Numbered from the stretch's first letter, positions 1 through 50,110 are shown. The stretch: 50,110 nt of DNA from Candidatus Pacearchaeota archaeon CG1_02_39_14 (GCA_001872315.1 MNVZ01000007.1:1-50110), one strand, 5' to 3'. Notes: generated by a model not told the origin, from the letters alone. Numbers and translations are program-made.

Positions 1-233
1 CTTAGGTGTGTCTTTATCCTCTTCCCTCTGCCTGTCTTTTTTTCACAGGAGGATATGAATTTTTCTATCACATCAAAATTTCTAAGAACGCTTCTTCTGC
101 TTCTTGAAGGCAAAATTTTTGCAGACTCTCTTATGTCAAGTTTCTTGAGATCATCAATGCTCTTTCCTCTATATATCTTCTCCTTGCCTTCCGTTCTGGC
201 TTCAACCTGCTGTCTTCTTTTTTTCTTTGTCAT
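1..233 (-). CDS. rps19: 30S ribosomal protein S19 (uS19), C-terminus off the left edge
   Basis: Own translation of minus strand from ATG at 231-233: MTKKKRRQQVEARTEGKEKIYRGKSIDDLKKLDIRESAKILPSRSRRSVLRNFDVIEKFISSCEKKTGRGKRIKTHLR; YRGK...LPSRxRRS is S19-like, and position after L2 matches archaeal S10 operon order. Confidence 0.85.
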   Translation of the reverse strand, partial: MTKKKRRQQVEARTEGKEKIYRGKSIDDLKKLDIRESAKILPSRSRRSVLRNFDVIEKFISSCEKKTGRGKRIKTHL

Positions 234-234
234 T

Positions 235-933
235 TTATCTTCTTCTTCCTGTTCTTCTTGGCCTTATATGTCCTACTTTTCTTCCAGGAGGGGCATTTCT
301 CTTTGCAATCTTACTCTTTACTCTCTTCCCTCTACCTGAACCAAATGGATGATCAATTGCGTTAGTGCTGAGTGCAGAAACTCTTGGGTAAAGTTTTCCT
401 CTTGCCTTCATTTTGAAGAACTTTCTTCCAGCCTTTATGAAAGGTTTTTGCTTCACTCCGTCTCCTGCTATCACTCCAATACTTACTCTGCATTTGCCAT
501 CAAGAATAACTTCTTTTTTATTTGGCATCATTACACCGACCTTATTATAATCATATTTCTTGTTGACCACTGCGCTTGAGCCTGCAGCCCTTATCATTTT
601 TCCTCCATCCCCTGGGTTTCTTTCAATGTTAAAAATTCTTGTTCCAACGGGAGCATTTTGAAGAGTGACCACATTTCCTTCCTTTATCTCATCGCCGCCA
701 ATAACAAAGTTCTGGCCTTCAAGTGCCCCGTTAAATGCAAGTCCATAAAATACTTCCGTGCCTATTCTTGCCTTTGAAAGAGGGGCAGAGTGGGCGGCGG
801 AATGGAATATTTTTTCTATTTTTGCCTCACCCTCATGCATAGGATATCCTACTCTGAACATGAATGCTTTCTTTCTCACTCTGTAAGTGAAGCTTCCCTT
901 TCCTCTTGCCTGTTGTATTATTCTCTTTCCCAT
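235..933 (-). CDS. rpl2: 50S ribosomal protein L2 (uL2)
   Basis: ORF 232 aa with GDGGKMIRAAGSSA, NAIDHPFGSGRGKR, VGHIRPRRTGRR motifs. Confidence 0.97.
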   Translation of the reverse strand: MGKRIIQQARGKGSFTYRVRKKAFMFRVGYPMHEGEAKIEKIFHSAAHSAPLSKARIGTEVFYGLAFNGALEGQNFVIGGDEIKEGNVVTLQNAPVGTRIFNIERNPGDGGKMIRAAGSSAVVNKKYDYNKVGVMMPNKKEVILDGKCRVSIGVIAGDGVKQKPFIKAGRKFFKMKARGKLYPRVSALSTNAIDHPFGSGRGKRVKSKIAKRNAPPGRKVGHIRPRRTGRRR

Positions 934-1175
934 TAGATCATTCCAAGTTTAGTTGCAATATCAATCGCCGGATTTCTCTTGTCCAGCTTTGCATAAACAA
1001 TTTTCTTGTTATCCTTGATTGAGGTCCTTATTTTGATAACTTTCACTTCAAATACCTTTTCAATCTCTTTTCTCACTTTTTCTTTATTGTATTTTTTCTC
1101 AACTTCGAAAACAAGCGTATTTTCAAGGTCTATCATTCTTACAATTTTTTCAGTGGTAACAGGCCTCAATATCAT
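933..1175 (-). CDS. rpl23: 50S ribosomal protein L23 (uL23)
   Basis: 80 aa, ILRPVTTEKIVRMIDLENTLVFEVEKKYNKEKVRKEIEKVFEVKV; operon position. Confidence 0.95.
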   Translation of the reverse strand: MILRPVTTEKIVRMIDLENTLVFEVEKKYNKEKVRKEIEKVFEVKVIKIRTSIKDNKKIVYAKLDKRNPAIDIATKLGMI

Positions 1176-1951
1176 TTTTCCTCCTTCCCAAGCTCAGCAA
1201 GGGCCTTTTCTGTATAAACTGTGAGTCTGCCCAACGGATAGAGGTCAGATATTTTAACATCAAAAGTGTCTTTTATTTCAATCCCCTTCATCTTTATTTT
1301 CTCGTCACTTCCCTTTACCAAAAGAAGCCCTGCAGTGCTCTTGTATTTTCTTCCTCTTCTGCTTCCCTTTCCAGACCTTAATTCTTTTTTCTTCAGGACA
1401 AGTCCGAAAGCTTCCCCGAAGATCGATTTCAGAAGGACAATCATATCCTTTGTTTTCATCCCGTCTATTTTGCTTTCAATGACAACAGGGACCTTTGAAT
1501 CCATTTTTTTCAGGGTTTCATATCTTTTCATAATCCATTTACTGTCACAGGTTGCCGCAAATCCTGATCCAAATGCTATTTTAGTCTCTTTCTTGTTAAG
1601 TCTTTTTTCCTTTCCAATTCCTTTCGGAGGGTGGGCCCTTCTTCCACCCCTGACGCTTGCGACCTCTGCTCCAATCCAAAAGAACTGTGTTCCTCTTTTC
1701 CACATAGTCTTTCTCGGAATCCTGGAAATCCCTTTTCCATAGTGTCCTCCCCATCTGTGTCTTTGGTGGCTTATTGTTCCGGAGGCTGAATGTCTCTTCC
1801 CGGATTCAGGCCCAGGGGAATAAGGCTGGATAAACTTCTCCATCTCAAAATATTTTGCGACAATATCCTCTCTTACTTTCTGGTCGAAAATCTTAGGCAT
1901 CTCAATTTCACTTTTCTTCTTTCCCTTTGTGTCATACAATGTTGCTTTCAT
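1172..1951 (-). CDS. rpl4: 50S ribosomal protein L4 (uL4, archaeal L4e type)
   Basis: RHSASGTISHQRHRWGGHYGKGISRIPRKTMWKRGTQFFWIGAEVASVRGGRRAHPPK; operon position. Confidence 0.95.
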   Translation of the reverse strand: MKATLYDTKGKKKSEIEMPKIFDQKVREDIVAKYFEMEKFIQPYSPGPESGKRHSASGTISHQRHRWGGHYGKGISRIPRKTMWKRGTQFFWIGAEVASVRGGRRAHPPKGIGKEKRLNKKETKIAFGSGFAATCDSKWIMKRYETLKKMDSKVPVVIESKIDGMKTKDMIVLLKSIFGEAFGLVLKKKELRSGKGSRRGRKYKSTAGLLLVKGSDEKIKMKGIEIKDTFDVKISDLYPLGRLTVYTEKALAELGKEEK

Positions 1952-2907
1952 TATGCTTTGACCTCCAAAAGTTCATAATCTCTCTTCGTCTGCCTCTTAT
2001 TTGGTCTTATGGGGGGGGTTATTAAAATCTGCCTCTTTGCCGGCCCCTGCACGCTTCCTGCGAGAATCAAATAGTTACCCTTCAGGTTGCCATAATTCTT
2101 GAACCCTTCTTTCCTGTTGATGTCTTTTTCCTTTATGTCCGCCACCTCAAGAACCTTCAGGTTGTAATGGACTCTCGTGAACATCCCAAGCTGTCCCGGC
2201 ATCGGAACTCTGAAGGTAACTCTTGCAGGATGCCATGGCCCTATGCTTCCAACTTTTCTTATACCCTTTTCAGATTTATGATGCCTTAGTTTTACTCCAA
2301 ATCTCTTTACTGCTCCCTGAAATCCCTTTCCTTTCGTAAGCCCTCTGGCGTCAACCAAATCCCACTTTAGAAGGTCCTTGGCAGAAATTTCCTTTCCTAT
2401 AAGGCTTTTGACAAATTCAAGCTTTTTGTCAGACTTTATACCTATTTCCATAAAATCAGGGCCTTTTTTGAACATGTCTTTCATTACAGAATATGCTATA
2501 ACTCTTATATCATCCCAGTCTTTCACCTTGTCAATTTCATCAGCATTCTTAACATTTTTCCCAACTTTCATTTTTTTCTTTAGAACCTTCTCATTACTAA
2601 GGACAATATCTTTAATCACCTTTCCATTTTTGTAAAATCTTACAGAAAATATTTGCATATTTGGGACCTCTAATATTGTGGCAGGGATGACTATTCTCTT
2701 GCCTTTTGTCAAAGAATGGGGAGTATTATCTTTTATTACCACGGAAGTCATTCCGACTTTATATCCTATACAACCGAGAACACCTTCTTCTTTCACAGAA
2801 GGAGATTTGAAAATTGGCTTCCAGTTAACACTAGGAATAAATCTGCTTGCCCTTTTACGAGGCCAGAACTGCAAGCTTCCGTGCCTTGGTCTTGTTGATT
2901 TTGACAT
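1951..2907 (-). CDS. rpl3: 50S ribosomal protein L3 (uL3)
   Basis: MSKSTRPRHGSLQFWPRKRASRFIPSVNW; VDARGLTKGKGFQGAVKRFGVKLRHHKSEKG. Confidence 0.97.
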   Translation of the reverse strand: MSKSTRPRHGSLQFWPRKRASRFIPSVNWKPIFKSPSVKEEGVLGCIGYKVGMTSVVIKDNTPHSLTKGKRIVIPATILEVPNMQIFSVRFYKNGKVIKDIVLSNEKVLKKKMKVGKNVKNADEIDKVKDWDDIRVIAYSVMKDMFKKGPDFMEIGIKSDKKLEFVKSLIGKEISAKDLLKWDLVDARGLTKGKGFQGAVKRFGVKLRHHKSEKGIRKVGSIGPWHPARVTFRVPMPGQLGMFTRVHYNLKVLEVADIKEKDINRKEGFKNYGNLKGNYLILAGSVQGPAKRQILITPPIRPNKRQTKRDYELLEVKA

Positions 2908-3017
2908 TTGTGTATATCATTTTTTTATGGCGCAACTCTACCAAGTTTTACTTTCCTAAGCAAGTCCCAGTTATCAGCTGGTTCTTGTCCACCGTATGAT
3001 TTAATGCAGAAATTTGG

Positions 3018-3028
3018 GTATATAAATA
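3018..3028 (-). promoter_or_regulatory. candidate TATA box for the L3-L4-L23-L2-S19 cluster
   Basis: Minus-strand TTTATATA about 110 nt upstream of the L3 ATG. Confidence 0.4.
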
Positions 3029-3053
3029 TTGCCCTTCATCATCAATAGGATAT

Positions 3054-3797
3054 TCAGGCAGAAAACTCTTTCTCTTCTTTGACGGCCAGGCCGTCAACAT
3101 TCGTTTCCCTTACTATTTTTCCCTTTCTTTGGGCCATTTCCCTCATTTTTCTTGGGTCAGGTTCACCTTTCGGGACTATTATTTCATTTATAATAAATGT
3201 GTGCTTTACTTGAACTGCCTTAAATTCCTTAACATCAAATAGAATCTTCCTAACAAGATCAGAATCGTCAGTTTTTAATTTGCAGAAATCCACTTTTGGT
3301 TTCTCATCCGATTTAGTCGACGGCTTTCCCGACTTTGGCATCTTCGCCTTTATCTTTAAATCATTGTTTCCCGACTTAAATGATAAGCCCAGGAACGCTC
3401 TAGGAAATTTGTCGCAGAGCCCGATTATCTCCGGTCCGCTCATCTCATCATTAATGATGTATTTCTTAACTCCCATAAATTGCTTTTTGTCTTTGAATTT
3501 AAGCTCTCCAGTCAGGTCCCTTGTAGAAACCACTATTCCTGTAACCTCTGTCTTCTGCCCGCCAAGTTTCTCTGCAACCATTCTTACAAGTTCAGATGCA
3601 AATTCAGGGGATGTTGATATTGTATAAATTCCTTTTGTCTTTTTAGCCAGAATCATTGCCTTATCCCTATATTCCCCTCTCCCGTATTTCTCAAATTGCA
3701 AATGGACAAATTCATCAATTTTATCATCAAATATTTTCTTAACAAAGCTTTCCATACAATCCTTCAGTTTCCTTGGTTTATAAAAATTATCACCCAA
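3054..3797 (-). CDS. uncharacterised protein upstream of the ribosomal cluster
   Basis: 247 aa ORF, no family recognised by eye. Confidence 0.7.
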   Translation of the reverse strand: MGDNFYKPRKLKDCMESFVKKIFDDKIDEFVHLQFEKYGRGEYRDKAMILAKKTKGIYTISTSPEFASELVRMVAEKLGGQKTEVTGIVVSTRDLTGELKFKDKKQFMGVKKYIINDEMSGPEIIGLCDKFPRAFLGLSFKSGNNDLKIKAKMPKSGKPSTKSDEKPKVDFCKLKTDDSDLVRKILFDVKEFKAVQVKHTFIINEIIVPKGEPDPRKMREMAQRKGKIVRETNVDGLAVKEEKEFSA

Positions 3798-3828
3798 CCT
3801 TTAAATAGCAAAACCGCTTATTTATACA

Positions 3829-4857
3829 ATGCCTCTGGATGCAAAGTCAATAAACAGAATATCGGCCATTGTGCTTATACTTATTCTCATAGCCCTGACT
3901 TTTATTCTTATCAAGCCAATTATTATTTCCATAATTGCCGGGTTAATCCTTGCGTTTATAGTAAATCCTGTATATCTGAAAGTGAACTCTTTCGTGAAAA
4001 GGCCCACTTTGTCGGCCTTGATTGTCTCCGTCATGGTAGTAGTTATAATATTCATACCTCTTTGGTTCCTGGTTCCTCTGATGATAAGGCAGGTTTTTGA
4101 GATGTTTGCTTTCCTTAGAGGCGCTGATGTAAGATCCTTTGTCGAAATTCTGTTCCCAACCTTCTCAGATGAATTCACAAGGCAGATAACAGGAGTGGTC
4201 TCAAACTTCCTCAACGAAATTTCTGTCTCTATACTGAACTGGTTGTCTGATTTTCTTCTGAATCTTCCTGACCTTCTTCTTCAGGGTGCAGTTCTTATCT
4301 TCGTTTTCTTTTTTGCACTTAGAGATCAGGAAAAGCTTAAGTCTTATGTTTCAGACCTCTCTCCTCTAAATAAGGAACAGGAAAAAATCTTAATAAGAGA
4401 ATTCAAGGGAATTACTTCATCTATAGTTTATGGTTATTTCATCATTGGCGTTGTGCAGGGCATAGCCACAGGAATAGGGCTTTTTGCTTTCGGAGTTCCG
4501 CGTGCCCTTCTTCTGACAATCATAGCAATATTTGCCTCCATGTTCCCTCTATTTGGTCCGTGGGTTGTCTGGCTCCCTGCAGTAGTTTATCTATTCGCGC
4601 AGGGCAACACCTTCGCAGCAGTAGCTTTCATGATATATGGGGTCCTTGTAGTTTCTTCTCTCGATAACATATTAAGACCTTACATAGTTTCAAGAAAGTC
4701 AAGTATCTCTCCGGTAATCGCATTAATAGGGATGATTGGAGGGCTTTTTGTATTTGGACTTCTAGGCCTTATTCTTGGTCCTTTAATCCTAGCGTATCTG
4801 ATAATTTTCTTGACTGCCTACAAAAACAAGCAGCTTTCAAGCATGTTCTCGAAATAA
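3829..4857 (+). CDS. AI-2E family transporter / permease (UPF0118 type)
   Basis: 342 aa, multi-TM, C-terminal region LDNILRPYIVSRKSSISPVIALIGMIGGLFVFGLLGLILGPLILA characteristic of the family. Confidence 0.88.
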   Translation: MPLDAKSINRISAIVLILILIALTFILIKPIIISIIAGLILAFIVNPVYLKVNSFVKRPTLSALIVSVMVVVIIFIPLWFLVPLMIRQVFEMFAFLRGADVRSFVEILFPTFSDEFTRQITGVVSNFLNEISVSILNWLSDFLLNLPDLLLQGAVLIFVFFFALRDQEKLKSYVSDLSPLNKEQEKILIREFKGITSSIVYGYFIIGVVQGIATGIGLFAFGVPRALLLTIIAIFASMFPLFGPWVVWLPAVVYLFAQGNTFAAVAFMIYGVLVVSSLDNILRPYIVSRKSSISPVIALIGMIGGLFVFGLLGLILGPLILAYLIIFLTAYKNKQLSSMFSK

Positions 4858-4893
4858 GCATCACATTTAAAATCAAGAACCCGTTAAATAATC

Positions 4894-6363
4894 ATGAAAT
4901 TCAAGATAAGGTCTTTCAAGATAGGCGCAGGGAAGCCAATAGTTTTTATCCATAAGTCTGATGCAAAAAATCTTAGCATTCATGTAGGAAACAGAGTAGA
5001 GCTATCAAAAAACAGGAAAAAAATTATTGCAGTAGTGGATTTGGTTGGAAGCTATTTTGAGCCAGGAGAGGTAGGGGTTTCAAGGGAAATAATAAAGAAG
5101 TTAAACCTAAAGTCAGGAGATGAAATAGAGATTTCTCTAACTCCATCCCCCCAGAGCACCGGGCTTATTCAGAAAAAATTATCCTGCACACCATATACAA
5201 AAAAGGAACTTAATACTATAATAAAAGACATAGTGAATAATGCCTTGACAGAAGCAGAAATTGCTTATTTTATTTCAGGCGTCTATCATTGTGGAATGTC
5301 CGATAATGAGATAATAAATCTGACAGAAGCAATATATAATAATGGCGAAAAGATTAAGTGGAGTCACAAAAATGTTGCAGACAAACATTCTATAGGAGGA
5401 ATTCCTGGAAACAGAACAACTCCTATAATTGTTTCCATATGCGCGGCTGCAGGAGTAATAATCCCAAAAACTTCTTCAAGGGCAATCACTTCAGCAGCAG
5501 GTACTGCAGATTCGGTGGAATCGATTGCAAGGGTTGATTTGTCAATCTCCGAAATGAAAAGAGTGGTAAGGAAAACAAATGCCTGCCTTGCATGGGGTGG
5601 CTCTCTGGGCCTGGCTCCTGCCGATGACAAACTTATTCAGGTTGAAAGGCTTATAAATCTGGATCCGGAACCCCAGTTGATAGCTTCAATTCTTGCGAAG
5701 AAGCTCGCCGCAGGAAGCAAATTTGTTCTTCTGGACATTCCCTACGGGAAAAACGCAAAAGTATCCAGGAAGAAAGCAGAACACCTTAAGAATAAATTCA
5801 AGAAGCTTGCAAAGCATTTTAATCTCAAGATTGAGGTGATTCTCACAAAGGGGGATGAGCCTATAGGAAATGGAATTGGTCCCTCTCTCGAAATAATAGA
5901 CGTGATAAAGGTTCTCAAAAGAGAGAATCCTCCTAAGGATCTTGAAAGAAAATCGCTGAAAATGGCCTCAATAATTCTTGAGATGGTTGGGAAGGCGAAA
6001 AAAGGGGAAGGCATGAAAAAAGCCCAGGAGATTTTGAATTCAGGAAAGGCTTACAAAAAGTTCGAAGAGATAATCCTGGCGCAAAGCGGAGAGATTGGAT
6101 ACATAAGGAAAGCAAAATACTCACATAATGTCACTTCTCTAAGGTCTGGAAAAATAACAGCGATCGATAACAAGTTAGTTTCACATGCAGCCAGACTTTC
6201 GGGCTGTCCGACAGATAAGGCCTCCGGAGTCTACATTTACAAACACATCGGAGAGAGAATAGGCAAGAGCGAGGTTATAGCCACAATATATTCTGAATCA
6301 AAACAGAAATTGAGGGAAGCAGTTGAGTTTTTTATAGAGTTCAAACCCATAAAAATAGGGTAA
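4894..6363 (+). CDS. deoA: AMP phosphorylase (archaeal thymidine-phosphorylase-like)
   Basis: 489 aa with archaeal N-terminal domain; DKHSIGGIPGNRTTPIIVSICAAAG, TSSRAITSAAGTADSVE, AWGGSLGLAPADDKLI. Confidence 0.92.
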   Translation: MKFKIRSFKIGAGKPIVFIHKSDAKNLSIHVGNRVELSKNRKKIIAVVDLVGSYFEPGEVGVSREIIKKLNLKSGDEIEISLTPSPQSTGLIQKKLSCTPYTKKELNTIIKDIVNNALTEAEIAYFISGVYHCGMSDNEIINLTEAIYNNGEKIKWSHKNVADKHSIGGIPGNRTTPIIVSICAAAGVIIPKTSSRAITSAAGTADSVESIARVDLSISEMKRVVRKTNACLAWGGSLGLAPADDKLIQVERLINLDPEPQLIASILAKKLAAGSKFVLLDIPYGKNAKVSRKKAEHLKNKFKKLAKHFNLKIEVILTKGDEPIGNGIGPSLEIIDVIKVLKRENPPKDLERKSLKMASIILEMVGKAKKGEGMKKAQEILNSGKAYKKFEEIILAQSGEIGYIRKAKYSHNVTSLRSGKITAIDNKLVSHAARLSGCPTDKASGVYIYKHIGERIGKSEVIATIYSESKQKLREAVEFFIEFKPIKIG

Positions 6364-6398
6364 ATATAATTTTATATACTCTTTTTATTTCATTTTTA

Positions 6399-6665
6399 AT
6401 GGTCATCAGAGAGCATCACTTGTATGAAATTGTCTCCTACTTTAAGAAGAATCTTAAAAAGGGCTACCCGCAAGGGACTCTTGTGCAGGCTCTGGTGAAT
6501 CAAGGTTATGCAAAAATTCCTATAGAAAAAGGTCTCGCAATAGCCCGGGATGAATTGGCAAATGAGGCACCTAAGTTGAATACAAAGCCCGTAATAAAGA
6601 GAGAAATTGTAGGGCCAAGGATTGAATTTGACAAGAAACCTTTCTGGAAAAAATTCTTCGGGTAA
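6399..6665 (+). CDS. hypothetical protein
   Basis: 88 aa ORF directly after AMP phosphorylase, ends at tRNA-Ser. Confidence 0.6.
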   Translation: MVIREHHLYEIVSYFKKNLKKGYPQGTLVQALVNQGYAKIPIEKGLAIARDELANEAPKLNTKPVIKREIVGPRIEFDKKPFWKKFFG

Positions 6666-6679
6666 TAATTAAGCATAAA

Positions 6680-6761
6680 CGCCGCTGCCCGGAATCGAAC
6701 CGGGATATCCGTGAGGAAATCAGTTCTCAAGACTGACGCAGTACCATTGTGCCACAGCGGC
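6680..6761 (-). tRNA. tRNA-Ser (UGA anticodon)
   Basis: Minus strand GCCGCTG...TCAGT-CTTGAGA-ACTGA...CCCGG-TTCGATT-CCGGG-CAGCGGC; 7-bp acceptor, loop gives anticodon TGA, long variable arm, G discriminator. Confidence 0.9.
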
Positions 6762-7001
6762 TCAATTTAATAGGACAAAATCAGCTTTTAAAGGTTTACA
6801 ATTCACACAATCTTCTCATTCACACTTCTAAAAACATAGGCCCAAGTCATTAAGATATATCGTCTTTCCGATGATTCTCCCGCTATAAAAGCTCTTCAGA
6901 TTAAAATAAAATAAATCAATTACCTCTTTGGATAAATTTATATATTTCAAGAGTCTAATTTAATCATCGAAAATCAAAAATATTCAACAAGAATATTAGG
7001 A

Positions 7002-8084
7002 ATGGGCCCTAAATTAGGAATTTATTTGAAAAACTATCCAAGAGAAATATCTAAAGGGGATTTAGTAGAAGTGACTTTTTATAAAGACGATAAAAACTAT
7101 CTTTATTTAACGAAATTTAATACTCTCTTAAATCTAAGGACAGAGGTTATTGATTATCTCAGTTTTAGAAAAGGGGAAAAGATTTCTTTATCGATTAAAA
7201 AATTAAAATCCCTCGCAAGGACACAAAAATTATTTAGAGAAGGAAAAATAGACCTACTTCACTTAGTTCCTCAAGAATCTTCAAACGGATATCCGATAGT
7301 GGTTAAATCAATTAGACAAGATGACGAGGAAAAAATAGTTTTATGGTGTTTCCATAATAGGGGCTCGTGTATGCAAATAGAACTGAGAAGGTTTATTGAT
7401 ATCGATTCCTTTGGAAGATTTTTAGGATTGATGCAATCAGAAGGAAATAAGAACAATTTCAAAAATGTTGAGTTTGCAAATGCCTCCCTCAAAGAACATA
7501 AAGATTTTGTAAGATACCTTCATCTTCTAGGCATAAATAGCGAACTTATTAATGTCGATTGCATCCATACATCGCAGAGGGAAAAAGCTAAAGATGCTAT
7601 ATCTTCATACGAAAAAAAGGTAGGAATAGCCGTAAAAAATGTTTATAGTAGCGATAATAACAAATACGGATTAGGTTTCAAATTAAAAATTAGAAATGTA
7701 ATTTTCGCTAATATAGTTATGTTTTCCATGGATAAAATTAGAAAATTAATTACAGAAAGAAAATGGAACCGAAACCTTACTCTTTTGGCTGAAGCTTATT
7801 TTGCCAAATTACTGAGTGGAGACGGAAATGTAGATTTAGCTTTTAAAAACCGGAGATTACCACAAGGCAGGATAAAAATAACCGATGGAAATTTAGATTA
7901 TCTTCAAGACTATCAAATATTGATGAAAAGATTCGGATTCAACCCAAGACTGCTAGAGAAACATATTATTGTCAGGTCTTACTTTAAATTGGATCAGGCT
8001 AAATGGTTATTAAAAATAAAAGCTTTCGAAAACAATCCTAATTCAAAAAAGCTTCAAACTTTTATCAATGCTAGAACTAAATAA
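7002..8084 (+). CDS. free-standing LAGLIDADG homing-endonuclease-like protein
   Basis: 360 aa; two LAGLIDADG-like motifs FGRFLGLMQSEGN and LLAEAYFAKLLSGDGNV. Confidence 0.8.
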   Translation: MGPKLGIYLKNYPREISKGDLVEVTFYKDDKNYLYLTKFNTLLNLRTEVIDYLSFRKGEKISLSIKKLKSLARTQKLFREGKIDLLHLVPQESSNGYPIVVKSIRQDDEEKIVLWCFHNRGSCMQIELRRFIDIDSFGRFLGLMQSEGNKNNFKNVEFANASLKEHKDFVRYLHLLGINSELINVDCIHTSQREKAKDAISSYEKKVGIAVKNVYSSDNNKYGLGFKLKIRNVIFANIVMFSMDKIRKLITERKWNRNLTLLAEAYFAKLLSGDGNVDLAFKNRRLPQGRIKITDGNLDYLQDYQILMKRFGFNPRLLEKHIIVRSYFKLDQAKWLLKIKAFENNPNSKKLQTFINARTK

Positions 8085-8117
8085 ATTAGTTGTTTGGTTT
8101 AAAAATTTAAAATAAAC

Positions 8118-8408
8118 TCAACCAAACAAACTTGCTAATCCTGCAGCTGCTTCTTCAACGGGCTTTTTCTCTTCCTTCTTTTCTTCCTTCTTGGCTTCAG
8201 CAGGCGTTCCAGCAGCAGGTGCCGCAACAGCAACGCTTGCATTCTCCAATTCACTGGCTATATCAACGCCTTGAAGTGCTGCAATCAGTGTCTTCACTTT
8301 AGCTTCATCAACTTGTGCTCCAGCAGCAGAGATAACCTTTTTCAGACTTTCCTCATTAACCGGCTGTCCAAGTTTGTGCAAAAGCAAAGCTCCGTATATG
8401 TACTCCAT
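8118..8408 (-). CDS. rpl12: 50S ribosomal protein L12 (P1, archaeal)
   Basis: MEYIYGALLLHKLGQPVNEESLKKVISAAGAQVDEAKVK... Ala-rich hinge, KEEKKEEKK, terminal AAAGLASLFG. Confidence 0.96.
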   Translation of the reverse strand: MEYIYGALLLHKLGQPVNEESLKKVISAAGAQVDEAKVKTLIAALQGVDIASELENASVAVAAPAAGTPAEAKKEEKKEEKKPVEEAAAGLASLFG

Positions 8409-8665
8409 TACTTTCTACCCTCCCTTGTACTTTTATAATAAGCGAGCATTCTTCCTTTAGCAGCCAAATCTTGCAGTCCGTCTCTTACCTGTAAAATCTC
8501 TGCACCTATCTGTGCGAGAGTCAAATCAAATTCTTCTTGAGGCATTCTTCCTCTTGCTGCCTGAACAAAAGAGTTCCTAATCTCAATAATCTGTCCATGT
8601 CCCTGATATCCCGCTGTATACATCTGATGATTCCTATCTAGCTGCTCCTTAAATAGATTACCCAT
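8408..8665 (-). CDS. uncharacterised 85-aa protein between L10 and L12
   Basis: Shorter start than listed ORF: ATG at 8665 (MGNLFKEQLDRNHQMY...); overlaps L10 stop and its own stop overlaps the L12 start. Confidence 0.75.
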   Translation of the reverse strand: MGNLFKEQLDRNHQMYTAGYQGHGQIIEIRNSFVQAARGRMPQEEFDLTLAQIGAEILQVRDGLQDLAAKGRMLAYYKSTREGRK

Positions 8666-9554
8666 CTTTATTTTCCTCCGGCGCAGGTTGATTATCAGCT
8701 TTTTCTTCAGCATTGGTTTCTTTCTCCGTTTCTTCTTCAACAGGCTTCTTTTCTTCAGGGCTTCCTGCTTTGCTTTCAATAACCTTTTCCAAAGCTATCT
8801 CTTCCCTCCCTGCCTTTGTTATAAAGTAAGAAATTGTCTTGTCAGAAGGATACTCCATATTAATTGCAAATCCAAGGGCTTTCTTTACAAGAGTTCTTAG
8901 CTCTTCAAGTGTTCCTACCTTGTCAATTCTTATTCCGACATAAACCTTGTCATCTTTCGCATCATAAGCGGCAACAGGGGTGAAACCGACTTTCATTGGC
9001 TCTATTCCCAATTTTGCAAGAACTGAAGCAACTTTATCAGTTATTTCCTGCCCTTCTTTGGCAACAACTGCTCCTTTTATTATCTCAAGCTTTCCCTCTT
9101 TGACTGCAACCTTCAGTCCAACCCCTGACAGTTCAGAGATTGCAGGCCCCGGAAGCAGGTCAGTAGGCCCAGGCTCAATTTCAATATCATAAGGGGCCTT
9201 GTCTCCTGTCTTTGCCTTCGCTGGAGTCTGATTATCAGAAAGCATCCCAGAAAGTGTGAAAGCATCTAAATCAGAAAAGAAAAGGACGAAATCTGCATTT
9301 ACCTGCTTCTTTAATTCCTGCAGGGCTCCTTTTCCAGTTTCGTCAATAGCCCTATAAATCAAATTTTTCTTTGCAACTTTCAAATCAGCTTTGCCTCTGA
9401 ATTTCTTCTTCAAGGCGCCAAACTGTCCTCCCGGAAGACCTTTTATTGATGCAATTAGAATTGTTTTCGAATCTTTCATTCTGGAAACAAGGTCTTCAAC
9501 CGATCTTTTCTTGCCTTCAGGGATAGGCTTGATTCTTGCATATTCAGATTTCAT
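8658..9554 (-). CDS. rpl10: 50S ribosomal protein L10 (P0, uL10)
   Basis: 298 aa; KSEYARIKPIPEGKKRSVEDLVSRMKDSKTILIASIKGLPGGQFGALKKKFRGKADLKVAKKNL. Confidence 0.95.
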   Translation of the reverse strand: MKSEYARIKPIPEGKKRSVEDLVSRMKDSKTILIASIKGLPGGQFGALKKKFRGKADLKVAKKNLIYRAIDETGKGALQELKKQVNADFVLFFSDLDAFTLSGMLSDNQTPAKAKTGDKAPYDIEIEPGPTDLLPGPAISELSGVGLKVAVKEGKLEIIKGAVVAKEGQEITDKVASVLAKLGIEPMKVGFTPVAAYDAKDDKVYVGIRIDKVGTLEELRTLVKKALGFAINMEYPSDKTISYFITKAGREEIALEKVIESKAGSPEEKKPVEEETEKETNAEEKADNQPAPEENKDG

Positions 9555-10168
9555 ATTTCCACTCCCAAAGGTTTGCTCATAGTAAATTTAAGCAGGACTT
9601 TCCTTACATTTTCTTTCTTTGTTGGAAGCGCATTTACAAGTGCGGCATAAACGGAATTGATGTTTTCAAGAATGTCCTTATCCTCCATGCTGGTCTTTCC
9701 AACAGGAATCTTTATGCTTGGTTCTTTTGCTCTTATTTTTACGGACCTTGAAATTCTTTCCAGAAGCGGCTTTATTACCTCCGGTGTTTCTTGGGTTATA
9801 ATTCCCATCTGGGGCGAGGGCATCTTGCCCGCAGGCCCAAGAGCTTTACCAAAATTTGTTGCGACCGCCGGCATTAATGATGCATGCGCAATGAAGAAGT
9901 CATAATCTTTGATAAGCTTTCTCAAAGCCGCCTTGTCTTTTCCATATCTCTGAAAATCAGGCTTTGTTATGGTCTTGACAAGATCGTTCTTTGCAGTCAG
10001 GAATCCGCATACTTTTTTGTCCTTGACCTTATTAGGAGTAACAGCAATAAAATTAACATTATCCTTCCTGATGTCAATCCCTTTAAGATTTACAATCAAG
10101 TCTACTGTCTGGTCAAATTTTCTTTCTTTCTGCTTCCTTAATTCATCTAATGCTTCTTGCAGCTTCAT
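9551..10168 (-). CDS. rpl1: 50S ribosomal protein L1 (uL1)
   Basis: 205 aa; FDQTVDLIVNLKGIDIRKDN, FGKALGPAGKMPSPQMGI. Confidence 0.96.
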   Translation of the reverse strand: MKLQEALDELRKQKERKFDQTVDLIVNLKGIDIRKDNVNFIAVTPNKVKDKKVCGFLTAKNDLVKTITKPDFQRYGKDKAALRKLIKDYDFFIAHASLMPAVATNFGKALGPAGKMPSPQMGIITQETPEVIKPLLERISRSVKIRAKEPSIKIPVGKTSMEDKDILENINSVYAALVNALPTKKENVRKVLLKFTMSKPLGVEI

Positions 10169-10284
10169 TTTCGTGTTTTTTCTCCATAACCTCCTACATT
10201 CTGCCGGACAATCCCAGAATATCAGGACGCCCGGATGTAGTTTATTGGTTAATAGTCAAGAAGAAATTGGGTATTTAAACTTTT

Positions 10285-10587
10285 TTAGTGAGTCTGCAAG
10301 CCAGGTACACCCAAAACAACTCTCCCATCCTCTATTAAATCAGTTATCCTTTCTTCAGGTCTTGCTTCCTGAAGATATCTTCTGCAAGTTAGGCCATATA
10401 CCTCTCCGCAAAGATAAAATAAGTCTCCACTTCTTATGTGCATAAATGGCTCAGGAATTTTAGCTGAGTCAATCATAACATCCCGTCTTGATTCAGAAAG
10501 ATTTCTCAATAATTCTCTAACAGTAGTCTCGAACCTTACGTTATGGACTCCATAATATGGTTCAAATCCTGGAATTATTTCACTCAT
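10285..10587 (-). CDS. uncharacterised protein downstream of PIN-domain gene
   Basis: ORF trimmed to MSEIIPGFEPYYGVHNVRF start (10587), which overlaps the stop of a 13-codon mini-ORF. Confidence 0.55.
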   Translation of the reverse strand: MSEIIPGFEPYYGVHNVRFETTVRELLRNLSESRRDVMIDSAKIPEPFMHIRSGDLFYLCGEVYGLTCRRYLQEARPEERITDLIEDGRVVLGVPGLQTH

Positions 10588-10625
10588 TTTCTTAAAGCTT
10601 CCCCAAAAAGCTCTTTTATCCTCAT
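10584..10625 (-). CDS. possible 13-codon mini-ORF MRIKELFGEALRK
   Basis: ATGA overlap with the PIN gene stop (10622-10625) and ATGA overlap with the next ORF (10584-10587). Confidence 0.25.
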   Translation of the reverse strand: MRIKELFGEALRK

Positions 10626-10996
10626 TTCTTCCTGAACTCCACATTTTTAAAATTCTCAAATTCTTTATCTCCGGTAACAAAGGGATATCCGTTATTCATG
10701 GAAAAAACATACCCTACAGCATCAAAGAAGGAGATATTCTGTTTTTTATGCTCATGCTTGAATTTCATCGCCGCCTTAAGGACATATTTGTCAGCAGGAA
10801 CAGAATATCCTTCTAATTTCTTAAACCAGTAATCTGCGACTTTTTCTCCTTGCTCTCTCAATAAAACAATAAAGAATTCTGCCAAAGTGGTATCAGTTAT
10901 AACAAATTCAACATTTAGGTACTGGATAAAATTCTTATTCTCATTGGCTATTTCAATTAACGCGTATGTGTCCAGACATTTCTTTATCTCTCCCAT
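10622..10996 (-). CDS. PIN-domain protein, VapC-like toxin
   Basis: KCLDTYALIEI, TLAEF, SFFDAVGYV, FVTGDKEF acidic motifs; paired with AbrB-like gene. Confidence 0.85.
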   Translation of the reverse strand: MGEIKKCLDTYALIEIANENKNFIQYLNVEFVITDTTLAEFFIVLLREQGEKVADYWFKKLEGYSVPADKYVLKAAMKFKHEHKKQNISFFDAVGYVFSMNNGYPFVTGDKEFENFKNVEFRKK

Positions 10997-11211
10997 CTGC
11001 TTTCAAGCTCTTTTCTAACCTCTTTCAATAGTTGTTTGGTTGGTTTCTTGAATTTCACCGCCCCAAAAAGCTCTTTTAGCACATTGCCCTTTTTCTCAAT
11101 TTCTATGGTTATCTCTTCTTCAGGTTTGATATTCAATCTTTCGACAGCCTCGCTAGGTATAATAATTCCTATTGAGTTTCCCCATTTCTTTGTCCTAACT
11201 TCAACTGCCAT
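10984..11211 (-). CDS. AbrB/MazE/SpoVT-type antitoxin (VapB-like)
   Basis: MAVEVRTKKWGNSIGIIIPSEAVERLNIKPEEEITIEIEKKG; start just upstream of PIN gene. Confidence 0.85.
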   Translation of the reverse strand: MAVEVRTKKWGNSIGIIIPSEAVERLNIKPEEEITIEIEKKGNVLKELFGAVKFKKPTKQLLKEVRKELESRWER

Positions 11212-11293
11212 TGTATAACTTTAATGTATAACTATTATTTAAAGGTTTCTGTGGGCTACTTTGTAAAAAGGAATTATCTTTTCCATTATCCAG

Positions 11294-11668
11294 CTATGGA
11301 TGGAAGTTAACTTGGTATTCAGGTATTCCTAACGAAAGCCCATATTCCTTAGCTTTATCATATTGTTCTTTACTTGTTCTGTCTATCTTGAAGATTTTAT
11401 TTTTGAATATTATAAAGTGAGTCTTATCATTCTTAAAATCAGCATACCACTCGTGCTCAGAATCAAGTGCCTTGCTTAAATCTTCGGCAATTTTATCTGC
11501 TTGAGATTCTATTATTTCAACAGCGTGTAATGTCCACTGCTTTACCCATGGAGTTTTGTGTCTTTCAGTAATTTCTTCAACTTCTGTCTTCACAATTTTT
11601 ATCTTTTTCAGAACACTTTTATTTTCTAGACTTTCTTCTATTATTACTCCAATGAAATTATCTTCCAT
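11294..11668 (-). CDS. conserved hypothetical protein
   Basis: 124 aa; HKTPWVKQWTLHAVEI...SEHEWYADFKNDKTHFIIFKNKIFKID...LGIPEYQV. Confidence 0.65.
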   Translation of the reverse strand: MEDNFIGVIIEESLENKSVLKKIKIVKTEVEEITERHKTPWVKQWTLHAVEIIESQADKIAEDLSKALDSEHEWYADFKNDKTHFIIFKNKIFKIDRTSKEQYDKAKEYGLSLGIPEYQVNFHP

Positions 11669-11670
11669 CT

Positions 11671-12111
11671 CTACAGCTTCCCCAAATACTCTTTTATCCT
11701 GTCAATCGTCTGTGGAATGAGAAAGCCCTCAATCTTCTTCTCAAAGATTTCTGAAAGAGGCTCGAACTCTGACAGGCGATAATTATTATTTTTCTTGTCA
11801 ACAATCATTAAATCTCTCAATCTTTTAAGCTGCCTGCGCACATTGCTTTCAGCAAGCCCCTTCTCATCCAGGGAATGCTCTTTTCTCAATTCCTTTACTT
11901 TATCAATTATCTCAAAGCTTGTCAGCTCCTTTTTGTTTACCCTTCCGGCCTCAAGAGCCATTAAAATATCAACAACAACATCTCTGGAATCTCCGGGCTG
12001 CAATAATCCAAGAGAAAGACAGACCTTCTTTATCAGTTCCCTTTTCCCGGAATCATATGGCCTTTCATATTTCCTTAAGGTAATTTCATGCAAAGGCAAA
12101 TCTTTAACCAT
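11671..12111 (-). CDS. winged-helix-like DNA-binding protein
   Basis: 146 aa; SNVRRQLKRLRDLMIVDKKNNNYRLSEFEPL. Confidence 0.6.
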   Translation of the reverse strand: MVKDLPLHEITLRKYERPYDSGKRELIKKVCLSLGLLQPGDSRDVVVDILMALEAGRVNKKELTSFEIIDKVKELRKEHSLDEKGLAESNVRRQLKRLRDLMIVDKKNNNYRLSEFEPLSEIFEKKIEGFLIPQTIDRIKEYLGKL

Positions 12112-12248
12112 AATTATCTATAACCCCGGTCGTTATAAAATTATCTTTTACTACTATCTCTTATCCGGAAAATGAAGAAAGTGTGAAAAGGAATATTGCG
12201 ATAATAACCTACAATAATAATTATAAACCTCTCTTTTTCATAGTTATC

Positions 12249-12602
12249 ATGGAATTAGTAGCATTTCTCGGCCAGGATAAAGAAACATGGGGGCAGGTTA
12301 CTGGCCTGATAAACAAAGGGGACTGGGAAAAAATTATACTTGTAAAATCAAAGGATTCAGAGACATTTCCCGTGCCTGAAAATGGAAAAGAAATAATGAT
12401 AGATTCATCAAAGCCCCTTTTAGATATAAAGTCAGATTTGTTAAAAAAATTAAAGCCACATCTTTCAGGCCTTGAATGCTCCCTGTCAATAGCTTCTGGA
12501 AATGGAAAAGAGCATATGGCTTTGATTTCAGCCCTTTTATCCCTGCCAGTAGGAATAAGGCTGGCAGTCTTCACAAAACAGGGCGTTGAATTCATCAACT
12601 AA
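12249..12602 (+). CDS. hypothetical protein
   Basis: Trimmed start MELVAFLGQDKETWGQVTGL. Confidence 0.55.
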   Translation: MELVAFLGQDKETWGQVTGLINKGDWEKIILVKSKDSETFPVPENGKEIMIDSSKPLLDIKSDLLKKLKPHLSGLECSLSIASGNGKEHMALISALLSLPVGIRLAVFTKQGVEFIN

Positions 12603-12603
12603 G

Positions 12604-13212
12604 ATGCCGAAGCAATTTCTTTTTCTCTATCCTATAAGCGATTATTTCCAGACTTTGATCGGGTGGGAGATTTCGGGATTTAAGGAATACACTTTAAGAA
12701 GGGTATCTGACATAGTTGACAAGAGATATCGGCAGGAAAGATTTGATGTTAACTGGGTATTTTTTGCGGGAAAAAAGGCGAATGTTCCTGATATTTCAAT
12801 AGGGCAAAAAGGAATAAACATAAGGCATTCTGACAGAAAACTTTCCAGCGGGGTGAGATATAATGTGCATGCGGGGAATACTGTCCATCCAAACCCTTCT
12901 TATATTCTTGACCAGCTTCCACCACATACAACTCTGGTTGTCGCAGGATTTCACCAATGGAATTGTGTTGACAAAGTAGCTTCTGCTTCTTATAAGAGGG
13001 GGATAAATGTCTATGTCGACGAAGATATAACAGACACAGGAATAAACAGGATACTGATGATGAGGGATGTTCCTGTTATTAGAAGAAACCAGACTCTTGA
13101 ATCTGTCTTTTCCCCAGTGATGGGAGGGCCCTTAAGAGAATCTTTTCTTTCAGCAAGAGAAGGCAAGCCCTGGCTTCTGCAGCCCTCTTCCGGCCAGCCA
13201 GGTTATTCATAA
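12604..13212 (+). CDS. hypothetical protein, possibly isochorismatase/cysteine-hydrolase-like
   Basis: Start MPKQFLFLYPISDYFQ; segment TTLVVAGFHQWNCVDKVASASYKRGINVYVDEDIT resembles the nucleophile region of isochorismatase-like hydrolases. Confidence 0.45.
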   Translation: MPKQFLFLYPISDYFQTLIGWEISGFKEYTLRRVSDIVDKRYRQERFDVNWVFFAGKKANVPDISIGQKGINIRHSDRKLSSGVRYNVHAGNTVHPNPSYILDQLPPHTTLVVAGFHQWNCVDKVASASYKRGINVYVDEDITDTGINRILMMRDVPVIRRNQTLESVFSPVMGGPLRESFLSAREGKPWLLQPSSGQPGYS

Positions 13213-13845
13213 GTTTTCAATCTTCTTCTCAATCCATCTGCAGGCATCAACAAAATCTTTTGCAATGTAGATTCTTTCCGAATATTTTTTCTTTAATGCC
13301 TTTACTTTAAGCTTATGCTCTTTTCTTGTTATTTTTGAAGGCACATATACAGAATGCCCTCCAGCATTTATTCCTGTAAGCATATCTTCATCTTTATCCC
13401 CTATAAAAAATACTTTTCCATTTTCAACTAACCTGGTCCAATCAAGCCCGTTTTCCTTCGCTCCAAGTTTCAGCATTCCGGTGCCAGGCTTTCTCATGCC
13501 GTCATTTTTTATCCATTTCCTATCCTTAATTCCTGCATGTTCCGCGTATGTTGCGTCAACAAAAACGCTAAAATACCATCCATCGAGAATAATCTTGTCT
13601 TTTTTCAGCATTCTGGTAATTTCATTGCAGACGTCTTCAGCTCTCTTTGCAGTATAGAGTTCCCGTGCAATGCCGGATTGATTGGAAGCAACTATTATCT
13701 TTGCGTCAAGACCCTTCAGAATTTTAAGGCCCTCAATAACCCCTGGAAGAATCTTGACATGTTCTTTCCAGTTATCTTCACTTCCAAGATATCCTTTATC
13801 TTCAACAAGAGTATTATCTCTGTCAACACCAATAAGGTAAGTCAT
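13207..13845 (-). CDS. HAD-family phosphatase, GmhB/histidinol-phosphatase type
   Basis: GVDRDNTLVED, ASNQSGIAR, RKPGTGML, FIGDKDEDMLTGINAG. Confidence 0.85.
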   Translation of the reverse strand: MTYLIGVDRDNTLVEDKGYLGSEDNWKEHVKILPGVIEGLKILKGLDAKIIVASNQSGIARELYTAKRAEDVCNEITRMLKKDKIILDGWYFSVFVDATYAEHAGIKDRKWIKNDGMRKPGTGMLKLGAKENGLDWTRLVENGKVFFIGDKDEDMLTGINAGGHSVYVPSKITRKEHKLKVKALKKKYSERIYIAKDFVDACRWIEKKIENL

Positions 13846-13875
13846 CTTATTTGATTATTTTAAGGTTATAAATAT

Positions 13876-15291
13876 TTAAGCAAAATTAAATGCCCATCTG
13901 ACAACCATCAGGACGAGCATGAACAGGATTATCCATGTAGCATACTGATAAGCCTTTCTTCCCCAAGTCTCTCTTCCTGTTATTCCCCAAACCGTAAGGT
14001 AGAAGAATCTTCCTCCGTCAAGTATGGAAACAGGAAGCATATTGAAAAGAGCAACTAAAATATTTATCATCACAATCCACCATAACAAATCATATATGAA
14101 CTGCACAAATTCTCCATCCCATGAGGGCTCATAATAGACAAGAGGGTCCCTTATGCTTTGTATTACAGAGAATATGGCTCCACTCAACCCACTATCACTT
14201 CCCCTTATGAATCCGATTCCAAGATAAGCCCTCCCATCTTTTTCAGAAAGTTCAATTTCCTTTGTTATTTCCATGCCCGTCTCATCAAAAGTCCTTATCT
14301 TTATCATGTCCCCGGGAGAATATTCAGATAATTTCGCTGCAAGACTTTCTGGACTTGTCATTATTTCTCCATCTATAGCAAGTATGGGCCCATTGAGCTT
14401 TTCTCTGATTGCAGGGGCGTCATCGAAAACAATTATCTCCTTAGCTTCTGTTTCTAAGGCAACTTCAAGGCTCTTACTAGGCACAAGGAATATTTTCTCA
14501 TCGATTGAAATTTCATTAAGGCCCTCATCTGCAAAAAATTCCCTTCCCTCTTCAAGACTGTCTATTAGGTTTCCATTTATTCCTGTGATGCTCTCAACAT
14601 TGATTGCCGCCTGGGGATATGCATTAAACTTGACTCCTGCCGCCTGGAAGCTTGCAGAAAAGAACAAGGCCAGAACAATCAGGAAAAGCAGAGTCATTAC
14701 GACATTCGCAAAAGTCCCAGCAGCGAGGACAGATAACTGTTGGAACTTTCCTTTTTTAGCCATTTGTTTTTCATCCGGCTCAACAAACGCCCCGAAAAAT
14801 GGCCCGAAGAATGCCAGTCCCGTGGTCTTGACCTTTATTCCGTTTAATCTTGCAAAGATTCCATGGGCAAATTCGTGTGAAACAGCAACAATGGCAAGGG
14901 CTATCAAGAAGTATGTGAAATACAGAGGAGGGAAAAATGACTCAAGTCCAAAAAGTTTTGGAAAATATGGGATTAAAGGAGCCACAGGGGGAACATTCTT
15001 TAGCTGTTCAGGGATGTCCGTTGTTATATATCTCCAGACTGAAAGGCCCATAAGCCACACAATTCCGGCCATCAGGATGTACCCTGATGCAACAACTACA
15101 TATTGTAAAGGCTTGAGGATTTTTTCAAAGGTTTTTGATGTCCACTCTATGAACTTTAAGCCAAACTGGCTGTGATAAAGAAAAATCCACCCGTGCCTTT
15201 TCAGATTTTTTTTATTTTTATGGAGCAGAAGAAAAGCAACAACTGCGAATATCACCATAAAAACTAAGTCGTATGCTATGAAACTAACCAT
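13876..15291 (-). CDS. site-2 protease family membrane metalloprotease (M50) with PDZ
   Basis: VSHEFAHGIFARLNGI and NMLPVSILDGGRFF motifs; multi-TM. Confidence 0.92.
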   Translation of the reverse strand: MVSFIAYDLVFMVIFAVVAFLLLHKNKKNLKRHGWIFLYHSQFGLKFIEWTSKTFEKILKPLQYVVVASGYILMAGIVWLMGLSVWRYITTDIPEQLKNVPPVAPLIPYFPKLFGLESFFPPLYFTYFLIALAIVAVSHEFAHGIFARLNGIKVKTTGLAFFGPFFGAFVEPDEKQMAKKGKFQQLSVLAAGTFANVVMTLLFLIVLALFFSASFQAAGVKFNAYPQAAINVESITGINGNLIDSLEEGREFFADEGLNEISIDEKIFLVPSKSLEVALETEAKEIIVFDDAPAIREKLNGPILAIDGEIMTSPESLAAKLSEYSPGDMIKIRTFDETGMEITKEIELSEKDGRAYLGIGFIRGSDSGLSGAIFSVIQSIRDPLVYYEPSWDGEFVQFIYDLLWWIVMINILVALFNMLPVSILDGGRFFYLTVWGITGRETWGRKAYQYATWIILFMLVLMVVRWAFNFA

Positions 15292-15299
15292 CTCTTTAT

Positions 15300-15470
15300 T
15301 TACTTCTTCTTGGCTTTTTTGGGCCTAAAAGCATTCTTTCCACATCTTCTGCATCTCACTTTACCTGCTATTACTCTGACAGAATCTGTCTTCATTTTTT
15401 GCCCGCAGTCCTTGCAAACAAAAACATTTTTGAACATTCTTGTTTGGGCTGCAGGAATTTTAGTACCCAT
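15300..15470 (-). CDS. rpl40e: 50S ribosomal protein L40e (56 aa)
   Basis: Own translation: MGTKIPAAQTRMFKNVFVCKDCGQKMKTDSVRVIAGKVRCRRCGKNAFRPKKAKKK; not in supplied ORF track (below size cut-off); CxxC...CxxC zinc ribbon. Confidence 0.8.
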   Translation of the reverse strand: MGTKIPAAQTRMFKNVFVCKDCGQKMKTDSVRVIAGKVRCRRCGKNAFRPKKAKKK

Positions 15471-15506
15471 ATCAATCCTTGTAAAAAAGTGTTTTTAAAT
15501 CTATCC

Positions 15507-15893
15507 TTAAAGAACTCTCTTAACTATCTTCGTCCCTTCTATATCCCAGTATTCAACCTGCTTCTCAATCTCAAGTTGATCCTTGACCTCTTCGTCAAAA
15601 GCAACGTCCAGAGTCTCAAAACTCTCCATATCCATCAGACTTACTGTGCTTTCAGAGATACTTAGTACCTGGCCCTTCCTCTTCTCAATCAATGGAACCT
15701 CAAATCTTTCATGTCCGGGAACCGCAATGACTTTTTTCTTTCCGCCTATTATTGCTATTGCTTCAATTCTACACTTGCTGGCGCCATGCTTCCCTGTTTT
15801 GCTTATGTCATTGCTTCTTACTGTATAAGCATCACCTTCAACAATTATTGTGGTTCCTGTTCTTGCTTCTGTAGCATTAATTAGCTTCAACAT
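15507..15893 (-). CDS. eif5A: translation initiation factor 5A (aIF5A)
   Basis: Start MLKLINATEARTGTTIIVEG; DISKTGKHGASKCRIEAIAI hypusination loop. Confidence 0.95.
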   Translation of the reverse strand: MLKLINATEARTGTTIIVEGDAYTVRSNDISKTGKHGASKCRIEAIAIIGGKKKVIAVPGHERFEVPLIEKRKGQVLSISESTVSLMDMESFETLDVAFDEEVKDQLEIEKQVEYWDIEGTKIVKRVL

Positions 15894-15943
15894 AATTTTC
15901 TTAAATTGAAAATGTTTATAAAACTTCCTAATCAAAGTCAGCT

Positions 15944-16636
15944 ATGAATAATGAGACAAAAGTAAAGAAAGGAGATTTTGTTGAAATCCATTATACTGGA
16001 AAAGCAAACGGAAATGTCTTTGATTCAAACATCTCTGAAGATTTAAAATCTCTTGATTCAAAAGCAGAACCAAAGAAAACCATAGTAGTCATAGGCGAAA
16101 ATATGCTTGTTCCAGGCCTTGACAGGGAAATTGAAGGAAAAGAGCCGGGAAAAGAATACTCATGTGTCATAAGCGCAAAAGAAGGGTTTGGTCCAAGAAG
16201 AAGGGAACTTGTGAAAACAATTCCTCTTTCAGTTTTCACTAAGCAAAAAATAAATCCAAGGCCTGGGGCTTCCCTGCTTATGGACAATCATCTTGTGAGA
16301 ATAATAACTGTTTCAGGAGCAAGAGTAATAGCCGATTTTAACAATCCCTTGTCGGGAAAGGATTTGGAATACAAGTTCATCATTGACAGGATTGTTGACT
16401 CTGATTCTGAAAAGGCAGAGACTCTCTTTGATTTCTTTTTCAGGACGATTCCGGAATTTTCTATAAAGGAAAAAGAGATTTTAGTCAAACTTCCAAAAGA
16501 AGCAGAGCCTTTAATCAGCCTGTTCTCTGAAAAATTTGAAAAACTGATGGGAAAAAGCCTGAAATTGGAGATTCCACAGGATTCATCGAAACCCGAAAAT
16601 GGGAACAAAACTGAAGATAAGAGCAATCCCCTATAA
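15944..16636 (+). CDS. FKBP-type peptidyl-prolyl isomerase (SlyD-like)
   Basis: KVKKGDFVEIHYTGKANGNVFDSN...VPGLDREIEGKEPGKEYSCVISAKEGFG. Confidence 0.92.
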   Translation: MNNETKVKKGDFVEIHYTGKANGNVFDSNISEDLKSLDSKAEPKKTIVVIGENMLVPGLDREIEGKEPGKEYSCVISAKEGFGPRRRELVKTIPLSVFTKQKINPRPGASLLMDNHLVRIITVSGARVIADFNNPLSGKDLEYKFIIDRIVDSDSEKAETLFDFFFRTIPEFSIKEKEILVKLPKEAEPLISLFSEKFEKLMGKSLKLEIPQDSSKPENGNKTEDKSNPL

Positions 16637-16670
16637 TAATCCTTATAAATCTCCCTCCATTCGTTAAAAT

Positions 16671-17756
16671 ATGCCGGATATCTCATTTGAAAAAGAGCAG
16701 CACTCAAGCATCGATCAGGAATTAGAATCCCTTCTTCAGAAGCAGTCAGCAAGAATAAAAGTTGTAGGATGTGGAGGAGGAGGAGGAAATTCTGTTTCCA
16801 GAATGAAAGAGGTGGGCGTGAAAGGATGTGAGGTCATAGCCCTAAATACTGATGCGCAGGATCTTCTTTATACAACTGTAGACCATAAAATTCTGATAGG
16901 CAGGGAATTAACGCATGGCCTCGGGGCAGGAAGCAATCCAAAAGTAGGGGAAGAGGCGGCAAGAGAATCCGAGACCGAGATAAAAAAGAGGATTTCAAAT
17001 TCAGATATGGTTTTCATAACCTGCGGACTTGGAGGAGGAACAGGAACAGGAGCAGCTCCGGTTGTCGCAGAGCTCGCAAAAAAGCAGGGAGCTCTTGTAA
17101 TAGCGATTGTTACCCTTCCATTTACCGTCGAGGGTCAGAAGAGAATAGAAAACGCACAATATGGGCTGGAAAGGCTGGAGTCAATAGTTGATACACTTAT
17201 AGTAGTTCCAAATGACAAGCTCTTGGAATTAGCCCCCGAACTGCCTCTTCATACTGCGTTCAAGGTTGCGGATGAGATTCTCACAAATTCAGTCAAGGGA
17301 ATTGCTGAACTGATTACCACATCCGGATTGGTTAATCTGGACTTTGCAGATGTAAAGGCCGTGATGTCCAATGGAGGAGTTTCTCTGATAGGAATAGGGG
17401 AGTCAGACTCATCTCAAAATCGTGCAATTGAGGCCGTTGAAAGGGCTATTAACAATCCTCTTCTTGACGTGGATATAAAGAATGCACAGGGGGCGCTGGT
17501 TAATGTCATAGGAGGAAACGATATGTCTCTGGACGAATATAAGGTGATAATGGAGGCTCTCGGAAACAAGATTGCCCAGGATGCTAAAATAATCTCCGGT
17601 GCTCAAATTTCGGCAGATATGGAAAAATCGATAAAAGTTCTCCTTATAGTCACAGGAGTGAGGAGTTCCCAAATTCTCGGCTCCGGGTCCAAATCGTCTT
17701 CAACAGCCCATGACCAGCTGGAAGAGGAATTAGGCATAGATTTTCTGGAGGATTAA
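16671..17756 (+). CDS. ftsZ: cell division protein FtsZ
   Basis: KVVGCGGGGGNSVSRM, ALNTDAQDL, TCGLGGGTGTGAAPVVAELAK. Confidence 0.98.
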   Translation: MPDISFEKEQHSSIDQELESLLQKQSARIKVVGCGGGGGNSVSRMKEVGVKGCEVIALNTDAQDLLYTTVDHKILIGRELTHGLGAGSNPKVGEEAARESETEIKKRISNSDMVFITCGLGGGTGTGAAPVVAELAKKQGALVIAIVTLPFTVEGQKRIENAQYGLERLESIVDTLIVVPNDKLLELAPELPLHTAFKVADEILTNSVKGIAELITTSGLVNLDFADVKAVMSNGGVSLIGIGESDSSQNRAIEAVERAINNPLLDVDIKNAQGALVNVIGGNDMSLDEYKVIMEALGNKIAQDAKIISGAQISADMEKSIKVLLIVTGVRSSQILGSGSKSSSTAHDQLEEELGIDFLED

Positions 17757-17786
17757 TTTTTTAAACCCGGTTCTGCTTAACTTTTG

Positions 17787-17951
17787 ATGCAAAGGCTAAA
17801 ATCATTCATGCTTCAGTCAAGAAGGGTATGGAAACTCCTTAGAAAGCCTTCATCCGAGGAGTTCAAGACAATCACTAAAGTTTCAGCTCTCGGGATACTG
17901 GTTTTGGGTGCCGCAGGATTTGTAATAGCCACATTGATGGAAATCTTCTGA
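17787..17951 (+). CDS. secE: preprotein translocase subunit SecE/Sec61-gamma (54 aa)
   Basis: Own translation MQRLKSFMLQSRRVWKLLRKPSSEEFKTITKVSALGILVLGAAGFVIATLMEIF; single TM, directly upstream of Spt5. Confidence 0.85.
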   Translation: MQRLKSFMLQSRRVWKLLRKPSSEEFKTITKVSALGILVLGAAGFVIATLMEIF

Positions 17952-18026
17952 AACAATAAATTTATAAATCATTCAAAACCTTTTTGAATACTACTTCTTT
18001 GGTATTAGGAGTAGTGGAGCATCAAA

Positions 18027-18491
18027 ATGGCAATATATATTGTTAAAGTCACGACAAACAAAGAAGCAAAGGCATTGGAAATGATTGCTGACAAGGCCAG
18101 AAAGAAAAACCTTGAAATCTATTCTATAGTCAACCCTCATGGATTAAGGGGATACATTATAGTCGAAGCTCTCGATAAGGATTCAGTTGAAGAAGCAGCT
18201 TACAATCTTCCTTACGTTAAGGGAATTCTTCCTAAAGTCATAACCTATGATGAAATTAAGAACATGCTTCAGCCTGAAATTGAAGACTTCAATATAGAAG
18301 TTGGAGATATCGTCGAGATGATTGCAGACACTTTCAAGAATGAGAAAGGAAAAGTCATGAGGATAGACAAGAAGAAGGGAGAAGTTGTTGTTTCTCTTCT
18401 TGGAGCGGCAGTTCCTATTCCAGTAACAGTAAAAATGGACAACGTAAGAGTTATAAGGCGTGAAAAAGACCAGGAGGATGAAGAACAATGA
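18027..18491 (+). CDS. spt5: transcription elongation factor Spt5/NusG
   Basis: IYIVKVTTNKEAKALEMIADKA...GYIIVEA...KOW domain VGDIVEMIADTFKNEKGKVMRID. Confidence 0.95.
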   Translation: MAIYIVKVTTNKEAKALEMIADKARKKNLEIYSIVNPHGLRGYIIVEALDKDSVEEAAYNLPYVKGILPKVITYDEIKNMLQPEIEDFNIEVGDIVEMIADTFKNEKGKVMRIDKKKGEVVVSLLGAAVPIPVTVKMDNVRVIRREKDQEDEEQ

Positions 18492-18718
18492 TAGGAACAA
18501 TAGCAAGAATTTATTACGGCATGAAGTTAGGGGAAAAGCTCGAGGAATTCAGGGAGATAAGGGCGTTAAATTCATTTCCAGGGGCTTTGGAATACACGGG
18601 GAATATAGGGAGCCAAACATCTGAATTCGCCAGAACTTCAGGCCTTGAATTGGAATATGCGATTAGAGATGAAGTGGAGCATTTGATATCAAAGTTTAAA
18701 TCATGGAGGAGAAGATGA
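18488..18718 (+). CDS. uncharacterised 76-aa protein between Spt5 and L11
   Basis: ATGA overlap with Spt5 stop and with L11 start. Confidence 0.75.
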   Translation: MIGTIARIYYGMKLGEKLEEFREIRALNSFPGALEYTGNIGSQTSEFARTSGLELEYAIRDEVEHLISKFKSWRRR

Positions 18719-19431
18719 AAATTAAGTTAATTGTAGATGGTGGAAGCATGAAGCCTGGCCCGGCAGTAGCTCAGCAGCTTGGTCCTATGGGGATTAACAT
18801 GGGGAAGGTTATACAGGAAGTGAACGAAGCAACTGCAGGATTCAAGGGAATGAAGGTTCCCGTCGAGCTTGATGTTAACAAGACCACTAAAGAATTCACA
18901 GTTTCAGTATCATCTCCTCCGGTTTCAGAACTGATAAAGAAAGAGCTTAATCTTGAGAAAGGTTCAGGGGAGGCGGGAAATGTAAAAGTCGGGAATATTT
19001 CTGTTGAGCAGCTTATAGGGATTGCAAAGACAAAAATGCTCGGCATGCTTGCCAGAGATTTAAAGGCAGCATTAAAACTTGTTATAGGCTCATGCAAATC
19101 CCTCGGAATTCTTGTTGACAGCAAAGATCCTGTTGAAATAATTGCGGAAGTGAATGAAGGAAAGTATGATTCAGAGATTAAACAGGAAAAGACCGAGCTT
19201 TCAGATGAGAAAAGAAGAACTCTTGAAAATAAGTTTGCTGAAGTGAAAGCAAAACAGGATAAAGATAAGAAAGCCCTAGAAGAAGCAAAGGCCAAGGAAG
19301 AGGCAGAGAAAGCAGAAGCTGCAGCTGCAGCCACTACAGCAGCTCCGGGAGCAAAGCCTGCAGCAGCGGCGGTAGTGGCCCCTGCCGCAAAAGCTCCGGA
19401 AGCAAAGAAAGAAGAGAAGAAAAAGAAGTAA
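18715..19431 (+). CDS. rpl11: 50S ribosomal protein L11 (uL11) with long low-complexity C-terminal extension
   Basis: Trimmed start MKIKLIVDGGSMKPGPAVAQQLGPMGINMGKVIQEVN; ends AAAAATTAAPGAKPAAAAVVAPAAKAPEAKKEEKKKK. Confidence 0.95.
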   Translation: MKIKLIVDGGSMKPGPAVAQQLGPMGINMGKVIQEVNEATAGFKGMKVPVELDVNKTTKEFTVSVSSPPVSELIKKELNLEKGSGEAGNVKVGNISVEQLIGIAKTKMLGMLARDLKAALKLVIGSCKSLGILVDSKDPVEIIAEVNEGKYDSEIKQEKTELSDEKRRTLENKFAEVKAKQDKDKKALEEAKAKEEAEKAEAAAAATTAAPGAKPAAAAVVAPAAKAPEAKKEEKKKK

Positions 19432-19491
19432 TTCTGTCGTCGCTATATAATTAAAATAAATTGATTTAAACTAAATCTCCTCTCTTATGGG

Positions 19492-20298
19492 GTGGTGCAA
19501 AAAAATCGGAGATTTTCCACTGAAGAAATTCTGCTTATTAAGAGATTGACTGATGAAGGGAAAAGTCTTAATTACCTTTCAAGATTGTTTTCGGTCGGGA
19601 AATCAACTCTCTATTATCAAATCAGAAAATTCAAGCCAAGAATAAAGAAAGAATTTCTAGTCAGGTTGAGTGATTTTCATATTGGGGAGCTGATTGGAGC
19701 TTTCGCCGGGGACGGCAATTATTCTCACCAAAGATACGATAGAAGATTTCCATCAAGACCAACACATCACAGAATCAGGTATTTTCTCACTTTTTCAAAA
19801 GAAAGAGAATATGCTGAATATCTAAAAAATCTTTTAGCCAAGTTAAATCTGAATCCTTATATCATGAATAGAAATGAAAGTGTCTTGATTCTTACCGTGA
19901 ATTCTAAAGAGTACATAGATTTTATAAAAACCTATTTAACTTGGGATAAAGATAAAACTTTCTCTATAAGGCTGAAAAAGAATATTTCTGAATATTCAGA
20001 TAATTTTCTAAGAGGGTTTGCAAGAGGACTTATGGATACTGACGGATTCTTGAATCCAGGCAATGCTGTTTGTGCTTGTATTTCTAAGGAACTTATTAAT
20101 AATCTCTCTGAAATATTTACAAGTTTTGATTTAAATATAAAAAGAAGAGTTCTTATCCGCAAGGGAAATTCCAGGCCCCTTTATTTTGTTCGGGTAAGAA
20201 GAAAAAGCCTGGAAAGATATGGTGATGTGATAGGTTTCTCAAACAAGGCCAAAGCACAAAGCCTTGACAATATCATAAATGGAGATAGGAAACCTTAA
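19492..20298 (+). CDS. free-standing LAGLIDADG homing endonuclease with N-terminal helix-turn-helix
   Basis: IGELIGAFAGDGNYS and FLRGFARGLMDTDGFLN; HTH-like N-terminus; GTG start. Confidence 0.88.
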   Translation: MVQKNRRFSTEEILLIKRLTDEGKSLNYLSRLFSVGKSTLYYQIRKFKPRIKKEFLVRLSDFHIGELIGAFAGDGNYSHQRYDRRFPSRPTHHRIRYFLTFSKEREYAEYLKNLLAKLNLNPYIMNRNESVLILTVNSKEYIDFIKTYLTWDKDKTFSIRLKKNISEYSDNFLRGFARGLMDTDGFLNPGNAVCACISKELINNLSEIFTSFDLNIKRRVLIRKGNSRPLYFVRVRRKSLERYGDVIGFSNKAKAQSLDNIINGDRKP

Positions 20299-20325
20299 AA
20301 AAGCTAATTAGATGGTTATCATAAT

Positions 20326-20399
20326 GGGGATGTAGTATAGCCTGGTTAGTACTCGAGGTTTGGGACTTCGAAACCCCAGTTCAAATCTGGGCATCCCCA
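20326..20399 (+). tRNA. tRNA-Pro (UGG anticodon)
   Basis: GGGGATG...CGAGG-TTTGGGA-CTTCG...CCCAG-TTCAAAT-CTGGG-CATCCCC-A; all arms fold, no intron. Confidence 0.93.
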
Positions 20400-20507
20400 T
20401 TTATCTGCTTTTCATCGGAAGAACGGATATTGATAAGTGGAGGCCTGAACAGGTAATTTAAGGTAACAGAATAATTTAAAAACCATTCATTCACTAATAC
20501 TTCAAAC

Positions 20508-20735
20508 ATGACAACAAAAACAAAGAAAATAAGGCATGCAGGAAGATTCGGCGCAGGTTACGGAACAAGAATCAGGAAAAAGCTTAACATAATTGAATCT
20601 ATTCAGAGAAAGAAACAGGTCTGCCCTCATTGCGCAAAGCCTGGCGTGAAGAGAGTTGCATCAGGAATCTGGCATTGCAGGAAGTGCGATAAGAGGTTTG
20701 CAGGGCATGCGTATTATCTTGAGAAACAGGCTTAA
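20508..20735 (+). CDS. rpl37ae: 50S ribosomal protein L37Ae
   Basis: RHAGRFGAGYGTRIRKKLNIIE...CPHCAKPGVKRVASGIWHCRKCDKRFAGHAY. Confidence 0.96.
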   Translation: MTTKTKKIRHAGRFGAGYGTRIRKKLNIIESIQRKKQVCPHCAKPGVKRVASGIWHCRKCDKRFAGHAYYLEKQA

Positions 20736-20776
20736 GCCTGCAATTATTTAAAAAGAAGAAATCTTTATCTAATTTA

Positions 20777-21043
20777 ATGGTTAGCAATTACATAAAGAAG
20801 AGGCTAATAAGCCATAAGAGATTAGCACAAGAGAGAACAATTCTGGCAAATGAAAGGAACTCTCTTGCTTATGTAAGGACAGGCTTTGGCTCTTTTGCTC
20901 TCGGGCTAGCACTGATTAAGCTTTTTGAAGAGCACATTAAATACGTTTATGCTGGTTATGGTGCGGCCGCTCTCGGGCTCATTTTGGTTTTACTGGGGTT
21001 GATTTATTATCCTATCAGAAAAAGAAAGATTCTCTCTTATTAA
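20777..21043 (+). CDS. DUF202/YidH-type membrane protein
   Basis: LAQERTILANERNSLAYVRTGFGSFALGLAL, two TM. Confidence 0.85.
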   Translation: MVSNYIKKRLISHKRLAQERTILANERNSLAYVRTGFGSFALGLALIKLFEEHIKYVYAGYGAAALGLILVLLGLIYYPIRKRKILSY

Positions 21044-21084
21044 CTCAACTAAAACTTTAAAAACTCATAATTTCACCCATATTC

Positions 21085-21222
21085 ATGGCACAATACAAAT
21101 GTTTTCATTGCAGTAAAGTAATATCGAGTAAGGCTCTTGATAAAAGATTTGCCTGCCCACACTGTGGCTCAAAGATTTTTTACAAGCCAAGAAAACATAT
21201 AGCTAAAGTAAAGGCGATTTAA
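21085..21222 (+). CDS. rpoP: DNA-directed RNA polymerase subunit P (45 aa)
   Basis: Own translation MAQYKCFHCSKVISSKALDKRFACPHCGSKIFYKPRKHIAKVKAI. Confidence 0.88.
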   Translation: MAQYKCFHCSKVISSKALDKRFACPHCGSKIFYKPRKHIAKVKAI

Positions 21223-21555
21223 ATGACTCAGTCTAAAATTCAGGAATTACAGAACCTTGAAAGAAATTTACAGATGCTTATGGGCCAAAAGCAGGCAATT
21301 CAGATGGAAATTGCAGAGACAGAGAATGCACTTGAAGAGATAAAAAATAGTTCTTCTGACATCTACAAGCTTTCCGGTACCATAATGCTTAAGGCGGACA
21401 AGGAAAAGACAATAAAAGAGCTGGAAGAAAAGAACAAGCTTATGGAACTTCGTCTCTCTTCAATAGAAAAGCAGGAGTCAATCCTTGAATCCAGGGCCGA
21501 GGGGCTGAAAAAAGAAACCCAGAAGTTGGCTGAGGACAAAAACGTCGGGAAATAA
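21223..21555 (+). CDS. pfdB: prefoldin beta subunit
   Basis: Coiled coil, LMGQKQAIQMEIAETENALEEI..., follows rpoP directly as in many archaea. Confidence 0.88.
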   Translation: MTQSKIQELQNLERNLQMLMGQKQAIQMEIAETENALEEIKNSSSDIYKLSGTIMLKADKEKTIKELEEKNKLMELRLSSIEKQESILESRAEGLKKETQKLAEDKNVGK

Positions 21556-21613
21556 GCAGACTGCTATAAATCAATACGATAATATTTATATACTATTCTC
21601 TCCAAAACTAGAT

Positions 21614-21994
21614 ATGGCTTTCGATTTTAAGAAACTTTTAGGAAAAGAGGAAGAATCTGATGATTATCTGGAAATAGACCTCGACCAGCATGCTCCAAAC
21701 AAAAATAAGATTATTGTACGCCCATTCACCCTGAAAAAGTTTGATGACGTTAACGAAATCTTGAACTCCTTGAGGGAGGGATACACGATTGCAGTTATAG
21801 ACATAAGGCCTATGAAGACAAAGGATGTTATAGAGCTCAAAAGGGCTGTTTCAAAAATCAAGAAGACAGTTGATGCTCTGGAAGGCTCAATAGCAGGTTT
21901 TGGAGAGCATACAATTCTTGCAACCCCTAATTTTGCAGAGATTCACAGGGCTCCTGAAAAGACAGAGAAGAAAGACAATCTTTCATTCTATTGA
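21614..21994 (+). CDS. sepF: SepF-like cell division protein
   Basis: KIIVRPFTLKKFDDVNEILNSLREGYTIAVIDIRPMK...RAVSKIKKTVDALEGSIAGFGEHTILATP. Confidence 0.88.
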   Translation: MAFDFKKLLGKEEESDDYLEIDLDQHAPNKNKIIVRPFTLKKFDDVNEILNSLREGYTIAVIDIRPMKTKDVIELKRAVSKIKKTVDALEGSIAGFGEHTILATPNFAEIHRAPEKTEKKDNLSFY

Positions 21995-22069
21995 GAACAC
22001 TTTCAATCCTTTCCAAGCAATATAATCAGCTAACCATAATTATAAATAATTCTTCTCCTTGTTTCTTTT

Positions 22070-22498
22070 ATGCCAAAGAAGACGATAGTAGCGGTTTCAG
22101 GAGGATTTGACCCTCTCCATGCAGGCCACATAGAATATCTTGAAAAGGCAAAAGATCTTGGAGACAAGCTAGTAGTCATAATAAATAATGACGATTTTTT
22201 GATAAATAAAAAAGGATATGTATTCATGCCATTCAATGAAAGAGTGAGAATAATCTCTTCACTAAGGTTTGTGGATGAGGTGATGGTAAGCATAGATCAG
22301 GATTCCACAGTCTGTAAATCTCTTGAGATGCTGAAGCCGGACATTTTTGCGAAAGGTCCTGATTGGAAGGAGGAGACAATACCTGAAAAAGAGCTGTGTA
22401 AAAAACTCGGCATAAAAGTCATAGAAGGGGTAGGGGAAAAGATTTATTCCCAGAATAGGTTTATGCAGAGGGGCTTACCTCTTGGCGATGGAAAATAG
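22070..22498 (+). CDS. cytidylyltransferase-family protein (FAD synthase / glycerol-3-P cytidylyltransferase-like)
   Basis: AVSGGFDPLHAGHIEYLEKAKDLGDKLVVIINNDD. Confidence 0.9.
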   Translation: MPKKTIVAVSGGFDPLHAGHIEYLEKAKDLGDKLVVIINNDDFLINKKGYVFMPFNERVRIISSLRFVDEVMVSIDQDSTVCKSLEMLKPDIFAKGPDWKEETIPEKELCKKLGIKVIEGVGEKIYSQNRFMQRGLPLGDGK

Positions 22499-22882
22499 GC
22501 TCTTCACTGCGACAACAATCGTAGCAGGAATTAAAAGCATAAGCAGTGCAACTAAGGTTCCTGTAATATAGGCCCCAATTTCAAGACCAACCAGCTCAAC
22601 GTCAGTTATTCCCCTAAGCCCGGCAAAGGTGATAAGGTTCTGAAGGCTGCTTATCCCGGCAAAGCTTACAATGACTATTGAAACGGACGCGAGAAGAAAA
22701 CTATGTGCATCTCTGTCTTCAACATTAATAAAAAATCCAACTATCAGTCCAAGAACGAGGATAATCCCGAAGATAAATGGATTCAGCTTTCCAAAACTTA
22801 ATATCCCGACTCCTAATGCAAGAATTACTCCGATAAGAAAAGCCCACGCACTTACAAGATTTTCACGCGCTCTTATCACCAT
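22475..22882 (-). CDS. hypothetical membrane protein (about 4 TM)
   Basis: 135 aa ORF with multiple hydrophobic stretches. Confidence 0.65.
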   Translation of the reverse strand: MVIRARENLVSAWAFLIGVILALGVGILSFGKLNPFIFGIILVLGLIVGFFINVEDRDAHSFLLASVSIVIVSFAGISSLQNLITFAGLRGITDVELVGLEIGAYITGTLVALLMLLIPATIVVAVKSLFSIAKR

Positions 22883-22987
22883 TCAATTTTAACATGTCCT
22901 ATTTATATAAAGATATCTACCCCTGATTTCATATATCTCTTGCAAAATAGAAAACTTTATAAACTAATGTAATTCCAGAGTAACATC

Positions 22988-24937
22988 ATGATGAAAAATA
23001 AAAAGTTCGCGTTAACCTTCTTCGCACTTTTTGCATTCGCTATCCTAGCAGGAATTGCAAGCGCAGAAGTCAACTTCACAAATATTGATGGTGCGACGCA
23101 GGAAACTTCTCATAACAGTGAAGTTACAATCTCCTTCAAAGTTCTAAGTGACTCAAATGAAACCAATGTCAGCCTTATATTGCCTGAATTATTTGATAAT
23201 GGCTGGTCGGGAAACCCAGGATTATTTAATCTGGTTGAAGGGGAAGAATCTGATTTAATCACTTTAACTCTTGAAGTCCCTGAATTTCAGGCTCCGGGAA
23301 CATATTCTGGTGTTATTTCATTGAGCGGGGCAAATGGGGTCAATGGCTTGCCTATTGATATAACAGTTACTACAACAAAGGATTTGGTAGTAGACACATT
23401 CACAGCACCTACAGAAACAAGCTCTGGAGCCCTAAAGCTAAAGAACACAGGAAATGTTGCGCTAAATAACATAATCTTTTCTACAAGAGGAAACATAAAT
23501 GTTACCTTCACCCCAAACAAGATAAATCTTGGAGCGGGACTTTCACAACAGATAAGCTTGGTAATCTCAAACCTTGCAGCCCTTAAGTTCGGATTGAACC
23601 CTACCACAATAACTGCCACAGAAAATAATGGAAACGGCACAGAAGTTACAACATCTACATTCACAATAAAGAAGACATTCTGTTCAGAAGGGACAGTCGG
23701 TGGAAATCTAAATATAAAAACACTTAATATTGATAATCTTGGAAACGGAAACGGAAATGAATGGGAACTTCTTGACGATATAGAAGTTGAAGTTGAAATA
23801 GAAAATACAGGTATAGAAGATATTGATGATGTTGAGCTTGTATTTGGATTCTTTGATGATAATGGAAACGATGTTTCTGATGAATTTGATTGGTCTTCAG
23901 CTGATGAAGAAAGTGTTGACCTTGGAAAGATAAGAGATGACTCTGAAAAGACACATACATTCAAGTTCAAAGTTCCTGCTGACTTCGCGGATATAGGTGA
24001 GGGAGAGTACAAGCTTGCGATAAAGGCCTATAGCAGAGACCTTGGTGAAGATGTAGAGTGCATTGACTCCGGAACAAAGCTGGATAAAGATTTTTATGAA
24101 TCAGTGGATATCGTCCTGGAAGATGATGACGAGAAATTTGTGATAATTGATAATATAAGATTCGACAATGAGCAGCTTATCTGTGGGGAAACTGCTTCAG
24201 GAGAATTCACAGTTTACAACGTTGGAGATGACAGCCAGGAAAGAATAAGAGTAACTATGAGAAATGAGGACCTTAGCCTGAATCAAATATTTGAGATTAC
24301 AAGCGACACGGATGTCGGAGAAAGTGAAACCATTGAATTTTCATTCCTTGTTCCTAAGGGAATTGATTCAGGCAAGTATTTCATCGAATACATATCCGAC
24401 TACGACTATGATAATGGAGTTTATGACACAAGATCAAAGGACAGATTCACAGGAGTCCTTGACATAATCTCATGTGCAGGTTCTTCAGGCACAGGCGGAA
24501 AGGCATCAATAATCGCAAGTCTTGTATCAGATGCAGTTCCTGGAGAGGAAATAATTGTTGAAGCAACAATAACAAACATAGGAACCCAGGAATCTGAATT
24601 TAGGGTAAGTGCTCTTGGCTTCCAGTCATGGGCAGACCTGGAATCAATCTCTTCTGAAGTGTTCACTCTGGATTCTGGAGAATCAAAAGACATAACGATT
24701 ACACTTAATGTTGATGAAGATGCTTCAGGAACACAAACATTCACAATCCAGACAATATCTGGAGGAACAGTTGACTCGAGAGATTTGGAAGTAAACTTCC
24801 CTGAAAAAGGAAAAGGATTCACAGGATTTTCAATTGAAGGATTGACAGGTTCAGGATATGTCTGGCTTCTTGTCTTAGTGAATGTAATCTTGATAGTCCT
24901 TATAGTCTTGGTTGCAGTAAGGCTTTCAAGAAGATAA
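22988..24937 (+). CDS. secreted surface protein with NEW3/CARDB-like beta-sandwich repeats and C-terminal TM plus RR tail
   Basis: Signal peptide; repeated IxNxG...D...F.VP segments; C-term GFTGFSIEGLTGSGYVWLLVLVNVILIVLIVLVAVRLSRR. Confidence 0.8.
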   Translation: MMKNKKFALTFFALFAFAILAGIASAEVNFTNIDGATQETSHNSEVTISFKVLSDSNETNVSLILPELFDNGWSGNPGLFNLVEGEESDLITLTLEVPEFQAPGTYSGVISLSGANGVNGLPIDITVTTTKDLVVDTFTAPTETSSGALKLKNTGNVALNNIIFSTRGNINVTFTPNKINLGAGLSQQISLVISNLAALKFGLNPTTITATENNGNGTEVTTSTFTIKKTFCSEGTVGGNLNIKTLNIDNLGNGNGNEWELLDDIEVEVEIENTGIEDIDDVELVFGFFDDNGNDVSDEFDWSSADEESVDLGKIRDDSEKTHTFKFKVPADFADIGEGEYKLAIKAYSRDLGEDVECIDSGTKLDKDFYESVDIVLEDDDEKFVIIDNIRFDNEQLICGETASGEFTVYNVGDDSQERIRVTMRNEDLSLNQIFEITSDTDVGESETIEFSFLVPKGIDSGKYFIEYISDYDYDNGVYDTRSKDRFTGVLDIISCAGSSGTGGKASIIASLVSDAVPGEEIIVEATITNIGTQESEFRVSALGFQSWADLESISSEVFTLDSGESKDITITLNVDEDASGTQTFTIQTISGGTVDSRDLEVNFPEKGKGFTGFSIEGLTGSGYVWLLVLVNVILIVLIVLVAVRLSRR

Positions 24938-24976
24938 TCCGGAAAGAATTTTAAACCTCTTATTCCTCAATGATTG

Positions 24977-25525
24977 ATGAATGGAAAAGAGCTATCCACA
25001 TTACTCATTAGATATACCGTTTTGATTGTTCTGGGACTGTTCAATCTTGTTGCATTCTATTATATTTTTACTCCTCTGACGATTTATCCTGCCTTCTTTT
25101 TTATCTCAAAAATATTTGAGGACGCAGTCCTCGTTTCTGTAAGCCCGACTCCCGCAGTACTCTTTAACGGCTATATAGCGAGAATCATCCCTGCTTGTAT
25201 TGCCGGCTCGGCATATTACCTTCTCCTAATCTTGAATCTCACAACTCCTATGAACGCAGGAAAGAGAGCAGGAAGCATATTTTTCCTGTTTGCTTCGTTC
25301 CTTGTGCTGAATATAGCAAGAATAACTCTGTTTGCAGCCCTTGTTCCCGTAGGGTTTGAATATTTTGATGCTACCCACGAGTTCACCTGGTATTTCGGAA
25401 GCACAATAATGGTTGTTGTGATATGGTTTGCAAATGTGCTTATCTTTAAGATAAGGGAAATTCCGGTTTATTCCGACTTAAAATCTTTCTACATAGATAT
25501 CAGAGGGAAAAAAGATGGTAACTGA
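24977..25525 (+). CDS. archaeosortase/exosortase-family protein
   Basis: Multi-TM with Cys ([13 protein letters not shown]), Arg ([12 protein letters not shown]) and His ([12 protein letters not shown]) in exosortase order. Confidence 0.78.
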
Positions 25526-26150
25526 CTTCCTCATTGCACTTACAGATTTTATCCTATCCGCTGTTGGCTCCTTGGACTACTTTGGGATTTTTGTGCTGAT
25601 GGCTGTGGAAAGCTCATTTATTCCGTTTCCTAGTGAGATAGTTATGATTCCGGCAGGAGTGCTTATCCAGCAGGGAAAAATGTCATTTTTTCCAGTCTTT
25701 CTGGCAGGGCTTTTCGGGAGTCTAACAGGCGCCTTGGTAAATTACTATCTGGCCCTCTATCTTGGAAGAGGAGCAGTCAATAAACTTATAGACAGATACG
25801 GAAAGATATTCCTTCTTGATAAATCAAAGCTCGACAGGACAGATTCCTATTTTCGCAGGCACGGGGATATAACAACATTCACAGGAAGGTTGATTCCGGT
25901 GATAAGGCAGCTTATTTCCCTTTCGGCAGGATTTGCAAGAATGAATATGCCAAGGTTTATTCTTTTCACATCTTTAGGGGCAGGAATTTGGGTATTAGTT
26001 CTTATTTTTGTCGGATACTTGTTTGGAGATTATCAGGAATTGATTATCAGTACTCTAAAAGAAATAAGCAGTCTAATCCAGATTTTGCTCCTGATATTTG
26101 TAATCATTATTATAGTCTACGCAGGGATTAGGCATTTCAGAAAAAATTAG
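25515..26150 (+). CDS. DedA-family membrane protein
   Basis: [25 protein letters not shown]...[18 protein letters not shown]...[22 protein letters not shown]. Confidence 0.93.
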
Positions 26151-26794
26151 TCCTGCCTCGAATGAACTATAGATTCAACCATAAACTTCTCAACGGCCTC
26201 AACTATATTGCATTCCGGACCTATTGTTATTGTATAACAATTTCCCGAAGAATTTATACTGGTTTCCTGGCCTTTCACAAATGATATGACTGGATTGTAT
26301 GAATATTTCTGGCAAGTTATGTAATTAAAGTCAGGAAACAGCCCAGTTTCAACAAAATCATTTGTGCCTGAAATTACATCGAGCTGATTGTCTCTTAAAA
26401 AAGCAGTCATTGTTGCTATTCCTATAGTGCCTTCATCACATTTTCTTATTTCAGATGTGTCTATCCCTATGTAAACTGTCTTCTCTTTTGGGAAGATTAT
26501 TTCATCACCTTCAAAAGGCACTTTATTCTCCCTCGGATCAACCTTCAAATAAAGATTATATCTTATAAGCTGCTTGGTTTCAGGTGCCTTGAAAAAGTAA
26601 TAATGATGATATACCTCAAGCTGGTCGAATCTTTCCTTTGTAAAAGATAATCCTCTGTACTCAAATTCATTCAACCCCTGAAAGATTGAGCTTGCTACAA
26701 AGTAAATTACCAAAAGAAAACCTACAAAAATAATTATTCCAAGTAAATCCTTCTCTATTCTTCTTTCTGTGGCCGTTTTCCTTTTTTTCTTCAT
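26147..26794 (-). CDS. membrane-anchored hypothetical protein
   Basis: 215 aa, single N-terminal TM. Confidence 0.65.
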
Positions 26795-26842
26795 TTTATA
26801 ACAAGTAAAAAATCGGTTTTAAATATTTCTGCTGCCCATACC

Positions 26843-27400
26843 CTATATAAAACCGAGTATTTTATAGAGAAAAGCGTCAACTGCAACCATATCTCCGTCG
26901 ATAAAAATGCATCCTTCCTGCTGATAAACCCTGTTTTCCGAGCTGTTTCTATAAACAATAAGGTTGCTGTCGCATCCCTTTTCTGGAAGGTCGCTTTCGC
27001 ATGAATCATAACAGGCCTCCTGAAATCTTGAGCTGTATCTCCCAAGATTAAGCCTTATCTCTTCCAAAACTTCAGGGTTTCCTTGGGAATCAACATACAA
27101 AGGATTCTTGTAATATGTATTCAGGTCGCTCTCTATTGTAAGAGGCACCCTTTCGGCAAGGCCTATGAAATTAAGGAATCCAAACTGCTGCTCCTCTATC
27201 TGGTAAATCCATCTTCCATTTACAAACTGCCCATTCAGGTCTTCAGGCTCAACTTCTTCAGCATCAGATGAGCCGCTCGAGCTGAAAAACGCATATCCTA
27301 ATGTGCTTGCCAGCATAAGGAATATCAGCAGGATTCCAATAATCATCCGGTTAATTCTGTTTTTCCTGTCTGTCTCTTCCTGGGATCTTATCTTCTTCAT
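26843..27400 (-). CDS. membrane-anchored hypothetical protein
   Basis: 185 aa, single N-terminal TM, 5 Cys. Confidence 0.65.
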   Translation of the reverse strand: MKKIRSQEETDRKNRINRMIIGILLIFLMLASTLGYAFFSSSGSSDAEEVEPEDLNGQFVNGRWIYQIEEQQFGFLNFIGLAERVPLTIESDLNTYYKNPLYVDSQGNPEVLEEIRLNLGRYSSRFQEACYDSCESDLPEKGCDSNLIVYRNSSENRVYQQEGCIFIDGDMVAVDAFLYKILGFI

Positions 27401-27436
27401 TGAAAATTAACAATTTAATCCTTTAAAAAATTATGG

Positions 27437-27485
27437 CTCCCGCCGGGGGAGATAAAAAGAAAAAATAAAAAAAGAAAAAAAAGAA
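27437..27485 (-). terminator. oligo-U terminator region after the S-layer gene
   Basis: Minus-strand run of T tracts (TTTTTTTTCTTTTTTTATTTTTTCTTTTT) immediately after the stop, followed by CTCCC-CCGGC-GGGAG hairpin. Confidence 0.6.
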
Positions 27486-27494
27486 GATTTGGCT

Positions 27495-29930
27495 TTATTC
27501 TGTTACCAAGCTTGCTTCTGTCGCACTGGTTCCTACATACTTCTTGCCGATGTCGGTCATAACCTCTTCGGTAGTCAAGAATGTAGCGGCATTTGTTGTG
27601 TCTCCAGCTTCATAACCTGCAACAAGAGTTGCAATCTTTCCTGTTGACCATGGGTTACTGAAGGTCTGAATAAGGAAGCTTCCTGCTCCTACACCAGTAG
27701 TACTTTCCCAGGAAGGTCCACACATGGCGGAATCTCCTCCTAACAAAGTAGATGCTACAGTGTTAACACAACTACCCCCAACAACAATAAGGTTCTTGCT
27801 TGACACGGAAGTAACTTGCGCGTCAGTTACAAGAATCTGGCCTAAATCTGCGCCTCCACTTCCAACACTTGCGTCTTCGGCTACGAAGTAGACCAAAGCT
27901 TCCAAGAAATTGTCAGGGAAAGTTGCAGTTATCTTTGAAGGAGCGCTTGATGTATCAAGGTCCTCTACAATAGCACCGTATTTGGTTCTTGTAGTAGATA
28001 GGTCAGTATTGTCGTTATCAGTTACAAATGTTCCAGAGCTTCTTCTGCTACTTGATGATATCTCGTTGTCACTGTTATTTTGCAGGTCCATCGAGAATAT
28101 CAGCTGTGCTGTGGTAAGTGGGTTCTCATCGTCGTCTCTGTCTGTATCATCAGCCATAAGACTTACCTGCCACTTATCACCTAATCCATCTCCCGGTAGT
28201 TCAGATGTGTTTATATCTGTAATGTTCAGCAATCCGTTATACTGAGTTCTCATAAGAACTGTAACGGTTTCATGAGCACTTCCAGAGTAAACAACACCAT
28301 TTGCAGCACCGCTTAAAGCGAGGTCGAAGTCGTTAGATGTATCATCAGACTTATTCACAAAAGTGAATGTAGTTCCTCCCAGTTTAAGGGTGAACTGTTC
28401 TGCTGTAGCATCATAACTTCTTGCAATAGTGCCTTCTGAATCTCCAAGGACATCTAGGTTTACCTTAGGATCACTGTCTGATGATTTATCAGCTCCCTTA
28501 TACTGAACAACAAATGTTCTTGCGTCGTTTGCCGCAGCTGAAGAATCAGCAGTATTAAGGATGAAGTAGTCATCATCTGTGATTGTTCCGTTTGGTTCCA
28601 ATACAAGTCTGTCAGAAGCCTTGTCTCCGCTATAAATACCGGTGGCATTCGCGAATACTAAAGGCATGTCAATGTCATGTCCATCAACATTCATGAATTT
28701 CAGCTTGTACTTTGTGTCTCCACTGCTTGGCTCAAGAACGATTTCCTCAGTCATATGTTCCGCAAATCCATGGAACTCAACATCCCATCCCTGCGTGAAC
28801 AATACTTCTGGTTCGTCGAGGTTGTAAGCATCGCTTAGCTTACCTCCAACAGGAACAAACAAATCATCCTCCGCGGTCATGTTTATCTGGATATCATCTA
28901 TCAAGATGTCACCTCCGCTTGTAGTGTTTGTAATGGTTACAATAGCATCACTGATTGTTTCAGTGTTTACTTTCATTGTAGTGCCATCTTCAAGCTCAAG
29001 CTTGTCAGCTCCCAAGAAGACAGTTGCATACTGAACACCTCCCTGGTAATCTTGGTAAGTGATATCGCTAACACCTACATTGATTCCAGCAATGATTGTG
29101 GTATCTCCATCATTCAATGTGTTAGAGGTTTCTCCGTTAACAGTAAGCTTAGTCTGGGTAGTACCTGTTGTAACACCTTCCACAGTGTACTGCGTTCCGT
29201 CAATTGTTACAGTATAAACTTCTCCATTGTACACATCAAGCCTCTCAACTCCGCTCATCATTGTAAGCTTAACACCATTCGAAGTGCTTTCAGCCTTCGT
29301 TATAGTATATGTCTTACCAAGCATTGTCAAGTCCTTGTCTTCAACATCTTCCAATCTTCCTGTAGAATCAAGATCAGAATCAAGAGTTGTTGTAAAGTCA
29401 AGTTCGTAGACTCCAATGTGAACTCCACTTGAGAACTTAAGGAAATCTCCAATTACGTCTTCATCATCTTCATCATAGACAACAGATGCGTTAACACCTG
29501 CAGTTGTTGATTTATCATCAAAGAAGTTGAAGAATTCTTCGTAGTTAGCAGTCCCCTTCTCGTTTGTTACAGAACCTCCACCCAAAAGGGCCCAATCATC
29601 ATCATCGATGAAAGTTTCAATTCTGAACAAAGGCTCTCCAATTTCAAGCTCGTCAGTTCCTGTGCTTACTTGCCATACATCACCACTAACTATCACATTC
29701 CCGCTTCCGCTGGACTGTGCAGCAAGTGCGTCTGACAAGTCAGACTGGATGTTTGCAGCAGCAACCAAATCGCTATTTAAGGCAGAACTACCCCAAACTA
29801 TTCCTACATCAGCAGCACCGTTCTGTACAAATGGTGCAGGATAATTTGCAGCAGCAGCCAAGGCTATTGTCGAACCTATAAGTGCGGTCGAAGCAGCAGC
29901 CGAAGCAATTTTTCTGAAGTTAAATTTCAT
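27495..29930 (-). CDS. S-layer protein
   Basis: 811 aa, signal peptide, N-term AANYPAPFVQNGAADVGIVWGSSALNSDLVAAANIQSDL and C-term VVGGSCVNTVASTLLGG...LVAGYEAGDTTNAATFL, as in methanococcal-type S-layer proteins; Asp-rich. Confidence 0.9.
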   Translation of the reverse strand: MKFNFRKIASAAASTALIGSTIALAAAANYPAPFVQNGAADVGIVWGSSALNSDLVAAANIQSDLSDALAAQSSGSGNVIVSGDVWQVSTGTDELEIGEPLFRIETFIDDDDWALLGGGSVTNEKGTANYEEFFNFFDDKSTTAGVNASVVYDEDDEDVIGDFLKFSSGVHIGVYELDFTTTLDSDLDSTGRLEDVEDKDLTMLGKTYTITKAESTSNGVKLTMMSGVERLDVYNGEVYTVTIDGTQYTVEGVTTGTTQTKLTVNGETSNTLNDGDTTIIAGINVGVSDITYQDYQGGVQYATVFLGADKLELEDGTTMKVNTETISDAIVTITNTTSGGDILIDDIQINMTAEDDLFVPVGGKLSDAYNLDEPEVLFTQGWDVEFHGFAEHMTEEIVLEPSSGDTKYKLKFMNVDGHDIDMPLVFANATGIYSGDKASDRLVLEPNGTITDDDYFILNTADSSAAANDARTFVVQYKGADKSSDSDPKVNLDVLGDSEGTIARSYDATAEQFTLKLGGTTFTFVNKSDDTSNDFDLALSGAANGVVYSGSAHETVTVLMRTQYNGLLNITDINTSELPGDGLGDKWQVSLMADDTDRDDDENPLTTAQLIFSMDLQNNSDNEISSSSRRSSGTFVTDNDNTDLSTTRTKYGAIVEDLDTSSAPSKITATFPDNFLEALVYFVAEDASVGSGGADLGQILVTDAQVTSVSSKNLIVVGGSCVNTVASTLLGGDSAMCGPSWESTTGVGAGSFLIQTFSNPWSTGKIATLVAGYEAGDTTNAATFLTTEEVMTDIGKKYVGTSATEASLVTE

Positions 29931-30160
29931 ACTTTTTTACTAACCTCCTTTCATCTCTCTTGTATCGGTAGCTCTTTCGAGCTCCTCTTAGAGGAAGCTG
30001 TTTTTTAAGACAGCCCACCGGCCCTCTCGACAGTCATCAATTAAGTTATCATAAGGGCTTACACTCTCGTCGGAGTTATTTTACTAATCCAATTTTGCTT
30101 TAAAAAGCTTTTCATAGAGTCAATTCTTGATTGCTCTAATCTATTCATTAGATATTACTA

Positions 30161-30170
30161 CCTTTATAAA
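30161..30170 (-). promoter_or_regulatory. candidate TATA box of the S-layer gene
   Basis: Minus-strand TTTATAAAGG about 230 nt upstream of the ATG. Confidence 0.5.
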
Positions 30171-30340
30171 CCTTATGTTACTACCTATTAATACTTCAGG
30201 AATATTCTGATGTCCAGATTCGTCTTGTTTTATCATACCAGTTAAATAGGGGTTCTACTCTAACATATAAGTTAAATAAAAACATATATATAGGTTAGAT
30301 ATTTTACTATTATGTGTTCAGATAAAACCCCTATTGTAAA

Positions 30341-30700
30341 ATGGCGCAAAAAACAAAGACAAGGCAGATAACTATCGTCGATAAAGGGGGAACTTTCAAT
30401 ACACTCCTTAGAAGGTTCTCAGGCTCAAAGGAAGATTATGATTTTGAGGGCATTTCGGCACTAAGAAGGTTGCTTTCAAATGAAAAGGCAAGAATTCTCC
30501 ACACAATAAAAACAAATCAGCCAAATTCTGTTTATGATCTTGCTAAAATCCTGAAAAGAGATTTCAAGGCAGTGAGGGGAGACCTTGAATTGTTGTCAAG
30601 ATTTGGGTTTGTTGATTTAATTTCAGAGAAAAAAGGAAAGAGGGAAAGACTAAAACCAGTCCTCGCAGTTGATTCAATAAATATAGAGATTCAAGTCTAA
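30341..30700 (+). CDS. winged-helix transcriptional regulator
   Basis: 119 aa; NEKARILHTIKTNQPNSVYDLAKILKRDFKAVRGDLELLSRFGFVDLI. Confidence 0.82.
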   Translation: MAQKTKTRQITIVDKGGTFNTLLRRFSGSKEDYDFEGISALRRLLSNEKARILHTIKTNQPNSVYDLAKILKRDFKAVRGDLELLSRFGFVDLISEKKGKRERLKPVLAVDSINIEIQV

Positions 30701-31197
30701 TAGCAGAGTCTTAAGGTGTTTATTATCTTTCCCGGAAATGATGGGATTAGGTAACTTGCTCCTGAAATCCTGTTTCCACATTCCCCTTTCTTTATGACTA
30801 AAATCTCTTCCCTTTCAGCATCTTCTGAATCTCTGGAATATAGTGATTCAAACACATATCCCTTTATGCTTGAATTCTCCCCTGTCTTCCATGCGGTTTC
30901 CAAAACATCGTTCATCTGTTTTTCCAGCACTTCACAGCTATCCATGTCATTTATGCATATCTCTCCAGAATAACACCTCTCAAAGAGGCTTCCTAAGTCT
31001 GAATATTCATCGCTTCTTATCTGGCACTCCGTTGTAATCTCTCCTGCGCTTTCAAGAAACTGATAGACATCCTTGCTTTCCCGGTTGCTTTCATCAGGAT
31101 TCCTTATCATTATTCCAAGGAAGACCATCAGAATCACAACCACAATCACCATTATAAGAGCAAATCCTACTATCTCTTCCTGGCCTCTCTTCATCAT
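30697..31197 (-). CDS. pilin-like membrane protein, class III signal-like N-terminus
   Basis: MMKRGQEEIVGFALIMVIVVVILMVFLGIMIR. Confidence 0.7.
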   Translation of the reverse strand: MMKRGQEEIVGFALIMVIVVVILMVFLGIMIRNPDESNRESKDVYQFLESAGEITTECQIRSDEYSDLGSLFERCYSGEICINDMDSCEVLEKQMNDVLETAWKTGENSSIKGYVFESLYSRDSEDAEREEILVIKKGECGNRISGASYLIPSFPGKIINTLRLCY

Positions 31198-31694
31198 TCT
31201 GCGCTCCTAAACCCAAGGTGGATTTTACCAAGCTCACATTTAATCCCTTCATCATACCTGCATAGAGCAACAAAAGAGGTCCGGGCAATGAATCCTTCTT
31301 CCTTTATCAGAGTTATTGTGCTGCAGTCAGGGTAGTTCTGCCTTGTACACTCTCCTTTTTCAGGCACAGGATAAATTCTTTCTATCTGAAGGAAAGGAAC
31401 ATCCCAGAAATCTTCATAATTCTCACTTTCTTTAAGGATAAGTGTCTTGTCCATGTCAACACAGGCAGAGCAATCCTTCCAGCTTAATTCAGGCCATGAG
31501 CTTGCCATCCTCACAAGTTCCTTTGCTTCTTCATCTCTGATTGTTTCCACATCCTGCCTTAAGCTCCCAGACCTTATTGTAATATAAAATAAAGCCACTA
31601 TGGCAAAAAATATCATTATTGCTACTAACACAAAGGCCATCTGCTGTATCTTTACCTGTCCCTTTTTAAAATAGTTCGCACGAAAGTCTTTCAT
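31194..31694 (-). CDS. pilin-like membrane protein, class III signal-like N-terminus
   Basis: MKDFRANYFKKGQVKIQQMAFVLVAIMIFFAIVALFYITIRSG; trimmed start. Confidence 0.68.
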   Translation of the reverse strand: MKDFRANYFKKGQVKIQQMAFVLVAIMIFFAIVALFYITIRSGSLRQDVETIRDEEAKELVRMASSWPELSWKDCSACVDMDKTLILKESENYEDFWDVPFLQIERIYPVPEKGECTRQNYPDCSTITLIKEEGFIARTSFVALCRYDEGIKCELGKIHLGFRSAE

Positions 31695-32580
31695 TTTTGT
31701 CCTCAATTTCCTCTGAATTTGATTTTACAACCCTCAAGTCTCCGGAATTTTCAAATTCTCCTAAAAGAGAGGAATATCTTCCCAAATCCCCCGCAAGATT
31801 GCTTGAACATCCTTTTCCGGCAAGGAATTCTGATTTCTTTGCATAAATCTCTGCTAATTCGGAAGTTCTTTTTATAAGTCTCCTGACCTGACATTCATAG
31901 ACTTCAGCATCACTAAATATTGCTGCATAAACAAGCCCCTCTTCATAGTAAAGCCCGTCAACATCAGTCTGGCTTACTTTTTTGTCACAATCTCTGTCAA
32001 ATGAAGAGAAACAGACTTTAATGCTTTCAGGCTTGCATTTTTCCAGGCTTTCGCTGATATTGATGCCAGGGAGCCTCAAATCCATGACTTCTTCTTCAAT
32101 CTCATCTCCCGGATTAATGAAACAGTACTCTCCAGAGTAAATTGTGATGATATCAGCTACATCATAGGGCATTTCAAAAGACTTAACAAAAACGTAAGCC
32201 TCTTCCCCCTGCAGAACACTCTTTGAAAAAACATACTTGTCCTTGCTTTCTATCTCCCCTCCCGGAGGCAACCACTCCTTTCCTATCCCGCTTCTTACTG
32301 AAGTGCTTATTAACTGGCTGCCAAATATTCCGATGCTTGAGCATCTATTATAAATTCTTGTTTCATCCGGAAATCCTATTCTGACAAATTTAGAATCCTC
32401 GAGATTAGTTCCAACAGGGCTTAATATTGACTCAAGCTGGGCCGCAATTTTAGTGTCCGTTTCATACCTGCCGCTCCCAATCAGGCTTGTTGTAGCATAA
32501 ATTGCCAGAAAAATTACAACAGCACCAACAAGTATGGCAAAAAGCCAGGCAAAACTAAATTCAAATCCTTTTCTGTTCAT
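31666..32580 (-). CDS. membrane-anchored protein with pilin-like N-terminus
   Basis: MNRKGFEFSFAWLFAILVGAVVIFLAIYATTSLI; 304 aa. Confidence 0.68.
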   Translation of the reverse strand: MNRKGFEFSFAWLFAILVGAVVIFLAIYATTSLIGSGRYETDTKIAAQLESILSPVGTNLEDSKFVRIGFPDETRIYNRCSSIGIFGSQLISTSVRSGIGKEWLPPGGEIESKDKYVFSKSVLQGEEAYVFVKSFEMPYDVADIITIYSGEYCFINPGDEIEEEVMDLRLPGINISESLEKCKPESIKVCFSSFDRDCDKKVSQTDVDGLYYEEGLVYAAIFSDAEVYECQVRRLIKRTSELAEIYAKKSEFLAGKGCSSNLAGDLGRYSSLLGEFENSGDLRVVKSNSEEIEDKNERLSCELF

Positions 32581-33089
32581 CTTCTAGCTTCCGTGCTTGG
32601 AATCTTTATTTTAACAAGAGAATCAAGGCTGTTTTTTTCCAATCCTATCCTGACTTCTCCGTTTTCTGCCTGGAAGCATACAAATCCTGATGAAGTATCT
32701 ATATGTTCAATATTTACATACGGTTGGTCGCATGCCTCTTCAGCAGGATAAAAAAGCATATTTCCCCTGGCAATATATCTTTTCAGCTCTCTGAATTCAT
32801 CCGCATATTCAGCTGATGTTGCTGTAGGGCTTGAGAAGCATACAGACTCAATTCCATTAGGGACTCTTCCTGTATAAACATCACTCACGATTTCAGAAGT
32901 CCAGGCCCTGTCAACGCTGTCCTGAAAACTATCCTTAAAAAGGCCGATATCTGCACATTTTCCTATTCCCATAAAAGCTACTATCACATAAATGCTGGCT
33001 CCGATTATAGCGATGACAATAATTATAGAAAAAATAACTCCCACACTTAGAAACTCTGTCTGTCCTCTTCTCCCCTCTCTAATCATCAA
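32577..33089 (-). CDS. pilin-like membrane protein, class III signal-like N-terminus
   Basis: MIREGRRGQTEFLSVGVIFSIIIVIAIIGASIYVIVAFM. Confidence 0.7.
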   Translation of the reverse strand: MMIREGRRGQTEFLSVGVIFSIIIVIAIIGASIYVIVAFMGIGKCADIGLFKDSFQDSVDRAWTSEIVSDVYTGRVPNGIESVCFSSPTATSAEYADEFRELKRYIARGNMLFYPAEEACDQPYVNIEHIDTSSGFVCFQAENGEVRIGLEKNSLDSLVKIKIPSTEARR

Positions 33090-33120
33090 TGAAACTGGGA
33101 AATTTTATAATTAAATGTTT

Positions 33121-34617
33121 CTATTTGTTCTTTTGATTCTTTCCATTAATCTTGTAAGTATATCCTTCCTTATATCCCTCAAAACCTGCCCAGTTGACTC
33201 CTGGTCCGCAGTCTCCGAGAGCGCTGCATATCTCTCCCTGCCTCTCAATCCACGCATCAGTCAGGCATTCACAATTTTCTGTGCATTCCTCTCCTCCAAA
33301 CAATCCTTTTTCAATACTTACTACACACTGAACATTCGCCTGGCTGCATATTGCCTGAGCTTCTTCAGAATTCCAAAAACTTAATCCTGGGGAGGTTTCA
33401 GGAAGGCAAACTCCTTTCTTCCCGTTCCCAAGAACGCCATTTGGCTCCCAGAAGCAAGTTCTTCTGTCAGTATTGAGGCAATCTTCTTCAGTTTTCTGTG
33501 CGGTGCAATCCTGCCATCTGTTGACTCTGCATGCCGCTTGTGAGAAAGGACCATTTGCAGTTTCTATTGAATCTTCAATGCAAACCTCAGCTCTAAAATC
33601 CTCGCATGCTTCAGGAACAACCTCTCCGTTGATGCAGACATATCTAAAGTCCCTGCTCCCTACCCTGTCTTCTCCAGGCCCTTCCTTTTCGTCACCGATA
33701 CACCAACTTTCCCCATGCAGTCTTTCCTGTCCTTCAAACTCGCAGTTCAAATCAGCACAAATATAATCCCCATAAGTCGGGCTTGCTCCAGCATCATTTT
33801 CATGCCTTGCAAAACTTCCAAGAAGATAGTCACAATTCCCACAAGTCCTTGATTCTGCATTGCTTCGCCCATAACCGCAGCTTTCATCTTTTCTCTTTAA
33901 GTTTGTCCAGTATTCCTGATCCTCCACTTTTGAGGCATCATAAATATTAGCAGAATTTCCACAGCTGTCCTTCCAGTAAACCTCATCTTTCCCGGGGATA
34001 GTCATAGTGTCCCTTGTGGGACCGCATATTGTCCCTAATTCCTCCGCAGAGCACAGCTTACCTATATAGAACTCGCTTCCATCAACACTTTCGCAGTCAG
34101 ATTTTGTCGTAAACTTGCATGTTCTTTCAAACTCGCTCTTAAATACGCACGCTCCCTTGTCCTGATTCTGGACAGAAGCAATGCATGCGACTTCTGATTT
34201 TATGCTTTGGTCATAATTTGTCTGCAGTCCAAGAAAAGAAGAAAGCTTCTTGCATCTCACTAATGTAACAAAAGCTGCCTGGTCTCCAAGGGTGCAGCAT
34301 CCAAGTCCGCACTGTGGAGGGCTCTCCTCACTCCATATTCCCCCATTCTGGTTGCAAACTAATTGAGGAGTGTTATCAGAACAGGTTCCTTCAGTAGAAT
34401 CATAACAAGTCCCTTCTCTGCAGAAGCTTGTGGCTTCACAGCTTGTTGGAACCTGCCGGCTTCCTTCTGCGCATTCTTCAGAAGGCACATTTTGGCAGTA
34501 CGCCCCGGCATTTGTCTGCTCACAGCAGACTGTATTGCTCTGTGCAGATGTATAATTAGCAAGGGAAAGAACTGCAAGGGAGGCTAACACAATGATAAAA
34601 ATAAGTCTTTTGCTCAT
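33121..34617 (-). CDS. secreted Cys-rich protein, paralogue of N-terminal half of 35691-39311 product
   Basis: 498 aa; signal peptide; GTCYDSTEGTCSDNTPQLVCNQNGGIWSEESPPQCGLGCCTLGD. Confidence 0.75.
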   Translation of the reverse strand: MSKRLIFIIVLASLAVLSLANYTSAQSNTVCCEQTNAGAYCQNVPSEECAEGSRQVPTSCEATSFCREGTCYDSTEGTCSDNTPQLVCNQNGGIWSEESPPQCGLGCCTLGDQAAFVTLVRCKKLSSFLGLQTNYDQSIKSEVACIASVQNQDKGACVFKSEFERTCKFTTKSDCESVDGSEFYIGKLCSAEELGTICGPTRDTMTIPGKDEVYWKDSCGNSANIYDASKVEDQEYWTNLKRKDESCGYGRSNAESRTCGNCDYLLGSFARHENDAGASPTYGDYICADLNCEFEGQERLHGESWCIGDEKEGPGEDRVGSRDFRYVCINGEVVPEACEDFRAEVCIEDSIETANGPFSQAACRVNRWQDCTAQKTEEDCLNTDRRTCFWEPNGVLGNGKKGVCLPETSPGLSFWNSEEAQAICSQANVQCVVSIEKGLFGGEECTENCECLTDAWIERQGEICSALGDCGPGVNWAGFEGYKEGYTYKINGKNQKNK

Positions 34618-34895
34618 CTTTCAGCTCCTGAATAACTTTCATTTTTGGTGTAAGCTTCCCTTAATTCATTTAATCCATTTTCCAATTCTTTAACATCATC
34701 TGGAGCCATAAGTCCGGTAGCTCTAAGCCTTCTGAAATCGGAGATTGCTGCTCCAATACTAACTGCTAAATGGTCAAGATAGTCCTGAGGTGCTCCCATT
34801 CTTCTATTTCTTTTGCTAAATGCGTTTGTATGCCCATAGATTCTTCTCTTCAAATTCTCAACCTCTTCACTAAATCCTTTTACATGCGCTATCAT
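34614..34895 (-). CDS. hypothetical cytosolic 93-aa protein in pilin-like operon
   Basis: ATGA overlaps with both neighbours. Confidence 0.65.
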   Translation of the reverse strand: MIAHVKGFSEEVENLKRRIYGHTNAFSKRNRRMGAPQDYLDHLAVSIGAAISDFRRLRATGLMAPDDVKELENGLNELREAYTKNESYSGAER

Positions 34896-35653
34896 ATTTC
34901 TTCTACTCCATAACCCTGCGGCCAGACAAGGCTTCTTGTCGCAAACTGGAACTCATCCTTTGAAACCACATTGCTTAATGTATACAATGTATTTCCATCC
35001 CTTTTTATCTTTTCTATTTTTAAATCTGGATAATACTGTATATATATTAGCGTTTCTGTATCGCCAAGAGTTGACTCAAAATCAACTATGCTTGAAGCTG
35101 TCAGAAGAAGGTCATACATTTCTGTATCAATTGAGCTTGAAAACTTCCTGAAAGTCTGGACGTTCTCCTTGCTGATAGTCATTGGTGAAAGGAATTCAAG
35201 ATTAAGTTTCCCCGGAATAAATGTGACATTCAAATTCCCTACATCTGCCTGAACATCATATCCTTTTGTCTCATAAAGCTTCTTCAGGTCATTCACGCAT
35301 TGTCTTGCTCTTGGCTCTATCTGCTTCTTCAATTCCATCTCAAAATTTCTCTTTATCAGGGGCTGTTGGACAACGCAAGGCTCATAAAATTCAGAAGTAT
35401 AGCAAAAATATGTAAATTTTTCTCCTTGGTAACTAACATAACTTTCAGGCTCGAGATATCCTCCGTTCATTGCCAACTGCTCCATTGTCTCCCTTGCATC
35501 ATCTTCTATGCAGTTTGCTAGGTATGAGTTCGGCTCAACATCCGTGATATAAACCTGCAGTCTTGGAGCAAGAAAGATAACCGCAACAACTCCAACTATT
35601 ATGACAGCAACAATGACAAAAAGCGTAACCTGTCCCCTTTTTCCGGTATCCAT
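34892..35653 (-). CDS. pilin-like membrane protein
   Basis: MDTGKRGQVTLFVIVAVIIVGVVAVIFLAP; paralogue of 39311-40069 product. Confidence 0.72.
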   Translation of the reverse strand: MDTGKRGQVTLFVIVAVIIVGVVAVIFLAPRLQVYITDVEPNSYLANCIEDDARETMEQLAMNGGYLEPESYVSYQGEKFTYFCYTSEFYEPCVVQQPLIKRNFEMELKKQIEPRARQCVNDLKKLYETKGYDVQADVGNLNVTFIPGKLNLEFLSPMTISKENVQTFRKFSSSIDTEMYDLLLTASSIVDFESTLGDTETLIYIQYYPDLKIEKIKRDGNTLYTLSNVVSKDEFQFATRSLVWPQGYGVEEI

Positions 35654-35690
35654 GCATTATCAAGCCCGATTTTCTTTATAATCCTTGCGA

Positions 35691-38600
35691 TTAATATCCA
35701 GACCTTGCCGTAGTGCAGCTTCCTGTATTGCCCCAGCCATCCTGACACTTTATGTAATAGTTTATCTGCGAATTGAAATCAGTAGTGTGCACTAAATCTG
35801 ACCCAGACATCTCAAATACATTCTCTCCTTCTATCTGGAAGCCGCAGCTATTGTGGCTGTAATAGCACATAGATTCTTCATTAGTTATCACTGTCAGCCT
35901 GCTTCCCTGTGAATAAACTCTTGTAATCATAGGCCCGATATCATCAACGTCTATCTCAAACTGCACGCCCGATTCAGCTACATTACCTGTGTCGTCCTCA
36001 CATCTTATCCCTATATCATAACTTCCCTCGAACAAGCTGGTGAAAACCTGCCTGTGCATGTCTGTCCCCGATTCAAAGAATCTTGCCAAATCATTATCCC
36101 CTCCAAATCCATAAGTGCAATACCGGTTCACAGGCGCCCCGCCAGAAGTTTCAACCTCTAGAGTAACTGTAACAGGTTGAGCTCCAGTGCTTATAACTCC
36201 CTCTTCCGCTTCAGGGTTCAATCTTATTTCTTCAATTATCAATAGTTCGCTTGTCTTTATGATCTTATACTCTACACCCTCATTATTTGTGTTCCTTTCT
36301 TCCTGTCCTGGCCTGTCTTTGCATCTGAAATAATAATTGGTTTCATTTTCGGAAACAGGAAGATTTGCACTGCACTCAAATCCAAACAGAGTATAATCTT
36401 CAAAATCATTATTGCAGGAAATTTCATTTTCCATCTGCTCATAATCTTTGTCTGTCAAACTGTATCTGCATTCAGCAGGCTCATTTGTATAGAAAGACAT
36501 GTTCATATTTTCTGCTTCCAGGGAGGCATAAGCAGGGCTTTCAGGCTCAAAGTTCTGCAATATCGGAGGGGTGATATCATTCTCTGGCGAGATACAGAAT
36601 CTTATTGCAAATTCATTCTCATTCTTGTTTCCAGAACCGTCTTGGCATCTTACAAATAAGTCAAAGTCAGCTCTTCTGTCAGGATCAAATCCGAACTCTC
36701 CCAGACTTTCCAGGCTTGGAAGGGATAATGCTGTAACATGATTTTTCTTGAAAAGGCTGCTCTCTCCAAAGAAGAATTCCATTTCATCATATTCTGCTGT
36801 ATGTTCAGTATCATACTTACACTGCCCGTGCTCATCCAGACTCACCCCAAAAGTAACCTGCGTATAAGCGGGGATGCATTCATTTTCCTTATGTTCCACT
36901 TTAAAGCTTCCGCTTGTAACCTCGGTATATTCAAAATCTTCTGAAATCACTTCATAATTAGGGCTTATTTTTGGGGCAAGAGTGTCATCTGGGGCAATGT
37001 CAATACATGCCTCCTCGCCTGTTCCTTCATTCACAAATTCACATGTCTGCCCAAGACTCTGGCATTTGTATTTAGAACAAGGCAAGTCTCCTTCAGTACA
37101 TGCCTCACAGCTATCTCCCCCAAGAGGCGGCTGCCACGGCATGCATGTAAATGCAACTTTCTTGGTTCTTGTATCTCCAATTCCAAGGAATTTGAATATT
37201 AGTATGATTATGATTATAACAATAATCGTCCACAATAACCAGCCATAACTAAACAATGCAACTCCATTGAATAGGCCGGGGATTCCAGTTGAGACAAACA
37301 ATCCTGTTGCAGCCCCTAATATTGTTACAGCAAGCAAAGCATCTCCCTCTAATCCAAATAATTTGCCAAGCAAGAATCCAATTGCAGCTCCAGCCGCAGC
37401 TCCAGCCGCAGCATTCAAGAAGGAGCTAGTAAAAGTAAACCCTTGATGCCCTAAGGCACCAAAGACTTCTGTAAATGTAAGCCCAACATTAACAAAGACG
37501 TAAGTATAATAGGCTAATACTACTCCCGTAGCTCCTGCTCCAAGACCTCCAATAATATTTGCAAGCTTGCTTTCAAACTCCGGATCATTTGGATCAAGAC
37601 CGAATAATGCGGCCGTCTCTTCTTCTGTTAATGGATCAACCTTCTGTCCTTGCACTGGCTCGGTATAAGATTGTAGTTCAGAAATATAATTTTGCCTTAA
37701 TTTCGGAGATCTTTTCACACTATACCCCGAGTCTGTAAATTCTCCTGCAATATTCACATTCCCTCCGCAATCTCCCAGGCTAATGCATAAATTATTCATT
37801 GTTTCTGCAAATCCAGGTTTAAGACAATCGCAATTGACTTCGCAATCCCATCCCCCAAAGCCTTTGACCTCAACAACAGTACATGTCTGTGTAGCAGCAG
37901 AACAAATAGATTCCCCTACTTCTCCCCCGAATTCTTCTTTTAAATCAAATCCAGGAGAATGCTTCGGAGCGCACACATCAAATTTGAAATTGCTTATTCT
38001 CACAGACTTTAAAAAACAGGCACTATTTTCTTCACATCTATCCAGTTTAGTTTTATCCTGGTTTGCAGCAATACATGACTGCCAGTTATTTATCCTGCAG
38101 GCAGCGCTGGAAAACCCAATCTCTTCATCCCTGGATTCCTGACATACTTCATTTCTGAAATCCTGGCACGGATCTGTCCTTACCTCTCCATCAACACAAA
38201 CCTGTCTGTAATGTCTGCTTCCTGGCAAATCAACGCTCCTTTCCTTATTCTTTGTGTCCCCCTGCACGCCTATTGCAGAATCAAAAGCGCACCAGCTCTC
38301 TCCGTTCTTTCTCTCCGCCCCCCATTCATCTATACATGACAGGTCTCTGCAGACATATTCTCCTTCTAAGGGCTTTTCATCATCTTCCCCAGGAGTTCCG
38401 CACAAACTTCCAAGAAGATAGTCGCAATTCCCACATCCTTCCTGATTGCTTCCATCAAGAGAGCAGCTTTCGTTCTTGCTGTAAATTCTGCTCCAGTAAT
38501 CATCATTGGCCTTCTTGTTGGTATCATAAACATTAGCTCTGTTTCCGCATGAGTCAAGGAAATAAACCTCGTCCTTGCTTTCAAAACAGCTCGTCTCTTT

Positions 38601-39311
38601 TGTTCTAGTGCAGATAGTATTTAACCCAGGATTCGTGCACAGCAATCCGGAATTAAACTCTCCTCCCATAGAAATGCAGTTTGCTTCAGTAGTAAATTCA
38701 CAATCGTACAAGCCGGGTTCCACTTCCTCCAAAACGCACGCCCCATCCTGCTGCTGCTCTCCTAATAGAAGGCATTCCAGTTCATTTTCAACTTCCTGCC
38801 ACTCCCCGGAAATTCCCAGTCTGTTCTCAAGAACGCTGCATGCCTGTTCAGTAATATAATTTGCATTTCCTCCAATAAGACAGCAACCTGGATTGCATTG
38901 TGCAGGCTCCTGCTCAAACCATTGCCCTCCTGAATTTTCACAAGCAAGTTTTGGAGACTGTGCAGAACAGGTTCCTTCCAGGTTGTCATAGCATGTCCCC
39001 AGCTGACATTCACGTGTTTCGCTTCTTTTAGAAGGAATGCAATCTTCTAAGCATAAGTCGTTGCATATTTCCGACGGATACTCCTGACATATGGTTCCAT
39101 TCAGGCCCTCAAGGCACGTCCATAACCCTTCCTGCGCGCTCACTAGCCCATTAGATAAATACCCAAGTATCTTTTCTCTAAGCCAGGTAACAGTTTCATC
39201 CTCAACTGATTTTCCCGGAACAAGTGCAGAACTTTCATGAATAAAATATGAAACAGCAAAACCTGCAGCAATCATAATAAATATTTCAAACAAAGCAATA
39301 TTTTTTCTCAT
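35691..39311 (-). CDS. giant Cys-rich membrane protein (1206 aa) with central multi-TM segment and extracellular Ig-like modules
   Basis: Trimmed start MRKNIALFEIFIMIAAGFAVSYF overlapping upstream stop (ATGA); CCLIGGN, GNCDYLLGS, AAAGAAAGAAIGFLLG, repeated FxFRCKD/VRCQDGSGN modules. Confidence 0.75.
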   Translation of the reverse strand: MRKNIALFEIFIMIAAGFAVSYFIHESSALVPGKSVEDETVTWLREKILGYLSNGLVSAQEGLWTCLEGLNGTICQEYPSEICNDLCLEDCIPSKRSETRECQLGTCYDNLEGTCSAQSPKLACENSGGQWFEQEPAQCNPGCCLIGGNANYITEQACSVLENRLGISGEWQEVENELECLLLGEQQQDGACVLEEVEPGLYDCEFTTEANCISMGGEFNSGLLCTNPGLNTICTRTKETSCFESKDEVYFLDSCGNRANVYDTNKKANDDYWSRIYSKNESCSLDGSNQEGCGNCDYLLGSLCGTPGEDDEKPLEGEYVCRDLSCIDEWGAERKNGESWCAFDSAIGVQGDTKNKERSVDLPGSRHYRQVCVDGEVRTDPCQDFRNEVCQESRDEEIGFSSAACRINNWQSCIAANQDKTKLDRCEENSACFLKSVRISNFKFDVCAPKHSPGFDLKEEFGGEVGESICSAATQTCTVVEVKGFGGWDCEVNCDCLKPGFAETMNNLCISLGDCGGNVNIAGEFTDSGYSVKRSPKLRQNYISELQSYTEPVQGQKVDPLTEEETAALFGLDPNDPEFESKLANIIGGLGAGATGVVLAYYTYVFVNVGLTFTEVFGALGHQGFTFTSSFLNAAAGAAAGAAIGFLLGKLFGLEGDALLAVTILGAATGLFVSTGIPGLFNGVALFSYGWLLWTIIVIIIIILIFKFLGIGDTRTKKVAFTCMPWQPPLGGDSCEACTEGDLPCSKYKCQSLGQTCEFVNEGTGEEACIDIAPDDTLAPKISPNYEVISEDFEYTEVTSGSFKVEHKENECIPAYTQVTFGVSLDEHGQCKYDTEHTAEYDEMEFFFGESSLFKKNHVTALSLPSLESLGEFGFDPDRRADFDLFVRCQDGSGNKNENEFAIRFCISPENDITPPILQNFEPESPAYASLEAENMNMSFYTNEPAECRYSLTDKDYEQMENEISCNNDFEDYTLFGFECSANLPVSENETNYYFRCKDRPGQEERNTNNEGVEYKIIKTSELLIIEEIRLNPEAEEGVISTGAQPVTVTLEVETSGGAPVNRYCTYGFGGDNDLARFFESGTDMHRQVFTSLFEGSYDIGIRCEDDTGNVAESGVQFEIDVDDIGPMITRVYSQGSRLTVITNEESMCYYSHNSCGFQIEGENVFEMSGSDLVHTTDFNSQINYYIKCQDGWGNTGSCTTARSGY

Positions 39312-40069
39312 CAGAATCCAGGCGGAATAGCACACCCCCTTATAGCTACGTTCATTTTGTCTCCGGAATCCTTGTAAATTATGGTATATATCTTTGTCGA
39401 GTCTGAAAGAGTATATTTCCTTATATCAAATTCAGGATATAAGAGCATGAATCCAAGATATTCAAAATAGCAATATTTGGCTTCCTGCCTGGCGATTTCA
39501 TTTGCCGTATAGCCTAAATCATATAGATTGCTTTTTATTGTTGAAGTGAAATATTCAAAGTTTCTGCTTTCTTCCTCTCTGGAAATCTGCATGTCCCTAT
39601 AAACAACAATCTCAACACTGCCCGGTTTTAGAGTGGCCTTAATTTCAATTTCATCTCCACCAACCTGATAATTTCTTCTTTCCAGCTCATCTTCTAATTC
39701 AAGGAAGCAGGATTCAACATCTTCCCTTATTCCGGATTCAAGCTCTTGTTTTAAAGTTGTAAGATAAACAGGATACTGGGCAATGCACGGCTCATAATAA
39801 TTCACATTTTTGCAAAGGTATGCAACATTTGAATCATCATACTTAACATAATCGCTTGGGCTCAAAAATCCTCCCTGCGGGAGCATCACATCTATTTTTT
39901 TCCTTGTGCTCTCTCTGATGCACCTGTCCATAAAAGATTCAGGATTGAATTCCTGTTCCAGGCCTATATCTATTCCCCTCTGCTGGAACACAGCGAAGAA
40001 GACTATCACCGCTCCGACCAAAAGAATTCCAACAATGACAAAAAGAGTTATCTGCCCCTTATTGTTCAT
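39311..40069 (-). CDS. pilin-like membrane protein
   Basis: MNNKGQITLFVIVGILLVGAVIVFFAVFQQRG; trimmed start. Confidence 0.72.
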   Translation of the reverse strand: MNNKGQITLFVIVGILLVGAVIVFFAVFQQRGIDIGLEQEFNPESFMDRCIRESTRKKIDVMLPQGGFLSPSDYVKYDDSNVAYLCKNVNYYEPCIAQYPVYLTTLKQELESGIREDVESCFLELEDELERRNYQVGGDEIEIKATLKPGSVEIVVYRDMQISREEESRNFEYFTSTIKSNLYDLGYTANEIARQEAKYCYFEYLGFMLLYPEFDIRKYTLSDSTKIYTIIYKDSGDKMNVAIRGCAIPPGF

Positions 40070-40208
40070 TTTTCTTCTCCCTCTCAATGAGTATTTTTAG
40101 AGCTTCTTCAACGAGATGAGCTTTATTTCGGTATTTGCCCTTTTTCATGATTTCATCTATGGCTTTTCTCGTCTTAGGCTCAATAGTTGCTGATACCCTC
40201 TCTTTCAT
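40059..40208 (-). CDS. ribbon-helix-helix (CopG/Arc-like) protein, 49 aa
   Basis: Own translation MKERVSATIEPKTRKAIDEIMKKGKYRNKAHLVEEALKILIEREKKNEQ; below ORF track cut-off. Confidence 0.75.
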   Translation of the reverse strand: MKERVSATIEPKTRKAIDEIMKKGKYRNKAHLVEEALKILIEREKKNEQ

Positions 40209-40305
40209 AGTAATATAAAATATACTAAGTTTATCAAGTATTTCCTATATACTTAGTAATATCGTTTCGTATTTAAATTCTCCCAATAATCTTTCTAGAA
40301 AAAGC

Positions 40306-41037
40306 TTAATCGTCCTGCTCGACTCTTGGCGCAAGGACAAAAGAAAGCATTATATTTCCCGTTGGAAAGTTAATTCTCATAGGATGGTTGTCAGAGAAAT
40401 TTAATACTGCCTTGTCAGATATTTTGGCTCCCTTTATGAATTTTGCAAGATACTCAAGTGAAAATCTGGCAATGCTGTTTCCTGAATGGATTTCAACTTC
40501 ATCACTACTGAACTCGGCTCTGGCTGAATTAAGGCCTTTTGCTTCAATTATAAATCTATTCGGTTCAGCGATAAATGTGCAGGCATCGCTCACGACTCTG
40601 CAATCTTCAATAACATCTGTCAGTGCATCAGAATCTATTTTTATCACGCTGTCAAACTCCCATTGGGGCATTTCCTTCTCCTCGCCTTCAACATCTATTA
40701 ATGCAAGAGTAAAATCTCTCTTGACTTTGTCCTGAATCCCAAGCTTCAATATATTTTCATCTTCCTTTTCAATTGTAAGAGAGCTTCCCATCCCGCATCT
40801 CTTGAGCACGTTCTTAAGATTATCAAGATTGACTCCCAAAACTTCCTCCTTGTCTACCTCAAAGACGGAAAATCTGTCAGGAGGGAGGTTAAAATAGACC
40901 ATTGCAACACTTGCAGGGTCCACAGCCACTAGGTTAACTCCTTCTTTATTGATTTTCAGTCTGACTTCAGTAACAAGTTCAGAGATGATTCCTATGATAT
41001 TGCCCAGGAGTCTTGGGTCCTCTAATTTTAACTTCAT
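40306..41037 (-). CDS. pcn: DNA polymerase sliding clamp (PCNA)
   Basis: 243 aa; EVRLKINKEGVNLVAVDPASVAMVYFNL, FIEAKGLNSARAEFSSDEVEI, LAPRVEQDD. Confidence 0.95.
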   Translation of the reverse strand: MKLKLEDPRLLGNIIGIISELVTEVRLKINKEGVNLVAVDPASVAMVYFNLPPDRFSVFEVDKEEVLGVNLDNLKNVLKRCGMGSSLTIEKEDENILKLGIQDKVKRDFTLALIDVEGEEKEMPQWEFDSVIKIDSDALTDVIEDCRVVSDACTFIAEPNRFIIEAKGLNSARAEFSSDEVEIHSGNSIARFSLEYLAKFIKGAKISDKAVLNFSDNHPMRINFPTGNIMLSFVLAPRVEQDD

Positions 41038-41125
41038 GTTTTACACTAAAATCGGTTATTTTTAAGGATTGTTATGCTGCATTTACAACAGCAAACCATA
41101 AATATCCATCATTTTATCAAATATT

Positions 41126-42703
41126 ATGTCAGAAAAGGAGGAAAGAATCCGTTCTATAGTCAGCATATATTACTCAAATCCTGCGGTGCAAAAAGCCCTT
41201 TTTGAATTTGCACAAAACAGGGAAGTTGTTCCCCGTTATTTTGAGGGTTTTGGAAAGAGGCCTGACACCTTCCAGTATCCAGGGGATGTGATGGCTGCTG
41301 TAAAAAAAGGGGCAACCTCATTTCATGCTTCAGAAGAAATATGGAGAGACCCTCTTCAGCTAAGTTCAGACTTTTCCCCCTCAGAACTTTCTGAACTAAG
41401 GAAAGCATGGGACATGCTTATTGATGTAGATTCTCCTTTTTTGGATTATTCGAAGATAGCCACAACACTTCTTGCAAACGCTCTTGAATCACATGGAGTC
41501 AAGAGTTACGCAATAAAATTTTCAGGAAGCAAGGGATTTCATCTGATTGTACCTTCAGAAGCATTTCCCAAAGAGTTCAGAGAGCAGGAAACAAAAGACA
41601 TGTTCCCAGAGTGGCCAAGGGCAATCTGCGAGTATCTAATGGAATTTATCAAGCCCGAATACAATAGGGCAATTTCAGATTTGGGAGTCAATTATAAGGC
41701 AATAAAAGAAAGGACAAACCTCTCAAAAGAAGATATAACAAAAATAATCTGTCCTGAATGCGGAAGCAAGGCTGAAAAGACCAATCTTGTGACTCTAAAA
41801 TGTAACCGTTGTCAAAACGTACAGCATAGGCCCTCCTTCAAGGTCACAAAAAGAAGACTAAGGTGTATAGAACTTTCCTGCCCGGGGGAATACGAATTAG
41901 AGTCCGAAGCTGAACTTTACAGGTGCAAGGCTTGCAGTTATTCATCATTTGACAAGACCTCTTTCAGCACAAGGAACATAGCAACTCATACTTCAGAAGC
42001 AAAGAAATCAAAATACTCGCAGGAATTTAAAGAAGAAGTTTCAGGAGAGGCGCTAGGTTCTCTGGATTTGGTCCTTGTCGCCCCAAGACATTTGTTTAGA
42101 ATGCCCTACTCCCTTCATGAGAAAACGGCTCTTGCAAGTGTAGTCCTGTCAAAAGAAGAGATAGCCGGATTCACCCCAAAAGATGCTAATCCTCTTAACG
42201 TAAAAATAAAATCATTTTATCCAGTCGTAAAGACGCCGGAAGCAAGAAATCTTTTATCATCAGCCTTGAACTGGAAAAAAGGCAGAGAGGAGACGCAGGA
42301 AAAGGAGATTAAGAAAAAATATGAGTCTATGGAGTTTGAGGCCATGGACCTTTCCCATATCGAAGAAAAAGATTTTCCTCTCCCTATAAAAAATCTGATG
42401 AAAGGGCTGAAAGATGGAAGAAAAAGAGGGTTGTTTGTTCTTCTGACTTTCCTAAGAAGCATAGGATATCCCCCAGATAAGATTAATGAAACTTGCAGGA
42501 CATGGAATAAAAAAAACGAGCAGCCATTAAAAGAAGGATATCTAAAAAGCCAGATAGATTGGCATCTGAAGCAAAAGCGCAGAATACTTCCTCCTAACTA
42601 TTCCAATCAGGCTTTCTATAAAGATTTACAGCTTTTTGAAACTCCACCAAAGGAAAAAAATCCTTTGTCAGAGATAATGAAAAAGGTAAAAAACCGCAGA
42701 TAA
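41126..42703 (+). CDS. priS: archaeal DNA primase, small subunit, probably fused to a PriL-like C-terminal domain
   Basis: LIDVDSPFLD (AEP motif), FSGSKGFHLIVP, zinc ribbon cysteines, C-term IKNLMKGLKDGRKRGLFVLLTFLRSIGYPPDKI. Confidence 0.88.
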   Translation: MSEKEERIRSIVSIYYSNPAVQKALFEFAQNREVVPRYFEGFGKRPDTFQYPGDVMAAVKKGATSFHASEEIWRDPLQLSSDFSPSELSELRKAWDMLIDVDSPFLDYSKIATTLLANALESHGVKSYAIKFSGSKGFHLIVPSEAFPKEFREQETKDMFPEWPRAICEYLMEFIKPEYNRAISDLGVNYKAIKERTNLSKEDITKIICPECGSKAEKTNLVTLKCNRCQNVQHRPSFKVTKRRLRCIELSCPGEYELESEAELYRCKACSYSSFDKTSFSTRNIATHTSEAKKSKYSQEFKEEVSGEALGSLDLVLVAPRHLFRMPYSLHEKTALASVVLSKEEIAGFTPKDANPLNVKIKSFYPVVKTPEARNLLSSALNWKKGREETQEKEIKKKYESMEFEAMDLSHIEEKDFPLPIKNLMKGLKDGRKRGLFVLLTFLRSIGYPPDKINETCRTWNKKNEQPLKEGYLKSQIDWHLKQKRRILPPNYSNQAFYKDLQLFETPPKEKNPLSEIMKKVKNRR

Positions 42704-42733
42704 TCTTTTAAATATACCAATCCTAATTAAAAC

Positions 42734-44527
42734 ATGAAAAAATCAGGGGTGCTTGCATTTTTGTTTATTCTGCTGTTATTGTATCCGGTAATTGCCCAGG
42801 AAGAGGAGGGAATTGACAAGGCATATCTCTGTCTTGAGAATCAGATAGCAAACAAGACTTCAGGATCCCTGTCCTTGCAGGAAGCTGTTTTCTCAACTCT
42901 CGCTCTAGGCTCTGAATCAAAGCTTACTGATAAAATTGAAGATGAAAGATCAAACCAGAATTGCTGGCCAAAAGAATCCTGCACAATAAAGGACACAGCA
43001 CAGGTGCTCATAGCATACGACAGGATAAACAAGAACACAGAATCAATACAATCATATTTACTGTCAAGAAACGGCTCTGCAACCGACCTCACATGGTATT
43101 TGCAGGTAGATATTTCAAATCATATACCCTCCGCATGTACTTTTACCTACGATGAGAGGGATTATCAGGTAAGCATCGGCGAAGACATGAAAATTTCAGG
43201 CAGTGCAGGATCCTGTCTTCAATTAAGCTCTTCAGGGTATTGGTTGCAGATATCAAGAAATTGTTTCGAAAAAACTTTCCAGGTCTCTTGCGACGAAGAT
43301 TTCATAACCTCTCTTCTTTATCAAAAATCAGGTTCGGAAACAATATATGTTTCTTCTGAAACCCATTCGGCGCCTTCTTCCGGAACGACAGAGGAGCGCG
43401 TGGACTCCCAGTGCTTCAAGTCAGGAAGTTCATGTGATTATGAGGGGACTTTATGGGCTGCATTGGCATTGCAAAAAGCAGGCGAGGAAATATCTTCGTT
43501 CCTGCCATATCTTCTTGCTCTATCAGAAGATCATAATAACTTATTTCCGAGTTCCTTTCTGTATCTTCTTACCTCCGGAGATGACCAATACTCCCAGATA
43601 ACGCAGGCACAGAAAACGGCAGGATTCTGGGAAGCTCCAAATACGAAGTACAACAAATTCTATGACACCTCACTCGGCCTTCTAGCCCTGCAGGATTCTT
43701 CCGCAGCGGAATCTGACACCGCGAAGGCATATCTGCTATCAGTTCAGACCCCAAAAGGGTGCTGGAACAATAATAATATCAGAGACACAGCATTTCTTCT
43801 CTATTCAGGATGGCCAAGAGGAGTTTCTTCAGGTGGTGGGGAAGGAGAAGGTGGAGAATTAACTTGCGCAGGGGCGGGATACTATTGTGGTTCCCAATTT
43901 GACTGCGCAGAATCTGAAGGACAGATTTTGAACGAGTTCAGCTGCCAGGGTTTCCAGTCCTGTTGTTCGGTTCCAATAATTGAGCAGACTTGCTCTGAAA
44001 AATCAGGAGTTTTATGCTCATTTAGTGAGCAATGTTCAGGAACGGAAGTTTCTTCTGTTGAAGGCACATGCTGTCTTGGTTCCTGCCGGCCTATAACTCT
44101 GGAAACTTCGGAGTGCGAGGACAATGGAGGATTCTGTTCTTCCTTCTGTGAAGATAATGAAGAACAGGCTTCATATTCCTGCGGAAATTCCGGAGGAGTG
44201 TGCTGCATACCAAGTGAAAGTTCCGGAGGGATTTCCTTAATTTGGATTGTTCTCCTTGCAATCCTTATATTGCTGGTCGTTCTGGGAATAATCTTCAGAG
44301 ACAAAATAAAGCTCTGGTGGTTCAAGATGAGAAACAGGAAGAATTCTGATAAGAGTCCTTCAGAAATGTCTGGTCCAAGGCCACCTCCAAGATTCCCTCC
44401 AGTTCAAAGAGGGCCTCCGATTCAGAGACAGCCGTTGATGAGAAGGCCGCAGCCGAGAAGGGCATCATCGAGGGCCGATAGCGATATGGAAGAGACTCTT
44501 AGAAAGCTTAAAGAAATGAGTAAATAA
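42734..44527 (+). CDS. secreted protein with terpenoid-cyclase-like alpha domain, three Cys-rich modules, TM anchor and Pro/Arg-rich cytosolic tail
   Basis: Signal peptide; DTSLGLLALQDSS...TPKGCWNNNNIRDTAFLLYSGW; C-rich modules ending in CC; TM; PRPPPRFPPVQRGPP. Confidence 0.72.
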   Translation: MKKSGVLAFLFILLLLYPVIAQEEEGIDKAYLCLENQIANKTSGSLSLQEAVFSTLALGSESKLTDKIEDERSNQNCWPKESCTIKDTAQVLIAYDRINKNTESIQSYLLSRNGSATDLTWYLQVDISNHIPSACTFTYDERDYQVSIGEDMKISGSAGSCLQLSSSGYWLQISRNCFEKTFQVSCDEDFITSLLYQKSGSETIYVSSETHSAPSSGTTEERVDSQCFKSGSSCDYEGTLWAALALQKAGEEISSFLPYLLALSEDHNNLFPSSFLYLLTSGDDQYSQITQAQKTAGFWEAPNTKYNKFYDTSLGLLALQDSSAAESDTAKAYLLSVQTPKGCWNNNNIRDTAFLLYSGWPRGVSSGGGEGEGGELTCAGAGYYCGSQFDCAESEGQILNEFSCQGFQSCCSVPIIEQTCSEKSGVLCSFSEQCSGTEVSSVEGTCCLGSCRPITLETSECEDNGGFCSSFCEDNEEQASYSCGNSGGVCCIPSESSGGISLIWIVLLAILILLVVLGIIFRDKIKLWWFKMRNRKNSDKSPSEMSGPRPPPRFPPVQRGPPIQRQPLMRRPQPRRASSRADSDMEETLRKLKEMSK

Positions 44528-45006
44528 TGGACTCTGGACTGGAATCTTACCTGAAAGAAAATTCAATCGGCTATAAATTATACAGGCATCCCGCAGTCCA
44601 TAAAGTACAGGAATCAAAAAGATTGAAGTCAAAGATTCCCGGATTACACTGTAAAGCACTTTTTCTTAAAGACGAGAACGGCACTTTTTATCTTGTGGGC
44701 ATGAAGGCAGATAAAAAACTTGATACAAAAATAATAAGAAGTCATTTTAAAATAAAAAAATTGCATTTTGCCAGCGAGCAGGAGCTAGAAACCGAGCTAA
44801 AAACGACTCCAGGAACTGTAAGCATTTACAATCTTGTGAATGCTAAAAACCCGGGAATAATTCTCATAATTGACAAGGAAATCCTGCGGTCAGAATCTTC
44901 AGGATTTCACCCGAACACGAATACAGAAACGATAACGCTTGACTCTAATAATATGGAAAGGTATCTCAACTCTCTAGAAATTAAGAAGGTAATTCTTGAA
45001 CTATGA
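44527..45006 (+). CDS. YbaK/ProX-type aminoacyl-tRNA deacylase
   Basis: YKLYRHPAVHKVQESKRLKSKIPGLHCKALFLKDENGTFYLVGMKADKKLD. Confidence 0.88.
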   Translation: MDSGLESYLKENSIGYKLYRHPAVHKVQESKRLKSKIPGLHCKALFLKDENGTFYLVGMKADKKLDTKIIRSHFKIKKLHFASEQELETELKTTPGTVSIYNLVNAKNPGIILIIDKEILRSESSGFHPNTNTETITLDSNNMERYLNSLEIKKVILEL

Positions 45007-45288
45007 TTTCTTTTTCTTTCCTTTACTCTCAAGAGTCTCAACAATCTTATCCATCTTTTTATCTATGCCTGCTAGGTGATTCTTTATTGTCTTTATGTCC
45101 TTCATGGCTCTTGCCCTCATAAAAGCCCTTACTATAAGGAAGGCAAGGTAGATTATGACAAGTATTCCCGCTATTTTTGCGAGATTAATAAGAAAGTCAA
45201 TCCCCCCAAAAATAGAATTTGGAAGGGCCTGAACCAGCTCCCCAACAAACTCACTGGAATTTTCAATAACTATAGTTTCGTTTGCCAT
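45001..45288 (-). CDS. small membrane protein
   Basis: 95 aa, one to two TM, Lys-rich C-terminus. Confidence 0.6.
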   Translation of the reverse strand: MANETIVIENSSEFVGELVQALPNSIFGGIDFLINLAKIAGILVIIYLAFLIVRAFMRARAMKDIKTIKNHLAGIDKKMDKIVETLESKGKKKKS

Positions 45289-45334
45289 TATAAAGAAAAC
45301 AAAACAGCTTTTAATACCTTTCTCCTTAGATAAA

Positions 45335-46075
45335 ATGGAAAAGAAGCAGGCATTATTGCTCTCTGTTCTTCTGACTGTTCTTGTTTTTTCAAACGTTTAT
45401 CTCATATCGCTTGTTTCAGATAGCGTTGAGCTGGAATCAGTAATGATAAAAAAGGCAGTGGATGGGGACACTCTCGACTTACAGGACGGAAGAAGGATAA
45501 GGCTCCTGAACATAAACTCCCCTGAATCAAACATGCCTCTCTCGGAGCTTTCCTTTGTCTATCTCAAAAATCTTGAGAACTCAACTGTTCAGATAGAGAT
45601 TACAGGGAAGGAGATTTACGGAAGAGACCTTGCAAGAGTCTATAATAAAGGTTATATTAACATCGATATGGTTTCAAAAGGGCTTTCTCATACAGCGCAT
45701 GTAGAAGATTCTGAAATGAATGAGTTTATGAAAAAACAGGATGAAGCATTCATTAAAGGAATAGGGATATGGAAGAGATCTCCGAATTATGGATGTCTTA
45801 AGGCCGAAATCCATAAAAAAGAGGAATTCTTAACCATAGAGAACATTTGTTCAATAGATTTTGACAAAGTCGCGCTGAAGGATGAGAGCACAAGAACATT
45901 TAGGATTACAATCCCAGGGAAATCGAAAATGCTGTTCTTTTCAGAAAAGGGGGAGAATTCAGGTAATAAAATTTATCTCGGAAGCTCAAGAAACATATGG
46001 AATGATGACAAGGATTCGATATTTATCCGTGAAGAGGATGGCCTTCTTCTTTTTTATGAGCATTATGGCTATTAG
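45335..46075 (+). CDS. secreted/anchored thermonuclease (SNase) with lamin-tail-like C-terminal domain
   Basis: VDGDTLDLQDGRRIRLLNINSPES...EIYGRDLARVY; second half GNKIYLGSSRNIWNDDKDSIFIREEDGLLLFYEHYGY like LTD. Confidence 0.85.
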   Translation: MEKKQALLLSVLLTVLVFSNVYLISLVSDSVELESVMIKKAVDGDTLDLQDGRRIRLLNINSPESNMPLSELSFVYLKNLENSTVQIEITGKEIYGRDLARVYNKGYINIDMVSKGLSHTAHVEDSEMNEFMKKQDEAFIKGIGIWKRSPNYGCLKAEIHKKEEFLTIENICSIDFDKVALKDESTRTFRITIPGKSKMLFFSEKGENSGNKIYLGSSRNIWNDDKDSIFIREEDGLLLFYEHYGY

Positions 46076-46634
46076 CTTTTTTGCGCAGGCATCAGCCATT
46101 GAGTTTGAATTTATCTCCCCGCAGGAAGTGAATGCAGAATCAGAGTTTCAGGTTGAGATAACCGCCGAAACGGCAGAAGATTATGATGTTAAAATCTATG
46201 TGCACGGGGACACAAGGCAGTATTCAGAAATATTTGACGGAGAAAAATGGAGAAGCCCATTCAATTATATCTCCTCTTCATTTCCATCAGTCAGTACTTA
46301 TAGAATTATCCCTCATTACATCGGAGAGACGGAGATTTGCATAAAGCTTAGAAAAGCATCTGATAATGTAGATGTCTCTTCTGCCTGCAATCAGATATCG
46401 GTCCTTGGAGAAAGCAGCCAGTCAGCTATTTCAGAGAATAATGGGGAAGAAGAAAAATTTGAGAGTGATTCTGAAGATTTTAATAATGAAAGAATAATCC
46501 TGAACTCCCCCAATTTAGAGAAAAATTCATATCAAACAGTTACCTCCGATCAAAGATTAAGGATTTGGATTCTCTATTCCTTCAGCTTCTTTTGCCTTGT
46601 TATAATCATCCTTCTAGCTTTGAAAACCCTATAA
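46038..46634 (+). CDS. secreted/anchored hypothetical protein
   Basis: Trimmed start MAFFFFMSIMAISFFAQASA signal peptide; C-terminal TM. Confidence 0.6.
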   Translation: MAFFFFMSIMAISFFAQASAIEFEFISPQEVNAESEFQVEITAETAEDYDVKIYVHGDTRQYSEIFDGEKWRSPFNYISSSFPSVSTYRIIPHYIGETEICIKLRKASDNVDVSSACNQISVLGESSQSAISENNGEEEKFESDSEDFNNERIILNSPNLEKNSYQTVTSDQRLRIWILYSFSFFCLVIIILLALKTL

Positions 46635-46670
46635 CCAAAACTTTAAAACAACAGTTTTCCACAATCTCAC

Positions 46671-47210
46671 ATGTCAAAGATAGAGGCAAGGATAATAATG
46701 GAGCTGATGGGACGCCCTGCGGCCCATGTCAAAGAAACCCTCCAGACTCTTTTAACTCGTCTTGGTTCGGAGAAAGGGGTAACAATTCTTAATAAAAAGA
46801 ACTATGACCCAAAGAAAATAAATGACTCAAATGAACTATACAGCTGTTTCGCCGAAGTTGAGCTTCAATTAGAATCTATAGAATCTATGCTATACGTAAT
46901 TTTTGCATATTCACCTTCAAATCTTGAAATCATCTCGCCTGAAAATCTGAAGATTTCAAACGCAGACTTAAATGTCTTTTTCAACAGCCTTTTGGACAGA
47001 ATACACACTCACGGGGCAATTCTAAAAAGAGCCGTCGGGGAAAGGGATATTCTTTTGAGACAAATGGAATATTTAAGCCAGAACCTTGGAAGCAAAGTGA
47101 CTGATCTTCTTAAAAAGAAAGAGTCGGTTTCACCTAAACTTTCTCCAGCCAATATTCAGAAAGGCAATGCAAAAAAGCCTAAGTCAGGCAAGAAAAAATC
47201 TAAAAAATAG
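46671..47210 (+). CDS. hypothetical protein, Lys-rich C-terminus
   Basis: 179 aa ORF. Confidence 0.65.
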   Translation: MSKIEARIIMELMGRPAAHVKETLQTLLTRLGSEKGVTILNKKNYDPKKINDSNELYSCFAEVELQLESIESMLYVIFAYSPSNLEIISPENLKISNADLNVFFNSLLDRIHTHGAILKRAVGERDILLRQMEYLSQNLGSKVTDLLKKKESVSPKLSPANIQKGNAKKPKSGKKKSKK

Positions 47211-48438
47211 GGACTATTTTTCTGTCAACCCTTCCCATTCTCTCCTTGAAAGGGTCATTCTGTCTTTTTGTCTTCATATATTTAAACCCGATGAAAGCGA
47301 GTATAATCAAAAGCACTGCTCCGAGCACATAGCCAACCCATGCGAGGCCCCCACTCTCTTCGGAAGCAACACAGGCTCCAAGGCAGCATTCTTTGACATC
47401 TCTCGAGATTACTAAATCCCCTGCGCATACTTCAGATGCCGAACATTTTACTCCCTGAAGCTCCGAACAGTAATAATTGACCTCAAGGCTCCCATTATTT
47501 CCTTCCGGAATTATTATCTCCTCCCCCTCTTCAACATATTCAACTATAATCGGGAATTCAAAGCTTTCGTTTCCATACTCAATCAATATAATTTCCTCAA
47601 CTCTTTCCTCAAATCCGGAAAGAACAACATTAAAAGTGTAATGCTGGCCGGGCTCAAGCTCATCTGGGAATGAAGGGTCAAGGCTTATTATTTCTTCATT
47701 ATAAGAGACTGAAAATTCCTCTATAATTTCCTCTCCTGTGTTTATAAGGGTAAACTCATATTTAGCTTCGGAGCCAAAAATAATTCTGCTGTCTATTTCG
47801 ACTGGATTAAACTTTATCCGCTTTTCCGGCTCTTCTATCTCTTTTGTTATCAGTGTGGGAACAACGTAGCTCCCAACATTAACGCTGTAAAATCCTCCGC
47901 TCACTTCTTCAGTGCTAAACATAATAATATTTTCTCCAGGATTAAGAAGAATGCTTCTCTCAAATGGAAAGTTAACTTCTATCTGCTGGTTGGTATCAAT
48001 GTTTGAAGTGACCTTTATGCTGAAATCGTCAGAGCTGACCACAATTCCGGGACTTATAGTATAATCTATTATCTCTCCCGTAACATTGAAGTTTTGCTCA
48101 AAATCAATCTGCTCTTGCCTTCCATTTACTGTTGTTTCGACATCCTCAATTCTTAGGGTGTACTCTGAACTCTCATTACCCTCAAGCTCAAGGAAAGGCA
48201 TAACCGCATAAAGATAGTAAGTTCCTTCAATTCTTTTTATATCATAATCAAATGGGACATCAATGTGCCCGTCTCTTAAAAATCTGACATCCTCATAAGC
48301 TATTGAGTCAAGTATGTTCCCCATTATCTGGATAATCATTGTTTCTCCCGGTCGGTAACTTCCTTGCATGTCAGTTGAGATTGCAATGGCTCCAGGAAGA
48401 AGGACGATGAGTATCAGGACAAATAACACTTTTTTCAT
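47200..48438 (-). CDS. secreted CARDB-like protein with Cys module and C-terminal TM
   Basis: Signal peptide; FTLINTGEEIIEEFSVSYNEE; YYCSELQGVKCSASEVCAGDLVISRDVKECCLGACVAS; TM. Confidence 0.72.
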   Translation of the reverse strand: MKKVLFVLILIVLLPGAIAISTDMQGSYRPGETMIIQIMGNILDSIAYEDVRFLRDGHIDVPFDYDIKRIEGTYYLYAVMPFLELEGNESSEYTLRIEDVETTVNGRQEQIDFEQNFNVTGEIIDYTISPGIVVSSDDFSIKVTSNIDTNQQIEVNFPFERSILLNPGENIIMFSTEEVSGGFYSVNVGSYVVPTLITKEIEEPEKRIKFNPVEIDSRIIFGSEAKYEFTLINTGEEIIEEFSVSYNEEIISLDPSFPDELEPGQHYTFNVVLSGFEERVEEIILIEYGNESFEFPIIVEYVEEGEEIIIPEGNNGSLEVNYYCSELQGVKCSASEVCAGDLVISRDVKECCLGACVASEESGGLAWVGYVLGAVLLIILAFIGFKYMKTKRQNDPFKERMGRVDRKIVPIF

Positions 48439-48542
48439 ATCTTCCCTAATAAAAAGAGTTATATAAATTTAATCAAGTTAATCGGAAATGCCTGCATAAT
48501 CTTTAAATAAGACTGAATTTAGATATTAAATGCACGGGTAAA

Positions 48543-49502
48543 ATGGCAAAAGAATACAAATTCATAATCTTGGGGGCTGGAGGAACAGGTCTTGCAGCAG
48601 GAATGTACGCTGCCCGTCTTGGCTTGAAAACTCTTATCCTCGGATATTCTCATGGCTCTGAACTTCCTGTAGGAGGGGTTATAACAACTACGAATATAGT
48701 TGAAAACTATCCGGGCTTCAAGAAGCTCACAGGAACAGAAATTGCCAAAAAAATAGAAGATCATGCCAGAGAGTATGAATTAGTTGACATAGTGGAAGAG
48801 AAGGCAATGAGCGTCAAAAAAGAGGGAAAATTTTTCATTGTGAACACAGAAGAGTCTGAATATAAGGCGAATGCAGTCCTTTTTGCGACAGGTACAAAGT
48901 GGAGAAAGCTTCCTGAAGAAATAAAGGGAGGCAGGGAATTTGAGAACCGCGGGGTAAATTACTGCGCTCTTTGTGACGGTCCGCTTTTCAAAAACAAGAC
49001 TGTTGCGGTTATAGGAGGCAGCGATTCTGCGGCAAAAGATGCCCTTGTCCTTGCAGAACATGCAAAAAAGGTCTATATTATATACAGAGGGAACGAAATT
49101 CACCCGGAGCCAATAAATCTTCAGAGAGTGAATGCAAATAAAAAGATAGAATTAATCACCAACACAAACCTGACTGAAGTTAAGGGAAAGGACTTTGTCG
49201 AATCAGTTATGCTTGATAAAAAATACAACGGAAGCAGCGAACTTAAGCTTGATGGAATCTTTGTTGCTATAGGCCATCTTGTCCTATCTGATTTAGCCAA
49301 GCCTCTTGGGGTTGAGCTGAACAAGAAAAATGAAATCATAATAGACCACAAGGATTCTTCAACAAACGTTCCTGGCATCTTTGCAGCAGGAGATGTGGCT
49401 GATAAGCCATTCAAGCAGCTCATTACAGGGGTTGCAGAAGGGTGCACCGCAGCGCATTCCGCCTACGAGTACATAACAAAATCATTTGTTGAGACTTCTT
49501 AA
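48543..49502 (+). CDS. trxB: thioredoxin-disulfide reductase family flavoprotein
   Basis: LGAGGTGLAAGMYAARLG, CALCDG redox motif, AVIGGSDSAAKDAL, GIFAAGDVAD. Confidence 0.93.
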   Translation: MAKEYKFIILGAGGTGLAAGMYAARLGLKTLILGYSHGSELPVGGVITTTNIVENYPGFKKLTGTEIAKKIEDHAREYELVDIVEEKAMSVKKEGKFFIVNTEESEYKANAVLFATGTKWRKLPEEIKGGREFENRGVNYCALCDGPLFKNKTVAVIGGSDSAAKDALVLAEHAKKVYIIYRGNEIHPEPINLQRVNANKKIELITNTNLTEVKGKDFVESVMLDKKYNGSSELKLDGIFVAIGHLVLSDLAKPLGVELNKKNEIIIDHKDSSTNVPGIFAAGDVADKPFKQLITGVAEGCTAAHSAYEYITKSFVETS

Positions 49503-50072
49503 CTTTAGATATTCATAAATCGGGCCTATTGCTGCTCCAAAAAGAGGATAATAAATTAAATCATCTAAAGGCATTTTTAAAATCACAATTTCAGGTACAT
49601 TCTCGAAATACCAAAAACCCAGCCATCCGGGAGTGAGAATTTCAACAAGATTATAAATTATAATGGACGCTGCAAGGAACAATGCTCCCGTGATTAAAGA
49701 GCTTTTTATGGTTTCAGGTCTTTTATAATAAATTCTCATCAGTCCAAGGACGAGGATGGCTGTAGTCGTGATAAATGTGTTCAAGCCAAAAAAGAAGTGA
49801 AGGACAAGAAATAATCCTAAGACTATTCCTATAATGGCTCCATATTTATTATAGTCTATCTCTGCCTTTTTTGTCTTCCCTGAAATCCAGCAAAACAATC
49901 CCATAGCAAAACCTCCCTTTGCGAAGGCATAAAGAAAGTCTTCAATTGCAGGAATATTGCCTGATAGGGTCAGAGGCATCCACCAGTCGCGTATATAAAT
50001 TACATTCAGAAAGATGCCCATGACTCCCAGGCCAACCGAGATAAGAGTCAATTCTTTTCTTATTTCTTTCAA
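49482..50072 (-). CDS. hypothetical multi-TM membrane protein
   Basis: 196 aa, several hydrophobic segments. Confidence 0.65.
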   Translation of the reverse strand: MKEIRKELTLISVGLGVMGIFLNVIYIRDWWMPLTLSGNIPAIEDFLYAFAKGGFAMGLFCWISGKTKKAEIDYNKYGAIIGIVLGLFLVLHFFFGLNTFITTTAILVLGLMRIYYKRPETIKSSLITGALFLAASIIIYNLVEILTPGWLGFWYFENVPEIVILKMPLDDLIYYPLFGAAIGPIYEYLKLRSLNK

Positions 50073-50110
50073 TTTTAAAAAGAAAAAAAGCCATCCTGCC
50101 AGAAAAAACA

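What the first reader, a model, noticed from the sequence alone, without database searches (positions are those of the whole stretch)
30697..40208. ATGA-coupled operon of class III-signal (pilin-like) proteins and giant Cys-rich proteins: candidate novel surface assembly
Seen: about ten minus-strand genes from 40208 to 30697, many joined by 4-nt ATGA overlaps (39311, 34892-34895, 34614-34617, 32577-32580, 31194-31197). Five encode short proteins starting with (K/R/N)(K/R)GQ plus a hydrophobic helix (RGQEEIVGF, KGQVKIQQMAF, RGQTEFLSV, RGQVTLFVI, KGQITLFVI); a sixth has RKGFEF. Established: archaeal class III signal peptides processed by PibD/FlaK/EppA have this layout, with Gln at +1 in the EppA type. 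Inference: the minor/major subunits of an undescribed pilus or secretion-like structure, with Cys-rich proteins as tip or adhesin. No assembly ATPase or TadC-like gene lies in the window.
Basis: partly seen in the sequence, partly recalled or inferred. Interest (0 to 1): 0.85.

Follow-up and report, generated by a model that had tools for sequence, protein, structure and literature searches.

The report
Pilin-tip and adhesin operon of Pacearchaeota
A nine-gene operon in a tiny, probably host-dependent archaeon encodes six pilin-like anchor proteins and two partner proteins full of cysteines that look like the business end of a pilus; one of these pilin families is found in 85% of sampled genomes of the phylum, yet none of the proteins belongs to a named family.

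Summary
Nine minus-strand genes (30697-40069) form one tightly coupled operon. Six of the nine carry a prepilin-type signal, against 2 of 49 other ORFs in the window, both weak. Two paralogous Cys-rich proteins have 64 and 41 cysteines. No operon protein passes a Pfam or NCBIfam cut-off. The 252-aa pilin-like protein is predicted at pLDDT 94, and Foldseek finds no match to it in the PDB or BFVD.

The genome carries a prepilin peptidase and at least four T2SSE-type ATPase loci outside the window. The operon occurs across Pacearchaeota and Woesearchaeota in the same order, pcna | pilin-Cys, pilin-Cys | four small pilins | S-layer gene. The pilin family is in 316 of 371 genomes of the phylum. The pilin/Cys pair was duplicated as a unit.

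Best reading: minor-pilin tip complex plus tip adhesins of a type IV filament used for cell contact, working like the bacterial HIJK + PilC/PilY1 tip but unrelated in sequence. The signals and conservation are shown; processing, filament assembly, surface location and adhesion are inferred. New variant of a known kind.

The parts
39311..40069 (-). g9: pilin-like protein A, 252 aa, class III-type signal MNNKG|QITLFVIV; invariant Gln (+1) and two invariant Cys in 118 homologues; alpha/beta head with no known fold
35691..39311 (-). g8: giant Cys-rich partner A, 1206 aa, 64 Cys: N-terminal hydrophobic helix, Cys core (~500 aa), Gly-rich block with about 4 predicted TM helices, CxxW.PP.GG.DC..C motif, Ig-like repeats
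34892..35653 (-). g7: pilin-like protein B, 253 aa, paralogue of g9 (31% identity), signal KRG|QVTLFVIV
34614..34895 (-). g6: 93-aa predicted cytosolic protein found only in the closest relatives; probably not part of the conserved system
33121..34617 (-). g5: Cys-rich partner B, 498 aa, 41 Cys, signal peptide plus the Cys core only; in most relatives followed by a separate ORF with the TM/Ig-like C-module
32577..33086 (-). g4: small pilin-like protein, 169 aa, RRG|QTEFLSVGVIFSIIIV
31666..32580 (-). g3: pilin-like protein, 304 aa, RKG|FEFSFAWLFAI; usually 8 Cys in Pacearchaeota
31194..31694 (-). g2: small pilin-like protein, 166 aa, KKG|QVKIQQMAFVLVA
30697..31197 (-). g1: small pilin-like protein, 166 aa, KRG|QEEIVGFALI
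30341..30700 (+). Conserved convergent gene, probable winged-helix regulator, 119 aa; 3' end overlaps g1; next to g1 in 13 loci
27495..29930 (-). S-layer-like protein (PF05124 just over its cut-off); homologue follows the operon in Pacearchaeota and Woesearchaeota loci

Best explanation
The operon encodes the tip/initiation part of an archaeal type IV filament. Six precursors with class III-type signals are cut by the genome's A24 prepilin peptidase. The four small ones (g4-g1) form a minor-pilin priming complex. Each of the two larger pilin-like proteins (g9, g7) carries a globular head on a flexible linker and holds its own Sec-exported, disulfide-rich partner (g9 with g8, g7 with g5), which is displayed at or near the tip as an adhesin. 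The extension ATPase and two-domain platform protein encoded on another contig (G000:C35) push the filament out through the S-layer whose gene lies next door. Role: specific contact with, and holding of, a host or neighbour cell. Shown: genes, signals, coupling, conservation, pair duplication, the presence of peptidase, ATPase and platform genes. Inferred: processing, assembly into a filament, tip position, adhesion.
For: Signals conserved by column across 76 loci. Peptidase PF01478 in 52 of 56 relatives and the C35 platform protein in 54 of 56; ATPase close to the platform gene in about half of the short loci examined. Of 40 distant genomes, 20 of 20 with the g9 family have the C35-type platform at >=470 bits, against 4 of 20 without it. 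Gene order pilin-Cys, pilin-Cys, g4-g3-g2-g1, S-layer conserved across Pacearchaeota and Woesearchaeota. 120 pilin/Cys pairs, median gap 5 nt; distances correlate at r = 0.77 against 0.35 +/- 0.04 when partners are swapped within a locus, 0 of 500; copy rank matches in 76 of 76 for both proteins. Four minor pilins plus a large non-pilin cap is the described layout of the bacterial T4aP tip (PMC10191384). Pacearchaeota are enriched in host-attached size fractions, and pili-like appendages run from ultrasmall cells into hosts in groundwater (PMC7906910).
Against: No ATPase or platform gene in any of the 76 loci, so the link to the C35 machine rests on co-occurrence, which phylogeny alone could produce. 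g9 does not have the usual pilin beta domain. Four genomes have the platform without the g9 family. Given PCNA and primase distances, pilin and Cys core correlate no better than housekeeping genes do with each other (r = 0.49 against 0.55). No sequence or fold link to PilC/PilY1. No experimental data.
Confidence: 0.48

Rival explanations
1. A non-filamentous surface complex: the class III-type signals serve export and membrane anchoring, and the proteins form stalked adhesin/receptor assemblies standing in the S-layer, comparable in principle to the Sulfolobus bindosome (recalled from general knowledge).
For: g9 and g7 are short TM helix + linker + head, not a typical pilin; no Glu+5 in any of the six; S-layer gene adjacent; no ATPase in the loci.
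Against: Four extra conserved small pilins in fixed order suggest an assembly; distribution follows the platform protein.
Confidence: 0.27
2. A short pseudopilus secretion machine (type II secretion-like): g1-g4 are the pseudopilus tip and the Cys-rich proteins are its cargo or its exit device.
For: HIJK-type minor pilins are shared by T2SS and T4aP (PMC10191384); the Cys-rich proteins have N-terminal export signals.
Against: Stable 1:1 pairing of each Cys protein with its own pilin-like protein and the TM block in g8 suit a structural part better than released cargo; an archaeon with one membrane has no outer membrane to cross.
Confidence: 0.14
3. A contact-dependent translocation device: the Gly-rich multi-TM block of g8 and the C-modules inserts into the partner cell's membrane, driven or positioned by the pilin-like subunits.
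For: In 39 fused proteins, TM segments lie at the N-terminus and between core and C-module (34 of 39 have 1-7 there), none in the C-module; small-xxx-small-xxx-small density 0.054 against 0.011 in the core; small, probably host-dependent genomes.
Against: The same block could simply anchor the protein in its own membrane; hydropathy counts only; g5 lacks the block in this genome.
Confidence: 0.08

Closest known systems
Bacterial T4aP tip complex: minor pilins PilHIJK + PilC/PilY1 (PMC10191384)
   Same: Four small minor pilins encoded with a large exported non-pilin protein; prepilin-type signals; adhesin at the presumed tip
   Different: No sequence or fold match; two paralogous adhesin-like proteins, each with its own pilin-like partner; Cys core and Gly-rich TM block not known in PilY1
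Archaeal type IV pili of the Makarova et al. 2016 census, notably the Methanococci-type loci with several minor pilins, DUF2341 PilY-like proteins and S-layer-like proteins (PMC4858521)
   Same: Class III-type signals, several minor pilins, large exported proteins, S-layer neighbour, A24 peptidase, T2SSE ATPase and TadC in the genome
   Different: No ATPase/TadC in the locus; no DUF2341 or other Pfam match; [quoted passage not shown]
Type II secretion minor pseudopilins HIJK
   Same: Set of four, prepilin-type signals
   Different: Cys-rich partner proteins, no Pfam match, no outer membrane to cross

Membership tests
Type IV filament (T4F) component | Class III prepilin signal: K/R, G/A/S at -1, then an uninterrupted hydrophobic helix | tested here: met
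   g9/g7: -1 G/A/S in 119 of 124
Type IV filament (T4F) component | Prepilin peptidase in the same genome | tested here: met
   PF01478 at G000:C35:701-1012, E 1.4e-15; 52 of 56 relatives
Type IV filament (T4F) component | Extension ATPase and platform protein in the same genome | tested here: met
   Four T2SSE hits; T2SSF protein at C19; two-domain TadC-like protein at C35, which has no Pfam T2SSF hit itself
Type IV filament (T4F) component | ATPase or platform gene in the same locus | tested here: not met
   None in 76 loci; the census (PMC4858521) shows pilin loci apart from ATPase loci are common, so this is typical and not strictly defining
Type IV filament (T4F) component | Type 4 pilin fold: N-terminal helix plus beta-rich globular domain | tested here: inconclusive
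   g9: helix 4-30, linker, alpha/beta head, no PDB match; g1-g4 not modelled
Type IV filament (T4F) component | Subunits found in a filament | not testable with these tools
   Needs proteomics or cryo-EM
PilC/PilY1 tip adhesin | Sequence match to PilY1/DUF2341 family | tested here: not met
   No Pfam, NCBIfam or PDB hit for g5/g8
PilC/PilY1 tip adhesin | PilY1-like fold | tested here: not met
   g5 model (pLDDT 83) has no Foldseek match with E <= 0.001; the C-module was not modelled
PilC/PilY1 tip adhesin | Tip location and adhesion | not testable with these tools
   Experimental
Canonical major pilin | Glu at +5 (KGQxxxE type) | tested here: not met
   None of the six has Glu+5; other genes of the genome do

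The most novel reading that the evidence does not exclude
A phylum-wide DPANN contact device: class III-signal subunits, each carrying its own disulfide-rich partner, present a Gly-rich multi-helix block to a host membrane and open a conduit for nutrients or DNA, which would make it the missing uptake machine of these host-dependent archaea.
Probability: 0.08. Interest if true: 0.95.

Novelty: new variant of a known kind. Interest (0 to 1): 0.72.

Why it matters
How Pacearchaeota and Woesearchaeota recognise and hold their hosts is unknown, and the 2016 census could not find cognate pilins for one clade of nanoarchaeal pilus ATPases. This operon gives a concrete, near-universal set of genes (pilin family in 316 of 371 phylum genomes) with no named family and at least one confidently predicted head domain without a PDB match. 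That turns 'how do they attach' into named proteins that can be expressed, paired and imaged. The Cys richness also raises the question of how such small genomes form dozens of disulfides outside the cell.

Tried and rejected
Pfam and NCBIfam on all operon proteins: only chance-level hits. An EF-hand hint in g3 (Pfam E 0.1) was dropped because the motif is not conserved in 23 homologues. PDB sequence search with profiles of g9/g7 and g8/g5: nothing. Foldseek with g9 against BFVD: nothing at E <= 0.001. Within-copy coevolution beyond shared ancestry: partial r 0.49 for pilin-core, but the controls give 0.37 and 0.55, so it is not specific. The first alignment for the collection scan was too divergent to search with. 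Searching outside the phylum was not possible: 'of' needs a genome handle, and the collection scan keeps only the 80 closest of 188 relatives. Paper searches for a description of this operon found none.

Full report
The window lies in a 0.69-Mb draft genome (G000, 35 contigs, 86% complete) whose close relatives in the genome collection are Candidatus Pacearchaeota. Contig 18 is the window itself.

Observation. Nine genes on the minus strand run from 40069 to 30697: g9 (252 aa), g8 (1206), g7 (253), g6 (93), g5 (498), g4 (169), g3 (304), g2 (166), g1 (166). Most junctions overlap or nearly touch; four are 4-nt ATGA overlaps, the one at 39311 is 1 nt. A mechanical scan for a prepilin-type signal marks g9, g7, g4, g3, g2 and g1 and only two of the other 49 ORFs in the window, both weak. 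g8 has 64 and g5 41 cysteines (5.3% and 8.2%; window mean 1.7%).

Families. No operon protein reaches a Pfam or NCBIfam cut-off, and profiles of g9/g7 and g8/g5 find no convincing PDB sequence. g9 and g7 are paralogues; so are g8 and g5. g8 consists of an N-terminal hydrophobic helix, a Cys core of about 500 aa, a Gly-rich hydrophobic interval, a conserved CxxW.PP.GG.DC..C motif and Ig-like repeats ('Ig-like' is my reading of the repeat pattern, with only a weak Pfam hint). g5 is the core alone. In most relatives the second copy is core plus a neighbouring ORF holding the C-module (21 Cys); in others both copies are fused. Core and C-module are therefore likely parts of one working unit. In 39 fused proteins, hydropathy places TM segments at the N-terminus and in the interval, none in the C-module and only one in a core.

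Structure. The g9 model, built on 118 homologues, has mean pLDDT 94: helix 4-30, a flexible linker, then an alpha/beta head. Foldseek finds nothing in the PDB or in BFVD at E <= 0.001. The g5 model (pLDDT 83, pTM 0.60) also matches nothing in the PDB. These are statements about searches of those libraries; a library of predicted cellular structures was not on hand.

Conservation. g9 has homologues in 52 of 56 relatives and in 316 of 371 genomes sampled across the phylum (217 of 243 of good quality; the count includes the 632-aa paralogue described below). A scan of the genome collection with the Cys family gave 188 relatives; the best 80 (76 loci) come from Pacearchaeota, Woesearchaeota, 'Nanoarchaeota/Nanoarchaeia' and unnamed-archaeon assemblies, plus one labelled Aenigmatarchaeota and one labelled bacterium. 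Gene order is primase-pcna | g9-g8 | g7-g5-(C-module) | g4-g3-g2-g1 | convergent winged-helix gene | S-layer gene; Woesearchaeota loci keep the part from the pairs through g1 to the S-layer gene. g6 is limited to the closest relatives. Signals are conserved by column, and operon junctions are tighter than neighbouring same-strand junctions (p = 2e-9; loci are related, so the p-value is generous).

Pairing. Of 120 pilin/Cys pairs the median gap is 5 nt. Pilin and core distances correlate at r = 0.77; swapping partners among copies within a locus gives 0.35 +/- 0.04 and never reaches the observed value in 500 trials; the nearest relative in another locus has the same copy rank in 76 of 76 cases for both proteins. 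The pair was thus duplicated early as a unit and has not been reshuffled. Within one copy, however, pilin and core are no more correlated than pcna and primase once shared ancestry is removed, so physical binding is not shown by this test.

Machinery. The genome has one A24 prepilin peptidase (C35) and T2SSE ATPases at C19, C23, C34 (interrupted by an intein-like insertion) and C35. The C35 locus joins an ATPase, a 711-aa two-domain TadC-like platform protein, about eight class III-signal-like proteins and, at its end, the peptidase. The platform protein is present in 54 of 56 relatives, at 51-77% identity in nearly all genomes of the order, and the peptidase in 52 of 56. In 40 more distant genomes, all 20 with a g9-family member have the C35-type platform at >=470 bits; of 20 without, four do (family f15) and 16 have only divergent versions, while nearly all have a peptidase. 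This association is not corrected for phylogeny. A third pair, a 632-aa protein whose N-terminus is g9-like followed by a partner of 1650-2500 aa, lies in every locus of that kind examined and often on the same contig as the platform gene, tens of kb away.

Mechanism. Known bacterial type IVa pili start from four minor pilins (HIJK) capped by PilC/PilY1, and the minor-pilin complex is capped by a subunit lacking Glu5 (PMC10191384). Here four small pilins without Glu5, two further pilin-like proteins and two large exported disulfide-rich proteins are encoded together, while pilins with Glu5 sit elsewhere. The simplest reading is a tip/adhesin cassette for a filament built by the C35 machine. 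Pacearchaeota are enriched in host-attached size fractions, and ultrasmall cells in groundwater touch hosts by pili-like appendages (PMC7906910). Steps shown by data here: gene content, signals, conservation, pair duplication, available machinery. Steps inferred: cleavage, assembly, tip position, binding to another cell.

Known or new. The archaeal pilus census (PMC4858521) describes loci with minor pilins, PilY-like DUF2341 proteins and S-layer-like proteins, and notes nanoarchaeal ATPases without identifiable cognate pilins. Nanoarchaeota are said to have two type IV pilus systems (PMC6142677). I found no paper describing this operon in the open library searched; subscription papers and preprints are not covered. 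I rate it a new variant of a known kind: it works like a pilus tip, but membership of PilC/PilY1 was tested and not met.

Noticed in passing
L073:4011-5909 and L073:1-4014 (G000:C10), with relatives L049-L053, L155-L161: Third pilin/giant pair: 632-aa protein with g9-like N-terminus coupled to a 1650-2500-aa protein in relatives; near ftsY/SRP54 genes and often tens of kb from the TadC-like gene.
   Followed up: partly
L048:206-13732 (G000:C35): Compact pilus-machine locus: A24 peptidase, about eight class III-signal-like proteins, 711-aa two-domain TadC-like protein and 758-aa ATPase; the TadC-like protein is very well conserved across the order.
   Followed up: partly
L047 (G000:C34): T2SSE ATPase gene interrupted by an intein-like insertion (homing-endonuclease-like stretch), in a second pilus locus with its own TadC.
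   Followed up: no
window:42734-44527 (+): 597-aa exported protein with 28 Cys, a C-terminal TM helix and basic tail; homologues next to primase and pcna in 25 of 77 loci; function unknown.
   Followed up: no
window:30341-30700 (+): Winged-helix-like regulator conserved convergent to g1, ends overlapping by 4 nt; candidate regulator of the operon or of the S-layer gene.
   Followed up: no
L048:15188-16848: Three paralogous 160-190-aa multi-TM proteins (LPFLLVFVVxYAxLxKTK) beside the C35 pilus locus, also near the TadC-like gene in G045 (L156:9946-11543).
   Followed up: no
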